Shown here: positions 1 through 64,000 of the stretch, in pieces | Layout: the number at the start of each line of letters is the position of its first letter | How positions within the stretch are numbered: the stretch's first letter is position 1 | Source: Streptomyces bikiniensis | GTDB lineage: Bacteria > Actinomycetota > Actinomycetes > Streptomycetales > Streptomycetaceae | Reading direction: 5' to 3' | Length of the DNA: 64,000 nucleotides | NCBI GenBank assembly: GCA_000716465.1 | Contig: JNWL01000016.1 | Coordinates: 46,273-110,272 of the forward strand | Made by a program: the position numbers and the translations under genes | The notes under the pieces: generated by a model | What the model was told of the DNA's origin: nothing | Databases searched by the model: none | The model's input: only the letters and a program-made list of their open reading frames with translations

Positions 1-423
1 CCGGTGGTTGGCCCGGTACTGGTAGGCGTGGGCGCCCCGCAGCTCGTTCAGCATCTTGATCCGCATGCCGCCGTCGGTGGAGGTCAGCGGCAGCAGGAGG
101 GCGACGGTGACATGGTCGTCGGGCTTGAGCGAGGCGTTCTCGGCGCCGATGGCGCGGGCGATCGGGCCCAGTTCGCCGATCCCGAAGTCGTGGCCGTCGC
201 CGTTGACGCCGACGCACTCCGTACTGCCGGCGGGACGCTCGACGCCCGCCGCGCAGGAACGGTCCTCCGGGGTGGTGAGGCGGACGACGCCGTAGCCGCC
301 GAGGCCGAGGACGACGGCGGCCGTGACGAGCGAGGCGACGAGCTTCTGGCGGGGGGTGCGGACGCGGCGGCGGAGCCGGTCGAGCGGGCGGGCGGCCGAG
401 GGGTCGGTCACGCGGTCGGGCAT
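1..423 (-). CDS. Substrate-binding-like membrane-anchored protein (3' end outside window)
   Basis: The ATG is at 423 and the frame stays open for 141 codons to the left edge, so only the N-terminal part is visible. Residues about 30-50 form one hydrophobic segment after an Arg-rich start, consistent with a signal anchor. The following part (DGHDFGIGELGPIARAIGAEN, then a VTVALLLPLT strand) resembles the start of a type I periplasmic-binding-protein fold as in branched-chain amino-acid receptors, which is an inference. It starts 4 bases after the stop of the ATPase gene, so the two are probably one operon and may work together. An alternative is a plain membrane-anchored protein of unknown role. 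Confidence 0.6.
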   Translation of the reverse strand, partial: MPDRVTDPSAARPLDRLRRRVRTPRQKLVASLVTAAVVLGLGGYGVVRLTTPEDRSCAAGVERPAGSTECVGVNGDGHDFGIGELGPIARAIGAENASLKPDDHVTVALLLPLTSTDGGMRIKMLNELRGAHAYQYRANHR

Positions 424-427
424 GGCG

Positions 428-2506
428 TCAGACTCCGTCCTCGCGGCCCGGCGGCAGCGAGGGCTCCCGCCAGGCGCGGATGTCGCGCGGCCAGTGGGTG
501 GCGGCGTCCCAGAGCGAACCGCTGCCCGACAGGTGGCGGCCGGAGAGCAGGCGCAGCTCGTGCGCGAGCCGGTCGGCCACCTCCTCGTCGGGCAGTGCGA
601 GCGGATCGGTGAGCAGCCATACGGCGTGCAGCAGGCGCCGCAGGGCGAGGTGCAGTTCGGTGCCGTCGGCGTCGAGCCCGGCGGGCGGCTCGGGCCCTCC
701 CGCCGGGACCCGGCCGAGGGCGACGGCCCGGCGCGGGTCGGGCCCGGTCGCGTCGCGCTCGCGCGGGTACGGGGCGGAGGCGACGAACCGCAGCCGCCCG
801 AGCCAGCCGAGGACGTCCGGCTCGGGGAACGTGGTCCGCAGGTGGGTGACGGCGTCCTCGGTGCGCCCGAGCGCGAGGTCGTGGTGGAGCCGGTACGGGC
901 CGGGCTCGGGCCCGTAGTGCCGCCGCAGGGTCTCGTGGACGGCGTGCCAGGCGGCGTACCGCGGGTGGTCGCCGTCCTCGAAGCGCAGCCGGTGCAGGAG
1001 CAGGGCGCGCAGCAGCGGGTCGGCGACGAAGTGCCGGGAGCCGGGCGCGCCCGCGGCCCAGTCCTCGGCGCGCAGCCGGTCGCGGACGCGCAGCGCCACG
1101 TCCCCGTCGCGGGACTCGGAGGGGAGCCGGGCGTGGGCGAGGACCCGGGCGGACTCCTCGTCGTGGGCGGCGGCGAGCACGGCGTACGGGCCGGGCCGGG
1201 GCACCGGCAACAGCTCGGCGAGCAGGGCGGGGGCGACGGGCACCGGCGGGGCGTCCTCGCGCAGCTCCACGGTCAGGTCGAGCAGCCGGCCCGGGGTGAG
1301 TTCCGGCTTCAGGCGCGCGGGGGCCTCCCCGGCGGCCCGGCCGAGGAGCGCCACGCCCAGGGGGCGGCCGCCGGTCAGCCGGTGGACGGCGCGGGGGAGT
1401 TCGGCGGGGGTGCGGCCGGCCGGGTCGTACCGGTCGAAGGCGCCGCGGGTCTGGGCGGGGGAGAGCGGGGTCAGCTCGACGGCGAGGATGCCGGAGCCGA
1501 CGCTCTCCCCGCGCGGGCAGGGCGCCCGGTGCGCGGTCTCGGGGAGCCGGAGCCGGGTGGCCTGGCGCAGCGCCTCGTGGTCGCGGACCCGGGAGGCGGC
1601 GAGGACGACGAGCCGGTCCCGGCGCCCCTCGGCGGCGCGGGCGCGCAGAATCGGTTCGACCAGCTGCCGGCCGAGCGGTTCGTGGGCGTTGTCGAGGAGG
1701 AGCAGGGGCCGGCCGATGCGGGTGCCGCGCCGGAGCCCGGTGTAGGCGTGGTGCAGGTCCTCGGTGAGCGCCCCGACGAGGAAGGCCTCGGCCTCCTGGC
1801 GCCTCCGGCCCCCCTGCTCGAAGTCGTTGGCGAGCTGCTGGAGCCCGGCCTTCCCCCGCCCCCCGGCGTTCCGGTATCCGCCGTACCACCCCTCGGCGGA
1901 CCGCTGCATCCGCCCGAACACCTCTTCCAGGACGGTCTCCACGGTCGCCTCGGCGAGCACTCCGGCGAGCGGGGCGGCGGTCTCCGCGAAGGTGGCGGCG
2001 AGCTTGGCGAGGACCTTGCCGACCCAGTGGGCGGCGGCGCCCCGGGTCGGGTCGACGGTCGCGAGGAGCGGCCCGAGCCGCTGGAGGTCGCGCCGGGCCC
2101 GCTCGTCGTCCTCCCGGGACCAGCCGATCGCGGCGACGGCCACGAGCCCGAGCGAGAGCCGGGGGAACCGCACGGGCCGGGCCCCGAGCACCTTGGGCGA
2201 GAACTGCACGGCCAGCTCGGCGAGCGCGCCGGTGAGCGGGGTCCAGCCGGGGCCGTGGTCGGCGGGCGGCTCGACGTGGGCGCAGTCGAGCAGCGCGAGC
2301 GGGGTGTACCCCCGGTACCGGTTCCGCACTTCCTTGAGCAGCGCGGTCTTCCCGGTCCCGCGCCCCCCGGTGAACACGGTGACCGGCGGATCGTCCCCGT
2401 GCTCGTACGCCACCCGCGCGACCCCGTGCCGGGTGAGCCCGCAGAGCCGCGCGACCAGCCCGCCGTCGTCCAGGACCGCCTCGCGGCCGTACAGCTCTCT
2501 GTCCAA
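428..2506 (-). CDS. Large P-loop ATPase, STAND/Orc-like
   Basis: This 692-residue protein starts at a TTG. A Walker A motif (GGRGTGKT, about residues 48-55) follows a short N-terminal stretch, and a Walker B-like LLLLDNAH lies near residue 270. The rest is Arg/Ala/Leu-rich helical sequence without TM segments or repeats that I can name. It looks like an AAA/STAND ATPase of the kind that forms two-gene units with receptor-like proteins in Streptomyces; the downstream gene begins 4 bases after its stop. Its ligand and partner are unknown. A role as a signal-transduction ATPase is inference from family and context. The large frames on the opposite strand here are shadows. Confidence 0.75.
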   Translation of the reverse strand: MDRELYGREAVLDDGGLVARLCGLTRHGVARVAYEHGDDPPVTVFTGGRGTGKTALLKEVRNRYRGYTPLALLDCAHVEPPADHGPGWTPLTGALAELAVQFSPKVLGARPVRFPRLSLGLVAVAAIGWSREDDERARRDLQRLGPLLATVDPTRGAAAHWVGKVLAKLAATFAETAAPLAGVLAEATVETVLEEVFGRMQRSAEGWYGGYRNAGGRGKAGLQQLANDFEQGGRRRQEAEAFLVGALTEDLHHAYTGLRRGTRIGRPLLLLDNAHEPLGRQLVEPILRARAAEGRRDRLVVLAASRVRDHEALRQATRLRLPETAHRAPCPRGESVGSGILAVELTPLSPAQTRGAFDRYDPAGRTPAELPRAVHRLTGGRPLGVALLGRAAGEAPARLKPELTPGRLLDLTVELREDAPPVPVAPALLAELLPVPRPGPYAVLAAAHDEESARVLAHARLPSESRDGDVALRVRDRLRAEDWAAGAPGSRHFVADPLLRALLLHRLRFEDGDHPRYAAWHAVHETLRRHYGPEPGPYRLHHDLALGRTEDAVTHLRTTFPEPDVLGWLGRLRFVASAPYPRERDATGPDPRRAVALGRVPAGGPEPPAGLDADGTELHLALRRLLHAVWLLTDPLALPDEEVADRLAHELRLLSGRHLSGSGSLWDAATHWPRDIRAWREPSLPPGREDGV

Positions 2507-2633
2507 GCCCCGCCACCCCCGTAACAGTCAACTCAAGGATATCGACGGCGTGTTGGAAAAGGGGCCGGCTTTTCGAGTCTGTTGTGGGGGCGTTGCGGGT
2601 CCGTGGCGGAAGCGGGGTTCACGGGCGCGGGCC

Positions 2634-3095
2634 TCACTCCTCCCCGATGTCCTCGTTCCACAGCCCGGGGCACGCGGCGACGAACTCCCGCATGAGCGCG
2701 GCGCATTCGGGGTCGTCGAGCACGAGGACCTCGACGCCGTGCCCGGTGAGCCAGTCGTGGCCGCCGTGGAAGGTCTCGGCCTCGCCGACGACGACCCGTG
2801 AGATCCCGAACTGCCGGACGAGGCCGGAGCAGTACCAGCAGGGCGAGAGGGTGGTGACCATGGTCGTCCCCCGGTACGAGCGCTGCCGCCCGGCGTCCCG
2901 GAACGCGGCGGTCTCCGCGTGCGCGGAGGGGTCCCCGTCCTGCACGCGCCGGTTGTGCCCGCGCCCGAGGAGGGTGCCGTCGGCCCCGTAGAGGGCGGCC
3001 CCGATCGGGATCCCGCCCTCGCGAAGGCCGGCGCGGGCCTCTTCGAGGGCGGTGGCGAGCCATGAGCGGGCCTGGTCCTTGTCCATGGGGTTCAC
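2634..3095 (-). CDS. Cytosine deaminase, yeast Fcy1 type
   Basis: A 153-residue cytidine-deaminase-fold protein that should hydrolyse cytosine to uracil in the cytoplasm (pyrimidine salvage). The zinc/catalytic motif HAE is near residue 54 and the second motif SPCWYC near residue 87. The C-terminus ends WNEDIGE, close to the WFEDIGE end of yeast Fcy1, and the length matches that small family rather than the large amidohydrolase CodA. The GTG start at 3095 has a GGAAGG ribosome site 8 nt upstream; an internal ATG at 3086 is the alternative. The gene lies just downstream of the short GntR regulator on the same strand, which may control it. Other substrates such as creatinine-like or guanine bases cannot be excluded. 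Confidence 0.85.
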   Translation of the reverse strand: MNPMDKDQARSWLATALEEARAGLREGGIPIGAALYGADGTLLGRGHNRRVQDGDPSAHAETAAFRDAGRQRSYRGTTMVTTLSPCWYCSGLVRQFGISRVVVGEAETFHGGHDWLTGHGVEVLVLDDPECAALMREFVAACPGLWNEDIGEE

Positions 3096-3125
3096 GGGGG
3101 AAGCCTTCCCGACGGGGCGGGGTGA

Positions 3126-3377
3126 TCACGCCTCGGGCGGAGGGCCGCTCGGCAGGACATAGGAACCCTTGCCGGGCACGGTCACGATCAGTCCGCGTTC
3201 GCGGAGTTCGCGCATGGCCCGGCGGGCCGTCAGCACGGCGATGCCGTACTCCTCGGAGAGGCGGCCCGGCGTGGGGATCATCCGGTCGGGGGCGAACTCC
3301 CCGGACGAGATCTTGGCTGCGACCACGTCGGCGAGCTGCATGTACAGCGGGCGGGCCGACTTCGGATCAAGGCTCAT
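3126..3377 (-). CDS. Short GntR-family DNA-binding protein
   Basis: An 83-residue protein made of only a GntR winged helix: PLYMQLADVVAAKI at the start, TPGRLSEEYGI, then TARRAMRELRERGLI and GKGSYV. No effector-binding domain follows, unlike full-length FadR/HutC-type regulators, so it may be a minimal repressor or act with a partner. The start is probably leaderless: a TACTGT -10 box (3389-3384) lies 6 nt before the ATG. It is followed after 30 bases by the cytosine deaminase gene, probably co-transcribed. The repeat cluster at 3431-3455, between it and the divergent gene at 3539, could be its operator; this is untested. Confidence 0.85.
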   Translation of the reverse strand: MSLDPKSARPLYMQLADVVAAKISSGEFAPDRMIPTPGRLSEEYGIAVLTARRAMRELRERGLIVTVPGKGSYVLPSGPPPEA

Positions 3378-3430
3378 AGGTCAACAGTAGATAGTCATAC
3401 AAATACACGTTGGGGTGGCTCTAGCTACAT

Positions 3431-3455
3431 CGTGATGCATCACGGTGCATCACGG
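3431..3455. promoter_or_regulatory. Palindrome plus tandem repeat in a divergent promoter region
   Basis: A perfect 14-bp palindrome CGTGATGCATCACG (3431-3444) overlaps two tandem copies of TGCATCACGG (3436-3445 and 3446-3455). It sits between the short GntR gene and the divergent gene at 3539. This is a typical architecture for cooperative repressor binding; the GntR protein is the obvious candidate, without direct proof. Confidence 0.55.
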
Positions 3456-3538
3456 TCTACGGTTTTCCACGCAAGACCCCGGCGACCGCTGCAACCGGCC
3501 CCGGGGCATGGCCACCAACTGCTCAAGGAGTTGATGAC

Positions 3539-3877
3539 GTGCGGAACCCTATCGCGCGCGTACTGGGCCGGGTCTGGATCCCGGTCCTCCTCTGGCTGCT
3601 GATGCTGACGCTGCCGGCCACCGGCAGGCACCGCCCGGTCCGGACGACCCACCGCCGCCCGGCCCCGCGGCCCCGCCACCGGGCCCCCGCCCCGCGCTCC
3701 CCGTACGCCCGGGAACAGGCGATGCCCCTGGACGGCGCCCGCTCGCCCCTCACCCGCCCCTACCTGGCGGCGGCCGCGTCGCGCGCGGCGCAACGCAGGC
3801 GTCGGCGGGCGTTGTGGCTGGCGACGGTCGGGGTGGACGTCGACCAGCGGAACATCCACGCGGGATGTTCCCGGTGA
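3539..3877 (+). CDS. Small Arg/Pro-rich protein with N-terminal membrane segment
   Basis: A 112-residue protein starting at a GTG with an AAGGAG ribosome site 8 nt upstream. Residues about 10-28 (VWIPVLLWLLMLTLPA) form a signal anchor, followed by a strongly basic, proline-rich region. The C-terminus has ARSPLTRPYL and ALWLATVGVDVD, a motif I associate with streptomycete hypothetical proteins found beside short GntR regulators. Its function is unknown. The stop overlaps the proposed GTG of the next gene, so the pair is translationally coupled. It is divergent from the GntR gene and probably shares the palindromic control region with it. Confidence 0.6.
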   Translation: MRNPIARVLGRVWIPVLLWLLMLTLPATGRHRPVRTTHRRPAPRPRHRAPAPRSPYAREQAMPLDGARSPLTRPYLAAAASRAAQRRRRRALWLATVGVDVDQRNIHAGCSR

Positions 3878-4218
3878 GCCGCTGCGGGGCACGGCGCTCC
3901 GTGCACGCCGTCGCGGAGGCGGTGCGGCCGGTGTGGGGCGGCTCGGTCTGCGTCCTCGGCCCGGGGCACGACGGCCCGCACCGCGACCGCGCGGGCGACG
4001 GCTGGTGGGTGACGCCCGAGATCGCGGACGCGGTGAGCGTGTCCCTGGTGGTCCGCGCCCTCGCGCCCGGGTCCGACCCGGAACCGGAGTACCGCTCGCC
4101 GCGCTGCGTCGTCGGCCGCCACGCCCACTGCCGGGACCACGCCCCGCGCGAGAGCGGCGTGCTCGGGGTCCGGTACCTGGTGTGCGGATGCCCTTGCCAT
4201 CAGGAGCCCCCGGGCTGA
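3874..4218 (+). CDS. Cys/His-rich small hypothetical protein
   Basis: Read from the GTG at 3874, which overlaps the previous stop as GTGA; an ATG at 3865 is the alternative start. The product is about 114 residues. It is soluble, with a C-terminal cluster of cysteines and histidines (CVVGRHAHCRDH, then VCGCPCH) that could bind zinc. The middle part (GWWVTPEIADAVSVSLVV) suggests a small globular fold. Coupling to the upstream basic membrane protein and divergence from a GntR gene suggest a small functional unit, but no biochemical role is recognised. Confidence 0.6.
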   Translation: MSRCGARRSVHAVAEAVRPVWGGSVCVLGPGHDGPHRDRAGDGWWVTPEIADAVSVSLVVRALAPGSDPEPEYRSPRCVVGRHAHCRDHAPRESGVLGVRYLVCGCPCHQEPPG

Positions 4219-4526
4219 GGGAGGCGGTCCGGCCGGGGCGTCCGAGGAGATCCGGGCGTTTGTCCGGTGGGGGAGATTTCCGGCCAGATCCGGGCTCTCG
4301 GGTTTGCTCCGGCGCAGGTCGAACGGGCTTGGGGTGACGGGAAACGGCCCGTCCGTCCGTCCGACGTGCGGTGATTCGTTCCCGGGAAACGGAAAGGCCG
4401 ATTCCCCCGCGCATGTGTTCGAGTTTTCCGGGCAGGGCCCGTCGGCGCTCCCGGGCCTGTGTCAACGTGTGGGACCCCGGTGGCCGTTGGGGCGGCCGGG
4501 TCTCATCTTCCTGTGGGGGGAAGTCC
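4219..4526. other. Non-coding region before the RHS gene
   Basis: No convincing gene is seen in these 308 bases. Two copies of CGGGAAACGG occur 45 bp apart at 4338-4347 and 4383-4392 and could be a regulator site. A GGGGGGAAG ribosome site just before 4527 marks the true start of the next gene, so earlier in-frame codons are untranslated leader. Confidence 0.5.
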
Positions 4527-7500
4527 ATGCACTCGCGTGCTCCCGGCACGTCGCTTCGGCGTGCCCGCACCACCTCCAGAACGGCCGTCCTGGCCGTCAT
4601 GACCGCCCTGACGGTCACCCTCTCCGGCACCTCGGCGCTCGCCGAACCCGGCGGCCCCGGCCCGGGGTCCGCGTGGGGCAGGCCGGACGCGCCGCTCACC
4701 GTGCCGCCGGTGCTCGTCGGCACGAACAAGCCCGTGCCCAACCGCGCCGAGAAGGCGCCCTCGCCCGAGGAGGCCGCCTGGCGCGCGGCGCAGAAGAAGC
4801 GGGCGCGGACGGGGGAGCCGCCGGCCCCCGCTCCGCAGAACCGTTCCGCCGAGCCCGGGCGGTCCCCGGCGTCCGAGGACTCCACGGCGTCGGTCCTGAC
4901 CTACGTGCCGACCGGCCAGGGGGCCGTCCCCTGGCACCAGATCTCGGACTTCCGGATCACCGACTCCCTCGTGGCCCGGATCAACCTGTCCAACGGCAAC
5001 CTGATGCTGGCGGCCACGGACTTCCAGGTGGCGGGCGTCGGCCGGACGCTGCGCCTCGCCCGCACGTACAACTCGTTCGACGCGCCCTGGGGCAAGGTCT
5101 CCCAGCGCTGGTGGCAGGAGTACGAGCGCTACCTGCACGTCTTCACCAACACGGTCGTCGTCTACGACAAGACCGGCGACTCGGTCTGGTTCGACAAGAA
5201 CGCGGACGGCACCTTCGCCACCCCCAAGGGGTACTCGAAGGACCTGAAGAGGAACGCGGACGGCACGTACACGCTCTCCGACCGCAAGTCGGGCCTGAAG
5301 GACACCTACGACGCCAACGGCACGCTGACCGAGGTCAAGGACCGCAACAACGGCACGATCACCGTCACCCAGCACGACGAGGGGTCCGAGCACAAGGGCT
5401 TCAAGCTCACCGAGACCCGCTCCGGGCGCTGGGTGGACCTGGTCAAGACCTACCCCTCGCAGTGGCAGGCCAAGGACCACACCGGCCGCACCGCCGTCTT
5501 CGACCTCGACCCGGAGGGGAACCTCTCCCGCACGACGGACACCGAGGGCAAGACCACGACCTTCGGCCACGACGCCTCCGGCCGCGTCACGAAGATCACC
5601 ACCCCGGAGGGGCGGGTGACGGTCTTCACCTACGACGACCGGAACCGCGTCACCTCGATGCTGCGGGCCACCGCCTTCGACGGCAGCGGCCACACCGGCC
5701 CGACGTACACGTACGCCTACTCCTCCCCGAACTCCTGGGACGCCGGCACCACGACGGTCACCGACCCCGAGCAGCACGCGACGAAGCACGAGCACGACGG
5801 CGAGGGCCGGGTCACCAAGGTCACCGACGCGCTGAACCACTCCCGCTCCAGGACCTTCGACGCCAACCACAACGTGGCCACCGCGTCCGACGCCATGGGC
5901 ACGGGCGGCACCGGCGCCAACGTCACCCAGTACGGCTGGGACGCCCGCAACAACGCCACCTCCGCCAAACTGCCGACCGGCGCGACCGCGACGGCCACCG
6001 GCTACCGCACGATCTCGGGCGCGGACCTGCCCGGCACGCTGACCACCGCCGACGACAACAAGACCGACTACACGTACGACGCGGCAGGCAACACCACGTC
6101 GGTCGCGGTCACCGGCACCGGCGGCGGCAACCAGACCTTCACCTACAACCCCGCCACCCCGACCTGCGGCGGCTTCGAGGGCCAGCGCTGCAAGGCGACG
6201 GTGAAGATGAGCGACACCAAGTCGGTGTCCACGTCGTTCTCGTACGACGCCAAGGGCAACCTGAGCAAGGTCGTCCCGCCCGCCCCGCTCACCGCCACCA
6301 CCTACAAGCACGACGCCCTCGGCCGGACCACCACCGTGACGGACGGGCGCGGGGTCACGACCCTCTACACGTACGACAACCGCGACCGCATCACCAAGGT
6401 CGACACCTCGAACTACGCGACGGTCACCTACGAGTACGACGGCGACGGCAACCTCAAGCAGCGCTCGGACGGCACGGGCGTGACGAAGTACGACTTCGAC
6501 CCGCTCTCGCGCGAGACCGTGCGCACCCTCCAGGACGGTTCGCAGACCAAGCTGGCCTACACCCCGGCCGGCAACGTCGACTACTACCAGGACCCGGCCG
6601 GAGTCACGGACTACACCTGGAACGAGGTCAACAGGCTCAAGCAGCTCAAGGACCCGACCGGCAAGGTCACGACGTACGAGTACGACGAGAACGACTTCCG
6701 CAAGAAGACGCTGTACCCGGGCGGGACCGTGCAGGAGGTCACCCCGGACAAGTCCGGCCGGCCTTCGAGGATCAGGGCCACCTCCCCCAAGGGGACCCTG
6801 GTCGACCTGTCCTACTCGTACCTCAACGGCACGAAGGACGGCGGGAAGATCCGCACCGGCACCGACGCGGTCGCCGGCACGAGGACGACGTACACCTACG
6901 ACGGCGCGGGCCGCTTCTCCTACGCGAAGGAGGAGAAGGGCGGCACGGTCACCTCGTCCTGGCAGTACTGCTACGACCTGGCGGGCAACCTGACCTCGCA
7001 GGGCACGGACCCCGGCTGCCCGCGCGGCACGACCTTCACGGTCAACGACGCGCAGCAGATCACCGCCAAGAACGGCTCGTCGGCCAACTGGTCCTACGAC
7101 AGGATCGGGAACGAGACGGCCGGCGCCTCGACGCCGGAGGGCACCCGCACCGCCGGGAAGTGGTCGGACTACTCGCAGCTCACCTCGCTCACGGTGGGCG
7201 GCAAGACCTACGACGGCCAGTACGGCTCGACCGACCAGAGCGAGCGGATCAAGCTCGGCGACACCTTCTTCCACAACGGCCCGCTGGGCCTGTCGGCCAA
7301 GACCACGGCCGGGGTGGACACGGGGTTCAACAGGGAGCCCGGGGGTACCCTGAACTCCATGACCACGGGGGGTGCTTCGTACTACTACCTGACGGACGCC
7401 CTCGGTTCGGTGGTCGCCCTCGCCGACGGCGCCGGCACCAAGGTCAACACCTACAGCTACAGCCCGCGCGGCGTGCAGCGCGCGGCGACCTCGGAGAAGG

Positions 7501-7970
7501 TCTCCCAGCCGTACCGGTTCGCCGGCGGCTACCAGGACCCGACCGGCCTGTACCACCTCGGGGCGCGCTACTACGACCCGAACATGATCCGGTTCACCTC
7601 GCCCGACCCCAGCGGCCAGGAGAAGAACCCGTACCTGTACGCCGAGGGCGACCCGGTCAACCGGATCGATCCGCAGGGCACCCTCTCCTTCGAGATCGGC
7701 GGCGAGTTCTGCGCCGGGGTCTGCATCGGGGGCGGAGTCTCCATCAACGAGGACGGCAGCACGCACCCGTACGTCTCCGCGGGCACCGGGACCCCCGGCG
7801 GCAGCGTGGACGCGGGGCTGTCCTCCGGCAGCGCCGAGCAGGGACTGACCGGCGAGGTCGGCTGCGGAGTGGGGCCGGCTCAGGTCTCGGCCTCCACGGA
7901 CGGCTCGGCGGGCGTCGCCACCGGCGGCAGCAGCGGCAAGTGCTCCGCCACCGCGAAGTACACATTCTGA
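4527..7970 (+). CDS. Secreted RHS/YD-repeat protein
   Basis: A 1,147-residue protein with an Arg-rich signal peptide ending near TSALA. A domain with NGNLMLAATDFQV and LRLARTYNS (DUF6531-like) leads into many YD repeats (YTYDDRNRVTS, YDAAGNTT and similar). The conserved RHS core follows near residues 1000-1050: YRFAGGYQDPTGLYHLGARYYDP. The last about 95 residues are the variable tip. They are Gly/Ser-rich with four cysteines and contain no toxin motif that I recognise. RHS shells in other bacteria encapsulate and deliver toxic C-terminal domains; here that role is only inferred. Two tiny membrane-protein genes follow directly. The upstream in-frame extension has no ribosome site, so ATG 4527 was chosen. 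Confidence 0.9.
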   Translation: MHSRAPGTSLRRARTTSRTAVLAVMTALTVTLSGTSALAEPGGPGPGSAWGRPDAPLTVPPVLVGTNKPVPNRAEKAPSPEEAAWRAAQKKRARTGEPPAPAPQNRSAEPGRSPASEDSTASVLTYVPTGQGAVPWHQISDFRITDSLVARINLSNGNLMLAATDFQVAGVGRTLRLARTYNSFDAPWGKVSQRWWQEYERYLHVFTNTVVVYDKTGDSVWFDKNADGTFATPKGYSKDLKRNADGTYTLSDRKSGLKDTYDANGTLTEVKDRNNGTITVTQHDEGSEHKGFKLTETRSGRWVDLVKTYPSQWQAKDHTGRTAVFDLDPEGNLSRTTDTEGKTTTFGHDASGRVTKITTPEGRVTVFTYDDRNRVTSMLRATAFDGSGHTGPTYTYAYSSPNSWDAGTTTVTDPEQHATKHEHDGEGRVTKVTDALNHSRSRTFDANHNVATASDAMGTGGTGANVTQYGWDARNNATSAKLPTGATATATGYRTISGADLPGTLTTADDNKTDYTYDAAGNTTSVAVTGTGGGNQTFTYNPATPTCGGFEGQRCKATVKMSDTKSVSTSFSYDAKGNLSKVVPPAPLTATTYKHDALGRTTTVTDGRGVTTLYTYDNRDRITKVDTSNYATVTYEYDGDGNLKQRSDGTGVTKYDFDPLSRETVRTLQDGSQTKLAYTPAGNVDYYQDPAGVTDYTWNEVNRLKQLKDPTGKVTTYEYDENDFRKKTLYPGGTVQEVTPDKSGRPSRIRATSPKGTLVDLSYSYLNGTKDGGKIRTGTDAVAGTRTTYTYDGAGRFSYAKEEKGGTVTSSWQYCYDLAGNLTSQGTDPGCPRGTTFTVNDAQQITAKNGSSANWSYDRIGNETAGASTPEGTRTAGKWSDYSQLTSLTVGGKTYDGQYGSTDQSERIKLGDTFFHNGPLGLSAKTTAGVDTGFNREPGGTLNSMTTGGASYYYLTDALGSVVALADGAGTKVNTYSYSPRGVQRAATSEKVSQPYRFAGGYQDPTGLYHLGARYYDPNMIRFTSPDPSGQEKNPYLYAEGDPVNRIDPQGTLSFEIGGEFCAGVCIGGGVSINEDGSTHPYVSAGTGTPGGSVDAGLSSGSAEQGLTGEVGCGVGPAQVSASTDGSAGVATGGSSGKCSATAKYTF

Positions 7971-8046
7971 TCACTCGCCGCCCGGGCCGCGGGACGCGTC
8001 ACGACGCGGACCGCGGCCCGGGCCACGGGACGGAAGGAACAGACCG

Positions 8047-8205
8047 ATGAACCCGCTCCACCTCCTCGCGCAGGACCGCGTCGCACAGGACCACCTCGCC
8101 AACTACCGGCCCGACGGGCCGTCCTGGTTCCCCTACGCCTTCGTGGGCCTGGTCGTCGTCCTGGGCATCGTCATCCTCATCCGCATCCGCAACGGGCGCA
8201 GGTAG
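8047..8205 (+). CDS. 52-residue single-pass membrane protein after RHS gene
   Basis: An ATG with an AAGGAA ribosome site opens a 52-residue frame. A polar N-terminus (about 26 residues) is followed by one TM segment (FPYAFVGLVVVLGIVILIRI) and a basic tail, which predicts N-out/C-in topology. It begins 76 bases after the RHS gene with no visible terminator, so it is probably co-transcribed. It could be an immunity or anchoring factor for the RHS protein; nothing in its own sequence proves this. Confidence 0.7.
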   Translation: MNPLHLLAQDRVAQDHLANYRPDGPSWFPYAFVGLVVVLGIVILIRIRNGRR

Positions 8206-8215
8206 GGAGAACGCC

Positions 8216-8434
8216 GTGCGTGTCCTCGTGGGACTCTTCCTCGTCGTGTTCGGGCTGACCTTCGCGGTCCTGTCCCCCCGGTTCGCCCGGGCGGGCGCGG
8301 CCGGTTCCAAGGAGGTCTTCGGTTCCACCGGCGGAACGTTCGTGCGCCGGTGGAACCGGGTGGCCTTCGTCGTCATCAGCCTCCTGCTCGCGGTGTTCGG
8401 GGCGGCCCACGCGCTCGGCTTCGACGGCTTCTGA
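8216..8434 (+). CDS. Small two-TM membrane protein
   Basis: A 72-residue protein starting at a GTG 10 bases after the previous stop, with GGGAGA ahead of it. It has two hydrophobic segments: VLVGLFLVVFGLTFAVL near the N-terminus and AFVVISLLLAVFGAAHAL near the C-terminus. A short loop (SKEVFGSTGGTFVRRWNR) joins them. It completes a three-gene unit with the RHS protein and the 52-residue membrane peptide. The function is unknown; an immunity or accessory role is possible but speculative. Confidence 0.75.
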   Translation: MRVLVGLFLVVFGLTFAVLSPRFARAGAAGSKEVFGSTGGTFVRRWNRVAFVVISLLLAVFGAAHALGFDGF

Positions 8435-8480
8435 CCGCCGGCCGGTCCCGTGGCGGTCCGCCCCCGGCCCGGGGCTCCGG

Positions 8481-9110
8481 TCACACCCCCGCCCCGACCC
8501 CCTCCTCGTACGGGAACAGCGCGAGCGGCGGCTCGGTGCGGAAGAAGGTCCTCGCGCGGAGCAGGGCCGCCTCGTCGGCGCGGACGCGGCCCGGGCGGGA
8601 GCCCGTGCCCGTCAGGACGCCGCCGAAGCGCATGCGGAGGTAGGCGGCCGAGTGGTGCAGGGAGGTGACCAGGCCCTCGGCGACGACGTGCTCGTCGTGG
8701 GCCAGGGCCGTCACGCCCCACAGCGTGCCGCCCGCCATGCGCTCCTTGAAGTCCGAGCCGGGGACGTTCAGCCACCCCGACCAGTGGTCCAGGTAGCGCT
8801 TGGCCTGGGCGGAGAGGCTGTACCAGTACAGGGGCGAGACGATCACCACGTCCGTGGCCCCGACCGTCGCCTCCAGGAGCAGCTTCTCCGTTCCGTGCGT
8901 CGGCGGGCCCGTCTCCTCGTGCCGCCCGTCCCGGAAGTCCGGCAGCGACAGCTCGTTCAGGTCCACCCAGCGCTGCGGGACGTCCGCCGGCAGGTGCGCC
9001 GCCGCCTCCCGGGCCAGGATCTCCGAGTTGCCGTCCGGGCGGGAGCTGCCCAGGACGAAGAGGAACGAGCGGTTCGAGAAGTCGGGGAGGGCGGGAAGGT
9101 CCGGCGTCAT
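8481..9110 (-). CDS. NAD(P)H-dependent FMN reductase / flavodoxin-like oxidoreductase
   Basis: A 209-residue flavodoxin-fold protein. The FMN phosphate loop LGSSRPDGNSE is near residue 20 and the flavin-contacting SPLYWYSLSAQAKRYLDHW near residue 92. This is the signature of NADPH-dependent FMN reductase/iron-sulfur flavoprotein-type enzymes. The ATG at 9110 has an AGGAGAC ribosome site directly upstream, so the longer upstream frame was rejected. It is a cytoplasmic redox enzyme whose substrate (quinone, metal or drug) cannot be told from sequence. It stands alone on the minus strand between the RHS unit and a small secreted peptide gene. Confidence 0.85.
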   Translation of the reverse strand: MTPDLPALPDFSNRSFLFVLGSSRPDGNSEILAREAAAHLPADVPQRWVDLNELSLPDFRDGRHEETGPPTHGTEKLLLEATVGATDVVIVSPLYWYSLSAQAKRYLDHWSGWLNVPGSDFKERMAGGTLWGVTALAHDEHVVAEGLVTSLHHSAAYLRMRFGGVLTGTGSRPGRVRADEAALLRARTFFRTEPPLALFPYEEGVGAGV

Positions 9111-9298
9111 GTCTCCTGCTCCGTGTCGTGGGGGCTTCGGCGCCAACTCCGTTCCCCGCGGAGGTATTCCTGCCGCCGATCGGCTGAGCCCCGCCGTCCC
9201 CACCGGCCCGGCGCCCCGGTGGCGGAGGGCGACGGACCTAGCGTGCGGAGTGCCCGCGCCCGCGCGGTGCGTTCCTTCGTCCTACCGAGAGGTCTTCC

Positions 9299-9490
9299 AT
9301 GCGTTCCCTGCTGACCGCCTTCGCCGTCGGTGCCCTCGTCCTCGGCGGCGCCGGTGCCGCCAGCGCCGACGTGCACGTCGCCTACGAGCCGGAGCCCTCG
9401 TACATGCTCGTCTTCGGCGACTGGCTCCAGTTCGCGGGCGGCGACGTCTTCAACGCCGGTCACGAGAACACCGTCGGCTCCGACAACTGA
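9299..9490 (+). CDS. Small secreted peptide
   Basis: A 63-residue ORF with a classical signal peptide (MRSLLTAFAVGALVLGGAGA, cleavage likely after SADV or ASA). A mature peptide of about 39 acidic/aromatic residues follows (YEPEPSYMLVFGDW, GHENTVGSDN). An ATG with CCGAGAGG upstream gives a plausible start. It lacks the chaplin or rodlin signatures and has no cysteines. It is probably an extracellular peptide of unknown function. Confidence 0.7.
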   Translation: MRSLLTAFAVGALVLGGAGAASADVHVAYEPEPSYMLVFGDWLQFAGGDVFNAGHENTVGSDN

Positions 9491-9530
9491 GACCGGGGCG
9501 GGGGGCCTCGTCCAGAGGCCCCCGGGTCCG

Positions 9531-9917
9531 TCAGGCCTCGTTCTCCTCGCCCCGCTCGCGCCGCTTCAGCTCCTCCTCGCGGCGCCGCAGGTCCGCCTCC
9601 CAGTCCTTGAGGAGGGCGTCGTCGTCCTCGGCCTTCGCGGCGGGGCCGTCGTCCTTGAGGGACTTCAGGAACTCCGGGTTGTCGTCGGGGGCCACCCAGC
9701 CGCCCGCGCCCCGGCCGCCGCCGGCCCGGCCCCGCGGCCCGCGCTCCTTGCCCGCGACGATCCAGCCGATCGCGCCGACGATCGAGAACAGCAGGATCAC
9801 GATCGCCCACACCGGCTTCGGAAGGTGCTTGACCTCTTCCTCCGGGGTGTTCAGGCAGTCGATGAAGGCATAGATCATCAGCGCCAGCGGCAGGATGAAC
9901 AGCAGCGCCCTGAGCAT
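9531..9917 (-). CDS. PLD-nuclease N-terminal domain membrane protein
   Basis: A 128-residue protein with two TM segments (LLFILPLALMIYAFIDCL and VWAIVILLFSIVGAIGWIVA). They flank the motif NTPEEEVKHLPKPVWA, the signature of the short PLDc_N (cardiolipin-synthase N-terminal) domain. A Gly/Arg linker follows, then a charged C-terminal helix rich in Lys, Arg and Glu. The HKD catalytic repeats of phospholipase D are absent, so it is not itself a phospholipase. It is divergent from mqnL. Its role in the membrane is unknown. Confidence 0.85.
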   Translation of the reverse strand: MLRALLFILPLALMIYAFIDCLNTPEEEVKHLPKPVWAIVILLFSIVGAIGWIVAGKERGPRGRAGGGRGAGGWVAPDDNPEFLKSLKDDGPAAKAEDDDALLKDWEADLRRREEELKRRERGEENEA

Positions 9918-10007
9918 GTGGGAAAGCCCCCTGGAAGCGGTGGCGGGGGCGCGCTCGGGCGGCCCCGGTGACAGGTCCAGGGTAGCCGGTGACCGATACT
10001 TGCCCCT

Positions 10008-11465
10008 ATGGCTTACGACGATCTCCGCTCGCTGCTCAGGGCCCTCGACCGCGAAGGCGACCTCAAGCGCATCAAGGCCGAAGTCGACCCGTACCTGGAG
10101 GTCGGGGAGATCGTCGACCGCGTGAACAAGGCGGGAGGCCCGGCGCTCCTCTTCGAGAACGTCAAGGGCTCCTCGATGCCGCTGGCGATGAACGTCTTCG
10201 GGACGGACCGCCGGCTGCTCAAGGCGCTCGGCCTGAAGTCGTACGGCGAGATCAGCGAGAAGATCGGCGGGCTCCTCAAGCCGGAGCTGCCGCAGGGCTT
10301 CGTCGGGGTCCGCGAGGCCTTCGGCAAGCTCGGCTCGATGGTCCACGTGCCGCCGAAGAAGGTGAAGTCCGGCGACGCGCCCGTGCAGGAGGTCGTCCTC
10401 ACCGGCGACGACGTCGACCTGGAGAAGCTGCCCGCGCTCTTCACCTGGCCGAAGGACGGCGGCTCCTTCTTCAACCTGGGGCTCACCCACACCAAGCACC
10501 CCGAGACCGGCGTCCGGAACCTCGGCCTCTACCGGCTCCAGCGGCACGACAAGCGCACCATCGGCATGCACTGGCAGATCCACAAGGACAGCCGGAACCA
10601 CTACGCGGTGGCGGCCGAGCGGGGCGAGCGGCTGCCGGTCGCGATCGCCTTCGGCTGCCCGCCGGCCGTGACGTACGCCTCGACGGCCCCGCTGCCGGGC
10701 GACATCGACGAGTACCTGTTCGCCGGCTTCGTGCAGGGCAAGCGGATCGAGATGGTCGACTGCAAGACCGTCCCGCTCCAGGTCCCGGCGCAGGCCGAGG
10801 TCGTCATCGAGGGGTGGCTGGAGCCGGGCGAGATGCTGCCCGAGGGCCCCTTCGGCGACCACACCGGCTTCTACACCCCGCAGGAGCCCTTCCCCGCCCT
10901 GAGGATCGACTGCGTCACGATGCGGAAGCGTCCGCTGCTCCAGTCGATCGTGGTCGGCCGGCCGCCGACCGAGGACGGGCCGCTCGGGCGGGCGACGGAA
11001 CGCTTCTTCCTGCCCCTGCTCAAGATCATCGTGCCGGACATCGTGGACTACCACCTGCCGGAGTCCGGCGGCTTCCACAACTGCGCGATCGTCTCGATCG
11101 ACAAGAGGTACCCGAAGCACGCGCAGAAGGTCATGCACGCCATCTGGGGCGCGCACATGATGTCGCTGACCAAGCTGATCGTCGTGGTCGACAAGGACTG
11201 CGACGTGCACGACCTGCACGAGGTCGCCTGGCGGGCCCTCGGGAACACCGACTACGCCCGGGACCTCACCGTGGTGGAGGGCCCGGTCGACCACCTCGAC
11301 CACGCCTCCTACCAGCAGTTCTGGGGCGGCAAGGCGGGCATCGACGCCACCAGGAAGCTCCCCGAGGAGGGCTACACCCGGGACGGCGGCTGGCCGGACA
11401 TGGTCGAGTCGGACCCGGCGACGGCCGCCTTGGTCGACCGGCGGTGGAAGGAGTACGGGCTGTGA
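10008..11465 (+). CDS. mqnL: Menaquinone decarboxylase MqnL (UbiD family)
   Basis: A 485-residue UbiD-family enzyme that uses prenylated FMN to decarboxylate the 1,4-dihydroxy-6-naphthoate-derived intermediate late in the futalosine menaquinone pathway. It begins MAYDDLRSLLRALDREGDL. Further UbiD landmarks are RLQRHDKRTIGMHWQIHKD (about 180), the proline-rich loop, PEGPFGDHTGFYTPQEPFP and KHAQKVMHAIWGAHMMS. The stop overlaps the mqnP start codon, and the flavin prenyltransferase mqnM that supplies its cofactor follows mqnP. A GATACT sequence 7 nt before the ATG and no good ribosome site suggest a leaderless mRNA. The family assignment is secure; the exact pathway step rests on known mqn clusters. 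Confidence 0.9.
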   Translation: MAYDDLRSLLRALDREGDLKRIKAEVDPYLEVGEIVDRVNKAGGPALLFENVKGSSMPLAMNVFGTDRRLLKALGLKSYGEISEKIGGLLKPELPQGFVGVREAFGKLGSMVHVPPKKVKSGDAPVQEVVLTGDDVDLEKLPALFTWPKDGGSFFNLGLTHTKHPETGVRNLGLYRLQRHDKRTIGMHWQIHKDSRNHYAVAAERGERLPVAIAFGCPPAVTYASTAPLPGDIDEYLFAGFVQGKRIEMVDCKTVPLQVPAQAEVVIEGWLEPGEMLPEGPFGDHTGFYTPQEPFPALRIDCVTMRKRPLLQSIVVGRPPTEDGPLGRATERFFLPLLKIIVPDIVDYHLPESGGFHNCAIVSIDKRYPKHAQKVMHAIWGAHMMSLTKLIVVVDKDCDVHDLHEVAWRALGNTDYARDLTVVEGPVDHLDHASYQQFWGGKAGIDATRKLPEEGYTRDGGWPDMVESDPATAALVDRRWKEYGL

Positions 11466-12364
11466 CCACCGCCGCCGTGCCCGGCGCGCAGCCGGGGCGT
11501 ACGAAGGCTTTCCTCAGGCTCGTCATGATCGAGCACTCGGTCTTCGCGCTGCCCTTCGCCTACATCGCCTCGCTCACCGCGATGTTCCAGACGGACCGGC
11601 GAGTCCACTGGTGGACGCTGCTGCTCGTCACCGTCTGCATGGTGGGGCTGCGGACCTTCGCCATGGCCTGCAACCGGATCATCGACCGCGAGATCGACGC
11701 CCGCAATCCGCGCACCGCCAACCGGGAGCTGGTCACCGGCGCCGTGTCCGTGCGGTCCGCGTGGACCGGGGCCGGGATCGCCCTCGTGGTGTTCCTGGGG
11801 GCCGCCGCCCTGCTCAACCCGCTCTGCCTGGCGCTCGCGCCGCTCGCCGTCGTACCGATGGTGGTCTACCCGTACGGGAAGAGGTTCACGAACTTCCCGC
11901 ACGCGATCCTGGGCCTGGCCCAGGCCATGGGGCCCGTCGGGGCCTGGCTCGCGGTGACCGGGGAGTGGTCCTGGGACGCGGTGATCCTGGGGCTCGCGGT
12001 GGGCGTGTGGATCGGCGGCTTCGACCTGATCTTCGCCTGCCAGGACGTGCAGGCGGACCGGGCGCACGGCGTCATGTCGGTCCCGGCCCGCTTCGGCGTC
12101 CCGGCCGCCCTGTGGGGCGCGCGGGGCTCGGCGGTCGTGACCACCGGACTGCTCGTCTGGTACGCGCTCGCCACCGGCGCCGGGGCCTTCTTCTGGATCG
12201 GCCTGGCGGTCGTCGTGGCGGCGTTCTGCTACGAGCACACCATCGTGAAGCCGCACGACCTGTCCCGGCTGAACCGCGCGTTCTTCACGACGAACGGCTT
12301 CATCGGGATCTCGTTGTTCGTCTGCGCGCTCCTCGACCTGCTGGTCCGCGGGCTCGCCCCGTAG
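11462..12364 (+). CDS. mqnP: Menaquinone prenyltransferase MqnP (UbiA family)
   Basis: A 300-residue polytopic membrane prenyltransferase that attaches the polyprenyl tail to the naphthoate-type head group in the futalosine pathway. The two Mg-pyrophosphate motifs are NRIIDREIDARNPRT (about 75-90) and DLIFACQDVQAD (about 186-197), with about eight to nine TM helices between and after. The GTG start overlaps the mqnL stop as GTGA, showing translational coupling; a longer upstream frame in this phase is a shadow of mqnL. MqnM follows 31 bases later. Confidence 0.92.
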   Translation: MTTAAVPGAQPGRTKAFLRLVMIEHSVFALPFAYIASLTAMFQTDRRVHWWTLLLVTVCMVGLRTFAMACNRIIDREIDARNPRTANRELVTGAVSVRSAWTGAGIALVVFLGAAALLNPLCLALAPLAVVPMVVYPYGKRFTNFPHAILGLAQAMGPVGAWLAVTGEWSWDAVILGLAVGVWIGGFDLIFACQDVQADRAHGVMSVPARFGVPAALWGARGSAVVTTGLLVWYALATGAGAFFWIGLAVVVAAFCYEHTIVKPHDLSRLNRAFFTTNGFIGISLFVCALLDLLVRGLAP

Positions 12365-12395
12365 CCCCGGACCCCTCACGGATAGGCTCGACGGC

Positions 12396-13064
12396 ATGAA
12401 CGACGGCAAGCGCACCCCCTGGATCGTGGGGGTTTCCGGGGCGTCGGGCACGCCGTACGCCGCCGCCGTCCTGAGGGGGCTGCTCGCCGCCGGGGAGAGC
12501 GTCGACCTGGTCGTGTCCCGGGCCTCGCGGCTCACCCTGCTCGACGAGACCGGGATCTCGTTCCGGGACGCGCACTGGCGCGAGGACCTGGCGGCCTGGC
12601 TGGCGCGCGGCGCCGACGGGAAGCCGGACACGTTCGACGTGGACCTGGCGGACGTGCGGTACTGGCCGGCCGGCGACCTGGGCGCGGGACCGTCCTCGGG
12701 GTCGTACCCGGCGAAGGGGATGCTGGTGGTGCCCGCCTCGACCGCCGCGGTGGCGGGAGTGGCCCTGGGGCTCTCGAAGGACCTGCTGCAACGGGTCGCG
12801 AGCGTGACGCTGAAGGAGCGGCGGCCGCTGGTGGTCGCCGTGCGGGAGACCCCGCTCAACGGGCAGACGCTCAAGCACATGGTGGCGCTGGACGAGGCGG
12901 GCGCCGTGGTGCTGCCCGCCTCTCCGGCGTTCTACGCGGGGGCGACGCACATCCAGGACCTGGTGGACTTCGTCGCCGGGCGGGTACTGGACGCGGCGAA
13001 GGTGCCGCACCGGTTGTACCGCCGCTGGGAGGGAGAGCTGGGTGCGGCCCTCCGGTCCGGTTAG
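12396..13064 (+). CDS. mqnM: Flavin prenyltransferase MqnM (UbiX family)
   Basis: A 222-residue flavoprotein of the UbiX/Pad1 type that transfers a dimethylallyl group to FMN, making the prenyl-FMN cofactor used by MqnL. It begins WIVGVSGASGTPYAAAVLRGL (the FMN loop). PASTAAVAGVALGLSKDLLQR lies in the middle and ERRPLVVAVRETPLN is the conserved phosphate-binding segment. Although it sits in the mqnL-mqnP unit, TAGGCT lies 7 nt before its ATG, so it may also have its own leaderless promoter. Its stop overlaps by two bases the stop of a convergent small gene. Confidence 0.92.
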   Translation: MNDGKRTPWIVGVSGASGTPYAAAVLRGLLAAGESVDLVVSRASRLTLLDETGISFRDAHWREDLAAWLARGADGKPDTFDVDLADVRYWPAGDLGAGPSSGSYPAKGMLVVPASTAAVAGVALGLSKDLLQRVASVTLKERRPLVVAVRETPLNGQTLKHMVALDEAGAVVLPASPAFYAGATHIQDLVDFVAGRVLDAAKVPHRLYRRWEGELGAALRSG

Positions 13065-13186
13065 CGCTTCTTCGCGCGCTTCCGGGGAGCGCGCTCCGGG
13101 GCGGGGACGGGCTGGTGGGCACGCGAGCGGTCGGCCAGGTCCTGCAGCTCGCGCATGCGGGCACGGGCCATCTCGATCGTGTACAC
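13061..13186 (-). CDS. Very small basic protein, convergent to mqnM
   Basis: A 41-codon frame read from a GTG at 13186 (another GTG is at 13195), with AGGAG about 11 nt upstream. The peptide has a helical N-terminal half (YTIEMARARMRELQDLAD) and a strongly basic tail ending RKRAKKR, suggesting nucleic-acid or ribosome contact. It is too short for automatic callers. It lies between mqnM and the Lrp gene, next to three 14-bp tandem repeats that form its upstream region. Supporting evidence is the ribosome site and codon bias; there is no known family. Confidence 0.5.
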   Translation of the reverse strand: MYTIEMARARMRELQDLADRSRAHQPVPAPERAPRKRAKKR

Positions 13187-13221
13187 GGTGAACACCACTC
13201 CTGAAATCCTGAGGGATCGGC

Positions 13222-13263
13222 TCTGATCTGCTGACTTTGATCTGCCGACTCTGATCTGCTGAA
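13222..13263. repeat. Three tandem 14-bp GATC repeats
   Basis: Copies at 13222-13235, 13236-13249 and 13250-13263 follow the pattern TYTGATCTGCYGAM. The block lies between the start of the small basic gene (minus) and the Lrp gene (plus), just upstream of a CAGGG/CCCTG dyad. A 14-bp period with a conserved core suggests protein binding sites; Lrp/AsnC-type octamers are one possibility. Confidence 0.75.
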
Positions 13264-13293
13264 AGAATCACAGGGTGTCGACCCCTGTGTACC

Positions 13294-13310
13294 TTAGATT
13301 CTATACCTAA
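13294..13310. promoter_or_regulatory. TTAG-N9-CTAA dyad before the Lrp gene
   Basis: An AT-rich imperfect palindrome (TTAG, 9 bases, CTAA) lies about 40 bp before the Lrp start codon and stands out in GC-rich DNA. The position fits autoregulation by the Lrp/AsnC protein encoded next to it. It could also contain a -10 element (TATACC). Confidence 0.45.
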
Positions 13311-13348
13311 ACTCGCGGTATCGCTGGACAATGGAAGGCTTCATACCT

Positions 13349-13804
13349 ATGGACGCCGTGGACAGGCAGCTCATCCAGGCCCTGCGCGAGAACGGACGCG
13401 CCTCGTACGCCGAACTCGGCCGGCTCGTCGGGCTCTCCGGCCCCTCCGTCACCGACCGCATCAACCGCCTGGAGGCGGCCGGGGTCATCACCGGCTACCG
13501 CGCCACCGTCGACGCCGCCTCGCTCGGCCTCGGCGTCACCGCCCTCATCGGCATCTCGCTCTCCGACGCCGCCGACCACGAGGACGTGGCCCGCCGGCTC
13601 AAGGACCTCGCCGAGATCGAGGACTGCTGGTTCATCGCCGGCGACGACTCCTTCATGCTCAAGGTGCGCGCGAACGACGTCGACGGCCTGGAGAAGACGA
13701 TCCGCCGCCTCAGCGGCACCAAGGGCGTCTCCCGCACCCGTACGACGATCGTCCTCTCCACCAAGTGGGAGAACCGCGTCGGGGAACTGCCCGAGGAGGA
13801 CTGA
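13349..13804 (+). CDS. Lrp/AsnC-family transcriptional regulator
   Basis: A 151-residue protein with an N-terminal winged helix (MDAVDRQLIQALRENGRASY, LSGPSVTDRINRLEAAGVI) and a RAM effector domain with IEDCWFIAGDDSFMLKVRA. Such proteins assemble into octameric or larger rings and sense amino acids. ATG 13349 was chosen because GGAAGG lies 9 nt ahead; an in-frame ATG at 13331 has no ribosome site. It is placed between mqnM and mqnE on the same strand, so it may sense a menaquinone-pathway precursor or simply be a passenger. The AT-rich dyad at 13294-13310 and the GATC repeats upstream are likely operators. Confidence 0.9.
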   Translation: MDAVDRQLIQALRENGRASYAELGRLVGLSGPSVTDRINRLEAAGVITGYRATVDAASLGLGVTALIGISLSDAADHEDVARRLKDLAEIEDCWFIAGDDSFMLKVRANDVDGLEKTIRRLSGTKGVSRTRTTIVLSTKWENRVGELPEED

Positions 13805-13896
13805 GGAGGATCGAGGAGGGCGGAGGGGAGCTGACGGCGGGGCTGAGAGTACGGTGAACGGCGAAGTCTGATTTCGGAGAAAAGGGAGGCGGCCGC

Positions 13897-15060
13897 ATGG
13901 ACGCGGGGCTCAAGCGTGAGCTGGAGCAGAAGGTCCGGGACGGTGAGCGGCTGAGCCGTGAGGACGGCATCGCCCTGTACGAGTCCGACGACCTCGCCTG
14001 GCTCGGCGGTCTGGCCCACGAGGTCCGGACCCGCAAGAACGGCGACGTGGTCCACTTCAACGTCAACCGGCACCTGAACATGACCAACGTCTGCACCGCC
14101 TCCTGCGCCTACTGCTCCTTCCAGCGCAAGCCGGGGGAGAAGGACGCGTACACCATGCGCATCGAGGAGGCCGTGCGCCTCGCGAAGGCGATGGAGAACG
14201 AGAACCTCACCGAGCTCCACATCGTCAACGGGCTGCACCCCAACCTGCCCTGGCGGTACTACCCGCGCTCCCTCTCCGAGCTGAAGAAGGCCCTCCCGAA
14301 CGTCTCCCTCAAGGCGTTCACGGCCACCGAGATCCACCACTTCGAGACGATCTCCGGGCTCTCCGCCTCCGACATCCTCGACGAGCTGATCGAGGCCGGT
14401 CTGGAGTCGCTGACCGGCGGCGGCGCCGAGATCTTCGACTGGGAGGTCCGGCAGCACATCGTGGACCACCGCACCCACTGGGAGGACTGGTCCCGGATCC
14501 ACCGGCTCGCCCACGAGAAGGGGCTCAAGACCCCCTCGACCATGCTCTACGGCCACATCGAGGAGCCGCGCCACCGCGTGGACCACGTGCTGCGGCTGCG
14601 CGAGCTCCAGGACGAGACGAACGGCTTCCAGGTCTTCATCCCGCTGCGCTACCAGCACGACTTCGTGGACATGAAGGACGGCAAGGTCCGCAACAGGCTC
14701 CAGGCGCGCACCACCATGGCGACCGGGGCCGAGGCCCTGAAGACCTTCGCGGTCTCCCGGCTGCTCTTCGACAACGTGCCGCACGTCAAGGTCTTCTGGG
14801 TCATGCACGGCGTGCAGACCGCGCAGCTCGCGCTCCAGCACGGCGCCGACGACATGGACGGCTCGGTCGTCGAGTACAAGATCACGCACGACGCCGACAA
14901 CTACGGCACGCCGAACAAGCTGGGCCGCGAGGACCTGCTCGAACTGATCCGGGACGCCGGCTTCCGGCCGGTCGAGCGGAACACGCGGTACGAGATCATC
15001 CGCGAGTACCCGGGCCCGGACGCGGAGCGGCGCGAGTCGCCGCAGCCGATGCGGGTCTGA
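13897..15060 (+). CDS. mqnE: Aminofutalosine synthase MqnE (radical SAM)
   Basis: A 387-residue radical SAM enzyme that joins the adenosyl radical to 3-[(1-carboxyvinyl)oxy]benzoate to make aminodeoxyfutalosine, early in the futalosine menaquinone route. The [4Fe-4S] motif CTASCAYCSF is near residue 66, after HFNVNRHLNMTNV. TELHIVNGLHPNLPW, SLTGGGAEIFD and STMLYGHIEEPRHRVDH are typical of the MqnE/MqnC/CofH group. GGGAGG precedes the ATG by 7 nt. A strong bidirectional terminator follows. MqnA, MqnB, MqnC and MqnD are not in this window. Confidence 0.93.
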   Translation: MDAGLKRELEQKVRDGERLSREDGIALYESDDLAWLGGLAHEVRTRKNGDVVHFNVNRHLNMTNVCTASCAYCSFQRKPGEKDAYTMRIEEAVRLAKAMENENLTELHIVNGLHPNLPWRYYPRSLSELKKALPNVSLKAFTATEIHHFETISGLSASDILDELIEAGLESLTGGGAEIFDWEVRQHIVDHRTHWEDWSRIHRLAHEKGLKTPSTMLYGHIEEPRHRVDHVLRLRELQDETNGFQVFIPLRYQHDFVDMKDGKVRNRLQARTTMATGAEALKTFAVSRLLFDNVPHVKVFWVMHGVQTAQLALQHGADDMDGSVVEYKITHDADNYGTPNKLGREDLLELIRDAGFRPVERNTRYEIIREYPGPDAERRESPQPMRV

Positions 15061-15072
15061 TTCCCGGGGCGA

Positions 15073-15104
15073 AAGGGCCGGCGAGGGGTTCCCCGCCGGC
15101 CCTT
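15073..15104. terminator. Bidirectional terminator between mqnE and AraC gene
   Basis: Perfect 11-bp arms AAGGGCCGGCG (15073-15083) and CGCCGGCCCTT (15094-15104) with a 10-nt loop. It serves mqnE from the left and the converging AraC-family gene from the right. Confidence 0.85.
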
Positions 15105-15106
15105 CG

Positions 15107-15973
15107 TCACGTCTCCGTGCGCTCCACCGGGATCCACAGCTCCGCCCGCGCCGTCGTCCAGTCCTCCGACGGCTGTACGGAGAGCAGTTCGGGGCCCGGC
15201 CTGCTCGCGTACGGGTTGGACGGGAACCACTGGGTGAAGACGTCCCGCCAGAGGTACTGGAGGGCCTTCGGGTAGGGGCCCTCGTTCTCGAAGACGGCCC
15301 AGGTCCCGGCGGCCACGTCGAGCGCGTCGAACTCCTCCGGCACGTCGGCGCCGCTCACCGCCCCGTGCCAGTAGTCCAGCTCGGCGCCCTCCTCGCGGCC
15401 GTCCGAGAGGTGGGTGACCGTCGACAGGACGCCCGCGGGCTCCCCGTCCGAGAGGCGGGCGAGTCGGGCCAGGCCCTCCTGGCCGATGGACCGGATGTGG
15501 GCGGCGATCGCCGGGTTCTCGCCCTCGTGGACCAGGGGGACCCGGGCCCCGCGCCCGATGATCCGGAAGGCGTCCTTCGCCACGATCCTGTACCGCATGC
15601 TGCTGTTCCCTTCGACGACGAGGCGGAAGGACACGCGCGGCTGGGAGCGCAGGGCGGCCCCGGTGCGGCGGGCCTCGCCGGGGCCGACGCCGTGCACCGC
15701 GCGGAACGCGCGGGCGAACGCCTCCCCGGAGCCGTAGCCGTACCGCACCGCGACCTCCAGGAGCGTCCGCTCGCCGGCGAGCACCTCGGCGCCCGCGACG
15801 GTGAGCCGTCTGCGCCGCACGTACTCCGACAGCGGCATCCCCGCGAGCGCCGAGAACAGGCGCCGGAAGTGGTACTCCGAGGTCGTCGCGATCCGGGCGA
15901 GCCCGGCCGGGTCGAGGTCACCGCGCAGGTGCTCCTCGATGTGGTCGAGGGCCTGGTTCAGCCGCTCCAGCAT
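15107..15973 (-). CDS. AraC-family regulator with GyrI-like effector domain
   Basis: A 288-residue regulator. Residues 1-105 hold two AraC helix-turn-helix motifs (LARIATTSEYHFRRLFSALAG; VAVRYGYGSGEAFARAFRAVHGVGP). Residues about 125-288 form a GyrI/Rob/BmrR-type small-molecule domain (MRYRIVAKDAFRIIGRGARVP, VAAGTWAVFENEGPYP, ELLSVQP, AELWIPVERTE). This Rob/SoxS-plus-GyrI layout normally senses hydrophobic or cationic drugs and activates efflux genes. No efflux gene lies beside it, so the target is unknown. It converges on mqnE across a strong terminator and lies upstream of nothing obvious on its own strand. Confidence 0.9.
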   Translation of the reverse strand: MLERLNQALDHIEEHLRGDLDPAGLARIATTSEYHFRRLFSALAGMPLSEYVRRRRLTVAGAEVLAGERTLLEVAVRYGYGSGEAFARAFRAVHGVGPGEARRTGAALRSQPRVSFRLVVEGNSSMRYRIVAKDAFRIIGRGARVPLVHEGENPAIAAHIRSIGQEGLARLARLSDGEPAGVLSTVTHLSDGREEGAELDYWHGAVSGADVPEEFDALDVAAGTWAVFENEGPYPKALQYLWRDVFTQWFPSNPYASRPGPELLSVQPSEDWTTARAELWIPVERTET

Positions 15974-16079
15974 GTGGTCGCCCGTCCTTCCTTTTCCGTG
16001 TCCCCACCGTAGGAAGGGGCCGGGGGGCCGGACCCGACATCCTGTGCCCGGTCCGGTCGGGTGGTTCGGGCCGGGCGGG

Positions 16080-16613
16080 TCAGGCGAGGGGCAGCAGCAT
16101 GATGATGTCGTCGCGGTCGTCCCCGGGGGCGACCCGGATCGCGCCGGGGACGCGGCCGACCTCCTTGTAGCCGCACTTGGCGTAGAAGCCGTCGACGCCG
16201 GTGCCGCCCCGGCAGGTCAGCCGGATCGCCTCGACGGCCTCGAAGCCCTCGGCGGTACGGGCGGTGTGCTCGACCGCCGCCATGAGGTCGCGGCCGTGCC
16301 CCCCGCCCTGGTGCCGGGGGTGGACCATCACGGTGTAGAGCCACACCCAGTGCGTCATCAGGGGGTGGGTGTTGAAGGTGAAGAAGGCGGTGGCGGCGAC
16401 CTCGCCGTCCTCGTCGCGGCCGACGAGCAGACGGGTGTCGCCGCGGGCCATGTCGACGAGGTGCCTGAGCAGGGCGGGGCGGATCTCGTCGGGGGTCACG
16501 GGCGGGACGAAGCCGACGGCGCCGCCCGCGGCGGAGACGTCGGCCCAGAGGGCGAGGACGCCGTCCCGCAGGGCGGGACCGACCGCCGGATCCATCTCGA
16601 ACGTAAGGGTCAT
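16080..16613 (-). CDS. GNAT-family N-acetyltransferase
   Basis: A 177-residue acetyl-CoA-dependent acetyltransferase with the fold-defining segment VMVHPRHQGGGHGRDLMAAVEH (motif A, acetyl-CoA pyrophosphate loop) near residues 100-120 and VDGFYAKCGYKEVGRVPG as motif B. The substrate is unknown; similar proteins acetylate small amines or antibiotics. The start codon is probably leaderless, since a TTGAGC-N17-TAATCT promoter ends 6 nt before the ATG. It is monocistronic and divergent from the DUF4229 gene. Confidence 0.85.
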   Translation of the reverse strand: MTLTFEMDPAVGPALRDGVLALWADVSAAGGAVGFVPPVTPDEIRPALLRHLVDMARGDTRLLVGRDEDGEVAATAFFTFNTHPLMTHWVWLYTVMVHPRHQGGGHGRDLMAAVEHTARTAEGFEAVEAIRLTCRGGTGVDGFYAKCGYKEVGRVPGAIRVAPGDDRDDIIMLLPLA

Positions 16614-16648
16614 GCATTGAGATTATCTATTACGCGACGGGTGCTCAA
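16614..16648 (-). promoter_or_regulatory. Consensus-like leaderless promoter of the acetyltransferase
   Basis: On the minus strand TTGAGC (16648-16643) and TAATCT (16625-16620) are separated by exactly 17 bp. The ATG lies 6 nt after the -10 box, so transcription should start at or next to the start codon. Confidence 0.65.
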
Positions 16649-16742
16649 GAGGGCCGGTACCGGGGGCCGCGCGGCCCCGTGCTTCACTGGGGAGGACGCT
16701 CGTCCCGTAGGGGATCTTTTCGGAACAGGAAGAGTGACTGAC

Positions 16743-17009
16743 ATGCTCCGCTACACGGTGCTGCGGCTCGGGATCTTCGCCGGGTGCTTCCTCGCCCTGT
16801 GGGGCCTCGTCTACGTCGGCGCGCTGCCGCGCGGCCTCGGCGACTCCAACCTGCTCTGGGTCCTCGTCCTCTCCGTCGTCGTCTCCGCCCCGCTCAGCTT
16901 CGTCCTCCTGCGCGGGCAGCGCGACGAGATGAGCGCCGAGATCGCGGAGAAGGTCGACCGCGCGAAGGGGCGCCTCGCGGAGAACCGGTCCCGCGAGGAC
17001 GCGTCGTAG
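16743..17009 (+). CDS. DUF4229 small membrane protein
   Basis: An 88-residue protein with two TM helices (YTVLRLGIFAGCFLALWGLV and LLWVLVLSVVVSAPLSFVLL). A short cytoplasmic tail reads RGQRDEMSAEIAEKVDRAKGRL, a pattern that identifies the actinobacterial DUF4229 family. The start is the ATG at 16743 with GGAAGAG upstream; the long in-frame extension to the left overlaps other genes and is not coding. The function is unknown. Confidence 0.85.
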   Translation: MLRYTVLRLGIFAGCFLALWGLVYVGALPRGLGDSNLLWVLVLSVVVSAPLSFVLLRGQRDEMSAEIAEKVDRAKGRLAENRSREDAS

Positions 17010-17154
17010 GGCCTCGCCCTCCGGCCGTGGAGACCGCGTAAGGATTCCGTAAGTTTCATCACACATCTACCCCCGGGTAGGAGCTTCCAAGGCTCCGGCC
17101 TGGGGGTTTCTGCGTTTCGGAGGCGGAGGGGCGTCTCCGTACCCCAAAGAAGAG

Positions 17155-17186
17155 CTTTGAGGTTCTCAAAGTTCAAGTGTTAACGT
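17155..17186 (+). promoter_or_regulatory. Promoter with overlapping perfect dyad before leader peptide
   Basis: TTGAGG (17157-17162) and TAACGT (17181-17186) are 18 bp apart, and the leader ATG begins 7 nt after the -10 box. The -35 box is embedded in a perfect inverted repeat CTTTGAG-GTT-CTCAAAG (17155-17171), which would let a repressor block polymerase. Confidence 0.65.
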
Positions 17187-17193
17187 GTTCGAC

Positions 17194-17343
17194 ATGAAGA
17201 CCGCAGCGCGCACCTCCGACGCCATGGGCCCTCCGCTCGTGGCGCGCCTGCACGTCGACCTGTGCCTCCCCCAAGCGCTTCGCTGCGCTCGTGCAGGGGG
17301 GACCCCCAGCATGTCCGCGGCGTGTTGCCGCCGCGAGCTCTGA
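17194..17343 (+). CDS. Cysteine-containing leader peptide (attenuator type)
   Basis: A 49-codon leaderless ORF 97 nt before the symporter gene. It carries RLHVDLC, a signature of the many streptomycete leader peptides found before sulfur-metabolism and transporter genes, and ends AACCRREL, giving adjacent Cys codons near the stop. Translation stalling at Cys codons when cysteinyl-tRNA is short is the established mechanism for similar actinobacterial poly-Cys uORFs, so this is probably a cysteine-responsive attenuator. Codons 25-39 correspond to an in-frame 45-bp repeat insertion (separate entry). An ATG at 17224 is an alternative start. Confidence 0.65.
   Translation: MKTAARTSDAMGPPLVARLHVDLCLPQALRCARAGGTPSMSAACCRREL
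17266..17310 (+). repeat. 45-bp CCCCC...GGGGG repeat inserted in the leader ORF
   Basis: The segment starts CTCCCCCAAGCGC and ends GCAGGGGGGACCCCCAGC, with an internal AGCGC/GCGCT hairpin. It closely resembles a short hairpin repeat that I remember as widespread in Streptomyces genomes. It is exactly 15 codons long and keeps the leader frame open, splitting HVDLC from MSAACCRREL. Confidence 0.6.
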
Positions 17344-17440
17344 CCTTCCCGGCATTCATGCGGCGGCCCGCGCCCGAGCGCGTTTCCGTGGCCGCACCCC
17401 CGTCCTCGTATTCCCCCGATACGCCCTGTGGAGTGTGTCT

Positions 17441-18796
17441 GTGTCCACGTCCGTTTCCGAGGCCTCCGGAGCCTCCGAGGCCCCCGGGTCCAAGCCCTCG
17501 TCCCGGATACCCAAGGTCCCCTTCTGGGCCCAGATCATCGTCGGTCTGGTCCTCGGCGCCCTGCTCGGCTGGATCGCCCGCAGCCAGGACGTCTCCTGGC
17601 TGAAGGAGACCCTCGGCCAGGTCGGCGACATCTTCGTCCAGCTGCTCAAGCTGGCCGTCGCCCCGCTCGTCTTCTTCGCGATCCTGGTGTCGATCACCAA
17701 CCTGCGGAAGGTGAACAACGCCGCCCGGCTCGCCTCCCGCACCCTGCTCTGGTTCATGATCACCTCCCTGATCGCGGTCGGCATCGGCCTCGCGATCGGC
17801 CTGATCACCAACCCGGGCTCCGGCACCGGCCTCACCCCGCAGGACGGCAAGCTGCCGAAGCGCGAGGGCTCCTGGATCGACTTCCTCACCGGCATCGTCC
17901 CGACGGACGTCATCACGCCGTTCACCGAGCTGAACGTCCTCCAGATCGTCTTCATGGCCGCCGTCGCCGGCATCGCCGCCCTGAAGCTCGGCGACCGCGC
18001 CAAGCCGATCCTCGCCCTCTCCGAGTCGGTCCTCGAACTGCTCCAGAAGGCCCTGTGGTGGGTCATCCGCCTCGCCCCGATCGGCACCGTCGGCCTCATC
18101 GGCTTCGCCATCGCGGACTACGGCTGGGACCTGATCGGCAAGTACGCCACCTTCACCGCCGACGTGTACGTCGGCTGCGCGATCGTCCTCTTCGGCGTCT
18201 ACCCGCTGCTGCTCGCCACGGTGGCCAAGGTCAGCCCGCTCCAGTTCTTCAAGGGCGCCTGGCCGGCCATCCAGCTGGCCTTCGTCTCCCGCTCCTCGGT
18301 CGGCACCATGCCGCTCACCCAGAAGGTCACCGAGCGCCTCGGCGTCCCGAAGGAGTACGCCTCCTTCGCCGTCCCGTTCGGCGCCACCACCAAGATGGAC
18401 GGCTGCGCCGCGATCTACCCGGCGCTCGCCGCGATCTTCATCGCGCAGATCTTCGACGTGCAGCTCGGCATCCAGGACTACCTCCTGATCGCCTTCGTCT
18501 CGGTGGTCGGCTCGGCGGCCACGGCCGGCCTGACCGGCGCGACCGTGATGCTGACCCTGACGCTCTCCACCCTGGACCTGCCGCTCGCGGGCGTCGGCCT
18601 GCTCATGGCGATCGACCCGATCATCGACATGATGCGCACCGCCACGAACGTCGCGGGCCAGGCGCTGGTCCCGGTGATCGTCGCCGCCCGCGAGAAGATC
18701 CTCGACCACACCGCGTACGAGAACGCCTCGTCGTCCCCGATCGACGACCCGACCGAGGCGCGCACGGAGGACGAGAAGGTCCTGGTCGCGGCCTGA
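17441..18796 (+). CDS. Dicarboxylate/amino-acid:cation symporter (DAACS), possible cystine importer
   Basis: A 451-residue membrane transporter with about eight TM helices. The family motifs are SRSSVGTMPLTQKV (HP1 serine-rich loop) and GATTKMDGCAAIYP (TM7 NMDGT-type motif, here KMDGC). ITNLRKVNNAARLASRT near the start is also typical. DAACS members import glutamate, aspartate, C4-dicarboxylates or cystine (TcyP/TcyJ branch). GTG 17441 was chosen because GGAG lies 7 nt upstream; the long N-terminal extension overlaps the leader peptide. The Cys-rich leader upstream favours a cystine or sulfur-related substrate, which is inference from context. Confidence 0.85.
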   Translation: MSTSVSEASGASEAPGSKPSSRIPKVPFWAQIIVGLVLGALLGWIARSQDVSWLKETLGQVGDIFVQLLKLAVAPLVFFAILVSITNLRKVNNAARLASRTLLWFMITSLIAVGIGLAIGLITNPGSGTGLTPQDGKLPKREGSWIDFLTGIVPTDVITPFTELNVLQIVFMAAVAGIAALKLGDRAKPILALSESVLELLQKALWWVIRLAPIGTVGLIGFAIADYGWDLIGKYATFTADVYVGCAIVLFGVYPLLLATVAKVSPLQFFKGAWPAIQLAFVSRSSVGTMPLTQKVTERLGVPKEYASFAVPFGATTKMDGCAAIYPALAAIFIAQIFDVQLGIQDYLLIAFVSVVGSAATAGLTGATVMLTLTLSTLDLPLAGVGLLMAIDPIIDMMRTATNVAGQALVPVIVAAREKILDHTAYENASSSPIDDPTEARTEDEKVLVAA

Positions 18797-18818
18797 CCGA
18801 CGCGCTCCCGCCGTTCCG

Positions 18819-18848
18819 GTGCCCCCGTCCCCTGCCGGGCGGGGGCAC
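18819..18848 (+). terminator. Terminator after the symporter gene
   Basis: GTGCCCCCG (18819-18827) pairs with CGGGGGCAC (18840-18848), with three further pairs after one mismatch. It lies 23 bases after the symporter stop. Confidence 0.7.
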
Positions 18849-18908
18849 TAGGCTGCTCCGGGGCACGCGGTGGATCTTGAAAGCAGCGGGAAGCAGGGAG
18901 TGGGCGCC

Positions 18909-19553
18909 ATGGCCGACGGTGCGAAGGCGCGGCGGCTGCCGCGTGCCGTGCGGGAGCGGCAGATGCTGGACGCGGCCGTCCGGAGCTTCGCGCGGCGCGG
19001 CTACCAGACGGCCTCCATGGACGAGATCGCCGAGCTCGCGGGGGTCTCCAAGCCGCTGGTGTACCTCTACCTGAACTCCAAGGAGGAGCTGTTCACCGCC
19101 TGCATCCGGCGGGAGGCCGAGGCGCTGCTCGCCGCCGTGGCCGCCGGGGTCGAGGGCGGGGAGCTGCCGCCCGACGAGCGGCTGTGGGCGGGACTGCTCG
19201 CCTTCTTCACGTACGCCGCCGAGCACCCCGACTCCTGGGTGGTGCTGAGTCGGCAGGCCCGGACGCAGGGGGAGCCGTTCGCGACCGAGGCGTCCCGCAT
19301 GCGGGAGGAGATCGCGGTCTACGTGGCGGGGCTCATCGGCGAGGCGGCGCGCGGGGCGCACGGGGCCGCGACGATCACGGAGCGGGACGTGACCGCGCTC
19401 GCGCAGGCCCTGGTCGGCTCGGCGGAGTCCCTGGCGACCTGGGCGAACGAGGCGCCGGGGGTGACGGCGAAGGAGGCGGCCGCGACGCTGATGAACTTCG
19501 CCTGGGCGGGCCTCGGGAACCTCATGAAAAGCGAGCGCTGGTCTCCCCGCTGA
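18909..19553 (+). CDS. TetR-family regulator
   Basis: A 214-residue regulator with the TetR DNA-binding domain at residues about 10-60: RERQMLDAAVRSFARRGYQTASMDEIAELAGVSKP and YLYLNSKEELFTA. A C-terminal ligand domain ending MNFAWAGLGNLMKSERW follows. The ATG at 18909 has GGGAG about 9 nt upstream, and TAGGCT at 18848-18853 could be its -10 box. The dyad CCTTAC-N6-GTAAGG lies immediately after its stop and before the acyl-CoA ligase gene. This suggests it represses the ligase, fitting TetR control of fatty-acid activation; the link is inferred. Confidence 0.9.
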   Translation: MADGAKARRLPRAVRERQMLDAAVRSFARRGYQTASMDEIAELAGVSKPLVYLYLNSKEELFTACIRREAEALLAAVAAGVEGGELPPDERLWAGLLAFFTYAAEHPDSWVVLSRQARTQGEPFATEASRMREEIAVYVAGLIGEAARGAHGAATITERDVTALAQALVGSAESLATWANEAPGVTAKEAAATLMNFAWAGLGNLMKSERWSPR

Positions 19554-19554
19554 G

Positions 19555-19572
19555 CCTTACCGCGCAGTAAGG
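19555..19572. promoter_or_regulatory. Candidate TetR operator CCTTAC-N6-GTAAGG
   Basis: Perfect 6-bp arms (19555-19560 and 19567-19572) around CGCGCA lie directly after the tetR stop. The overlapping AT-rich TTACTGACTGGTTAAAT (19573-19589) is a plausible promoter region for the ligase. The half-site spacing fits a TetR dimer. Confidence 0.55.
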
Positions 19573-19633
19573 TTACTGACTGGTTAAATCGTCGCGGGCC
19601 ACAACGCGCCCGTACGGCAGTCGAGTTCGACCC

Positions 19634-19723
19634 CGCACGCCCCGCACGCCCCGCACGCCCTGCACGCCCTGCACGCCCTGCACGCCCTGCACGCCCCGCA
19701 CGCCCTGCACGCCCTGCACGCCC
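19634..19723. repeat. Ten tandem 9-bp repeats YGCACGCCC
   Basis: Ten uninterrupted copies of YGCACGCCC run from 19634 to 19723 and continue degenerately to about 19790. They fill the leader between the proposed TetR operator and the acyl-CoA ligase start. The phase encodes Gly-Arg-Ala-like or His-Ala-Arg-like low complexity in other frames, but no ribosome site supports a protein. Confidence 0.9.
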
Positions 19724-19817
19724 CGCTGTCCTCGTGCACCCCGCACGCCCTCGTACACCCCGCAGACCTCGTATGCCCCGCACGTCTCAGTTCGTCGCGA
19801 AGACCGAGGAGCCGCAC

Positions 19818-21698
19818 GTGTCCGTCGCCACCGCCGCAGCCGGGACCGAGCCGGTCGAACCGCACAAGCTCCTGGTCGACGGGCGGGTGCGGGAGGTCTC
19901 CGTCCCCGCCCTCGCCCCCCGGATCGCCCGCGGCTCCCTCGCCGACCTGCCGTACGACAACGCCCGCCAGGACCCCGACGTCCCCCTCTTCTCCCGCAAG
20001 GGACCGGACGGCGCGTGGTACGACGTCCCGGCCGGCGTCTTCGCCGCCGAGGTGCACGCCGTCGCCAAGGGCCTCGTCGCCCACGGCCTCCGGCCCGGCG
20101 ACCGGCTCGCCCTCATGGCCCGCACCACCTACGAGTGGACCCTGCTCGACTTCGCGGCCTGGGCCGCCGGACTCGTCACCGTCCCGGTCCACCCCACCTC
20201 CTCCGCCTTCCAGACCCGCTGGATCCTCCAGGACTCCGGCGCCGCCGCCTGCGTCGTCGAGGACCCCGAGCAGGCCCGGCTCGTCGCCGCCGAACGGCGC
20301 CGGCTCCCCGGCCTGGCCCACCTCTGGGCGATCGACACCGGCGCCGTCGAACTGCTCCGGCGGGCGGGGGAGCGGGTCTCCGACGAGACCGTCACCGCCC
20401 GCCGGGGACTGCTCACCCCGGAGACCCTCGCCACCCTCGTCTACACCTCCGGCACCACCGGCCGCCCCAAGGGCTGCGCCCTCACCCACGCCAACTTCTT
20501 CGCCGAGGTCGACAACGCCGTCCGGCTCCTCCACCCCGTCTTCGTCCCGGAGAGCAAGGAGCCCCCCGCCACCCTCCTCTTCCTGCCGCTCTCCCACGTC
20601 TTCGGCCGGATGGTCTCGGTCGGCTGCGTGCGCGCCCGGGTACGGGTCGGACACGCGCCCTCCGTCGAGGGCGACGGACTCCTCGCCGACCTGGCCGCCT
20701 TCCGGCCGACCTTCCTCCTGGCCATCCCGTACGTCCTGGAGAAGGTCTTCAACACCGCCCGCGCCACCGCCGAACGCGGCGGGAGGGCCGCCGCCTTCGA
20801 CCGGGCCGCCCGGGTGGCCCGCCGCTACGGCCGGGAGGGCTCGCCCTCGCTGCCGCTGCGCGCCGCCCGCGCGCTCTACGACCCGCTGGTCTACCGGCGG
20901 ATACGGAACGCGCTCGGCGGACGCGTGAAGTACGTGATCTGCGGCGGCTCCCCGCTCGGCGCCCGGCTCGCGGAGTTCTTCGCGGGCGCGGGCGTCGAGG
21001 TCTTCGAGGGGTACGGCCTGACGGAGACCACGGCCGCCTCCACGGTCACCCCGCCGCGCCGGCCGCGCACCGGGACCGTCGGCTGGCCGCTGCCGGGCAC
21101 CGCCGTCCGGATCGCCGACGACGGCGAGGTCTGGCTCAGGGGCGGCCACGTCTTCGCCGGGTACTGGGACGCGCAGCGCGGGGCGGCCGTGCCGTACACC
21201 GACGAGGGCTGGTTCCCCACCGGCGACCTGGGCTCCCTCGACGCCGACGGCTACCTGCGGATCACCGGCCGCAAGAAGGACCTCATCGTCACCTCGGCCG
21301 GCAAGAACGTGGCCCCCGCCCCGCTGGAGGACTGGCTGCGGGCGCACCCGCTGGTCGCCCAGTGCATGGTGCTCGGCGACGACCGCCCGTACGTCACGGC
21401 CCTGATCACCCTGGACCACGAGGGCCTGTCGCACTGGCGGCGGATGCGGGGCAAGGAGCACCTGGCGCTCTGGGAGCTGACCCGCGACGGGGAACTGCTC
21501 GCCGCCCTCCAGCGGGGCGTGGACGACGCCAACCGGCTCGTCTCCCGCGCCGAGTCCATCCGTGCCTTCCGCGTCCTGACCACCGACTTCTCGGAGGCCT
21601 CGGGCCACCTCACCCCGTCCCTGAAGCTCCGAAGGGGCGCGGTGCTCCGGGACTTCGCGCGGGAGGTCGAGGAGATGTATCCGTCGGGGAGCGAGTAG
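19818..21698 (+). CDS. Long-chain fatty-acid-CoA ligase (AMP-forming)
   Basis: A 626-residue ANL-superfamily ligase that activates fatty acids to acyl-CoA through acyl-AMP. The core motifs in order are [18 protein letters not shown] (P-loop, about 210), [21 protein letters not shown] (A5, about 400), [21 protein letters not shown] (A7-A8) and [13 protein letters not shown] with the catalytic lysine region. The GTG at 19818 has GAGGAG six bases ahead, so the upstream in-frame ATGs inside the repeat region were rejected. It probably belongs with the TetR gene as a fatty-acid-degradation or lipid-remodelling unit. Confidence 0.9.
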
Positions 21699-21715
21699 CC
21701 GGCGGTGAACGGGCG

Positions 21716-22381
21716 CTACGGCCAGAGGAGTTCGCGGATCCAGCCGTCGGGCGACGACGGGGCGCGGCGGTAGCGGAGGCGGACGTGGCGGCGGCGCTCG
21801 TCGCCCTGGAAGAACTCGACCTCGTCCGGTTCGATCGTGTACGGGGTCCAGGTGGGGGCCGGGGCGTCCGGCTCCGCCTCCGCCCGGCGCCAGGCCGCCG
21901 CGCTCGCCTCCGCCAGGGTCTCCGGGGAGTCCAGGACCTCGCTCTGCCGGCCCACCAGGGCCGCCGCGAGGGCGCCGGTGGTGCGGGCGTGGAGGTCCTC
22001 GTACGCCTCCTCGGGGGTGCCGGTGGCGACGCGGCCCCTGACCCGGACCTGGCGGCCCTGGACCGGCCAGTAGAAGCCGAGCGCCGCCTCCGGGCGGGCG
22101 GCGAGCTGACGGCCCTTGGCGCTGGTGGAGTGCGAGGCGAAGTGCCAGCCGCGCGCGTCGGCGCCGTGCAGCATCACCACCCGCACGTCCGGACGGCCGT
22201 CCTCGTCCGCGGTGGCCAGGAAGGGGGTGTGCGGCTCGGACTGGCCGGCCGCGACGGCCGCCGTGAACCAGTCGTGGAAGAGGGCGAGCGGCTCGGGCGG
22301 GGCGCCGGCCGGGTCGAAGGCGGGCAGCGCGGTGTCCCAGACCCGCAGGGAGCGCAGGGCGCGGTCGAAGTCGGTCGTCAT
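21716..22381 (-). CDS. Pyridoxamine 5'-phosphate oxidase family protein (PdxH-like)
   Basis: A 221-residue FMN-binding split-barrel protein. RVVMLHGADARGWHFASHSTS (about 65-85) and SAKGRQLAARPEAALGFYWP match the PNPOx FMN-binding strands. VRVRGRV and the C-terminal RRHVRLRYRR followed by LWP resemble the PdxH C-terminal dimerisation part. It could oxidise pyridoxamine/pyridoxine phosphate or act as a PhzG-like oxidase. The final PdxH signature (RLxP) is altered to LLWP. It is probably leaderless, with TACCGT 6 nt before the ATG. It converges with the acyl-CoA ligase and is otherwise monocistronic. Confidence 0.82.
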   Translation of the reverse strand: MTTDFDRALRSLRVWDTALPAFDPAGAPPEPLALFHDWFTAAVAAGQSEPHTPFLATADEDGRPDVRVVMLHGADARGWHFASHSTSAKGRQLAARPEAALGFYWPVQGRQVRVRGRVATGTPEEAYEDLHARTTGALAAALVGRQSEVLDSPETLAEASAAAWRRAEAEPDAPAPTWTPYTIEPDEVEFFQGDERRRHVRLRYRRAPSSPDGWIRELLWP

Positions 22382-22465
22382 GGGGTCACGGTAGTCACGG
22401 GGGCGCGGTGGTCGCGGGGACGGGTCCTCTTCGCGTCCGTTCCGCCGTACGGCCCCGGAGACGGC

Positions 22466-22507
22466 GACGCCGGCGGCGGTCCGTGGGAGCGGACCGCCGC
22501 CGGCGTC
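22466..22507 (-). terminator. 17-bp stem terminator after the minus-strand TetR gene
   Basis: Perfect 17-bp arms (22466-22482 and 22491-22507) with an 8-nt loop GTGGGAGC form the strongest hairpin of this region. It lies 32 bases downstream of the TetR gene ending at 22539. Confidence 0.85.
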
Positions 22508-22538
22508 GGCGACAGGACGGGTGAAGGAGGGGGTGCGG

Positions 22539-23186
22539 CTATCTGGTCGGCTTCTTGCCGGTGATGCCCAGGTGCACCAACAGGGCCAGGTTCGGCTTCA
22601 GTTCGGCCTGCTTCACGCCCCAGGTCTGGAAGCCCTTCTGGTGCCCCGCGACCGCGGCCAGCATCGTCACCAGGGAGCCGGCCATCGCTGCGGGACTGAC
22701 GTCCTTGTCGACCTTGCCCTTGGCCTGGAGCTCCTTCACCGCGTCCGTCAGGGAGTTGGTGACCGAGTTCAGGATCTTCATGCGGATCTTGTAGAACCGC
22801 TTGTCGCCCTCGGCGGCGCCGAGGTCCACGACGCGGAGGATCGCGTCGTGCTTCCGCCAGAAGTCCAGGAAGCCGTCGACGAGTTCCTCGGAGGACTGCC
22901 AGCCGGCCCTGCCGACCCAGGAGCGGCCGGAGGCCAGGCCGGCGAGGCCCGCCCCCTCCTTCGCCATCTCCTCCGCGATCTCCAGAACCGCCCCCTCGAC
23001 GTCCGGGAAGTACTGATAGAACGTCGCGGGTGAAGTACCCGCCTTCCGGGCCACGTCGATGACCTTGACGTCCCGGTAGGGCGAGGAGCTGAGCATCTCA
23101 CCGAGGCAGTCGAGCAGCTTCTGCCGCGTCGCCTGACCGCGTCGACCGGCCACGCGGCCGTCGACGGTGCGTACTTGTCCTGTCAT
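22539..23186 (-). CDS. TetR-family regulator with C-terminal helical domain
   Basis: A 215-residue TetR protein. The HTH domain is at residues about 18-65 (RQKLLDCLGEMLSSSPYRDVKVIDVARKAGTS, PATFYQYFPDVEGAVLEI). The helical ligand domain contains FWRKHDAILRVVDL and LVTMLAAVAGHQKGF. It is probably leaderless: TAAGCT ends 6 nt before the ATG at 23186. No partner gene is adjacent on its own strand; the 417-bp gap upstream separates it from the divergent VOC gene. Target and ligand are unknown. Confidence 0.9.
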   Translation of the reverse strand: MTGQVRTVDGRVAGRRGQATRQKLLDCLGEMLSSSPYRDVKVIDVARKAGTSPATFYQYFPDVEGAVLEIAEEMAKEGAGLAGLASGRSWVGRAGWQSSEELVDGFLDFWRKHDAILRVVDLGAAEGDKRFYKIRMKILNSVTNSLTDAVKELQAKGKVDKDVSPAAMAGSLVTMLAAVAGHQKGFQTWGVKQAELKPNLALLVHLGITGKKPTR

Positions 23187-23603
23187 GCCGTCAGCTTACC
23201 GACGGGGCCTCGGGGCGCGATTCGGCCGACTGCAAATGGGGTGCACCCCTGGTGCGTCCGTGTTCTCCGAGGTGGGTGCGGGTGTGGGGTGGGGGAAGGG
23301 CGGGAGGGGAGGGGCGATATTGAGACAAAGTGGAGGGTGGTGGTGCTGTCGCCACCGGGGTCGGGGGCCGGGGTGCGGGGCCGGGGAGCGCCCGGGTGCG
23401 GGGCCGAGGTCGTCGGGGCGCGGGCCGAGGTCGTCGGGGTGCGGGGCCGAACGGGGGATCGCGCACCCGAATAGAGTTATGAACAGTCTGTGGACAACTT
23501 CGGTGGACAACCCAGGCACCGCAAGGGTCCCACCCCGCCGCACCGCCCCTCCGCCCGTCCGCCGGGTCGCGCGCGTCCGGTGCCGCCGCCCTAGCGTGAA
23601 GCC
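23187..23603. other. Intergenic region with G-runs and repeats
   Basis: No gene is supported in these 417 bases. A G-rich plus strand (about 23270-23320) has several runs of 3-5 G that could form quadruplexes. GCCGAGGTCGTCGGGG is repeated (about 23402 and 23429). Near 23490-23516 TGTGGACAAC and GGTGGACAAC form a direct repeat. TAGCGT (23592-23597) is the likely -10 of a leaderless VOC mRNA. Confidence 0.5.
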
Positions 23604-24494
23604 ATGGCCGTACGTACTGAGGGCACCCCGTGCTGGGTGGACGCGCAGCTCCCCGACCTGGAGGCGGGCAAGCGCTTCTACGGCGAGCTCTTCGGCTGGA
23701 CCTTCGACCCCGACCGCGACGAGGCCCTGCTGCGCGGGCGCCGGGTCGCCGGGCTCGTGCCCAAGCGGGACGGCCGCATGCCCACCACCTGGACCGTCTA
23801 CCTCGCCACCGAGAACGCCGGCACCCTCGCCGCCCGGATCGGAGCCGCCGGCGGCCGGATGGTCATGGACCCGTACCCCGTCGGCCCCTTCGGCGTCCTG
23901 GCGCTCGCCGCCGACCCCGGCGGCGCCGTCTTCGGCCTCCGCCAGGCGGGCGACGACGACGGCTTCGCGACGGTGAACGAGCCGGGCGCCTTCTGCTGGA
24001 TGGAGGTGTACACGCGCCGCCCCGACGCCGTCGACACCTTCTACGCCACCGTCTTCGGCTACCTCGGCCGCCAGGCCGACCCCGAGGAGGAGGGCGCGGG
24101 CCCCGGCCTCGACTACCGCGTCTGGTCGCCGCCCGGCTCCCGGCCCGGCGACGACAGCGCCTTCGGCGGCCGGGCCGTGATCACCGACGACTTCCCCGCC
24201 GAGATGCCCGGCCACGTCCTCGTCTACTTCTGCGTCGAGGACTGCGACGGGGCCTGCGACACCACCGTCCGGCTCGGCGGCCGGGTCGTCACCCCGGCCC
24301 GCGACACCCCGCACGGCCGCGTCGCCGTCCTCCGCGACAACCAGGGCGCCCTCTTCGCGGTGCTCGCGGAGCCGCAGGACGGACCCGGACCCGACCCGGA
24401 GACCGGAGCCGGAGCACCCGCCCGCACCGGGCCCCGTACGGAACCGCACCCCGAGCCCCGCACCAGCCCCGAATCGGGCGATACAGGACGATAG
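23604..24494 (+). CDS. VOC-family (glyoxalase-fold) protein, two modules
   Basis: A 296-residue protein with two tandem vicinal-oxygen-chelate modules: residues 1-115 ([38 protein letters not shown]) and about 125-255 ([40 protein letters not shown]). A Pro/Glu-rich tail follows. This is the layout of streptomycete proteins often called hydroxylase or glyoxalase-like, whose real chemistry is unknown. The classic metal ligands are only partly recognisable, so it may be a binding protein (antibiotic sequestration) rather than an enzyme. The leaderless start is supported by TAGCGT 6 nt upstream. Confidence 0.8.
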
Positions 24495-24651
24495 GCCCGC
24501 AGCCGTCCCGCCCGGTCCACCCCGGCCCCGCCCCTCCCCCTACCAGGCGACACCCCGATCCGCCCCCGGGTTCGCCACCGGGCCGCCGGACAGGAAGAAT
24601 CAGGGCCACGGGGCCGTACCCTCATGGCCCGTACGGGGAGGTGGCAGGCAA

Positions 24652-27096
24652 GTGGAGCAGCTGACGCAGCACGACCCGAGACGCATCGGGCCCTTCGAAG
24701 TGCTGGGCCGGCTCGGCGCGGGCGGAATGGGTCTGGTCTATCTCGCGCGCTCGGCCTCGGGCCGGCGCGTGGCGATCAAGACCGTGCGCACGGAGCTCGC
24801 GGAGGACCAGCTGTTCCGGGTCCGCTTCACCCGGGAGGTGGAGGCCGCACGGGCCGTCTCGGGCTTCTACACGGCCGCCGTCGTCGACGCCGACCCGCGC
24901 GCCGCCGTGCCCTGGCTGGCCACCGCCTACGTGCCCGCGCCCTCCCTCGAAGAGATAGTGAACGAGTGCGGGCCGCTCCCGGCCCAGGCCGTGCGCTGGC
25001 TCGCGGCCGGCGTCGCCGAGGCCCTCCAGTCCATCCACGGGGCGGGCCTGGTCCACCGCGACCTCAAGCCCTCCAACGTCCTCGTCGTCGAGGACGGCCC
25101 CCGGGTGATCGACTTCGGCATCGCGTCCGGCGTCTCCAACACGCGCCTGACCATGACCAACGTCGCCGTCGGCACCCCCGCCTACATGTCGCCCGAGCAG
25201 GCCCGCGACTCGCGCAGCGTCACCGGTGCCAGCGACATCTTCTCGCTGGGCTCGATGCTGGTCTTCGCCGCCACCGGCCACGCGCCCTACCACGGCGCCA
25301 ACCCGGTCGAGACCGTCTTCATGCTGCTCCGCGAGGGCCCCGACCTGGAGGGCCTGCCCGACGAGCTGCGGCCCCTCATCGACTCCTGCATGCAGACGGA
25401 CGTCTCCCGGCGCCCCAGCCCGGCCGACCTCCAGGCCCAGCTCGCCCCGCACCTCTTCGGCCCCGGCAGCGACGACAGCGGCACGGCCTCGGCCTGGCTG
25501 CCGCCGAGCGCCACCGCCATGATCGAGCGGCGGCGCGGCGGCAACCGGCCGGTGGCCGCGCCGCCCGTCCCGCCCGTGCCCCCGCCGCCGTCGGACCCGC
25601 CGGGCCGGTTCCCCGACCCGTACGGGCCGGAGCGCGGGCCCGGGAACGGGAGCGGCGGCAGGCCCGCGCCCGCCCCCGTCGGCGGCCGGCACGCGGGTCC
25701 CGCCGAGAGCGCGGGCGGTCCCGTGCGGCTCGGCGGCGGGACCGTGCCCATCGGGCCCGGCCCCCGGGTCGCCGACACCCGGGCGGCGCTCGCCGTCGGC
25801 CGGGGCGCCGACGCGGGCCCCGCGACCGGCTGGATCCGGCCGCCCGGCGGCGGCCCGCACGGCGCCGAGCCCGGCCCGGCGCCCGGCTCCCTCCCGCTGA
25901 ACGTGCCCGCGCAGGGCGGCGGCGCCGATCCGGCCCCGCCCCCGCCGGAGCCCGGCCACTGGCGGCCCTGGCGCTTCCGCATGTCCAACGACGTCTGGGG
26001 CACCCCGGTCGTCGACGGCGACCTGCTGTACGTCACCTCCTTCGAGGTGCACGCCCTGGACACGGGCAGCGGCCGGCGCCAGTTCAAGACCCGGGACGTG
26101 GCCTGGTCCATGGCCGTCGCCGGGGGCCGCATCCACGCCTCCGACGGGCCCACCCTGTACGCCCTCGACGCCGGCGACGGCGGCGAGCGCTGGCGGCTGC
26201 GCACCGAGGCCTGGGTGTACTCGCTCAAGGTCGACCGGGGCACGGTCGTCACCGGCACGCGCGGCGGCGGGGTGCAGGGCTGGGAGGCCTCCAACGGCGC
26301 CAAGCTGTGGGAGGTCACCGGGGCGCAGACCGACTTCGAGACCCCGGAGGCGGGGCCCGTCGTGCACGGCGACACGGTGTACGTGTGGCGGGACGCCCGG
26401 CTGTGGGCCCTCGACGCGCGGACCGGGGTGGAGCGCTGGTCGTACCCGATCGGGGACGCCGCCTCCTGCGGGGGAGTACCCGTACGGGTGGCCCCGGCCG
26501 AGGACGGCTACGTGTACGTGTCGGCCGGGACCCGGGTCCTGTCGATCGACATCGCGGCCGGGCACGTCCGCTGGCACTTCGAGGCGCCGGCCGTCTTCCT
26601 CTCCCCGCCGGCCTTCGCGCCGGGCCCGGCGGTCACCGGCGGCGGGGTGTACCTCGCCGACCACCTCGGCACGGTGTACGCGCTCGACGCCACCACCGGG
26701 CAGGACCGCTGGCGGATCGCGACCGAGCAGCGCCAGTCGGCCGAGCCGGTGCTCGTCGCGGACGGCAACGTGCACGTGGGCAGCGGCAGCGCGCTCTACA
26801 CGCTCGACGCGGTCACCGGCACGCCCCGGTGGCGGTTCGCGGCGGGCGGCGAACTGGTCGGCTCCCCGGTGGTCGCGGACGGCCGGATCCACTTCGGCTC
26901 GGCCGACCACGTCCTGTACACCCTGGACGCGACCGGCGGGCAGCTGCGCTGGAAGCTCGCGACCGGCGGCGAGATCACGGGCTCGCCGGTGGCGAAGGGC
27001 GGGGTCGTGTACGCGTGCAGCAAGGACCGCTGCGTGTACGCGCTGGACGCGGTGAAGGGCACGGCGACGGGCCGGGGGGCGGCGGCGCCCCGCTGA
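24652..27096 (+). CDS. afsK: Ser/Thr protein kinase AfsK with PQQ-type beta-propeller
   Basis: An 814-residue kinase. The kinase domain, residues 1-275, has LGAGGMG (22-27), AIK (K43), HRDLKPSN (about 135-142), DFG and [11 protein letters not shown] Pro/Gly-rich linker follows, then from about residue 440 a beta-propeller of PQQ-like repeats ([34 protein letters not shown] and others). AfsK in S. coelicolor has this architecture and phosphorylates AfsR to raise antibiotic production. The afsS and afsR genes 1.5-8 kb away support true orthology rather than a paralogous kinase. The GTG start has GGGAGG about 10 nt upstream. No TM segment is seen; signal sensing through the propeller is inferred. 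Confidence 0.8.
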
Positions 27097-27131
27097 CGGA
27101 CCGGGGCGGCGGGGCCGGTCCCCCCGGCACT

Positions 27132-27833
27132 TCAGCGGGGCCCGGAGCCGGTCCCGTCCTGGTCCGGCCCCTGGTCCGGCTCCCGGCCCCACTCCCCGCC
27201 CCGGTCCCGGCCCTGTCCGGGCACGTCGAAGGTCCGGGTCGGCTCGGAACCGTACGGGTCGTACGGGTCGTAGGCGCCGGGGGAGGAGGCCTCCCGGGGA
27301 TCGCCCGCGGGCGCCCCGTACGGGTCGGACACGGGCGTCGCGCGGGGGTCGGGCCCCGCCGGGGGCGCGTACGCCCTCGGCTCCTCCGCCTCCCTCCGGT
27401 CCTCCCGCCGCTCCCTCTTCCGCCTCCGCCCCGACATCACGAGCGCGCCGAGCAGCAGCAGGATGCCGCCGCCGAGGGCGTTCGCGACCCCGTCGCCGAG
27501 GCCCGCGCCGTCGCCGCCGACGGTGAGGCTGCCCTCGTACTGCCCGACGCGGACCATCCAGAGGACGGTGAAGCCGAGGACGACGAGCCCGGCGAGGGCG
27601 ACGAGGAGGCGGGAGCGGAGCACCAGGCCGACGAGGGTGAGGAGGGCGGCGAGGGCGAAGGGCAGCAGGAGCGACCACCAGAGGTCGGCCTTTACCTCGC
27701 TGATGCCGGTGAACAGCTCGTCCAGGGCGTAGTCGCGTCCGTGACGGCCGTCGTACCAGGCACGGAAGGGGCTCAGAACGGCGGCCGTCGCTCCGGCGAG
27801 AGCCAGGACGGCGCCGGCGACGTTGCGGATCAT
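27132..27833 (-). CDS. Four-TM membrane protein with Pro/Asp-rich tail
   Basis: A 233-residue protein: an N-terminal TM, a loop with WYDGRHGRDYALDELFTG, then three closely spaced TM helices (LLLPFALAALLTLVGLVL; LLVALAGLVVLGFTVLWMV; ALGGGILLLLGALVMSG). A highly charged RRRKRERREDRRE stretch and a long cytoplasmic tail with repeated DPYG/YDPYD motifs follow. The start ATG has GGAGGC six bases upstream. It converges with afsK, ending 36 bases from it. Tails of this kind are common in kinase-associated membrane proteins, but no function is recognised. Confidence 0.8.
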   Translation of the reverse strand: MIRNVAGAVLALAGATAAVLSPFRAWYDGRHGRDYALDELFTGISEVKADLWWSLLLPFALAALLTLVGLVLRSRLLVALAGLVVLGFTVLWMVRVGQYEGSLTVGGDGAGLGDGVANALGGGILLLLGALVMSGRRRKRERREDRREAEEPRAYAPPAGPDPRATPVSDPYGAPAGDPREASSPGAYDPYDPYGSEPTRTFDVPGQGRDRGGEWGREPDQGPDQDGTGSGPR

Positions 27834-27989
27834 CGAAGCGGCCTCCAGGGTGGTCCGGCTCTCGCTCCCGACGCTACGCCGGGTCGGAGGGGCCCGCCAC
27901 GCGGCCCGGGGACGGTGCGGTCCGGCGGAATCGAGCCGTTCCGGCGGCGGGGCCTGGTGGCCGGCGCGTACCCCCACGACAATGACCTG

Positions 27990-28418
27990 ATGCGTTCCCT
28001 CACCCGTCCGGCGGCCCTGGCGGTCTGCCTCGGAAGCGTCCTCCTGGCGTCCGGCTGCTCCCCGGCGACCTCCCGGGACGCGGACCCGGACCGCCGGGAC
28101 CCGACCGTCACCCCCGGGCCCACGGTCACCGCCACCGCCGCCCCCGACGAGGCGTCCCGGACGGCCGAGCGCTACCGCCGGTCCGGCGGGGCGGAGGACG
28201 TGTACGGGATCCAGCGGGCCGCCGGCCCCGGAGGCGTTCCCCTGGTGACCGTGTGGACGCGCGGGGAGGAACGGGACGCCGGTCGGTTCGACGCGCTCAA
28301 AGCGTCGGTCGCCGGCTATCTGGAGCGCGAGGAGCGCGTCTCCCTCGAACGGGGCTATCTGATGGACGTCTTCGGCCCGGACGGCTCGCTCCGGCACCGC
28401 CTCGACACGCGCCCGTAG
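27990..28418 (+). CDS. Putative lipoprotein
   Basis: A 142-residue protein with a lipoprotein signal peptide (LAVCLGSVLLASGC, lipobox LASGC with the lipidated Cys at about residue 23). A Thr/Pro linker and a small domain follow (AERYRRSGGAEDVYGIQRA, PLVTVWTRGEERDAGRFDALKASVAGYLEREE). The exported domain has no family that I recognise. It lies between the afsK-side membrane gene and afsS. Confidence 0.75.
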   Translation: MRSLTRPAALAVCLGSVLLASGCSPATSRDADPDRRDPTVTPGPTVTATAAPDEASRTAERYRRSGGAEDVYGIQRAAGPGGVPLVTVWTRGEERDAGRFDALKASVAGYLEREERVSLERGYLMDVFGPDGSLRHRLDTRP

Positions 28419-28623
28419 CCGGACGCGCCGAAGGGGCCGGGCGATTGCCCGACCCCTTCCTGTGCGGTGGTCCGACCGCGTTACGCACGGGCCCTGTCCG
28501 GCGGATCCCCCCTGGTTCCGCCGGACGTCCCCCGAGCCCGTGTGCTCCCCCGTCGACCGGACCCGTCCGGCCCCGGCGGCTCCCCCGAAGTCGCCGCCGC
28601 GGCCGTTCCCCGTCGGGAGTGGA

Positions 28624-28836
28624 CTAGTCGGCCGGCCTCGCCACGTGCTCCTCGTCGCCCGTGACCTTCTCGGTGATGGCGTCGATCGCCGGCTCCGAGG
28701 TGGCGTGCATGTCCTTGGTGGTGACGGTGCCGTCGGCCGGGCCGGTGATCTTCGCGGTGATCGCGCCGACCGCCGGCTCCGAGGTGGCGTGCATGTCCTT
28801 GGTGGTGATCGGGTCCTGCTTGATCGAATCGGTCAT
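28624..28836 (-). CDS. afsS: AfsS (AfsR2), small repeat-containing activator
   Basis: A 70-residue protein made mostly of two 28-residue repeats, each with TTKDMHATSEPA and AITAK/EK-TG. Such T-T-x-D-x-H-A-T-x-E-P repeats mark AfsS, the 63-residue product of S. coelicolor activated by AfsR, which stimulates actinorhodin production by an unknown mechanism; homologues are often annotated sigma-like. It lies directly downstream of afsR on the same strand, as in S. coelicolor. ATG 28836 has AGGAG nine bases upstream; a TTG at 28845 was rejected. A large hairpin lies in its leader and a PHO/AfsR-box-like direct repeat upstream. Confidence 0.85.
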   Translation of the reverse strand: MTDSIKQDPITTKDMHATSEPAVGAITAKITGPADGTVTTKDMHATSEPAIDAITEKVTGDEEHVARPAD

Positions 28837-28872
28837 GCTCGTCAACTCCTGCGTGTGATGTCCGTGTCGTGA

Positions 28873-28919
28873 GGAGATTCGCCCGGCCGTTCCCCCGTTG
28901 GACAGCCGGGCGAATCTCC
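28873..28919 (-). promoter_or_regulatory. 15-bp stem hairpin in the afsS leader
   Basis: Arms GGAGATTCGCCCGGC (28873-28887) and GCCGGGCGAATCTCC (28905-28919) pair perfectly around a 17-nt loop. The hairpin is 36 nt upstream of the afsS ATG and downstream of the predicted AfsR-dependent start. It may act as an attenuator of afsS and as the terminator of afsR. No U-tract follows. Confidence 0.7.
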
Positions 28920-29019
28920 GGGGCCGATCACCCTAGTACTCCGGGGTGGTGGCCCTCACCGACGATCCGTCTGCCCCCCGACGCGACGGCTCGTCATGGG
29001 GAAGAGCATGCCGTGCGGC

Positions 29020-29038
29020 GATAAACGAACGATGAACG
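29020..29038 (-). promoter_or_regulatory. AfsR/PhoP-type operator in front of afsS
   Basis: On the minus strand CGTTCATC (29038-29031) is repeated as CGTTTATC (29027-29020) with an 11-bp period, like PHO and SARP boxes. The second copy ends 9 bp before CATGCT (29010-29005), the expected -10 position for SARP activation. In S. coelicolor AfsR and PhoP both bind this promoter. Confidence 0.7.
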
Positions 29039-29053
29039 CCCAGGCAGCCGCGG

Positions 29054-32000
29054 TCACGCGGCCGTCGCGGGGACGAGGAGCGCGCGGACCTCGTCGGCCT
29101 CCGGAGCGCCGAGGCCCTCGAAGATGCCCAGCGCCTCCTGCCAGCAGACCACCGCCCGGCCGCTCTGCCCGATGCCGAAGAGGCCCCGGCCCAGGACGGT
29201 GAGGACGTTGCCCCGACGCCACTCGCCGCCGATGCCCCGCAGCACGGTGAGGGCCATCTCGGCGTTCGACGCCGCCTGGGCGTGCCGGCGCGCGGCGAGG
29301 TCCACCTCGGACAGCCGGAAGAGGGTCATGCCCTCCCACAGCCGCTGCCGGCTGTCGGCGAAGACCGCCAGCGCCTCGCGGAGGTGTTCGGCCGCCGAGG
29401 CGAGCTGGTTGTCCTGGGTGAGGGCGAGACCGAGGGCGTACCGCCCGTTGGCGCCCCGGAGGGCGTGCCCCATCGCGTCGTAGATCCGGGTGCCCTGCCT
29501 GGCGAGGGCTATGGCGCTCGACGTGCGGCCCATGGCCAGGTGGATGCGCGACAGGTTGCAGAGGGCGCTCGCCTCCCCCGGCTCGTCCCCGATCCCGCGG
29601 AAGCGCTCGATCGCCCGGGTGAGGTGCTGCTCGCCCTCCGCGAAGCGGTTCTGGTACAGCGCGATGATCCCGCGCGCGTTGGCGGACCAGCAGGCCGGCA
29701 CCGGGTCCTCGGCCCGTTCCGCGTGCGGCAGCGCGAGTTCGGCGTCGCGGTCCGCCTCCTTGAAGCGGCCCGCCGTGTGGTGGACGCCCGCGAGGACCAT
29801 GAGGGCGCGGCCCTCGGTCCTGGCGTCCGCGCGGGCGCGGGCGGCGTCGCGCACGACGACGCCCGTGGCCTCGAACTCCTTGGAGTTCGCCCCCGACTCG
29901 CCGAGGTCCAGCGACGCCCACAGCAGGTCCACCCCCCGCCGCAGCGTCGCGGGCGAGGCGGCGGACTGGCGGACCGTGGCCAGGAGGCAGTTCGCCTCGG
30001 CGTAGAGCCAGTCCTGGGCCTCGTGGCGGTCGGTGAAGGACAGGCCGTCGTACTCGGTGGGCTCCAGGTGGTCGACCAGCCGGTCGCCGGGGCGCTCGAT
30101 GGCGTACACGCGGGCGGCGGTCGACAGGTAGAAGTCGAGGAGCCGGGAGAGCGCCGCCTCCTTCTCCGACGGCGGCTGCTCGTCCCTCTCCGCGCACGCG
30201 CGCGCGTAGAGCCGGACCAGGTCGTGGTACCGGTAGCGGCCCGGGGCCGCCGATTCGAGCAGGGACGTGTCGACCAGCGCCTCCAGGAGGTCCTCCGTGT
30301 CCCAGAGCGGGAGATCGAGGACGGCGGCCGCCGCCGCGAGCGAGATGTCCGGGCCGTCCGCCAGGCCGAGCAGGCGGAAGGCGCGGGCCTGGGCCGGCTC
30401 CAGCTGCCCGTAGCCCAGCTCGAACGTCGCCTTGACCGCCAGGTCGCCCGCCTGGAGTTCGTCCAGCCGCCGCCGCTCGTCCGCCAGCTTGGCCGCCAGG
30501 ACCGACACCGTCCACGTCCGGCGGGCCGCGAGCCGGGACGCGGCGATGCGGATGGCCAGGGGCAGGAAGCCGCAGGCCGCGACCACGTCGAGCGCCGCCT
30601 CCCGCTCGGCCCGCACCCGCTCCTCCCCGACGATCCTCAGGAAGAGCTGGAGCGCCTCCTCCGGGGACATCACGTCCAGGTCGACCAGGTGCGCCCCCGC
30701 CAGGTCCACCATCCGGATCCGGCTGGTGACCAGCGCCGCGCACCCCGCCGTGCCGGGCAGCAGCGGGCGGATCTGGGCCGCGTCCCGGGCGTTGTCCAGG
30801 AGGACCAGGACCCGGCGCCCGTCGAGCGTGGACCGGTAGAGCGCGGCCCGGTCGTCCAGCGAGTCGGGGATGGCCGAGTCCGGGGTGCCGAGCGCGCGCA
30901 GGAAGGAGCCCAGGACGGTCTCGGGCGCGGCGGCCCGGGACCCCGCGCCCTGGAGGTCCACGTACAGCTGCCCGTCCGGGAAGTGCGGCCGCGCCTCGTG
31001 GGCCACGTGCACGGCGAGGGTCGTCTTGCCGACGCCGCCGATGCCCGCGAGCGCCGAGACCGCCATGACGTGCCCCTCGGCGGTGGCGAGCCGGGCGCCC
31101 AGCTCCCGTACGAAGGAGGCGCGGCCCGTGAAGTCCGGCACGGTCGCCGGGAGCTGCGCCGGGCGCGCGACGGGCGCGGCGGCCGGGGCGGGCTCCTCGA
31201 CGGGCCGGGCCAGCTCGGCGTCGGCCCGGAGGATGCGCTGCTGGAGCCGGGAGAGCTCGGGGTTCGGGTCGACGCCCAGCTCGTCGGCGAGGAGCCGGCG
31301 CGTGTCCGCGTACACGGCGAGCGCCTCGGCCTGCCGTCCGCCGCGGTAGAGCGCCAGCATGAGCAGTTCGCGCAGGCGCTCGCGCAGCGGGTGCGCGGCG
31401 GTGAGCGCGGTCAGCTCGGAGACGGCCTCGGCGTGCGCGCCGACCTCCAGGTCGATGTCGAGCCGGGTCTCCAGGAGGGTGAGCCGCCACTCCTCCAGGC
31501 GGGTGCGCTGGGCCTCGGCGTACGGTCCGGGCACGGAGGCCAGGACCTCGCCGTCCCACAGGTCGAGGGCCTCGGCCAGCCGTGCCCGGGCCGCCGCGCG
31601 GTCCCCGCCCGCCCGCAGCTTCTCGGCCTCGCCGGCCAGCTCCTGGGCGGCGGTGAGGTCGAGCGCGGCGGCGGAGGCGCGCAGGGCGTAGCCGCCGGAC
31701 TCGCTGACCAGGACCTCGGGGCCGAGGGCCTTGCGGAGCCGGGAGGCGTAGGTGCGGACGGCCGCGAGGGCCTGGGAGGGCGGTTCCTCGCCCCAGAGCG
31801 CGTCGATCAGCTCGGCGGCGGTGGCGGTGCGGCCGCCGCGCAGGAGGAGGGCGGCGAGCAGGGCGCGCTGCTGCGGGGAACCGGTGGGCACGGCCTCGCC
31901 GCCCCGCCAGGCCCGTACGGGCCCGAGCACCCCGAAGCGCAGCGCCCCGCCACCGGTCTCCGCGTCGCCGTCCGTGCTGCGGTCCGTACCGCCGGCCGTG

Positions 32001-32236
32001 CTGCGGTCCGCACTGCCGTCCGTACCGCCGGCCGCGCCCTCGCCCGCCCCTGCCGGGACCACCGCCCCTGCCGGGACCACCGGCGCTTCCGGGGCCCCCG
32101 TGCGCGCCGTACCCGCCGGAGTCACCGGGGTCGTCGTACCCGCCGAAGTCACGGGGGCATCCGGGCCCGCCGGGGCGTTCCCGCCCGTTTCCGCAGCCCG
32201 CTGCGCCGGGACTCGCGGCCCGTCCTCACGGTCCAT
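29054..32236 (-). CDS. afsR: AfsR, SARP-family global regulator with NB-ARC ATPase and TPR domains
   Basis: A 1,060-residue regulator. It has a low-complexity N-terminal extension (1-95), an OmpR-like winged helix (about 97-190, LRFGVLGPVRAW, RALLAALLLRGG), a BTAD (to about 345), an NB-ARC ATPase (Walker A GIGGVGKTT near 400; LVLLDNARD) and C-terminal TPRs (about 760-1060). The order and many exact stretches match S. coelicolor AfsR (993 aa), which is phosphorylated by AfsK and activates afsS. The ATG 32236 with AGGGGGAG upstream was chosen; earlier in-frame codons lack a ribosome site. The N-terminal extension is absent or shorter in the S. coelicolor protein as I recall it. Confidence 0.93.
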   Translation of the reverse strand: MDREDGPRVPAQRAAETGGNAPAGPDAPVTSAGTTTPVTPAGTARTGAPEAPVVPAGAVVPAGAGEGAAGGTDGSADRSTAGGTDRSTDGDAETGGGALRFGVLGPVRAWRGGEAVPTGSPQQRALLAALLLRGGRTATAAELIDALWGEEPPSQALAAVRTYASRLRKALGPEVLVSESGGYALRASAAALDLTAAQELAGEAEKLRAGGDRAAARARLAEALDLWDGEVLASVPGPYAEAQRTRLEEWRLTLLETRLDIDLEVGAHAEAVSELTALTAAHPLRERLRELLMLALYRGGRQAEALAVYADTRRLLADELGVDPNPELSRLQQRILRADAELARPVEEPAPAAAPVARPAQLPATVPDFTGRASFVRELGARLATAEGHVMAVSALAGIGGVGKTTLAVHVAHEARPHFPDGQLYVDLQGAGSRAAAPETVLGSFLRALGTPDSAIPDSLDDRAALYRSTLDGRRVLVLLDNARDAAQIRPLLPGTAGCAALVTSRIRMVDLAGAHLVDLDVMSPEEALQLFLRIVGEERVRAEREAALDVVAACGFLPLAIRIAASRLAARRTWTVSVLAAKLADERRRLDELQAGDLAVKATFELGYGQLEPAQARAFRLLGLADGPDISLAAAAAVLDLPLWDTEDLLEALVDTSLLESAAPGRYRYHDLVRLYARACAERDEQPPSEKEAALSRLLDFYLSTAARVYAIERPGDRLVDHLEPTEYDGLSFTDRHEAQDWLYAEANCLLATVRQSAASPATLRRGVDLLWASLDLGESGANSKEFEATGVVVRDAARARADARTEGRALMVLAGVHHTAGRFKEADRDAELALPHAERAEDPVPACWSANARGIIALYQNRFAEGEQHLTRAIERFRGIGDEPGEASALCNLSRIHLAMGRTSSAIALARQGTRIYDAMGHALRGANGRYALGLALTQDNQLASAAEHLREALAVFADSRQRLWEGMTLFRLSEVDLAARRHAQAASNAEMALTVLRGIGGEWRRGNVLTVLGRGLFGIGQSGRAVVCWQEALGIFEGLGAPEADEVRALLVPATAA

Positions 32237-32717
32237 AGCTCCCCCTGCCGTACCGCTGGTTTCGCCCAGGACAGTCTGCCTTGTCCGGAGGGGGTCCGTC
32301 AGCATCGGGTCGGCCGGAGCGGGGCCGTTGCCGGACCGTTGTACGGGGGCGTCGACCGGCGTCCCGCCGGGAGGCGGAGCGGAGGGTGGCCGGTGCCCGC
32401 CGGGTCCCGGCGCCCGCTCCGCGACCCGCCCCTGGCGACTCCCGGACCCGCCCCGGCCGGCCCCCGGCCGGCCCCCGGTCGACTCCCCGAAAAATTCCTC
32501 GGGAAAATTTCGAAACGGACATTTCGGGCCGTGCTGCGGTTCCCGCATATCGGACGCCGGCCGACGAACCTACCGGTTGGTCGGGTGGTCAGGTTGGTCG
32601 ATCTTTCAATCATTGGCGATCGCCCGATTAGACCCCGGCAATGCAAGGCCGTGACCGACCGGTCACGCGGATTTCCATCCTCCAGGTAGGGAAACCGCAG
32701 CATTTAACGTCCTGTTC
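32237..32717. promoter_or_regulatory. Divergent control region afsR / permease
   Basis: These 481 bases hold no gene. The left half is GC-rich with many CCGG blocks; the right half (about 32485-32640) is more AT-rich and probably contains the afsR promoter. A perfect dyad GTGACC-GACC-GGTCAC lies at 32651-32666. TAACGT (32705-32710) sits 7 nt before the permease ATG, predicting a leaderless permease mRNA. Confidence 0.6.
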
Positions 32718-34283
32718 ATGACCCAGGTGGAAGCGCGGCCGCTGGCCGGAGACACGGTAAGGGGCGCCGACGCCCCGGGCGACGCCCACGGCGTGCGCAC
32801 CAAAGGACTCGGCGGGAACTCCGTCGGCCTCCTCGGCAGCGCCGTCATCGGCGTCTCCACCGTCGCCCCCGTCTACTGTCTGACCTCCACGCTCGGCTCC
32901 ACCGCCGGCGAGGTCGGACTCCAGATGCCCGCCGTCTTCCTCGCGGGCTTCCTCCCGATGCTCCTCGTCGCCTTCGCGTACCGGGAGCTCAACCGGGCCA
33001 TGCCGGACTGCGGCACCTCCTTCACCTGGACCGTGAAGGCCTTCGGGCCCAAGATCGGCTGGATGTGCGGCTGGGGCCTCGTGATCGCGACGATCATCGT
33101 GCTCTCCAACCTGGCCGGCGTCGCCACCTCCTACTTCTGGCTCCTCGCCGGCGAGATCACCGGCAGCGAGTCCGTCACCGCCCTCGACGGCAACAAGGCC
33201 GTCCACATCGTCACCTGCCTCGCGCTCATCGCCTCCGCCACCGCGATCAGCTACCGCGGCATGACCGCCACCAAGGGCGTCCAGTACACCCTCGTCGGCC
33301 TCCAGCTCGTCGTCCTCGCCGTCTTCGTCGGCATGGCCCTGACGAAGGCCGGCTCCTTCGAGACCTCGGTCGACTTCTCCTGGTCCTGGATGAACCCCTT
33401 CGCGGTGCAGTCCTTCGCCGCCTTCACGGCCGGACTCTCGCTCTCGATCTTCATGTACTGGGGCTGGGACGCCTGCATGGCGACCAACGAGGAGACCACC
33501 GGCAGCGACAGGACCCCCGGCCGCGCCGCCCTCATCGCGATGGTCGTCCTGGTCGGCTCCTACCTGGCCACCGGCATCGCCGCCCAGATGGCCGTCGGCT
33601 CCGGCGAGCAGGGCCTCGGCCTCGCCAACCCGGAGACCTCCGACAACGTCTTCGCCGCCCTCGCCGGCCCCGTCATGGGCCCCGTCCTCGGCGTCCTGCT
33701 CTTCGTCGCGGTCCTGGCCTCCGCCGCCGCGAGCCTCCAGACCACCTTCATCCCGGTCGCCCGCACGGTCCTCGCGATGGCCACGTACGAGGCGCTGCCG
33801 AAGTCCTTCACCGAGGTCCACCCGGTCTTCAAGACCCCCGGCCGGGCCACGGTCGTGGCGGGCGTCGCCACCGGCGCGTTCTACACGGTGATGACCCTGG
33901 TCAGCGAGCACGTCCTGGTCGACACCATCTACGCCCTCGGCCTGATGATCTGCTTCTACTACGCGCTCACGGCCTTCGCCTGCGTCCGCTACTTCCGCAA
34001 GGAGCTGTTCCGCTCCTTCCGCGACTTCGCCTTCAAGGGCCTGATGCCGCTGCTCGGCGGCCTCATGCTCACCGCCGTCTTCGGCAAGACCCTGTACGAC
34101 ATGTGGGACCCGGCGTACGGCTCCGGCTCCGCCGTCCTCGGCATGGGCTCGGTCTTCGTGATCGGCGTCGGCCTGCTGCTCCTCGGCGTGGTGATCATGC
34201 TGGTCATGCAGCGCCGCAGCCCCGCCTTCTTCCGCGGCGAGGTCCTGACCAAGGAGACCCCGTCCCTGGTGGTGGCGGACTGA
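32718..34283 (+). CDS. APC-family amino-acid permease
   Basis: A 521-residue membrane transporter with twelve predicted TM helices. It starts with GLLGSAVIGVSTVAPVYCLTSTLG (helix 1 with the unwound GxG-type segment) and has PMLLVAFAYRELNRAMPDCGTSFTW, a signature of the APC superfamily. FMYWGWDACMATNEETT follows the middle helices. The substrate is an amino acid or amine, not resolved. The start ATG directly follows a -10-like box, so translation is probably leaderless. It is divergent from afsR and followed by a strong terminator, hence monocistronic. Confidence 0.88.
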   Translation: MTQVEARPLAGDTVRGADAPGDAHGVRTKGLGGNSVGLLGSAVIGVSTVAPVYCLTSTLGSTAGEVGLQMPAVFLAGFLPMLLVAFAYRELNRAMPDCGTSFTWTVKAFGPKIGWMCGWGLVIATIIVLSNLAGVATSYFWLLAGEITGSESVTALDGNKAVHIVTCLALIASATAISYRGMTATKGVQYTLVGLQLVVLAVFVGMALTKAGSFETSVDFSWSWMNPFAVQSFAAFTAGLSLSIFMYWGWDACMATNEETTGSDRTPGRAALIAMVVLVGSYLATGIAAQMAVGSGEQGLGLANPETSDNVFAALAGPVMGPVLGVLLFVAVLASAAASLQTTFIPVARTVLAMATYEALPKSFTEVHPVFKTPGRATVVAGVATGAFYTVMTLVSEHVLVDTIYALGLMICFYYALTAFACVRYFRKELFRSFRDFAFKGLMPLLGGLMLTAVFGKTLYDMWDPAYGSGSAVLGMGSVFVIGVGLLLLGVVIMLVMQRRSPAFFRGEVLTKETPSLVVAD

Positions 34284-34310
34284 GCGGACGCTCCTGAGCC
34301 ACGAGAGACG

Positions 34311-34350
34311 GCGAAGGCGGCGGGCCCGTGGGGGGTCCCGCCGCCTTCGC
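34311..34350 (+). terminator. Terminator after the permease
   Basis: Perfect 14-bp arms GCGAAGGCGGCGGG (34311-34324) and CCCGCCGCCTTCGC (34337-34350) with a 12-nt loop, 28 bases after the permease stop. Confidence 0.85.
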
Positions 34351-34571
34351 ACGTCCGGTGGCGCCGAGGCCCGGGGTCTCCCGACACCGCCCGGGACTCC
34401 CTGCGGCTTCCCGGCCCCCTCGCCTCCTGTGCCCCCGCACGACTTCCTGGGACGCGCGCACGGAATCCGCGCGGGAGACGGTGGACCGGGTGCGGCAGCG
34501 GCTGCGCGACGGCTTCACGACCGGGTCCGGGGACCCGGTCGACGTCCTGGTGGTGCGCGAGCCCCGTGCGG
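34351..34571. other. Region without a convincing gene, possible gene remnant
   Basis: A plus-strand frame reads SWDARTESARETVDRVRQRLRDGFTT, which looks helical and could be a remnant, but there is no ribosome site or clear start. The frame runs over the end of the AhpD-like gene. No repeat or RNA structure was seen. Confidence 0.3.
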
Positions 34572-35039
34572 TCAGAGCGCCACGCCGGCCGGCTGCCGGA
34601 CGGTGACGTTCAGCCGGTTGAAGAAGTTCGTCAGGCTGACCATCAGCACGATCGAGGCGAGCTGCTTCTCGTCGAAGTGGTCGGCCGCCGCGTCCCACAC
34701 CGGGTCCGGGACGGCGTCCGTGCTGTCGGCGATGCGGGTCGCGTGCTCGGCGAGCGCGAGGGCCGCCCGCTCCTCGTCCGAGAAGTGCGGGGACTCGCGC
34801 CACGCGGCGACCGCGAACAGCTTGTCGTCGCTCACGCCCGCCTTCCGGGCGTTCCTCACGCCGTAGTCCACGCAGAAGCCGCAGCCGTTGATCTGGCTGG
34901 CCCGCAGGTGCACGAGCTCCAGGATCTCCTCGGAGACCCCGCCCTGGCGGGTGGCCTTCACGAGGCCCTGGATCGCGGGGCCGGCGTCGGGCAGGACGTA
35001 GGCGGGGTTGGTCATGCGGGCCTGGGGGGTGTGCGCCAT
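34572..35039 (-). CDS. AhpD-like carboxymuconolactone decarboxylase family protein
   Basis: A 155-residue all-helical protein with the AhpD-type redox motif NGCGFCVDYG (CxxC near residues 54-57), preceded by ELVHLRASQI and followed by a histidine nine residues after the second Cys region. Such proteins reduce peroxiredoxin-type partners or act in peroxide defence. The C-terminal SLTNFFNRLNVTVRQP is typical of the CMD family. A GAGGAG ribosome site lies eight bases before the ATG. An acetyltransferase gene lies upstream on the same strand, 140 bases away. Confidence 0.88.
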   Translation of the reverse strand: MAHTPQARMTNPAYVLPDAGPAIQGLVKATRQGGVSEEILELVHLRASQINGCGFCVDYGVRNARKAGVSDDKLFAVAAWRESPHFSDEERAALALAEHATRIADSTDAVPDPVWDAAADHFDEKQLASIVLMVSLTNFFNRLNVTVRQPAGVAL

Positions 35040-35179
35040 GGTGATCGCTCCTCGGCGTCTCGTGCGGCATGTGCTTTCACCGCAACGACGGAGCGGGGGC
35101 CGGGGATGTGACACGACCGGAGGACTTTCCCCGGAATTCTTTCCCGCCCCCCCCGGAACGGCCCCCGTGCCCCGCGCCT

Positions 35180-35947
35180 CTACGCCTCCGCCTCCGGCCC
35201 CGGCTCCGCGATGAGGGCGGTCGCCACCGTGCGGAAGCCGAGCCGGCCGTAGAGCCGGGCCACGTCCGCGTCCGAGGCGGACAGGAACACCAGCTCCGCG
35301 CCCCGGGCGCGGGCGTCCGCCACCAGGGCGGCCGTGACCGCGAGGCCGAGCCCCCGGCGCCGGGCCGCCGGGACCGTGCCGACGCCGACGACCTCGGAGA
35401 CGCCCCCCACGGGCTGGTGCTGCCCGGCCGCGAGGGCGGAGCCCCCCTCCGCGCCGCTCTCGAAGGCCGCGGCGAGCCGGGTCAGGCCGGCCGTGATCCG
35501 GGCGGCGGTCCGCTCGGCGGTGCCGGGCTCGGGCGGGAAGCCGAAGGCGGTGTACGGGGCGGCGACGGCGCTCTCCAGACCGGGGTCGTCCGCGTCCACC
35601 ATCCGTACGGCGACGCCCTCGGGCTCCGGTACGGCGGGGGGCGCGCCCTCCAGGACCATCAGCGGGTGCTCGTGCACGGTCAGCCCGCTCGCCTCCACGG
35701 CCGCCCGCAGCCCCGGCGCCGTCTCCGCGACCCACTCGAAGGCCTCGGGCACCCCCAGCTCCCGCTGCCGGGCCCGCACCCGCTCCACGGCCGCGACCGG
35801 GATCTCTCCCTCGTGCCCGGACGCGGGCCGCGCGTAGAAGGGCCAGCCCTCCCCCTCCCGTACGAAGAGGGTCAGCGGACCGAACTCCTCGGCGCGGGCG
35901 GAGGACCGGGGGACGGCGTCGTAGTACGCCTCGATTCGCTTCAGCAC
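35180..35947 (-). CDS. GNAT-family N-acetyltransferase, two-module
   Basis: A 255-residue protein. The acetyl-CoA signature is GVGTVPAARRRGLGLAVTAALVADARARGAELVFLSAS, with DVARLYGRLGFRTV as the second motif near the C-terminus. The N-terminal half (GEGWPFYARPASGHEGEIP) resembles an inactive or substrate-binding module common in streptomycete GNAT proteins. The start is a GTG with TACCGT 6 nt upstream, so probably leaderless. The substrate is unknown. Confidence 0.82.
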   Translation of the reverse strand: MLKRIEAYYDAVPRSSARAEEFGPLTLFVREGEGWPFYARPASGHEGEIPVAAVERVRARQRELGVPEAFEWVAETAPGLRAAVEASGLTVHEHPLMVLEGAPPAVPEPEGVAVRMVDADDPGLESAVAAPYTAFGFPPEPGTAERTAARITAGLTRLAAAFESGAEGGSALAAGQHQPVGGVSEVVGVGTVPAARRRGLGLAVTAALVADARARGAELVFLSASDADVARLYGRLGFRTVATALIAEPGPEAEA

Positions 35948-36051
35948 CGGGCCACGGTAGGGGAGGGACGGGAGGGGCGCAGCCGGTTTCTCCGGTGCGC
36001 GCGCCCGTCCGGGGGCTCGGAAAACCCCGCCCCGGCCCCTACCGTGCCGGT

Positions 36052-36882
36052 ATGCGGATCTCGACCACGATCTTCCTGACCGACGAGACCATCACCCCGG
36101 TGCGGCTGGCGCGCGAACTGGAGGAGCGCGGCTTCGCCGGGCTCTACCTGCCCGAGCACACCCACATCCCCGTCGAACGGACCACGCCCTACCCGGCGGG
36201 CGGCGAGCTGCCCCGGGAGTACGGCAGGACCCTGGACCCCTTCGTCGCCCTCGGGCAGGCCGCCGCCGTCACCGAACGCCTCGGGCTCGGCACCGGCGTC
36301 ACCCTGATCGCCCAGCACGACCCGATCGCGCTCGCCAAGCGGGTCGCCACCCTCGACCACCTCTCCGGCGGCCGCTTCACCCTCGGCGTCGGCTTCGGCT
36401 GGAACCGGGAGGAGGCCGCCGACCACGGCGTCGACTGGGCGTCCCGCCGGCGGCTCGGCCGCGACCGGATCGACCTGATGAAGGCCCTGTGGGCCCCCGA
36501 ACCCACCGCGTACGCCGGGGAGTCGGGGGAGTCCGTACGGGCCTCCGAGGCCTGGCCCAAGCCGGCCGGCGGCGCGCCCCGGATCCTCCTCGGCGGGGCG
36601 GCGGGCCCGAAGCTCTTCGCGCGGATCGCCGCGCAGGCCGACGGCTGGCTGCCGATCGGCGGCCGGGGCCTCGCGGACGCCCTCCCGGCCCTGCGGACGG
36701 CGTGGGAGGCGGCGGGCCGCGACCCGGAGGCCCTCCAGGTCGTCCCGTACGCGGTCCTCCCGAACCCCGACAAGCTCGCGTACTACGCGGACCTCGGCTG
36801 CGAGGAGGCCGTCCTCCAACTGCCGCCGGGGGAGGAGGCGGAGGTCCTGGGGGTGCTCGACGGGTACGCGCGGTACCTGTGA
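36052..36882 (+). CDS. F420-dependent LLM-class oxidoreductase
   Basis: A 276-residue TIM-barrel enzyme of the luciferase-like monooxygenase family: [19 protein letters not shown] at the start, [36 protein letters not shown] in the middle and [19 protein letters not shown] later. These motifs are typical of the actinobacterial F420-dependent group, which reduces or oxidises small substrates. The leaderless start is supported by TACCGT (36040-36045) 6 nt before the ATG. It lies directly before fbiC, the enzyme that makes the F420 precursor, supporting F420 use. A short hairpin separates the two. Confidence 0.87.
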
Positions 36883-36902
36883 GCGCCCGAGTGTTCGGGC
36901 GC
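36883..36902 (+). terminator. Short hairpin after the F420 oxidoreductase
   Basis: GCGCCCGA and TCGGGCGC pair over 8 bp around GTGT immediately after the stop codon. It is a possible weak terminator before the separate leaderless promoter of fbiC. Confidence 0.55.
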
Positions 36903-36982
36903 CCGAGCGGGGAGCGGGGGTGCGGGGAGGCGGGTGCGGGGACCCGGAGCCGCCTGCCCCCACCCGCTCGTATGCTCGGTCC

Positions 36983-39568
36983 ATGAGCGATCAGCAGGCA
37001 GCACGTCCCACCGAGAACGCCATGCGACGGGCCCTGAGGCGGGCCAGGGACGGGGTCGCGCTCGACGTCTCCGAGGCCGCCGTGCTGCTGCGGGCGCGCG
37101 GGGACGACCTGACGGATCTGGTGGCGTCCGCCGGGCGGGTGCGGGACGCCGGTCTGGAGGCGGCCGGGCGGCCGGGGGTGATCACGTACTCCAAGAGCGT
37201 GTTCGTTCCGCTCACCCGGCTGTGCCGCGACAAGTGCCACTACTGCACCTTCGTCACCGTCCCCGGCAAGCTGCGCCGGGCCGGGCACGGAATGTTCATG
37301 TCGCCCGACGAGGTCCTGGACGTCGCCCGGCGCGGCGCCGAACTCGGCTGCAAGGAGGCCCTGATCACGCTCGGGGACAAGCCCGAGGACCGCTGGCCGG
37401 AGGCGCGCGAGTGGCTGGACGCGCACGGCTACGACGACACGATCGCGTACGTGCGGGCCATGGCGATCCGCATCCTGGAGGAGACCGGGCTGCTCCCGCA
37501 CCTCAACCCCGGCGTCCTGTCCTGGACCGACTTCCAGCGCCTCAAGCCCGTCGCCCCCTCCATGGGGATGATGCTGGAGACGACCGCCACCCGGCTGTGG
37601 TCCGAGCCCGGCGGCCCCCACCACGGGTCCCCCGACAAGGAACCGGCGGTACGGCTCAGGGTCCTGGAGGACGCCGGGCGTTCCTCCGTGCCCTTCACCT
37701 CGGGGCTGCTCCTCGGCATCGGGGAGACCCTGGAGGAGCGGGCCGAGTCGCTGTTCGCGCTGCGCCGCGTCGCCCGCGCGTACCACTCGATCCAGGAGCT
37801 GATCATCCAGAACTTCCGCGCCAAGCCGGACACGGCGATGCGCGGGATGCCGGACGCCGAGCTGGACGACCTGGTCGCCACCGTCGCCGTCGCCCGGCTC
37901 ATCATGGGCCCCTCCGCCTGCCTCCAGGCCCCGCCGAACCTGGTCGACGCCGAGTACGAGCGCCTGATCGCGGCCGGCATCGACGACTGGGGCGGGGTCT
38001 CGCCGCTCACCATCGACCACGTCAACCCCGAGCGCCCCTGGCCGAGGATCGAGGAGCTGGCCGAGCGGTCCGCCGCCGCCGGCTTCGAGCTGCGCGAACG
38101 CCTCTGCGTCTACCCCGAGTTCGTCACCCGGGGAGAACCCTGGCTCGACCCCCGGCTCCTCCCGCACGTCCGCGCCCTGGCCGACCCCGGGACCGGGCTC
38201 GCGAACCCCGACGCGCCCGTGCGCGGCCTGCCCTGGCAGGAGCCCGACGAGGCCTTCGCCGCCACCGGCCGCACCGACCTGCACCGCACCATCGACACCG
38301 AGGGCCGCACCGGCGACCGGCGCGACGACTTCGACGAGGTGTACGGGGACTGGGAGGCGCTGCGCGAGGCCGCCGCCCCCGGGATGGTGCCGCAGCGCAT
38401 CGACACCGACGTGCGCGGGGCGCTGGCCGTCGCCGCCGACGACCCCACCCGGCTCACCGACCCGCAGGCCCTGGCCCTCCTGCACGCCGACGGGCCCGCC
38501 CTGGACGCCCTGACCCGGATCGCCGACGACCTCCGGAAGTCGGTGGTCGGTGACGACGTCACGTACGTCGTCACCCGGAACATCAACTTCACCAACGTCT
38601 GCTACACCGGCTGCCGCTTCTGCGCCTTCGCCCAGCGCCGCACCGACGCCGACGCGTACACCCTCTCCCTCGACCAGGTCGCCGACCGTGCCGAACAGGC
38701 CTGGGAGGTGGGCGCGGTGGAGGTCTGCATGCAGGGCGGCATCCACCCCGACCTGCCCGGCACCGCCTACTTCGACATCGCGCGCGCGGTGAAGGAGCGC
38801 GTCCCCGGCATGCACGTGCACGCCTTCTCCCCGATGGAGGTCGTCAACGGCGCCTCGCGCACCGGTCTGTCGATCCGCGAGTGGCTGACGGCCGCGAAGG
38901 AGGCCGGGCTCGACTCGGTCCCCGGCACGGCCGCCGAGATCCTGGACGACGAGGTCCGCTGGGTCCTCACCAAGGGCAAGCTGCCCACCGCCACCTGGAT
39001 CGAAGTGATCACCACCGCCCACGAGCTGGGCCTGCGCTCCTCCTCCACGATGATGTACGGGCACGTGGACCAGCCCCGGCACTGGCTCGGCCACTTCCGG
39101 ACCCTGGCCCGCGTCCAGCAGGAGACCGGCGGCTTCACCGAGTTCGTGACGCTCCCCTTCGTCCACACCAACGCGCCCGTCTACCTGGCCGGCATCGCCC
39201 GCCCCGGCCCCACCGTCCGCGACAACCGCGCGGTCACCGCCATGGCCCGGCTCCTCCTCCACCCGCACATCCCGAACATCCAGACCAGCTGGGTGAAGCT
39301 GGGCGCGGAGGGCGCCGCCGAGATGCTCCGCTCGGGCGCCAACGACCTGGGCGGCACCCTGATGGAGGAGACCATCTCCCGGATGGCCGGGTCGAGTTAC
39401 GGCTCGTACCGCTCGATCAAGGACCTGGAGGCCATCGCGGAGGCGGCGGGCCGCCCGGCGAAACCCCGCACGACCCTGTACGGGGAGGTCCCGGAGGAGC
39501 GGCGGCGCGCGGCGGAGGCCTCCGACGGGCACCTGCCGGAACTCCTCCCGGTGCTCCCGGCCGAGTGA
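36983..39568 (+). CDS. fbiC: FO synthase FbiC (fused CofG and CofH)
   Basis: An 861-residue enzyme with two radical SAM domains that make 7,8-didemethyl-8-hydroxy-5-deazariboflavin (FO), the chromophore of F420, from tyrosine and the flavin precursor. The CofG half has CX3CX2C at C81/C85/C88 (CRDKCHYC). The CofH half has it at C540/C544/C547 (CYTGCRFC), with [13 protein letters not shown] and [14 protein letters not shown]. Fusion of both domains is normal in actinobacteria. A TATGCT box ends 6 nt before the ATG, so the gene is probably leaderless. Its neighbour is an F420-dependent oxidoreductase. Confidence 0.95.
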
Positions 39569-39643
39569 GGACGCCGCCCCCTCCGTGACGGGCCCGGGAC
39601 CGGGCTTGGCGCGGAGTGTGGTCAAAACCGGACCGAAGGGTGT

Positions 39644-39662
39644 CGGAACGCATAACGTTCCG
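39644..39662. promoter_or_regulatory. Inverted repeat CGGAACG-N5-CGTTCCG
   Basis: Perfect 7-bp arms around CATAA lie 81 bp upstream of the ADP-ribosylglycohydrolase-like gene; TACAGT (39690-39695) downstream could be its -10 box. It is a candidate repressor or activator site. Confidence 0.5.
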
Positions 39663-39742
39663 TCCCCCGAACGGGCACATCCGGTCCATTACAGTGCGGC
39701 GAGGGAACCGACAGCGAACCGCCGACCGGGGGAGGGCACGTC

Positions 39743-40861
39743 GTGGCCACGACAGCCGCAGCCGTGTGGGGCCGTGCCGAGCAGCAGGACTTCCGGGCCC
39801 GGGTGCGGGGCTGTCTGCTCGGCGGGGCGCTCGGCGACGCGCTGGGGGCGGGCGCCGGCGGGACCTCCCTGGCGGAACTGCGCGAGGCCCACGGACCTGA
39901 CGGACTCACCGGACCCGTCCCCGCGTTCGGGCGCCGGGGCGCCGTCACCGCCGCCACCCAGATGACCCTCTTCACCGTCGACGGCCTGATCCGCGCCCAG
40001 GTCCGCCGCGACACCGGCGCCTGGCACCCGCCCACCGACGTCCACCGGGCCCATCTGCGCTGGGCCGCCACCCAGCGCGACTGGGGCCCCGACGAGCGCC
40101 GCAAGGACAATGGCTGGCTCGCCAACGAGGAGTGGCTCTACGCCCGCCGCAACCCGTCCCGCGCCTGCCTCACCGGCCTCGGCGACGAGCACCCGGGCAC
40201 CCCCGACAAGCCCAAGAACCCGGAGGCCGGCGACTCCGGCGCCCTCGTCCGCTCGGCCCCCTTCGGCCTGCTCGTCGGCTGGGAGCCGGAGCTCGTCCAC
40301 CGGCTCGCCGTGGAGTGCGCCGCCCAGACGCACGGCGCCCCGGCCGCCCGCCTCGCGGCCGGCGCCCTCGCCGTCACCGTCCACGGCCTGACCCGCGGCG
40401 GCTCCGTGGAGGCGGCGGTGGCCGGGGCCCTGGAGCGGCTGGCGGCGCACCCCGGCCACGAGCCGGTCGCCGAAGCGCTCGGCCGCGCCCTCGGAGCGGT
40501 ACGGGAGGGGGCGCCGGACGCGGAGCGGGTGGCCGCCCTCGGGGCGGCGGAGGACCGGGCCGAGGGGCAGCTGGCGGCGGCCGTCTACTGCGCCCTGGTC
40601 GGCGAGGACGTGCGGCACGGGCTGCGGCTCGCCGTGAACCACGACGGGCCCTCGTCGGTGACCGGCGCGCTCACCGGGGCCCTGCTCGGCGCCCTGCACG
40701 GCGAGACGGCCCTCCCGCCGGCCTGGCTGGCCGACCTGGAGGGCCGCGGGACGGTCCTGGAGCTGGCGGACGACTTCGCGATGGAGATGACCCAGGGCGC
40801 CGCCCTGCACACCCCCGCGGAGTCCGCGCCGGGGTGGCTGGCGCGCTACCCGAGGGGCTGA
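39743..40861 (+). CDS. ADP-ribosylglycohydrolase-fold protein, probable pseudoenzyme
   Basis: A 372-residue DraG/ARH-fold protein with the family start RVRGCLLGGALGDALGAG. Active members bind two Mg ions through a TDDT motif and a DSD motif. Here the first reads TAATQMT (T69-A70-A71-T72) and the second NHDGPSSVTGA (N299 onward), so most metal-binding aspartates are gone. Catalysis is therefore doubtful; a sensing or scaffold role is more likely. GTG 39743 is preceded by GGGGGAGG. Context: after fbiC, before the XRE/DUF397 pair. Family membership is secure; loss of activity is inference from the motifs. Confidence 0.85.
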   Translation: MATTAAAVWGRAEQQDFRARVRGCLLGGALGDALGAGAGGTSLAELREAHGPDGLTGPVPAFGRRGAVTAATQMTLFTVDGLIRAQVRRDTGAWHPPTDVHRAHLRWAATQRDWGPDERRKDNGWLANEEWLYARRNPSRACLTGLGDEHPGTPDKPKNPEAGDSGALVRSAPFGLLVGWEPELVHRLAVECAAQTHGAPAARLAAGALAVTVHGLTRGGSVEAAVAGALERLAAHPGHEPVAEALGRALGAVREGAPDAERVAALGAAEDRAEGQLAAAVYCALVGEDVRHGLRLAVNHDGPSSVTGALTGALLGALHGETALPPAWLADLEGRGTVLELADDFAMEMTQGAALHTPAESAPGWLARYPRG

Positions 40862-40971
40862 GGGAGGCGGGAGGGACCGGTCCGGAAAAGGACCGAGCCC
40901 CCTCGGCCAGGACGGCGGACCGGACGAGAGGGCTCTTTCGACGTGCGGGGGGCGACGCGCGCACCCGGGAC

Positions 40972-41172
40972 CTAGAGGGCCCCGTTGCCCACCTCGCCGA
41001 CGAAGGCGTTCCAGGAACCCGGTCCGAACGAGAGGGACGGGCCCTCGGGGGCCTTCGAGTCCCGCACCGCGATCGCGGCCACGACGGGGGACTTCACTTC
41101 GACGCAGGCCCCGTTCCCACCCGAGTAGGAGGACTTCGTCCAGGTGTCCGTACCACCCTGAATAATCGCCAT
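40972..41172 (-). CDS. DUF397 small protein
   Basis: A 66-residue protein with the DUF397 signature (WTKSSYSGGNGACVEV, VRDSKAPEGPSLSFGPGSWNAFV). In streptomycetes DUF397 proteins pair with XRE regulators carrying a DUF5753 domain, often as small antitoxin-like or WhiJ-type partners. The matching XRE gene lies 200 bp upstream on the same strand and is frameshifted. The start is ATG 41172; the longer upstream frame is not supported. Function is known only through such pairs (development and antibiotic regulation). Confidence 0.9.
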   Translation of the reverse strand: MAIIQGGTDTWTKSSYSGGNGACVEVKSPVVAAIAVRDSKAPEGPSLSFGPGSWNAFVGEVGNGAL

Positions 41173-41373
41173 GCTGCTCAGCTCCGGTTCTGCCAGTTCT
41201 GCCAGTGGGGTGTGTCGCGCCAACGTTCTCCACGTTCTCCACGACGTGATCGACGCTACTCGCCGGTCCCGGGCGACGGGACCGGCGTTCACACGTCCGA
41301 GTGGCATATTCCAACCGGGCTTCCGTGGGAGCGATGACCAGGTGTACCGTGCCTGCCCCGCCCGGCCCGGGCC

Positions 41374-42233
41374 TCAGCCCTGGGCGTGCTTCTTGGCCAT
41401 CTCCGAGATGAACTCCCTGGTCTGGTCGACGTTCAGGGCCTGCGCCCGCAGGTGCTCGTACATGACGCTGTACTTGCCGACGTCCTGGGTCTTCTCCAGG
41501 TACAGGTCGCTCGTGACGCCCTGATGTAGACGACGCTGGAGTCCGAGGCGTCGGGGAACTCCAGGATCGAGTACTGGCCGCTGATCCCCGGGTGCGCGCC
41601 CATGGCGAACGGCATCACCTGCACGGTGACGTGCGGCAGCTGCGACTGCTCGAGCAGGTGCTCCAGCTGCTGCACCATCAACCGCCTGCTGCCGACGATC
41701 CGGTGCAGCGCGCCCTCGTCGATGACGGCCCAGAGGCGCAGCGGACGCTCCTCGTCCCGGATCCGCTCCTGGCGGCGGGTGCGGACCTGGACCCGCTTCT
41801 CGATGTCCGCGGGTGTCGACTCCGGCAGCGCGCCGGCGATCACGGCCTCGGCGTACTCGTGGGTCTGGAGCAGTCCGGGGATGATCTGCGGCTCGTACAT
41901 CCGCAGGCTCTCCGCGTCCGTCTCCAGACCGATGTAGACGCTGTACGGGATGTCGCCGAAGGCGTGCCACCAGCCCTGCTGGCGCGAGTCCTTGGCCATC
42001 TGCATGAGGGAGTCGACCATGCGCTCGTCCTCGACCTCGTACACGCCGCACAGGTCGCGGACGTCGCGCTGGCTGATGGAACGGCGGCCGTTCTCCAGGC
42101 GGCTGATCTTGGACTGGGAGACGAGCAGGCGCTCGGCGACCTGCTCGGCCGTCATGTTCTTCGCCTCCCGGAGCTTGCGCAGCTCCTGGCCCAATCGGCG
42201 TCGCCTGACGGTGGGGTTGACGTTGGACGCCAC
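41374..42233 (-). pseudogene. XRE/DUF5753 regulator with frameshift near 41523
   Basis: Read from GTG 42233, the protein is a normal XRE regulator: an HTH (RKLREAKNMTAEQVAERLLVSQSKISRLENG, about residues 18-50), then a DUF5753 domain through DASDSSVVYI. The frame then becomes RASRATCTWRRP. The other frame continues SDLYLEKTQDVGKYSVMYEHLRAQALNVDQTRE, the conserved DUF5753 end. One base is missing near 41523 (ATC-AGGGCGTC where ATC-GAGGGCGTC is expected). This is either a real one-base deletion or an assembly error. It is paired with the DUF397 gene downstream. GGAGGTG precedes the start. Confidence 0.85.
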
Positions 42234-42338
42234 GGAAACTGCACCTCCGGCTGTCTGCTGCGTAGCTGTGCGTACCTACCGCTTGGCAGACTGCCACCAA
42301 AGGCCTTGCGTGCGCTGGGAAACGGGGACAACGCACAT

Positions 42339-42369
42339 GTGCGGGGCGGTCGTCCAGACCGCCCCGCAC
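42339..42369 (-). terminator. Terminator after the GPP34 gene
   Basis: Perfect 13-bp arms GTGCGGGGCGGTC (42339-42351) and GACCGCCCCGCAC (42357-42369) with loop GTCCA. It lies between the end of the GPP34 gene and the start of the XRE gene. Confidence 0.85.
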
Positions 42370-42427
42370 TGTTGTGCGGCTCCCGGGATGGTTCGTGTGG
42401 CGCCTTGTCGCCGTGGTGCCGTGGTGC

Positions 42428-43126
42428 TCAGTGCGCCGCCGCGCGGGCCATGCCGCCGCGTGGCTGCGCCGGAACGCCCTGGGCGCTGCGGCGCGGTTGC
42501 GCCCCCGCGCCGTTCTGGACGTCCATCACGGCGTGCGCCACGAGTCCGCCCATCGGGTCGTGCCGGATCAGGTCGCGCAGCCGGGACCGCGACGACCGTC
42601 CTTCGTTGCCGGGGTAGAGGTGCTTGCCGAGACCGACCGCATGGGCCAGCGCGGCGAGCGCCGCGGTCCGCGGGTCCGGCGGTACGCCGGTGCGGATCGC
42701 ACTGTCCAGCCGGGCACGGATCTCCCGGCTGATCGCCGTGTCCGTCGCCTGGTAGCGAGTCGTCGGCAACACCCCGCACATCTGGCCCTCCACGGCATGC
42801 ACCATGCCGCATCGCTCCAGATGCGAGAGATACGTCTGACGGAGCCCCAGTCGGGGTCCGCCTATCCAGTGGACGGCCCGGACCGGGCTGCCGCGCCTGC
42901 GCAGCAGTTCCAGTGCGGAGTCCAGTGTCGGATCTCCGGTCGGCCGTGGCATCACCACGGCGATACGATCCCCGTCAGGGGCTATCCGGCCTGCCAGCGC
43001 CAGCTCCACTAGCTGTGCTCCGGCCAGGCCGAGGTCGAGCGACTGCGGCTGCGCTGTGGTACCCGTGGTCGGGTCCAGAGCGAGCAGCAGAAGCTCCTCC
43101 GGAATAGTTCTGCGGCTCCTGCCCAT
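42428..43126 (-). CDS. GOLPH3/GPP34-family protein
   Basis: A 232-residue protein with the GPP34 core: TIPEELLLLALDPTTG at the start, GLAGAQLVELALAGRIAPDG, LRQTYLSHLERCGMV and ARLDSAIRTG..DPRTAALAALAHAVGL. GOLPH3 family proteins bind phosphoinositide or acidic membranes in eukaryotes; in actinobacteria they are common but uncharacterised. A GGGGAGG ribosome site lies close to the start. The gene is divergent from the D,D-carboxypeptidase gene, and a long inverted repeat lies between them. Confidence 0.88.
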   Translation of the reverse strand: MGRSRRTIPEELLLLALDPTTGTTAQPQSLDLGLAGAQLVELALAGRIAPDGDRIAVVMPRPTGDPTLDSALELLRRRGSPVRAVHWIGGPRLGLRQTYLSHLERCGMVHAVEGQMCGVLPTTRYQATDTAISREIRARLDSAIRTGVPPDPRTAALAALAHAVGLGKHLYPGNEGRSSRSRLRDLIRHDPMGGLVAHAVMDVQNGAGAQPRRSAQGVPAQPRGGMARAAAH

Positions 43127-43143
43127 CCATGCCTCCCCGCGTG

Positions 43144-43177
43144 GATGAATGACAGGGTGACCCCTCTCACATTCATC
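43144..43177. promoter_or_regulatory. Inverted repeat GATGAATG-N18-CATTCATC
   Basis: Two perfect 8-bp arms (43144-43151 and 43170-43177) are spaced so that their centres are 26 bp apart, between the divergent GPP34 and carboxypeptidase genes. It stands out as AT-rich and symmetrical; a dimeric or tetrameric regulator site is likely. Confidence 0.5.
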
Positions 43178-43309
43178 TGTCGAGAGTGCCCGGGTGGTTC
43201 ATCCGGGAACCGGTAGGTATGTCGTTCTCGTCTAGCACGGGGGCCAAGGGGTTCACACAGGACACTGGTAGACGGTTCGGACGTACGTATGACGCATGGA
43301 GGAGGCACG

Positions 43310-45697
43310 GTGGCGGGCGAGTCCCCCGACAAGGCGGAGCAGCAGGGGTCGTCGGAGACGGCGGCGGCCTCGGGCGGCGGCGGCCGGGATCCGCGGCTTT
43401 CCGTGCTCCGGGAGTCAGCGACTTCGTCGGTCCCGTCGGAGGACTCGAAGGACTCGAAGGGCTCGAAGGAGTCGGAGGGGTCGGAGGACTCGAAGGAGTC
43501 GGAGAGGGCCGACGACTCGGACGGTGAGGACTCGCCGGTGCGGGTCGACCAGCCGACCGCCGTGTTCAAGAACCTGACCCCGCGTACGCCCGAGGACGAC
43601 GCCCCGGAGGGGGACGCCGAACCCGAGACCGAGTCCGACTCCGAGCCGGAGTCCGACTCCGAGCCCGAGACCGAGCCGGAGAGCAAGCGGCTCAAGGCGG
43701 CCGTGGCGGCGTGGGTCGCCACGGCGGCGGAGGAGCCCGGGAAGGCCGTGGGGGAGCCCGAGGGGGCCGAGGAGGCCCCGGAGGCCGCCGACGGCCCCGA
43801 GGCGGACGCCGAGCCGGACGAGGACGGCGAGTCCGGCGAGGACGCGGCGGCCGAGGAGCCCGCCGCGCCGGTGAAGGCCGACGCGTCCGCCGACGAGACC
43901 GACGAGACCGACGAGGGCGAGGCGCCCGCCGACTCCTGGTTCGCCGCCCGGAAGACGACCACCGGTGCGAAGACCGAGCCGGAGAAGGCCCCGGCACCCG
44001 CCGGGGACTCCGGGGACTCCGGGGACTCCGGGGGCTCGGCGGGCTCCGGGGGTGCCAAGGCTTCCGAGGGTGCCTCCGGCGCCGGTGCCGACGACGCCGA
44101 CGACGCACCCGACGCCGACGACGCCGACGACGAGAAGCCGGTCGACCAGCCGACCGCCATGTTCAAGATGATCCGGCCGCCGGTCGACCAGCCGACGACC
44201 GCCCTGAAGCTGCCGGCGGGCACGGGCACGGGCGTCGGCACCGATCCCGACAGCGAGCGCACCAGCACCTTCCTGCCCCTGCGGCCCGACATCCCGGCCG
44301 AGCGGAAGGCGCCGGAGGCCGAGGCCGTCGCGCCCGCTCCGGCGGCCGCGTCCGCCTCCGTACCGCCGGCGCTCGCCGAGCCGGAGCGGACCCGGCAGCA
44401 GCCGTTGCCGCCGCTCCCCCCGCTCGACCTGCTCGCCGAGCTGACGAACACCCCGCCCCCGCCGCCGACCCCGCTCCGGACGGCCCTGCGCCGGATCCGG
44501 ATCTGGACCCCGCTGGTCCTGCTCCTCCTGATCGTCTTCGCGATCGCGCAGATGGTCCGCCCGCTGCCCGCGCCCGCCCTGAAGCTCTCCGTCGCGCCGA
44601 CCTTCACCTTCGAGGGCGGCGAGCCGAAGATGCCGTGGCCGAACGAGGGGCAGGGCGCCGTCGAGGTCGAGGGCGTCGGCTCCATGGGCACGTACGGGCC
44701 CCAGAAGCCGGCCCCGATCGCGTCCGTCACCAAGACGATGACGGCGTACGTGATCCTCCGCGACCACCCCCTCAAGGGGAAGCAGACCGGCCCCGAGATC
44801 GAGATCGACAAGAAGGCCGCCGACCAGGGCAAGGCGGAGCACGAGTCGACCGCGGCGGTCCAGGAGGGCCAGACCTACTCGGAGAAGGAGCTGCTCCAGC
44901 TCCTGATGATCCCCTCCGCCAACAACGTGGCCCGGCTGCTCGCCCGCTGGGACGCCGGTTCCGAGGCCGCGTTCGTCGAGAAGATGAACGCCGCCGCCAA
45001 GGACCTGGGCATGACCCAGTCCACGTACACGGACCCGTCCGGCCTGCTCGACAGCACGGTCTCGACCCCGCGGGACCAGCTGAAGCTGGCGAAGGCGGTC
45101 ATGCAGTACGACGTGTTCCGCGAGATCGTGAACATGCCGAACGTGACCGTCGACGGCATCCCCGGGCGGATCGAGAACAACAACAACATCCTGCTCAAGC
45201 CGGGCGTGGGCGGCATCAAGACCGGTTCCTCCACCCCGGCCGGCGGCAACCTGCTCTGGTCGGCGAACACCGTCGTCGACGGCCAGAACCGCCGGATCCT
45301 CGGCATCGTGATGGGGGCCAAGAACGCCAAGTACCTGGGCGAGAAGCTCCAGCTCTCCATCGACTACAGCTACGAGCTGATCAAGCAGGCGCAGAAGGAC
45401 GTGACCTCGGCCTCCGTGGTCCGCAAGGGCCAGGTCCTCGGCTACGTGGACGACGGCCTCGGCGGGAAGACCCCGGTCGTCGCCACCAAGGAGCTCAAGG
45501 CGGTCGGCTGGCCGGGCCTGAAGGTCGAGCTGGAGCTCACCGACGGCGGCAAGGCCGTCCCGCACAGCGGCAGGGCGGGCGACGTCGTCGGCCAGGTGTC
45601 GATCGGCACGGGCGCCGGGAAGGTCAGCTCCCCGGTCGCCCTCCAGGCCGACCTGGCGGAGCCGGGCTTCGACAAGAAGCTGACCCGCGTGGGCTGA
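43310..45697 (+). CDS. Membrane-anchored D-alanyl-D-alanine carboxypeptidase with long acidic N-terminus
   Basis: A 795-residue penicillin-binding protein. Residues 1-395 are a cytoplasmic low-complexity acidic region (Asp/Glu/Ser-rich) carrying three VDQPT-type motifs (VDQPTAVFK, VDQPTAMFK, VDQPTTALK). One TM helix follows near 400-420, then an extracellular S11 peptidase domain with S472-V-T-K475, S536-A-N538 and K637-T-G. It should trim the terminal D-Ala of peptidoglycan stem peptides. The GTG start with GGAGG upstream was chosen over an ATG at 43289. The type II topology and very long cytoplasmic tail differ from secreted DacA-type enzymes. Confidence 0.88.
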   Translation: MAGESPDKAEQQGSSETAAASGGGGRDPRLSVLRESATSSVPSEDSKDSKGSKESEGSEDSKESERADDSDGEDSPVRVDQPTAVFKNLTPRTPEDDAPEGDAEPETESDSEPESDSEPETEPESKRLKAAVAAWVATAAEEPGKAVGEPEGAEEAPEAADGPEADAEPDEDGESGEDAAAEEPAAPVKADASADETDETDEGEAPADSWFAARKTTTGAKTEPEKAPAPAGDSGDSGDSGGSAGSGGAKASEGASGAGADDADDAPDADDADDEKPVDQPTAMFKMIRPPVDQPTTALKLPAGTGTGVGTDPDSERTSTFLPLRPDIPAERKAPEAEAVAPAPAAASASVPPALAEPERTRQQPLPPLPPLDLLAELTNTPPPPPTPLRTALRRIRIWTPLVLLLLIVFAIAQMVRPLPAPALKLSVAPTFTFEGGEPKMPWPNEGQGAVEVEGVGSMGTYGPQKPAPIASVTKTMTAYVILRDHPLKGKQTGPEIEIDKKAADQGKAEHESTAAVQEGQTYSEKELLQLLMIPSANNVARLLARWDAGSEAAFVEKMNAAAKDLGMTQSTYTDPSGLLDSTVSTPRDQLKLAKAVMQYDVFREIVNMPNVTVDGIPGRIENNNNILLKPGVGGIKTGSSTPAGGNLLWSANTVVDGQNRRILGIVMGAKNAKYLGEKLQLSIDYSYELIKQAQKDVTSASVVRKGQVLGYVDDGLGGKTPVVATKELKAVGWPGLKVELELTDGGKAVPHSGRAGDVVGQVSIGTGAGKVSSPVALQADLAEPGFDKKLTRVG

Positions 45698-45747
45698 CCG
45701 GGCGAAACGGGCACAGGGAACGACCGTACGGAACGGCCGTACGGAAC

Positions 45748-45804
45748 GGGCGGGTGGCCGAGAAGCCACCCGCCCGACTGGACGCCCCGGTTCTCCGGGG
45801 CGTC
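45748..45804 (+). terminator. Two adjacent terminator hairpins
   Basis: Hairpin 1: GGGCGGGTGGC (45748-45758) and GCCACCCGCCC (45765-45775), loop CGAGAA. Hairpin 2: GACGCCCCGG (45781-45790) and CCGGGGCGTC (45795-45804), loop TTCT. They stop the carboxypeptidase transcript before the next membrane-protein gene. Confidence 0.8.
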
Positions 45805-45886
45805 CTGCTGTTAGCGTTTCCGGGGGACGAGAAGCGCGCGCGGGCCTCCGCGCGGGGTGAGACGGGACGTACGGGAGAGGGCCGCA

Positions 45887-47917
45887 GTGACCACCGCCGA
45901 GCCGACACGCGCCGACCGGGCGGACTCCTTCCCGCCCGATCCGCTCTCCGATCCGCTCCCGGATCCGCTCTCCGCCCCCTCTGCCGCCTCCGCCCCCTCC
46001 GCCCCCTCCGAGGCGTCCCCCGGCTCCTCCGCGTCCCCCGCGGGCACGGAGCCCGGTAGCGCCGCCCGGCCCGGCGGCCGCGCCGAACCCGGTCCGGCGG
46101 CCGACGGCACCCCCCTCGTACCCGCCGCAGCCCCCACCGCTCCTTCGCTCTCGCGAATACCGCTTCCGGCGCAGCGGCCCGCCCCGGAACCGGCCGCTCC
46201 GGCGCGGCGGCGGAAGCGCCGCCACACCGTCATGGTGGCCACGGGGCTCGCCGCCCTGACCCATGTCCTCTGGTTCTTCCTCTTCGCGAACAGCGGCGGG
46301 GACCTGGCCGCGCAGGACGCGTGGGCCGAGTTCGTCGGACGGCACCCGGACTCCGCGTACAACCTCGCCTGGTACGGCGGGATGCACCCGGTCTCGTACA
46401 GCGTCGTCTCGCCGTACCTGATGTCGCTGCTCGGCGTCCGCACCACGATGATGATCGCCGGGACCCTGTCGGCCGCGCTGACCGCGCTGATCCTGGTGCG
46501 GGTGCGGGCGGTCCGCAATCCGATGGCCTGCGCGGTCGCGGGCGTCTTCGCCTTCCTCTGCAACGCCCTGTCGGGCCGGGTGACCTTCGGCCTCGGCATG
46601 ATGTTCGCGCTCGGCGCGGTCGCCGCCGTCTTCTGCTGGCCGCACCGCTGGCGCCGCAAGCGCTGGGCGAAGGCGGTGGTCGCCGCCCCGCTCGCCGGGC
46701 TCGCGACCGCGTGCAGCCCGGTCGCCGGGCTCTTCCTCGGAGTGGCCGCGGCGGCGCTCTTCCTCAACAAGCGGCGCCCCGGCGCGTACGCCCTCGGCCT
46801 CGCGCCCGTGGCCGTGGTCGCCCTCTCTTCCTGGCTCTTCCCCTTCTCGGGCACGCAGCCGATGGCCTTCGGCTCGGCCGCGCTGCCGATGGTCTTCGGG
46901 GTCCTGATCCTCCTCCTCGTCCCGAAGGACTGGCGGACGGTCCGCACCGCCGCCGCCGTGTACACGGTGGGAACCTTCCTGACCTGGGCGATCGACTCCC
47001 AGATCGGCTCGAACATCTCGCGGCTCCCGATGCTCTTCGCCGGGGTCGTGCTGCTCGCCGCCCTGCCGTACACCGCGCCGCGCTCGCGCCGCTGGTACGC
47101 GCTGCTGCTCGCCTTCGCGGGCCTGAACCTCTGGATCGGCTTCAAGAGCGTCGACGACGTCATCCGCACCGCCCCGGACGCCTCCTGGGCGCGCGAGCTG
47201 GCGCCGCTGGTCAACCAGCTCCAGGTGCGGGGCGCGGGCAAGGCGCGGGTCGAGGTCGTCCCGGCCTCCAGCCACCGCGAGTCCTCCGCGCTCAGCCCGT
47301 ACATCAACCTGGCGCGGGGCTGGAACCGGCAGGCCGACATGGAGCGCAACCCGCTCTTCTACGACGACACCCTGAACGCCGTGAACTACCAGGACTGGCT
47401 CGACCGCTGGGCCGTCCACTTCGTGGTCCTGCCGACCGGCGCCCCCGACTCCGGCGCCGAGCGGGAGGCGGAGCTGGTCGCCGAGGGCCTGCCGTACCTG
47501 AAGCAGGTCTGGTCGGACGAGAACTGGCGCCTGTACGAGGTCGCCGACCCGACCCCGCTGGCGGAGCCGCCCGCCCGGGTCGAGAGCGTGGCGCCGAACG
47601 AGGTCGTCATCCGGGTCGGCAGCCCCGGCCGGGTCCTCATCCGCGTGCCGTACTCGCCGTGGCTCGCCCTCATGGACGAGAACGGCGACAAGATCGCGCC
47701 GCCGCAGGAGACCGAGGAGTCGAAGCGGGCCCGCGAGGAGTCGGACACCGAGCTGCCCAAGGTCTTCGCCAACGAGGAGGGCTGTCTGTTCCGGACGGAG
47801 GCGGACGCCCAGGGCGACGAGTGGACGGAGCTGGTCGCGCCGAAGGCGGGCACCTATCGGCTGGGCTCCCCGTACAAGCTCTCCCGGGGCACGCCCTGCC
47901 CGGAGGAACTGCGCTGA
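45887..47917 (+). CDS. Polytopic integral membrane protein
   Basis: A 676-residue protein. An about 110-residue Pro/Ser/Ala-rich cytoplasmic N-terminus is followed by about 9-10 TM helices (residues about 115-430, for example VATGLAALTHVLWFFLFA and GLGMMFALGAVAAVFC). A soluble C-terminal domain of about 240 residues (NRQADMERNPLFYDDTLN, YQDWLDRWAVHFVVLPTG) should be outside. The layout resembles membrane glycosyltransferase/mannosyltransferase-type proteins (GT-C fold), but no catalytic DD motif was found. The GTG start with GGGAGAGG upstream was chosen. Confidence 0.75.
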   Translation: MTTAEPTRADRADSFPPDPLSDPLPDPLSAPSAASAPSAPSEASPGSSASPAGTEPGSAARPGGRAEPGPAADGTPLVPAAAPTAPSLSRIPLPAQRPAPEPAAPARRRKRRHTVMVATGLAALTHVLWFFLFANSGGDLAAQDAWAEFVGRHPDSAYNLAWYGGMHPVSYSVVSPYLMSLLGVRTTMMIAGTLSAALTALILVRVRAVRNPMACAVAGVFAFLCNALSGRVTFGLGMMFALGAVAAVFCWPHRWRRKRWAKAVVAAPLAGLATACSPVAGLFLGVAAAALFLNKRRPGAYALGLAPVAVVALSSWLFPFSGTQPMAFGSAALPMVFGVLILLLVPKDWRTVRTAAAVYTVGTFLTWAIDSQIGSNISRLPMLFAGVVLLAALPYTAPRSRRWYALLLAFAGLNLWIGFKSVDDVIRTAPDASWARELAPLVNQLQVRGAGKARVEVVPASSHRESSALSPYINLARGWNRQADMERNPLFYDDTLNAVNYQDWLDRWAVHFVVLPTGAPDSGAEREAELVAEGLPYLKQVWSDENWRLYEVADPTPLAEPPARVESVAPNEVVIRVGSPGRVLIRVPYSPWLALMDENGDKIAPPQETEESKRAREESDTELPKVFANEEGCLFRTEADAQGDEWTELVAPKAGTYRLGSPYKLSRGTPCPEELR

Positions 47918-48028
47918 GCCCTCCGCCGGCTGCTCCGTAAGGCCCCCTCGGACGCCCCCGGGCGCCTCCACCCGAGTCGCGGAAACGGACATCCCGGACA
48001 AGGATGTCGGTGCGTGGACCATGGCGCC

Positions 48029-48063
48029 CCGCACGGCGCCTTCTGCCCGCACGGCGCCTTCTG
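48029..48063. repeat. 17-18-bp tandem duplication before DUF1269 gene
   Basis: CCGCACGGCGCCTTCTG occurs at 48029-48045 and again (with one added C) at 48046-48063, directly before the ribosome site of the next gene. This is a small recent tandem duplication. Confidence 0.7.
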
Positions 48064-48076
48064 GAGGTGGACAGGG

Positions 48077-48604
48077 ATGTCCGAGCTCATCGTCATCGGC
48101 TACGACGACCCCGCCGAGGCCGAGCGGGCCCTCGGCACGGTGCAGGACCTGCAACGGGACCACGTCGTGCGCCTGAACGGGCTCGCGACGGTCTCGGTCG
48201 ACGCCGACGGGCGCACCCACGTCGACACCTCCGGCCGCGTCGTCGCCTCCACCGCCGCCACGGGCGCCCTGTGGGGAGCGATCTTCGGCATCCTGTTCCT
48301 GCTGCCCGGCGTCGGCCTCGTGACGGGCGCGGCCCTGGGCGGCCTGGTCGGCAGGCTCGCCAAGTCGGGCGTCGACGACCGCTTCCGCGAGCAGGTCGGC
48401 GACCTGCTGAAGCCGGGCTCGGCGGCGGTCGTGATCATGGCGTCGAAGATCACGGACGACAAGTTCACGGCGGCGATGCGGCCGCACGGCGGCACGCTCC
48501 TGAAGACCTCGCTCAGCGACGAGGACGAACGGGAACTGTCGGAACAGCTCACGGGCCGGCCGGACGGCCCGGGCCCCGCCCACGTCTCCGCCACGACCCC
48601 GTAG
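48077..48604 (+). CDS. DUF1269-type protein with hydrophobic glycine-rich core
   Basis: A 175-residue protein: SELIVIGYDDPAEAERALGTVQDLQR at the start, ALWGAIFGILFLLPGVGLVTGAALGGLVG (glycine-zipper hydrophobic segment, about 63-92) and GSAAVVIMASKITDDKF. This pattern identifies the DUF1269 family, reported in many bacteria with unknown function and possibly membrane-associated. ATG 48077 was chosen (GGAGG upstream); the longer frame runs through the tandem duplication. Confidence 0.85.
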   Translation: MSELIVIGYDDPAEAERALGTVQDLQRDHVVRLNGLATVSVDADGRTHVDTSGRVVASTAATGALWGAIFGILFLLPGVGLVTGAALGGLVGRLAKSGVDDRFREQVGDLLKPGSAAVVIMASKITDDKFTAAMRPHGGTLLKTSLSDEDERELSEQLTGRPDGPGPAHVSATTP

Positions 48605-48656
48605 CCCTGGCCCCACGCCACTGCGACTCCGCGGGTCAGGGCCCGGGGCCTGATTT

Positions 48657-48792
48657 GTACCCCTGAGGCCCGCACCCCTGAGGCCCGTACTCCTGAGGCC
48701 CGTACTCCTGAGGTCCGTACCGCTGGGGCCCGTACCCCCGCGGTCCGTACTCCTGAGGCCCGCACCCCTGGGGTCTCGTACCCCGCGGTCCG
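48657..48792. repeat. Nine tandem about 15-bp repeats (GTACYCCTGAGGCCC)
   Basis: Nine imperfect copies of a 15-bp unit (one is 16 bp) fill the gap between the DUF1269 gene and the baeRF3 gene. On the minus strand one frame reads repeated YGPQ units, a common low-complexity motif in streptomycete proteins, but no start or ribosome site is seen. It could be a duplicated remnant of coding sequence. Confidence 0.85.
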
Positions 48793-48823
48793 CCCCCTCC
48801 CTCCCCCACCCGAAAGGCCCTCC

Positions 48824-49918
48824 ATGCACCCCGCGCTCAGCGCCGACGCGCTCGCCAAGCTGCGCCAGCCCCGCCCGTACCCCGCCGTGTCGCTCGTGAT
48901 GCCGACGCACCGCCGCGAACCGGACAGCTCGCAGGACCCCGTACGGCTGCGCAACCTCCTCGTGAAGGCCGGGAAGGTGCTGGAGGAGGATCCGGGCGTG
49001 ACGCGGGACCGGTGCGCGGACGTGCTCGACCAGCTGGAGCGGGCCGCCGCCGAGATCGACCTCGTGCACGCGGAGGACGGCCTGGTGGTCTTCGCGGCGC
49101 CCGGCGAGCACCAGGTGTGGACGGTGGCCCGGGAGGTGCCGGAACGGGTGGTCCTCGCGGACACCTTCCTCACCCGCAACCTGGTCGCCGCGCAGGCCGC
49201 CGAACGCCCGTACTGGGCGCTGACCGTGGCCGCGGACCGGGTCTCGCTGTGGAGCGGCGGCCCGGAGCGGACCGTCGGGCACACGGGGGACGGCTTCCCG
49301 TTCGCGCGGAGCCTGGAGCCCCAGGACGTGGAGCGCGAGGAGCGCGTCGGGGACGTGCCGAGCACCTTCCAGGACGAGGACACGCGCGCCTTCTTCCGGG
49401 ACGCGCACCAGGCGCTGCGGACCGTCCTCGCCTCCGAGCCGCGCCCGCTGTACGTGATTGGCGAGCCGCCCGCGATCGCCCTCCTGGAGGACACGGGGGC
49501 CCTGCCGCAGGGGACGACCCCGGTCCGGCAGGGCGGCCTGGGGCACGGGCCGGCGGAGGCCGTGCGGAAGGCGGTGGAGCCGCTGATCGCCGCCCACGAG
49601 GCGGCCCTGACGACCACCGTCCTGGCCGAACTGGACGCGGCCCGGGGCCGGCGGGAGTACGCCGGCGGCCTGGACGAGGTGTGGCGGGCGGCGAGGGAGG
49701 GCCGGATCCACCTGCTCGCCGTCGAGGAGCACTACCGGACGGTCGTACGGGACTACGGCGACCACCTGGAACCGGCGGAGGCCTCCGACCTCGACGCCCG
49801 CGACGACATCGTGGACGAGATCGTGGAACAGGCCCTGGAGACCGGGGCGGAGGTGCGGTTCGTACGGGACGACTCCCTGGCCGACGTCGCCCGCATCGCC
49901 GCCGTACTGCGCTACTGA
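48824..49918 (+). CDS. baeRF family 3 (eRF1-like) protein
   Basis: A 364-residue protein with the layout of bacterial archaeo-eukaryotic release-factor-like proteins. The N-terminal part reads YPAVSLVMPTHRREPDSSQDPVRLRNLL, a middle domain LYVIGEPPAIALLEDTG, and the C-terminal eRF1-like domain has RIHLLAVEEHYRTVV and DDIVDEIVEQALETGAEVRFV. Such proteins are proposed to act on ribosomes or in stress, without a proven function. It starts after a long tandem-repeat region and is followed by a lipoprotein gene. Confidence 0.75.
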   Translation: MHPALSADALAKLRQPRPYPAVSLVMPTHRREPDSSQDPVRLRNLLVKAGKVLEEDPGVTRDRCADVLDQLERAAAEIDLVHAEDGLVVFAAPGEHQVWTVAREVPERVVLADTFLTRNLVAAQAAERPYWALTVAADRVSLWSGGPERTVGHTGDGFPFARSLEPQDVEREERVGDVPSTFQDEDTRAFFRDAHQALRTVLASEPRPLYVIGEPPAIALLEDTGALPQGTTPVRQGGLGHGPAEAVRKAVEPLIAAHEAALTTTVLAELDAARGRREYAGGLDEVWRAAREGRIHLLAVEEHYRTVVRDYGDHLEPAEASDLDARDDIVDEIVEQALETGAEVRFVRDDSLADVARIAAVLRY

Positions 49919-49933
49919 CCCCCGGAGACCCGC

Positions 49934-50584
49934 ATGAACACCACACCACCGTTCCGTACCGCCGCCGGAAAGCGGCTCCGCTCCCGGGCGGCGGGCGCCG
50001 CCGTCGCCGTCGTCGTCACCGCGCTGGGCGCGGCCGGTCTCGTGTCCTGCGACTCGGGCGGGGACGAGGGCGGCGCCCCGACGTTCAGCGGCGCCCCCTC
50101 GCCCCCCGACACGGCCTCGTTCTCGGGCGGGGCCCCGTCCGGCCTCGCCTCGGCGGCGGAGTCGGCGGCCTCGGCCGCGCGCGAGTCGGCGTCCTCCGCG
50201 GCGGCCTCGGCGTCCGCGCGGGAGTCCGAGCGGGCCGCGTCGATCGGGGCGGAGGCGGAACGCTCCCGCAAGCAGGCCGAGGACGCGCTGAAGGGCGTGC
50301 AGGGCCGGGGGAACGCCCTGGACGAGGTCGCGATGACGGGCAAGCCGAGGGCGGACACGAACAACCTGCTCACCGTGGTCGTCACCATCACCAACAAGAC
50401 GGACGAGGAGGCGTCGTACGCGGCCCAGGTCGACTTCCTCGACCGGTCGGGGAAGGTGGTCGAGACGCAGTTCGTCGGCGCCGAGGACCTGGCGCCGGGC
50501 GAGCGGGCCCAGCCCCTGGTCATCAGCAGGCAGCCGGCCGAGCCGGTCCTGACGCCGAGGCTCACCAAGGCCCAGAGGTACTGA
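49934..50584 (+). CDS. Lipoprotein with Ala/Ser-rich helix and FxLYD-like domain
   Basis: A 216-residue protein with a lipobox LVSC (lipidated Cys near residue 39) after a signal peptide. A Gly/Ser/Pro linker and a long alanine/serine/glutamate helix (SAAESAASAARESASSAAAS) follow, then a C-terminal beta domain (NNLLTVVVTITNKTDEEASYAAQVDF). The C-terminal part resembles FxLYD/DUF4352-type extracellular domains. It starts 15 bases after the baeRF3 stop, probably one operon. A strong terminator and hexanucleotide repeats follow. Confidence 0.78.
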   Translation: MNTTPPFRTAAGKRLRSRAAGAAVAVVVTALGAAGLVSCDSGGDEGGAPTFSGAPSPPDTASFSGGAPSGLASAAESAASAARESASSAAASASARESERAASIGAEAERSRKQAEDALKGVQGRGNALDEVAMTGKPRADTNNLLTVVVTITNKTDEEASYAAQVDFLDRSGKVVETQFVGAEDLAPGERAQPLVISRQPAEPVLTPRLTKAQRY

Positions 50585-50625
50585 GCCGCCCTCCCGAGAC
50601 CCGTCGCCCGCCCCGAGGAACACGG

Positions 50626-50656
50626 AAGGCCCCCGTCCACGCAGGACGGGGGCCTT
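50626..50656 (+). terminator. Terminator after the lipoprotein gene
   Basis: Perfect 13-bp arms AAGGCCCCCGTCC (50626-50638) and GGACGGGGGCCTT (50644-50656) with loop ACGCA. Confidence 0.88.
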
Positions 50657-50657
50657 C

Positions 50658-50693
50658 ACCGATACCGATACCGATAGCGGTACCGATACCGAT
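50658..50693. repeat. Hexanucleotide microsatellite (ACCGAT)n
   Basis: Six consecutive hexamers: five exact ACCGAT and one AGCGGT (50676-50681). Short tandem repeats of this kind can vary in copy number. It lies between the lipoprotein terminator and the tRNA fragment at the island border. Confidence 0.85.
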
Positions 50694-50766
50694 CACGCTC
50701 GCGACGCGATGCGGTGCTCCGTCGATGACCGACCGGGATCCCGTGGCGGTCGGGCGTGAACGCCGT

Positions 50767-50804
50767 AAGGGGCCCACCTCCGAAGATCCGGACGTGGGCC
50801 CCTT
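50767..50804 (-). terminator. Terminator of the tRNA-Arg gene
   Basis: Arms AAGGGGCCCAC (50767-50777) and GTGGGCCCCTT (50794-50804) with additional TCCG/CGGA pairs inside. It lies 9 bases downstream (minus strand) of the tRNA 3' end and is the original terminator left behind after integration. Confidence 0.8.
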
Positions 50805-50813
50805 CTGAACCGG

Positions 50814-50855
50814 TGCCCCCGGCAGGATTCGAACCTGCGACACCCGCTTTAGGAG
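50814..50855 (-). mobile_element. tRNA-Arg(CCU) 3' fragment: attachment site of the island
   Basis: On the minus strand the sequence reads C-T-CCT-A-A (anticodon loop with CCU), then AGCGG (3' anticodon stem), the T-arm GCAGG-TTCGAAT-CCTGC and the acceptor strand CGGGGGC plus discriminator A. The 5' half of a tRNA is missing; the bases upstream (TCCCA) cannot pair with AGCGG, so the identity stops inside the anticodon loop. Tyrosine and serine integrases commonly use exactly this part of a tRNA gene as attB. This is therefore one att end, and the complete tRNA is expected at the other end of the element. Confidence 0.85.
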
Positions 50856-51207
50856 TGGGATCGAATCCGTGCCGGGCGGTTCCAGACCGTGCCGCGCGGT
50901 GCTGTTCCGCCTGATCAGCGCCGTGCGGCACGGTGCCTGGTCCTGCGTGTGACGCCTGGTGCTGCCCCGTCCGCTCACGCATCGCGCACGCACCTTGCCC
51001 CTCAGCCGTGGGCAATTGTCAGGAGTTACGGAGCGATGCTGGTAGCCGGCGGGTACATCCAGGCTGACGGCAGCCCCGAACGCTCTCGATCCTCTGAGAT
51101 GCCTGCCACAGCGTGTGCCAGAACAGCCCAGGGTGCTCGGCACGCAGCGCGGCCAGGCCGGCGATGCCCAGGCCGCACTGCGTCGCCAACGCCCTCGGGC
51201 ACCGCGC
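50856..51207. other. Non-coding left arm of the island
   Basis: There is no supported gene in these 352 bases. An inverted repeat ACCGTGCCGC (50886-50895) / GCGGCACGGT (50925-50934) and further related GTGCCGGGCGGT / GTGCCGCGCGGT copies lie within 80 bp of the att site and may be integrase or excisionase arm sites. A minus-strand stretch near 51060-51200 (GLGIAGLAALRAEHPGLF) may be the remnant of a gene. Confidence 0.5.
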
Positions 51208-51933
51208 TTACCCGGGGATGTCGAGGTCCTTCAGGTACGTGAGGCGGGCGTTTATCGCTGCGGAGAAGTGGCGCCAGTCGAGGCTCTCGACCAGTTCGAT
51301 CGGCTTCGGGTTCTCAGCCGAGGATGTGACGTAGCACGCGGCATCGTAGAGCTGTTCGCCCATGAGCCTCTCGCAGAAGATCCCGAACCGGTCCTGATAC
51401 GACGTGTTGTGCCAGATCTCATCCGCAGGAAGGGCGCCCTTGGCCGTCTTGACCGGCCTCCGGGATCCTTCGCCATCCTGCATGATGAAGAAGTAGCCCA
51501 GCCAGGGCTTCTCCTTCGGGTACAGCTCGGCAAGGGCTGCTCGGCGCAGGTCTACGGCGCTACCCAGCGCCTCCTCGACCCTGTTGTTGTAGTTGTTGCC
51601 GTACGACGGCCCGCCCAGTGCCTTCAGCTCGAACGCCGCCACGAGGACGTTCTTGTGGACGACCACGAGATCCCACTGCTTCTGCGGCCGGTAGTAGCCG
51701 GGCAGTTCAAGACCCTGTGACTTGGTGACGCGGATACTCTCTGGCGGGTACCCAGCGTCGAGGAAGAACTTTGAGAGCAGCACCGCGATGGCGTCGAAGT
51801 GCTTGCCGCCTCGTACAGCACCTGCCGTGCCCGCTCCCACAGCGGCCTTGATCGCCGACTGCTCTCTCTGAAGTTCCTTGGCACCCCAGTACGCCGCGAT
51901 GGCGTCTTCGAAGTCTTGGCGGGTGACCGTCAA
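51208..51933 (-). CDS. PaeR7I/XhoI-type type II restriction endonuclease
   Basis: A 241-residue protein of the PaeR7I family, which cuts CTCGAG. The family-typical features are the start RQDFEDAIAAYWGAKELQREQ, the segment ESIRVTKSQGLELPGYYRPQKQWDLVVV and the PD-(D/E)XK-like D...FELK (FELKALGG, about 123-130). KPWLGYFFIMQDGEGSRRPVK follows. Its TTG start has AGGAGG eight bases upstream, and it begins 12 bases after the methyltransferase stop, so the two are one operon (M before R). The role is defence against unmethylated incoming DNA and possible stabilisation of the island. Confidence 0.88.
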   Translation of the reverse strand: MTVTRQDFEDAIAAYWGAKELQREQSAIKAAVGAGTAGAVRGGKHFDAIAVLLSKFFLDAGYPPESIRVTKSQGLELPGYYRPQKQWDLVVVHKNVLVAAFELKALGGPSYGNNYNNRVEEALGSAVDLRRAALAELYPKEKPWLGYFFIMQDGEGSRRPVKTAKGALPADEIWHNTSYQDRFGIFCERLMGEQLYDAACYVTSSAENPKPIELVESLDWRHFSAAINARLTYLKDLDIPG

Positions 51934-51945
51934 GATTCGTTCCTC

Positions 51946-53622
51946 CTAGTCAGGCAGCTCGGCGAGCCCGTAGACACGCAAAGCGGCCTCGGTGGCGGCC
52001 TCCACATCCCTCTTGTCGAAGGCTTCGGCGAGAGCGGCCTGGTCGCCTTCGCTGATCGTCGCTGGGTCTGGGACGCGGATCTTTCGGAGGTACTGGGCTT
52101 GGAAGCGGAGGGTTCCCCCGCGCATCTTGACCGCGTACGCCTCCACGAACGCTTCCGCGACCTTGGACAGCAGCAGGCCACCGAGTACGCGCATGTCCCA
52201 GACGTCCGAGACGATGAAGTACAGGTTGTGGTGAGGGTACAGGCCGCCTTGATCAAGGACAGGGTGGATCCGCAGCTTCATGTCCGGAAACAGCAGCTTC
52301 TGGCGACGGGTGAGCTGGTGGTCGACCTTGTCGATAGTCTTGTACCAGCGCTGAGGCTGCTTGACCGCGACGTATCGCTTGCGCAGGGCCTCGCCGTGCT
52401 TCTCGAAGTAGGAGGCGAGGCGCGGATACGCGTCGAGGTCGACCAGGTCGCCGCTGGCCGTCCAGGGATTGACCAGGTACATGCCGCCCCAGTCGATCGT
52501 GCCGCTGGTGGTGTCGCGGACCATGGCCATGGGGAGCAATCGTTCCTCTTCGACCAGGTCCTTGTCCTTAGTGAGAAAGATCTTGTCTGCACCGGTCGCG
52601 ATGCCGATCCCAACCTTCGTTCCCGTCTCGGTGTCCTCAAGGAGCCGGAACCGCTCGGTGAGGTCCTCAATGACGGCGAGCCTGGCCGGCGAAGCGGCCG
52701 GCCACGAATCCTCTTCTGGGAACCAATGCGGCATGCGAGCAGCTTGGTGGGAAGCCGCGCCGACCGTCGACGGCTCGCCCTTTAGGTACCAGTCGGCGAA
52801 GATCCGCGCCGCTTCCGCCCCGAAGGACCGGTTCGTGTCCGCGGCCACCGCCGCACCCTGGGGCTTGTTCGAGATGAGCGTGATCGCGGGATAGGCCGAA
52901 ACCTGCTCGTCGAAGGCGTCGACATCGTGCATCACGAGAGCGAGGTCCATGCTGAAGTGCTTGGTCACCAGCTCCCTGAGTCGTCGACCGTACTGGTTCC
53001 GCATCCAACGGTCGGCGCAGATGAAGCCCAGCTGGCCGCCTGGGTTGAGGCTGCGCAAGGCCACCTCGTAGAAGCCGATGTAGATGTCGGCTCGGCCACC
53101 CATCGTGGAGCAGGCCCGCCGGTAGGCGGCCATCCGGTCGTCGGGAACGTCTTCGAGCCGGATATACGGAGGGTTACCCACGACGTAGTCGGCGCGATGC
53201 TCGGCGTCCGACTGTAGAAGGTAGTCGCCTTGCTTCACCCACGCGGTGGCGACCTTCCTCGCGTCCTCCGCCGCCCAGCCCTCTTCTTGCAGCGCTGCCG
53301 TGACCAGCGCCCGGCTCTGCTCTACGTTGCGGCCCAGCAGGTCGAAGGCGCGAACGGCGTCGATCGCATCGATGATGGGGCGCTGGTGCGCATGGCATGA
53401 CGCACTGATTCGAGACGCGATCACGGTCAAGAACGCGCCGCCGCCACAGGCCGGCTCCACGAGCCTCAAATCGCAGAGGTCCCTATCTGCTGTATAGCCG
53501 AGAAGGTCCAGGATGAGCTCGACCACCCAGGCGCGCGTGAACACCTCACCGTGCTCCACGGCCTCCTGCAGAGACTCGGGAAGGGAGAGGTCGTCGGTGC
53601 TGAACAGCGCGAGATTTGCCAC
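51946..53622 (-). CDS. PaeR7I-type adenine-N6 DNA methyltransferase
   Basis: A 558-residue class gamma-type MTase with SAM motif LVEPACGGGAFLTVIASRI (about 60-78) and catalytic motif NPPYIRLEDVPDDR (about 150-163). A large C-terminal target-recognition region includes VGIGIATGADKIFL and DHQLTRRQKLLFPDMKL. It should methylate the site cut by the partner endonuclease, protecting host DNA. GTG 53622 is likely leaderless: TACTGT (53634-53629) lies 6 nt upstream, whereas the longer frame starting at TTG 53652 has no signal. Translation directly from the mRNA end could allow methylation before cutting. Confidence 0.88.
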   Translation of the reverse strand: MANLALFSTDDLSLPESLQEAVEHGEVFTRAWVVELILDLLGYTADRDLCDLRLVEPACGGGAFLTVIASRISASCHAHQRPIIDAIDAVRAFDLLGRNVEQSRALVTAALQEEGWAAEDARKVATAWVKQGDYLLQSDAEHRADYVVGNPPYIRLEDVPDDRMAAYRRACSTMGGRADIYIGFYEVALRSLNPGGQLGFICADRWMRNQYGRRLRELVTKHFSMDLALVMHDVDAFDEQVSAYPAITLISNKPQGAAVAADTNRSFGAEAARIFADWYLKGEPSTVGAASHQAARMPHWFPEEDSWPAASPARLAVIEDLTERFRLLEDTETGTKVGIGIATGADKIFLTKDKDLVEEERLLPMAMVRDTTSGTIDWGGMYLVNPWTASGDLVDLDAYPRLASYFEKHGEALRKRYVAVKQPQRWYKTIDKVDHQLTRRQKLLFPDMKLRIHPVLDQGGLYPHHNLYFIVSDVWDMRVLGGLLLSKVAEAFVEAYAVKMRGGTLRFQAQYLRKIRVPDPATISEGDQAALAEAFDKRDVEAATEAALRVYGLAELPD

Positions 53623-53682
53623 GCAAGGACAGTACCGCCCGGCCCTCCCCAAGTCCGACTTCTATCCATAGGGTGTAGTCAG

Positions 53683-53720
53683 GTGATAACACAGCCGACA
53701 ATCTGTGTCAGTCGGATCAC
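53683..53720. promoter_or_regulatory. Nested inverted repeats before the R-M operon
   Basis: GTGAT (53683-53687) and ATCAC (53716-53720) enclose ACACAG (53689-53694) and CTGTGT (53703-53708). The structure lies between the MTase start and the divergent HTH gene and may be the operator through which the HTH protein or the MTase controls both promoters. Confidence 0.5.
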
Positions 53721-53729
53721 GAGGGCGTC

Positions 53730-54155
53730 GTGTCTGAACGGGCTGATGGGACCGGGCAGGTCCGGCGATTCGGCGCGGACAGCAAAGATGAACTCCTTGC
53801 ACTAACGGGTGACCCGGCTGCCTTTCGCCCGCGCGCCTGTGCCGCCCGGAGAACCATCAGCCAGGTGGGAAATGAACCAGAGGTGATCGGATCGGGGAGT
53901 GGGCCGAGGCGGCGCTACACGTACCCCGAGGCGGCGGAGATCCTTCGAGTCAAGGAACGGTGGCTTCGGGAGAACATCAAGCGACTTCCGCATTCAAGGA
54001 AGGGCGTCACGGTGACGTTCTCCGAGGCCGATCTCGACTCGATCGACGCCATGTTTCACCACCAACCTGCTGTGCCCGTGGTTCCCACTCTCCCGCAGGG
54101 GACCCACCCGCTTGCCAGCATCAAGCCGGCAGGTTCCCGGAGGCGCAGGCAGTAG
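53730..54155 (+). CDS. Excisionase/MerR-type helix-turn-helix protein
   Basis: A 141-residue frame with the winged-helix motif YTYPEAAEILRVKERWLRENIKRLPHSRKGVTVTFSEADLDSIDAMF (about residues 62-108), as in Xis/MerR-type HTH_17 proteins that recognise att or promoter DNA. The N-terminal 45 residues are unlike any domain and may be untranslated; a GTG near 53865-53884 would also give a complete HTH protein. It is divergent from the R-M operon and ends before a 15-bp terminator. It could be the excisionase of the element or an R-M controller. Confidence 0.65.
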   Translation: MSERADGTGQVRRFGADSKDELLALTGDPAAFRPRACAARRTISQVGNEPEVIGSGSGPRRRYTYPEAAEILRVKERWLRENIKRLPHSRKGVTVTFSEADLDSIDAMFHHQPAVPVVPTLPQGTHPLASIKPAGSRRRRQ

Positions 54156-54190
54156 CAGTGGAGCGCCGAGAACGTGATCGTCTCGCCAGG

Positions 54191-54223
54191 CGCCTCAGTC
54201 CAGCCAGCGGCTGGACTGAGGCG
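54191..54223. terminator. 15-bp stem, 3-nt loop terminator
   Basis: CGCCTCAGTCCAGCC (54191-54205) and GGCTGGACTGAGGCG (54209-54223) pair perfectly around AGC. It lies between the HTH gene and the converging XRE-TPR gene and serves both. Confidence 0.88.
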
Positions 54224-54246
54224 AGAGCATGCAGTCTTCGGTGTTG

Positions 54247-55587
54247 TCAGACCGCATCGGCCAGAGCCCGGAGGCGGTCGCGGAATTCGCCCACGGCTGG
54301 CACCGCAGAGTGGGGTTCGAGGTAGTTGCTGAACTTCCTCAGCCGGACGTGTGCGCGGTCGGACTGGACGCGGTTCTCCAGCAGCTCCAGGCCGAGGTTG
54401 GCGGCGTCCAGGGCGCCGTCCAAGTCCCGGGCGGCGAGCCGTGCCGTGGCGAGGCGGCCGGATCGGACAGCTCGGTCTCGCGGTACTGCTTGGTCCACTG
54501 CCACCGCGAGGGCGCTGGTCGCTCGCTCGGGGAAGCCGGAGCGGAGCATGATCTTGCCCTCGGTCGACTTGAGCTGGGCCTCGCCGTACCAGCCGAGCCA
54601 GTCAGGACGGTCGCCTTCGCGGTGGGTTCCCCAAAGGTCGTAGGCGCGATTGAGGGATTTCCCGGCTGCCTCGTGCTGTGTATCCCTGGAAAGCGCTTCG
54701 GCTTGGTGGAGGTAGAGGTACGAGGCCGCCGCCGGCGGGAGGGCCGAGGGGGCGTTGCCGATGGCGGTGTCGATCAGCTTCACGCGTGCCGCCGTGTCGC
54801 CGGCGTCGGAGATGTGGACGCCCATCTCGGCCAGGATGAAGGCGCCGAAGCCGTCGTCCTTGGCGCTGTGGGCGCTACGGAGAGCGCCGACGTAGTAGCG
54901 CTGCCCAAGGGAGCGGAGGCCCTTGTCGTAGGCCATCCATCCGGCGAGGTAGGAGACACGGGCGGCTGTCGCGTACAGGCGGTGTTCGACGGCATCGGAG
55001 TAGCGCCCGTGGTCGAGGAGGCTGGTGATCAGTGCAAGGTCGCTGGTGGCCTGGTCTAGGAGGCGCGCGCCGCCCATCTGGTCGTCGAGGGTGCGGAGGG
55101 TGTCCACGCGCGCTTCGATGGTGGTCACCATCGCGTCGGTGACGCGGTCGCCGTCGATTGCCGAGGCGAACGCCTCTGGCGCGGCTGCCCAGTCGGCGGC
55201 AACCCCCGTCAGCGCGACGCCGGTGATGGACAGGAAGCCCCGACGATCCATGTGACCGCTCCTGACCAGGTCAGCGAATACCTTCACGGTGCCGGCCGGA
55301 GTCCACGGGGCCGCCAGGGCCGTCGACTCCCAGGCTGGCAGCCACCGCGGCCAGGGCACCGAGCGTACGTGGTCTTCGGGGACGCCCAGCAGGTCGGCGA
55401 GCACCCGTTGCGCGTCCGCGTCAGGCGCCTGCCCCTGCTCCCATTTCCAGACCGTCGTCCGGTTGGTGGCCAGCGGTACGCCCAGCTCGCCCCCGCGTTC
55501 ACGCATGCGCCGGGCTAACTCGGCCTTGCCCCAGCCCTTGCCTTCTCGCACGTAGGTCAGCGGGTGCAGGGCCATCGGGTCAGACAT
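54247..55587 (-). CDS. XRE regulator with TPR-like C-terminal domain
   Basis: A 446-residue protein. The HTH (REGKGWGKAELARRMRERGGELG..NRTTVWKWEQGQAP, about 14-55) is followed by a helical domain resembling TPR repeats (for example AFILAEMGVHISDAGD and YLYLHQAEALSRDTQ). This architecture is common in streptomycete signalling or peptide-sensing regulators placed beside biosynthetic or ATP-grasp genes. Its start is the ATG at 55587. It is divergent from the cargo operon and probably controls it through the GAAAC/GTTTC and GGAAACGTTCC elements between them. Confidence 0.85.
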   Translation of the reverse strand: MSDPMALHPLTYVREGKGWGKAELARRMRERGGELGVPLATNRTTVWKWEQGQAPDADAQRVLADLLGVPEDHVRSVPWPRWLPAWESTALAAPWTPAGTVKVFADLVRSGHMDRRGFLSITGVALTGVAADWAAAPEAFASAIDGDRVTDAMVTTIEARVDTLRTLDDQMGGARLLDQATSDLALITSLLDHGRYSDAVEHRLYATAARVSYLAGWMAYDKGLRSLGQRYYVGALRSAHSAKDDGFGAFILAEMGVHISDAGDTAARVKLIDTAIGNAPSALPPAAASYLYLHQAEALSRDTQHEAAGKSLNRAYDLWGTHREGDRPDWLGWYGEAQLKSTEGKIMLRSGFPERATSALAVAVDQAVPRDRAVRSGRLATARLAARDLDGALDAANLGLELLENRVQSDRAHVRLRKFSNYLEPHSAVPAVGEFRDRLRALADAV

Positions 55588-55638
55588 CCCACCCTCCCCT
55601 CAGGTTGGTAGTCAGGAGGCTACTCCCCGTGCGTGCGG

Positions 55639-55683
55639 GAAACGGGGGTTTCTCTCGCTGGAGGAACCCCCTGGAAACGTTCC
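55639..55683. promoter_or_regulatory. Two palindromes upstream of the XRE gene
   Basis: GAAAC-GGGG-GTTTC (55639-55652) and GGAA-ACG-TTCC (55673-55683) share the GGAAACG core and are 34 bp apart. They lie in the divergent region between the XRE gene and the cargo operon and are likely XRE sites. Confidence 0.6.
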
Positions 55684-55784
55684 GGGGCCGTGGTCCACGG
55701 CCGTTCACTGGGCCTCACGCCGTTCGGAGCTGAGCACCCGGGTTAACCGGCTCCCCCGCCCCGCTCCGGACGGCTCCCAGGACC

Positions 55785-55825
55785 GCAGCCCGTCATCGGC
55801 GTCCCTCGCGTAGGTGACGGGCTGC
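55785..55825 (+). promoter_or_regulatory. Leader hairpin before the small-ORF operon
   Basis: GCAGCCCGTC (55785-55794) pairs with GACGGGCTGC (55816-55825) across 21 nt, ending 12 nt before the GAGGAG ribosome site of the first small ORF. It could hide or expose the leader for attenuation. Confidence 0.5.
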
Positions 55826-55846
55826 ACCACCCCCGAGGAGGTCGTG

Positions 55847-56011
55847 ATGAGCCAGCCTCTGCCCGTCCGCACGCCCGGTGACAGCGGACGACAGCACACG
55901 GTTCCCGAGCCGCCGGCCGGTCCGAGTCCGGCCCTCCGCGCCCGCGCCGAGTCCGGGTGGGAGAGATTCCTCCGTCGCGGAGCGAGTGACCGCGAGGAGT
56001 CCGAGCGGTGA
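55847..56011 (+). CDS. 54-residue Arg/Pro-rich small ORF
   Basis: The ATG with GAGGAG six nt upstream gives a 54-residue peptide: a Pro-rich first half (MSQPLPVRTPGDSG, PEPPAGPSP) and a helical, charged end (ALRARAESGWERFLRRGASD). Its stop overlaps the start of the next small ORF as GTGA. It is the first gene of the cargo operon. It could be a short regulatory peptide or the precursor of a processed product; nothing here is conclusive. Confidence 0.6.
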   Translation: MSQPLPVRTPGDSGRQHTVPEPPAGPSPALRARAESGWERFLRRGASDREESER

Positions 56012-56211
56012 ATCCGGTCGACGCCGAAGGCCGGGAGGACCACCCCCTCCTTCACCGCCTGGTCCGCGACATTGCGAGCCGGGGTGAAGGCGAGCTGACA
56101 GAAGTCGTCCACGAGAGGCACGGCGGCCGGGTCATCCGTATCGCCCACATCCAGTCCGCGAACGGCATCGGCTGGTCGACGGCCGCCGACAACGTCGGGC
56201 CCGCCCGATGA
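56008..56211 (+). CDS. 67-residue small protein
   Basis: A GTG overlapping the previous stop opens a 67-residue frame: acidic/His start (MNPVDAEGREDHPLLHRLV), then a beta-rich part (GRVIRIAHIQSANGIGWSTAADNVGPAR). GAGGAG is 8-9 nt upstream. Its stop overlaps the next ATG (ATGA), so three tiny genes are translationally coupled. The function is unknown; with the adjacent ATP-grasp gene, a precursor-peptide or small-partner role is possible. Confidence 0.6.
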   Translation: MNPVDAEGREDHPLLHRLVRDIASRGEGELTEVVHERHGGRVIRIAHIQSANGIGWSTAADNVGPAR

Positions 56212-56297
56212 GACAGCGCCTCGCTGTCGTGGCCTACGTGATCGTCGTCAGTGCGCTCGTCGTCACGTTGGCCATGGCCGGAACCCCGGACCACTGA
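56208..56297 (+). CDS. 29-residue TM peptide
   Basis: The ATG overlaps the previous stop (ATGA) and encodes MRQRLAVVAYVIVVSALVVT followed by LAMAGTPDH. A single hydrophobic helix fills nearly the whole peptide, with a basic N-terminus predicting N-in topology. Coupling and position between two coupled genes support translation. It may be a tiny membrane anchor or toxin-like peptide. Confidence 0.55.
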   Translation: MRQRLAVVAYVIVVSALVVTLAMAGTPDH

Positions 56298-56314
56298 GAG
56301 ACGGGAGAAGCACC

Positions 56315-57436
56315 TTGAGACGTCCCCCGAACCGTGGCTTCAACCACCGCCAGGCCGTGACCGAGGAGTGGTTCCGCACCCAGGTTCTTCCTCGCGTGTC
56401 CAGCGCGCGGTTTCTCCCCTACCAGGTGCGACAGATGCGGAATGAGCACCTTCCCGCGATGTTGCGAGACGAGGACCGGAAGAGCATCGCCCGTATCGCG
56501 GGGGACCTGGTGAAGGTCTCCGCGCGGTGGCGCTGCCTGCCGTTCCACTACTTCCGCTACGGCGGATACCGGCGCGAGGTGTCCTCCGAGCGGGCCTGCT
56601 CGTACCTGCCGGAGAGCGCTCTGTTCCACCGGCTCCTTCCCCGCGTGAACCGGGACGCGATCGACCTGGACGACAAGTCGTCCTGCAAGAGGATCCTCGC
56701 GTCCGCAGGCATCCCGCAGCCCGCGCTCATCGCAAGCGGTGACCGTCGCACGGGTATGACGTCCGCTGGTGATGTGGTGCCGCTGACGGAGGTCTTCGAC
56801 CACGCTTCCGGACTCGGCCGCGTGGTGGTCAAGCCCTCCCGCTACTCCAGCGGTGGGTCCGGCGTCGTGATCGTGCGGCCTGGCGAGGACGCCTTCGACC
56901 TCCCGGCCTACGCGCAGCGGTGGGGCACGTGGCTGGTGGAGCAGCACGTACCTCAGCATCCCGACCTGGACGTGCTGAACCCGTACGCCCTCAACACGTT
57001 TCGCGTGATCACCCTGCTGCGCGATGGTGCCGCCAAGGTCCTGTACGTGATGTTGAAGCTTGGTGGCGCCGAGAGCACCACGGACAACTCGTCCGCCGGC
57101 GGCATGCAGATCCGTGTTCATCCCGATGGAAGGCTCGACCGTCACGGGTACGACCGGTACCTGAACGCCCACACCCGCCACGGGGTCAGTTCGGTGCCGT
57201 TCGCCGACCACCAGATCTCCCGCACGACGGAGGTCCGCGAGCTGGCCGAGCGCTGTGCGCGCCTGTTCCCGCAGGTGCCCTTCATCGGCTGGGACATCGC
57301 ACTGACACCCGGCGGACCTGTGGTCATCGAGGGCAACAGCAGCCCCTCCCTCGCACATATCCAGCGCACCCACGGCGGCGTCGCGCGGGAGCTCGTTCCC
57401 GCGCTCCGCTCTGTGATGGATCGCCCGATCATCTGA
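56315..57436 (+). CDS. ATP-grasp ligase (sugar-transfer-associated type)
   Basis: A 373-residue ATP-grasp enzyme that should join a carboxylate to an amine or thiol with ATP. The nucleotide-binding segments are RVVVKPSRYSSGGSGVVIV (about 170-188), WGTWLVEQHVPQHP and the C-terminal PFIGWDIALTPGGPVVIEGNSSPSL with the metal-binding Glu and Asn. This resembles the ATPgrasp_ST group. The TTG start has GGGAGA upstream. It lies 17 bases after the TM peptide and 13 bases before the nucleotidyltransferase, as part of one operon. The substrates are unknown. Confidence 0.85.
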   Translation: MRRPPNRGFNHRQAVTEEWFRTQVLPRVSSARFLPYQVRQMRNEHLPAMLRDEDRKSIARIAGDLVKVSARWRCLPFHYFRYGGYRREVSSERACSYLPESALFHRLLPRVNRDAIDLDDKSSCKRILASAGIPQPALIASGDRRTGMTSAGDVVPLTEVFDHASGLGRVVVKPSRYSSGGSGVVIVRPGEDAFDLPAYAQRWGTWLVEQHVPQHPDLDVLNPYALNTFRVITLLRDGAAKVLYVMLKLGGAESTTDNSSAGGMQIRVHPDGRLDRHGYDRYLNAHTRHGVSSVPFADHQISRTTEVRELAERCARLFPQVPFIGWDIALTPGGPVVIEGNSSPSLAHIQRTHGGVARELVPALRSVMDRPII

Positions 57437-57449
57437 CCAAGGAGTTCCC

Positions 57450-58379
57450 GTGGAAAACCTGAGAATGCAGGCCCGCGCTGCGGCCGGAGGTCTGCTCGAC
57501 ACGCTCAAGACGATGCCTGAGGTCCAGGCGCTCTACGTCCTGTCCTCCTCGGCGGTCGCGCCCCGCAACGTCACCCGGTTCAGCACCGACTCCGACTTCG
57601 ACCTGGCCGTCATCCTCGACGTCCCGATCAAGGAGGACGAGTGGAGGTCGCGGCCGGCGGACACGTACGCCCTGGTCCGCGACCGGCTCCCCGCCTGGAT
57701 CCCGGAGTTCAGCTTCCACCTGCCGGTGCCCTGGGGACGCATGGAGGTCAACGTCCACCAGCTCCTGTTCCAGTACGAGGCCGACCCGCGTACGGCGTGG
57801 AACAGCGACAAGTGCGACGCCTACGGCAACAAGGGCGAGCCGCTGTTCGATCGCGAGGAAGCCTTCGGAGCGCTGATCTCCCACAAGACGCGCGAGCAGC
57901 TCCAGCGCCTGGAGGGCGAGACCTACCGGCTGCACAACCGGATCACCTGGGACGTGCGCGAGATCCCGCTGCGCATGGCGCGGCGGGTCGGAGTGCCCAC
58001 GGGCCACTTCGTCCTCTCCGGGGCGCTGGACGAGGTCGTGGACTGGATGTACGCCCGTTCGGGCCAGCTCCTGCCGAACATGAAGTGGAAGCTGTACTCC
58101 CTCGGCGCACTCGGCCTGATCAGCAGCGAGCAGGAGAACCTGCTGATCGAGGCCCAGCAGTGCGACCCGCTGTCGATGGTCGACCTGGAACGGCGGTGCG
58201 AGGCCCTGAGCGAGTTCTGCCGCGTGGTCGGGATGGACCTCAGCCCCGGGGCGATCGAGGTCGTGCGGAAGGCGTACCAGCAGGCCAACCACCACCTTCT
58301 CGGGGAGGAGGCGGCGATCTTCGCCACCCTTCCGTCCCCGCGATTCGTCCCCTTCGGCGAGCGCGGCGGTTCCAGTTAG
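57450..58379 (+). CDS. Nucleotidyltransferase-fold protein
   Basis: A 309-residue protein. The N-terminal pol-beta nucleotidyltransferase core is LYVLSSSAVAPRNVTRFSTDSDFDLAVILD (metal-binding DxD in SDFD, about residues 50-57), with WGRMEVNVHQLLFQYE as the third acidic strand. A helical C-terminal domain follows. Such enzymes add an AMP or other nucleotide to a small molecule, tRNA or protein, including aminoglycoside/lincosamide nucleotidylation. Which applies here is unknown. It lies between the ATP-grasp and CysRS genes in the same operon. Confidence 0.8.
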   Translation: MENLRMQARAAAGGLLDTLKTMPEVQALYVLSSSAVAPRNVTRFSTDSDFDLAVILDVPIKEDEWRSRPADTYALVRDRLPAWIPEFSFHLPVPWGRMEVNVHQLLFQYEADPRTAWNSDKCDAYGNKGEPLFDREEAFGALISHKTREQLQRLEGETYRLHNRITWDVREIPLRMARRVGVPTGHFVLSGALDEVVDWMYARSGQLLPNMKWKLYSLGALGLISSEQENLLIEAQQCDPLSMVDLERRCEALSEFCRVVGMDLSPGAIEVVRKAYQQANHHLLGEEAAIFATLPSPRFVPFGERGGSS

Positions 58380-58433
58380 ACGCTTATGTCCGGGCGTCAG
58401 TACGCTGCGTGATCCGCTTACACAGGAGGCATG

Positions 58434-59810
58434 ATGTCGATCAAGGTCCACAACACGCTGACCGGCCAGGTCGAGGAGTTCCGCCCCGAGCGGGAGGCCG
58501 AGGTGCGGATGTTCGTGTGCGGACCCACCGTGTACGGCCCCAGCCACGTCGGGCACGCGAAGACGTACACGCAGTTCGACTTCATCGCCCGGTACCTGGA
58601 GGCGAGCGGGTACAAGGTCACGTACCTCCAGAACATCACCGACGTCGACGACAAGATCATCCGGCGGTCGGCGGAGCAGGGCGTCCCGCCAGAGGAAATC
58701 GCGGCCTTCTTCGAGAAGCAGTACCTGGAGGACATGGCTGCGTTGGGGAACACCCGTGTCGACGTCCACGCGCGGGCCCACGACCACATCGACGCGATCG
58801 TGGACCAGATCAAGCGGCTGATCGAGCGCGGCCACGCCTACCAGCTCGACGACGGCTGGTACTTCGACCTGGCCTCGTTCCCCGCGTACGGCAAGCTCTC
58901 CGGCCGCACCGACCTGCGTCCCGAGGACTCGGTGTCGCGGATCGACGACAGCTCGAAGAAGCGAAACCCGGGCGACTTCGCCCTGTGGAAGGGGCGCAAG
59001 GACGGGGAGCCGTTCTGGGAGACCGAGCTGGGCCAGGGCCGGCCGGGGTGGCACATCGAGGACACCGCGATCACGGAGACCTTCTTCGGGCCCTCCTACG
59101 ACCTGCACGGCGGCGCGGTCGACCTGATCTTCCCGCACCACGAGGCCGAGGTCGCGCAGATGGAAGCCGCCTCCGGTATCGAGCCGCTGGCCCGCTACTG
59201 GATGCACACCGGTCTGCTGCGGGTCGACGGCGAGAAGATGTCGAAGAGCACCGGCAACTTCCTCACCATCCGCGACGCCCTCGCCCGGACGGACTTCCGC
59301 ACCCTGCGGCACGCCTTCCTCTCACAGCACTACCGCTCCTCCATGGAGCTGAACGACTCCACCCTGGAGCAGGCCCGAGGGGCACGCCGCCGGATCGAGA
59401 ACTTCGCCCGGGCCATCGACACCGCGCACACCGACAGCCAGGCGAACGCCGCACGCGCGGCGGACGCCTGGAAGGAGATGCGCGAGCGCCTGGACGACGA
59501 CTTCGACAGCCCCGGCGCCCTCGCCGTCCTGTTCCAGTACATCCGCGAGCAGAACCGCACGGAGGAGCCGGCCGGCCGGGCCGCCCTGCGGCTGATCGAG
59601 GACGTGAACAACCTCTTCGGAACCTTCGACATCCCCGGCTCCGCCCAGAGCGACGCCGCCGTCGACGAACTCGTGAAGGAACGCGACCGGCTCCGCGCGG
59701 CGAAGAAGTTCGCCGAGGCCGACGCGATCCGTGACCAGCTCACCCAGCAGGGCGTCGTCCTTGAGGACTCGCCCGAGGGCACCCGTTGGTGGAAGGAGAC
59801 CACCTCATGA
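58434..59810 (+). CDS. Cysteinyl-tRNA synthetase, second-copy type with altered zinc site
   Basis: A 458-residue class I synthetase complete over its length: HVGH at 38-41 (HIGH motif), KMSKS at 268-272 and a full anticodon-binding end. The zinc site that reads Cys with specificity in E. coli (C28, C209, H234, E238) corresponds here to C29, D210, H235 and E239: the second cysteine is aspartate in PGWHIEDTAI. I recall IEDTAI from archaeal-type CysRS, so this gene may be of foreign origin. AGGAGG precedes the ATG. A housekeeping CysRS is expected elsewhere; a role as a resistant copy or as a supplier of activated amino acid for biosynthesis is inferred. Confidence 0.88.
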   Translation: MSIKVHNTLTGQVEEFRPEREAEVRMFVCGPTVYGPSHVGHAKTYTQFDFIARYLEASGYKVTYLQNITDVDDKIIRRSAEQGVPPEEIAAFFEKQYLEDMAALGNTRVDVHARAHDHIDAIVDQIKRLIERGHAYQLDDGWYFDLASFPAYGKLSGRTDLRPEDSVSRIDDSSKKRNPGDFALWKGRKDGEPFWETELGQGRPGWHIEDTAITETFFGPSYDLHGGAVDLIFPHHEAEVAQMEAASGIEPLARYWMHTGLLRVDGEKMSKSTGNFLTIRDALARTDFRTLRHAFLSQHYRSSMELNDSTLEQARGARRRIENFARAIDTAHTDSQANAARAADAWKEMRERLDDDFDSPGALAVLFQYIREQNRTEEPAGRAALRLIEDVNNLFGTFDIPGSAQSDAAVDELVKERDRLRAAKKFAEADAIRDQLTQQGVVLEDSPEGTRWWKETTS

Positions 59811-60376
59811 CCTGGAAGAGTCGCTTACCGCTCGTCGTAGAGAGCGCCATCCCCCTCAGCCTCTGCGGAGCGCTGATGGACCACGTCAAGAACCACACCG
59901 CCCACCCGCGCACCTACCAGGGCGTCATCGACGAATCGCTGCGCAAGAGCGAGTACGTCGAGATCCCGACGCACCTGCAGGAGGCGGTCATCGCCCACTG
60001 CGCCGCCCACGTCCGCAGCCACTTCGAGATCGCCCCGAAGCGCATACCCACCCAGCCGGCGGTCGTCTACCGCTACGGCCCCGGCGTCGGCTTCGTCGCC
60101 CACCACGACGAGGTCACCGACATCGAGCGCGAACGGGCCCGGACCAACGGCCAGCCCGTCGTCGGCGGCGACCTCACCCTCGTGGTCTGGCTCAACACGC
60201 CGGACTCCTACGGCGGCGGGGAGCTGTTCTTCGAGAACCCCGCCCAGGAGATCAAGCCGCCCTGCGGCACCCTGGTCGCCTTCCCCACCACCCGCGACCA
60301 CATCCACGGCGTACGGCCGATCACGCGGGGCGAACGCGTCACACTCGTCGTACGCGTCGACGCCGAATGCCTCTGA
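59807..60376 (+). CDS. 2-oxoglutarate/Fe(II) dioxygenase (prolyl-4-hydroxylase fold)
   Basis: A 189-residue enzyme. The metal-binding motif is HHD (H99/D101) with the distal His in DHIHGVRP (about 165-167) and an Arg shortly after (RGERV, R177) for 2-oxoglutarate. GYGPGVGFVAHHDEV and GGGELFFENPAQEI are typical of P4H-type dioxygenases. Its ATG overlaps the CysRS stop (ATGA), showing coupling. The seventh codon (59825-59827) is TTA, rare in Streptomyces and read only by the bldA tRNA, so production would be under developmental control. The substrate is unknown. Confidence 0.87.
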   Translation: MTWKSRLPLVVESAIPLSLCGALMDHVKNHTAHPRTYQGVIDESLRKSEYVEIPTHLQEAVIAHCAAHVRSHFEIAPKRIPTQPAVVYRYGPGVGFVAHHDEVTDIERERARTNGQPVVGGDLTLVVWLNTPDSYGGGELFFENPAQEIKPPCGTLVAFPTTRDHIHGVRPITRGERVTLVVRVDAECL

Positions 60377-60430
60377 ACTAATGCCAGTTCCCCTGCCAGC
60401 CAGGGCAGCACGGCTGCCAGGATGAACGGC

Positions 60431-61603
60431 ATGACGACGATCAACGGTGAGGTAGCGCCCGGATTCGAACCGGTCCGCGAGGCGTTCGCAGCGAACTTCA
60501 CCCAGCACGGAGACATCGGCGCGGCCGTGTGCGTCTACTGGCACGGCCGGCCGGTGGTCGACCTGTGGGGCGGCGTCGCCGACGTCGACACCGGTCGGCC
60601 GTGGACGCGGGACACCTTGCAGCTGGTCTACTCGGCAACCAAGGGAGCCACGGCGACCGCGGCGCACATGCTGGTCGAGCGCGGCATGCTCGACCTCGAC
60701 GCCCCGGTGGCGGTGTACTGGCCCGAGTTCGCGGCGAACGGCAAGGCGGACATTCCCGTGCGCTGGCTCCTGTCCCACCAGGCCGGCCTGGTCGCCCTCG
60801 ATCAACCGCTGCCACTGGCCGAGGCGCTGGCCTGGGATCCCATGGCGGCAGCGCTGGCAGCCCAGCGCCCGGTGTGGACTCCGGGCACTGCACACGGGTA
60901 CCACGGTCGCACCTGGGGTTGGCTGGTCGGCGAGGTGATCCGCCGCGTCTCCGGCCGCTCACCCGGCACCTTCTTCGCCGACGAGATCGCGGGCCCGCTC
61001 GGGCTGGACTTCTTCATCGGCCTGCCGGCCAGCGAACGCGAGCGGGTCAGCCGCATGGCGTACCGGCGACCGGCCGTAGACCTTACGGCGGTGCCGGTCG
61101 AGTCCATCCCCGAGGAACTCCGCGAACAGGTCGACGCCTGGCGCGACCCGAACTCCTTCAGTAACCGGGCTTACGCGGTCACCGATCCGGCCGCGATCGA
61201 CTTCGACTCCCCCGAGGTACAGGCCGCCGAACTCCCGTCCTCCAACGGCATCGGCACCGCACAGGCACTCGCCCGCATGTACGCCGCGCTGATCGGCGAG
61301 GTCGACGGCGTGCGCCTGCTCGCCCCGGAGACCCTGGCGTCGGCGACCGCAGAGCAGGCCAGCGGAAAGGACCAGGTGCTGGTGTTCCCGAGCCGCTTCA
61401 GCACCGGCTACATGCTCCCCACCGAGGACAACCCCATGACCGGCCCGACCGCGTTCGGGCACACCGGTCGTGGCGGCTCACTCGCCTTCGCCGACCCCGA
61501 GCACGGCATCGCCTTCGGCTACGCGATGAACCACATCATCAGCGGGTCCGACGATGTACGTGCGGCCGCGCTGGCCGAGGCCGTGCGAAAAGTGGTGGTG
61601 TAG
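60431..61603 (+). CDS. Beta-lactamase-fold serine hydrolase (EstB/family VIII type)
   Basis: A 390-residue protein with the class C-like motifs SATKG (S68-K71), a Tyr-containing TPGTAHGYHGRTWGWL segment in place of YxN, and HTGRGGS in place of KTG. These changes are typical of family VIII esterases and D-aminopeptidases rather than true beta-lactamases. No signal peptide is present, so it acts in the cytoplasm. The ATG at 60431 was preferred to 60422 because AGG lies 9 nt upstream. It follows the oxygenase by 54 bases on the same strand and may belong to the same operon. Confidence 0.82.
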   Translation: MTTINGEVAPGFEPVREAFAANFTQHGDIGAAVCVYWHGRPVVDLWGGVADVDTGRPWTRDTLQLVYSATKGATATAAHMLVERGMLDLDAPVAVYWPEFAANGKADIPVRWLLSHQAGLVALDQPLPLAEALAWDPMAAALAAQRPVWTPGTAHGYHGRTWGWLVGEVIRRVSGRSPGTFFADEIAGPLGLDFFIGLPASERERVSRMAYRRPAVDLTAVPVESIPEELREQVDAWRDPNSFSNRAYAVTDPAAIDFDSPEVQAAELPSSNGIGTAQALARMYAALIGEVDGVRLLAPETLASATAEQASGKDQVLVFPSRFSTGYMLPTEDNPMTGPTAFGHTGRGGSLAFADPEHGIAFGYAMNHIISGSDDVRAAALAEAVRKVVV

Positions 61604-61654
61604 TTGGTCGGCGCCGGCGTCTAGGCGCCTCAACATCGCGGAACCGACCTGCCT

Positions 61655-62179
61655 TCAGCCACTGAGCTTCGAGCGTAAGCGTTCGTTCTCCTTCTCAAGG
61701 GTCCTGACGCGTCGCTCAAGGTCGGCTCGTGTCGGCTTCTTCGGGGGCGGCGGAGGCGTGGGGACCGTGGGCTCCGGTGGCTCGCCGCGTAGTCCGATGG
61801 GTTCGAAGGCCACGATGGTTTGCCAGGCGTCTCCGCACTCAGGGCATTGCTTGTTGGACCCTCCAGCATCGATGGGGTCGGTGTACGTGTAATGCGCCAC
61901 CGTCTCGACGATGTGGCCGCAGTACAGCCGAACCCGCCACCGCATGATCTCGTGGTCGGCCTTCTTGAAGGACTGCATCAGCTTCGCGACGTTCTCGAAT
62001 GCCTGGCGGCGACGTTCTGCCCTCGCCGGGTCTGCTCGGCATTTGGCATTGTCCTCTTCGACCTGTCGTCGAATCGATTCGCTGCTCTCCTCGCTCTGCT
62101 TCTGACGGCGGTGGTCCCTGCGGGTGAGTTCGTATTCCTCCAACGGAACCCCGCTGCTCCGGTATTCGACTTCGTGCAT
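61655..62179 (-). CDS. Zinc-ribbon/coiled-coil hypothetical protein
   Basis: A 174-residue protein: a charged helical N-terminus, a central putative zinc ribbon (LYCGHIVE ... KQCPECGDAW), a Pro-rich linker (PTVPTPPPPPKKPT) and a C-terminal coiled coil (DLERRVRTLEKENERLRSKL). It is on the same strand as the relaxase and 150 bases downstream of it. It probably belongs to the mobile part of the island, but no function is recognised. Confidence 0.7.
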   Translation of the reverse strand: MHEVEYRSSGVPLEEYELTRRDHRRQKQSEESSESIRRQVEEDNAKCRADPARAERRRQAFENVAKLMQSFKKADHEIMRWRVRLYCGHIVETVAHYTYTDPIDAGGSNKQCPECGDAWQTIVAFEPIGLRGEPPEPTVPTPPPPPKKPTRADLERRVRTLEKENERLRSKLSG

Positions 62180-62332
62180 GTCGGGAAGCCTAGAAACGGC
62201 GAACCCCGCGACCGTGGAGAAGAACGGTCTTGGTCGAGCATCTTGCGGATTCTGAGCTGAGATGACGGGAGAAGCCCGTACGTGACCGCCGGGTGGGTTT
62301 GCGTACTTGCCTCAGAGACGAGGTTGGCTCCT

Positions 62333-64000
62333 TCACAGCCGAGAACGGTTGATCGGATTCGGGGCTATAGGGATCGCTGCGGGCTGTGTCGCGTACGCCC
62401 CGAGGCCACTCGCATATGCCCGTGTGGTGCGGCTGCGGGCGGCTTCGGCGCGGGGGTTGGGGGCTGGGTTGCGGCTGGTGTGCTGGATGCTGGTGATCAG
62501 GACGCGGGCGGGTTGGCGGGCGGTGGTGAGTTCGCGTTGGGCTGCGGCCTCCTTGAGGAGCTGGTGGGGTTTGTGGCCGCCGGCTTCGGCGTCGGCGAGG
62601 ACGGTGGCAAGGGCCGGCCAGGCGGGGTCGGTGAGGATGCGGTCGGCGTGGTCGGGGACGGCAGCCCGGACGTCGTGGGCCAGGGTCCGGCGGGCCTGAT
62701 CGTTCGGCCGGCGGGTGGCGAGGCTGCCGACGATCGGGGTGAGGGCTCGGTCGGCGGCGGTCTGGAGGTGGTGGAGGGTCTGGCGGGCTGCTTCGGTCTG
62801 GTGGGCGTGGTTCTTCGCCTCGTGCCAGCGGGCGGCGACGATCGTGGCCCAGACGAGGTCGGCCAGGAGGGTCGCCAGGGCGCTGCCGTCGGGGCCGGTG
62901 GCGGTGTGGGCGAGGTCCCGGGCCGCTCGGCGCAGGGTGTGGGCGGCCTGGTTCTCAGCGCGGATCTGGGAGCGCTGAGCGCGGGCGAAGGCCCGTGAGG
63001 CTGCTCGTAGTTCGGCGTGGAGGTGGTTGGGGGCCTTCTGGGCGGTGGCTTCGATGAGGTCGCCGAGCGCGGTGATGTGGGCCTGGGCGTGGGTGTCGTC
63101 GGTCATCCCCTGGTGGAGGGTTTCGAGGGCGTCGGTGGCCTGGTGCCAGGGGGTGGTGGGCTGGTCGCGGCGGGCGGTGGGGTGTTCCTCCGGCGCGGTG
63201 GTCTCCAGGCGGGCTTTGAGTTTGGGGAGGGTGAGGTCGGGGGCGATCTTTCCGCCGGGGTGGAAGATCTGTTCGCCGTTCTTGTTGAGGTCGCCGGGGC
63301 GGCCGACGGCGTATCCGAGGAGGTCTCCGGACGGTCCGCGGCGGGGTTTGACCGCGATGTCCATGGCTTCGAGGTAGGTGAGGAGTTCCTCCGTGTGGCT
63401 GGCGTGGGGGATGGCGGCGCGGATGCGGTCCTGGAGCCAGTCGCGGCTGGTCTGCTCCCAGCCGAGGCGTTGTGCTTTGTGCATCTCGGCCTGGGTGGGC
63501 CGGCGTGCGGCGGTGCGGTCGCCCTTCTTCAGTTGGCGCAGGCCGTAGTCGGTTTCTATCTGGCGGCAGGCGTCGCCGACGCGGATGCCGCTGTCGTGGA
63601 GCTTTGGGCGGCGGCCGTCTTCGCGGACGGTGGTGGCGAGGATGTGGATGTGGTCGTCTGCGTGGCGTACGGCGATCCACCGGCAGGCCAGGTCGTCTCC
63701 GGGCGGGGCGATGCTGGCGGCTTCGACGATGCGCTGGGCGATGTCGGCCCACTCGGTGTCGGAGAGGTGCCGGTCTTCGGGGGCGGTGCGGACGGGGCAG
63801 TGCCAGACGTGGTCGGTGACCTTCTTGCCGAACTCGTTGTTCCGAAGATGGACGGGCTCGTCGAGGTGGCGGGCGAGTTGGGTGAGGGTGGCGTCGGGGT
63901 CGCGGCCGGGGTCGGGCATGCCGAGCATGGCGAAGCCGGCGACGATGTGCGGGTCGGTGTGCTCGTCGTGGCGGCCGGGGCCGTAGAGGTAGGCGAGCAG
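62333..64000 (-). CDS. MOB-type relaxase/mobilization nuclease (5' end outside window)
   Basis: The frame is open to the right edge (555 residues visible) and starts beyond it. The visible N-terminal part LLAYLYGPGRHDEHTDPHIVAGF and WIAVRHADDHIHILATTVRED, with the HxDDHIH metal-binding triad, are diagnostic of actinobacterial relaxases that nick oriT and lead DNA transfer. A long helical C-terminal part with PQRREHP/TARRDQP-like segments follows. It marks the element as mobilizable. The catalytic tyrosine should lie in or beyond the missing N-terminus. Confidence 0.88.
   Translation of the reverse strand: MLAYLYGPGRHDEHTDPHIVAGFAMLGMPDPGRDPDATLTQLARHLDEPVHLRNNEFGKKVTDHVWHCPVRTAPEDRHLSDTEWADIAQRIVEAASIAPPGDDLACRWIAVRHADDHIHILATTVREDGRRPKLHDSGIRVGDACRQIETDYGLRQLKKGDRTAARRPTQAEMHKAQRLGWEQTSRDWLQDRIRAAIPHASHTEELLTYLEAMDIAVKPRRGPSGDLLGYAVGRPGDLNKNGEQIFHPGGKIAPDLTLPKLKARLETTAPEEHPTARRDQPTTPWHQATDALETLHQGMTDDTHAQAHITALGDLIEATAQKAPNHLHAELRAASRAFARAQRSQIRAENQAAHTLRRAARDLAHTATGPDGSALATLLADLVWATIVAARWHEAKNHAHQTEAARQTLHHLQTAADRALTPIVGSLATRRPNDQARRTLAHDVRAAVPDHADRILTDPAWPALATVLADAEAGGHKPHQLLKEAAAQRELTTARQPARVLITSIQHTSRNPAPNPRAEAARSRTTRAYASGLGAYATQPAAIPIAPNPINRSRL

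Follow-up and report, generated by a model that had tools for sequence, protein, structure and literature searches.

The stretch of Streptomyces bikiniensis DNA considered here raises the question of what a second, divergent cysteinyl-tRNA synthetase (CysRS) is doing amid a run of genes of biosynthetic type. The window, i.e. the whole 64,000-nucleotide stretch that was analyzed, comes from a 7.39-Mb genome assembled in 163 contigs and ends where its contig ends. In the first-pass annotation, eight packed genes were read as a candidate pathway for which no described cluster with the same combination was known, and none was found in the literature searched (titles and abstract starts). Here we present the gene content, inheritance and setting of the locus, together with the features of its CysRS, and weigh the functions that these suggest.

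Layout, inheritance and setting of the cassette

The core unit consists of four consecutive genes on the forward strand at positions 56315-60376, which encode an ATP-grasp enzyme, a nucleotidyltransferase (NT), a CysRS (termed D-type below) and a 2OG-Fe(II) oxygenase. The ATP-grasp and NT genes are separated by 13 nt and the NT and CysRS genes by 51 nt, and the stop codon of the CysRS gene overlaps the start codon of the oxygenase gene (ATGA). The NT has a two-domain NTase fold, and the HxD...H motif and Arg of the oxygenase are invariant in eight aligned sequences and also in 17 rows (L012 excluded). Compared with loci L004-L009, the four core genes show dN/dS values of 0.12-0.35. A sigma-70 promoter scan yielded 0 matches with a model that is not informative for Streptomyces, and Rfam gave no match at the gathering threshold in the 50-64 kb part of the window.

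Table 1. Features of the cassette and its surroundings (positions within the window)
Feature	Position	Strand	Profile match or remark
tRNA-Arg(CCT) 3' end, attachment-site-like, inferred left island edge	50815..50855	-	41 bp identity
NsdA-family XRE-TPR regulator, divergent	54247..55587	-	NF053720, 350.5 bits (cut-off 75)
Small ORF 1, 54 aa from ATG, accessory	55847..56011	+	
Small ORF 2, 67 aa, accessory	56008..56211	+	
Third small ORF, 29 aa, hydrophobic	56208..56297	+	ATGA overlap with small ORF 2
ATP-grasp carboxylate-amine ligase, core gene 1	56315..57436	+	PF14397
Nucleotidyltransferase (NT), kanamycin-NTase/ANT(4'')/LinB fold, core gene 2	57450..58379	+	
Divergent CysRS (D-type), core gene 3	58431..59810	+	TIGR00435, 445.8 bits (cut-off 340)
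2OG-Fe(II) oxygenase, prolyl-hydroxylase/PiuC type, core gene 4	59807..60376	+	PF13640, 9.4e-12
Serine hydrolase, beta-lactamase/esterase fold, accessory	60422..61603	+	PF00144, 2.5e-74

A scan baited with the NT, using one genome per species, returned 17 loci from Streptomyces, Kitasatospora and Kibdelosporangium. All 17 hold the ATP-grasp, NT, CysRS and oxygenase genes in identical order, one copy being decayed; the flanking genes vary between groups of loci. Within the genus of the window, the NT occurs in nine of 392 genomes, its own included (10 places), and the D-type CysRS in the same nine (E below 1e-130; 10 places), where the species of one genus are not independent and no probability is attached to the co-occurrence. 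The co-conservation that a neighborhood search had been proposed to check was thus found, for a smaller unit than annotated: the set is pathway-like, and it comprises four genes rather than eight, the small ORFs and the hydrolase being confined mainly to close relatives. Streptomyces sp. ISL-43 carries a second, decayed copy of the cassette (L012:8879-12560) beside a copy with all four genes (L013); in the decayed copy the NT is frame-broken, the oxygenase is cut short and the CysRS frame is interrupted by a stop.

When contigs were paired by length among the matches listed (37 lengths for NT, 120 for CysRS, 91 for ATP-grasp), 13 lengths appear in all three lists, four combine NT and CysRS only, five CysRS and ATP-grasp only, and eight NT and ATP-grasp only. 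The 49 lengths of more than 20 kb with CysRS only among the matches listed were not taken as evidence of stand-alone genes; they include those of the contigs of the window, L009 and L013, all of which carry the cassette. The CysRS had no match in viral contigs, and the NT was found neither in phages nor in plasmids. Plasmid matches to the ATP-grasp enzyme (25-35% identity) were rejected as cassette members by identity, as was the CysRS of Clostridioides difficile, in which 12 plasmid records (H8-H19) of 97-150 kb carry a cysS about 40% identical to that of the window. ARAGORN found no cassette-borne tRNA-Cys in the 17 loci or the window.

The tRNA-Arg(CCT) 3' end to the left of the cassette matches the cassette-adjacent tRNA-Arg(CCT) genes of L005 and L006 without a difference and that of L011 at 98% identity; ARAGORN labels the same stretch tRNA-Phe(aaa). 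In L014, exact direct repeats of 48 bp, which represent a tRNA-Arg 3' end and one of which overlaps a tRNA-Arg gene, bracket about 6.3 kb (L014:6780-13159). This islet comprises the four core genes together with a regulator of the NsdA family and possibly a 45-aa ORF; no integrase was noticed in its ORF list. The other 17 stretches examined showed no bracketing repeat of at least 18 bp, and a clean outline is seen in only one of 18.

The NsdA-family regulator is present in eight of the 18 stretches, window included, and other HTH regulators lie near the cassette in several others; it is cassette-associated but exchangeable. Small ORF 1 shows dN/dS values of 0.05-0.24 against L004-L008, with no credible counterpart in L009, L014, L018 or L019. 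Small ORF 2 is 89-93% identical in L004-L007 and 71% in L008, with a 75% match in L009, and the third small ORF is 76-93% identical in L004-L008 and 66% in L009. The hydrolase, whose best NCBIfam match is LipL (241 bits, below the cut-off of 650), is confined to the window and L004-L008 among the 18 stretches. Like the hydrolase, the three small ORFs are found mostly in the nearest relatives and are therefore not shared precursors, and a RiPP reading was dropped. A PEARL-type pathway was also dropped, no such enzyme being found among 10 proteins scanned.

Just left of the regulator, at 51208-53652, PADLOC recognizes a restriction enzyme (REase_II, 4.1e-49) paired with a methyltransferase (MTase_II, 2.7e-195), both of type II; among the 17 other loci this pair is present in L005 only. 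A relaxase gene (PF03432) occupies 62333-63928 on the reverse strand, right of the cassette, with relatives in L004, L007, L010, L013, L016 (part) and L019.

A cysteinyl-tRNA synthetase with a changed zinc-ligand position

In an alignment to 1li5, Asp211 of the window CysRS takes the place of E. coli Cys209, a ligand of the catalytic zinc, the full set being Cys28, Cys209, His234 and Glu238 (E. coli numbering). The other three positions are kept (C30, H236 and E240). HxGH, KMSKS and the anticodon-binding domain are present; R422, D431 and D446 match E. coli Arg427, Asp436 and Asp451, the anticodon-binding residues, and the position of Trp432 is occupied by Phe. C30, H236, E240 and the three anticodon equivalents are invariant in all 20 aligned D-type rows. 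Asp stands at the Cys209 position in each of 120 listed homologs (the best 120 of 8000 scored, the window's own included; 59-100% identical) and in the CysRS of all 17 NT-baited loci, whereas the housekeeping CysRS of the window's genome and of eight distant actinobacteria have Cys. Genera named among the D-type homologs include Saccharothrix and Promicromonospora, for which the NT search gave no match. Scans of 396 genomes of the phylum and 394 of the class found the D-type CysRS in the window's own genome only, eight other matches in the phylum (E 1e-110) carrying Cys; in the order of genome G428 it was found in one of 397 genomes, namely G1289.

In a tree of 48 chosen sequences (quick method, SH-aLRT only), all 23 D-type rows group as a single clade (support 100) at the end of a long stem, apart from housekeeping CysRS and MshC; the program warned of long branches meeting, namely those of MshC-like rows with ordinary CysRS rows. 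In a separate alignment the rows of L002 and L003 were wrong-frame ORFs and were dropped. Fourteen positions, several of them around the zinc site, are fixed differently in the 23 D-type and 17 ordinary rows. Against the MshC profile the window CysRS scores 287.9 bits, below the cut-off of 485.1, and its C-terminal domain is present, so that it is not an MshC. The host genome keeps its own housekeeping cysS beside the D-type copy, and the extra copy is therefore not needed for growth alone.

Whether this type of enzyme charges tRNA-Cys can be approached through another actinobacterial genome, G1289 (99% complete), which holds a D-type CysRS gene (L049:8866-10242) with no cassette genes in the 16 kb read around it, i.e. 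half of the contig. Neither the NT model, for which the scan of the 392 genus genomes provides a positive control, nor the ATP-grasp model, which had no such control in this search, matched G1289. Its only other CysRS relative at E 1e-20 is a genuine MshC (640 bits; cut-off 485). Two CysRS-family genes occur in all 16 genomes of its genus: the better one is ordinary, with Cys, in 15 of them and D-type in G1289, and the second has an MshC-type motif in all 15 that were read. Genome G1484 shows where cysS natively lies; at this place G1289 has the series ispF, HAD gene, rlmB, and the gap of about 240 bp that separates the HAD gene from rlmB contains no cysS (L084:7484-7726). The D-type CysRS thus apparently stands in for the ordinary enzyme and charges tRNA-Cys in G1289, an argument from a natural, not experimental, replacement in one genome that is 1% incomplete.

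What is implied is that the changed zinc ligand lowers the label 'standard CysRS' and not the label 'works as a CysRS', since activity is suggested by the natural replacement in G1289. As the gene occurs there without cassette genes, the type may be a general isozyme; as its clade apparently replaces housekeeping cysS in this other actinobacterium, the cassette-borne enzyme would be a functional isozyme, which points to immunity. The amino-acid-activating step to which the first-pass annotation had assigned this gene is probably not its main role, although a dual role is perhaps conceivable.

Six-gene cassettes were found in Kibdelosporangium banguiense (L018) and Streptomyces sp. PH10-H1 (L020), comprising a CysRS relative, an ATP-grasp enzyme, a second ATP-grasp enzyme (43% identical between the two), the NT, the D-type CysRS and the oxygenase. 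The extra CysRS relative measures 391-397 aa, lacks the anticodon domain and has the normal zinc Cys. It is nearest to MshC, with 375-389 bits below a cut-off of 485, and the tree joins the two on long, possibly misleading branches; this suggests that the enzyme forms an amide on cysteine. In L020, a gene for a JmjC-type cupin protein (PF08007; L020:12989-14200), perhaps an additional tailoring enzyme, lies downstream at a distance of about 4 kb from the six-gene cassette.

Possible product, self-immunity and alternative functions

We favor, at a probability of roughly 45%, the reading that the four genes form a mobile biosynthetic operon whose product would be a CysRS inhibitor derived from cysteine and possibly nucleotidylated, and that the altered CysRS provides self-immunity. 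The ATP-grasp enzyme would couple an amine with an amino acid or a comparable acid, the KNTase-like enzyme would place a nucleotide, probably AMP, onto a small molecule and perhaps make it adenylate-like, and the 2OG oxygenase would hydroxylate an intermediate. The product would most likely be a cysteine-derived or cysteinyl-adenylate-like inhibitor of CysRS. The D-type enzyme, as a tRNA-Cys-charging isozyme, would protect the host if its altered zinc/cysteine pocket tolerates the product, and it might also feed the pathway in the manner of AbmK of albomycin. We infer the chemistry, product, target and resistance, and with them every step that follows a functional CysRS isozyme. The biosynthetic interpretation given at first is retained for a co-conserved, pathway-like set, cut to four genes and with its CysRS reread as an immunity isozyme.

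One feature of operons for aminoacyl-tRNA synthetase (aaRS) inhibitors is present: linked to the biosynthetic-type genes is an aaRS that is divergent and comes in addition to the housekeeping enzyme. Against the inhibitor reading, an antibiotic pathway would be expected to be larger than this cassette, and no transporter is among its four genes. That CysRS is the target is surmised from the isozyme, because no natural CysRS inhibitor was found in the literature searched: PMC7916415 names CysRS at two places, which only classify it, and PMC4695845 once, for structures. The supply of Cys-tRNA or of cysteinyl-adenylate could equally be the reason for an extra CysRS copy. It is somewhat doubtful whether this mobile mini-operon, which is rare but occurs in several genera of actinobacteria, makes the first natural CysRS inhibitor, a nucleotidylated and hydroxylated cysteine derivative mimicking cysteinyl-adenylate, with an immunity enzyme from a separate CysRS clade that charges cysteine by way of a C-D-H-E metal site in place of C-C-H-E. 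If true, the four-gene cassette, itself easily moved to a laboratory host, would offer an antibiotic target of a new class along with the matching immunity gene. The D-type clade is also of interest for the discrimination of cysteine from serine, a classic example of amino-acid selection by metal (PMC7373986).

The D-type CysRS might instead serve as a biosynthetic supplier, either by activating cysteine or an amino acid akin to it or by providing charged tRNA-Cys to the pathway, and confer no immunity. We consider this unlikely, even though the CysRS gene lies within the operon in all 17 NT-baited loci and the altered pocket is fixed throughout the D-type clade, both of which speak for a supplier. 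VlmL reportedly has a supplying role in valanimycin. Precedents among seryl-tRNA synthetases (SerRS) are described in passages of PMC9032320, where AbmK provides seryl-adenylate in albomycin and the SerRS gene vlmL belongs to the valanimycin cluster. Profile scans, however, found no tRNA-dependent transferase among the four genes, the anticodon-binding domain is kept, D-type is apparently the only CysRS of G1289, and L018 and L020 already hold a separate MshC-like enzyme. It appears quite improbable that the enzyme is an isozyme of the metal- or redox-sparing kind, suited to zinc shortage or to oxidative or metal stress and carried on the island by chance, with the remaining three genes making a metabolite unconnected with it. 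The changed zinc-ligand position and the copy without a cassette in G1289 would suit such an isozyme, and passages of PMC2770081 list CysRS paralogs of beta- and gamma-proteobacteria among the genes predicted to belong to Zur regulons; these Zur-linked paralogs, however, keep the zinc residues according to the same passages. Linkage to the other genes in all nine genomes of the genus does not fit a rider, and a Zur-like palindrome, which is not a validated actinobacterial box, had 0 matches in the window. No COG0523-type match was found among 10 window proteins scanned.

That the cassette is an intracellular system for defence or competition, directed for instance at an invader's tRNA-Cys, and not a pathway to a secreted compound, is in our judgment very improbable. 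The island setting with restriction-modification and relaxase genes and a tRNA-Arg site would be in keeping with it, as would the KNTase fold with a HEPN-like helical domain. PADLOC, however, gave no match for the ATP-grasp enzyme, NT or CysRS and only a generic CRISPR-associated 2OG label for the oxygenase (E 3e-14), restriction-modification genes accompany just one of the 17 other cassettes (that of L005), and an ATP-grasp ligase and a 2OG oxygenase would be unusual in such a system. A reading of the NT as a HEPN RNase was rejected: its invariant R179/H186 pair sits between early helices of the C-terminal domain, off what is presumably the place of the HEPN motif.

Comparison with known systems

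Agrocin 84/TM84 combines a mobile setting with a nucleotide-type product. It resembles the favored reading, an inhibitor with self-immunity, in that an aaRS inhibitor is found beside an extra resistant class I aaRS, the LeuRS AgnB2 (a passage of PMC7916415); the cassette differs in its aaRS and gene set, and its NT has the antibiotic-NTase fold. MshC is a CysRS relative used for amide formation, to which the second CysRS-family protein of L018 and L020 is nearest, whereas the window CysRS is full-length with an anticodon domain. The NT shares its fold and DxD arrangement with the kanamycin nucleotidyltransferase ANT(4'')/LinB type, but is 8-10% identical in structural alignments, has no sequence-family match and lies within the operon in all 17 loci. 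The oxygenase belongs to the PiuC/prolyl-4-hydroxylase sequence family and has its Fe/2OG ligands (E 4.4e-7 to PiuC 9ghl), but is a short stand-alone enzyme with a conserved GQPVxGGD segment of its own.

Extra resistant aaRSs are reported from the producers of albomycin, TM84/agrocin 84, mupirocin, borrelidin and indolmycin (a passage of PMC7916415). In albomycin, the amide is formed by AbmF, which is related to aaRSs, and a second SerRS, AbmK, both delivers seryl-adenylate and confers resistance (passages of PMC9032320). The cassette is similar in having an extra divergent aaRS within a biosynthetic operon, to which L018 and L020 add a truncated, ligase-type aaRS relative, and it differs in that cysteine would take the place of serine and that no PLP or radical-SAM gene is found among the four. 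The paired CysRS relatives of L018 and L020 would fit a logic resembling that of AbmF and AbmK, and the four-gene cassette of the window would then be a reduced version of the six-gene form.
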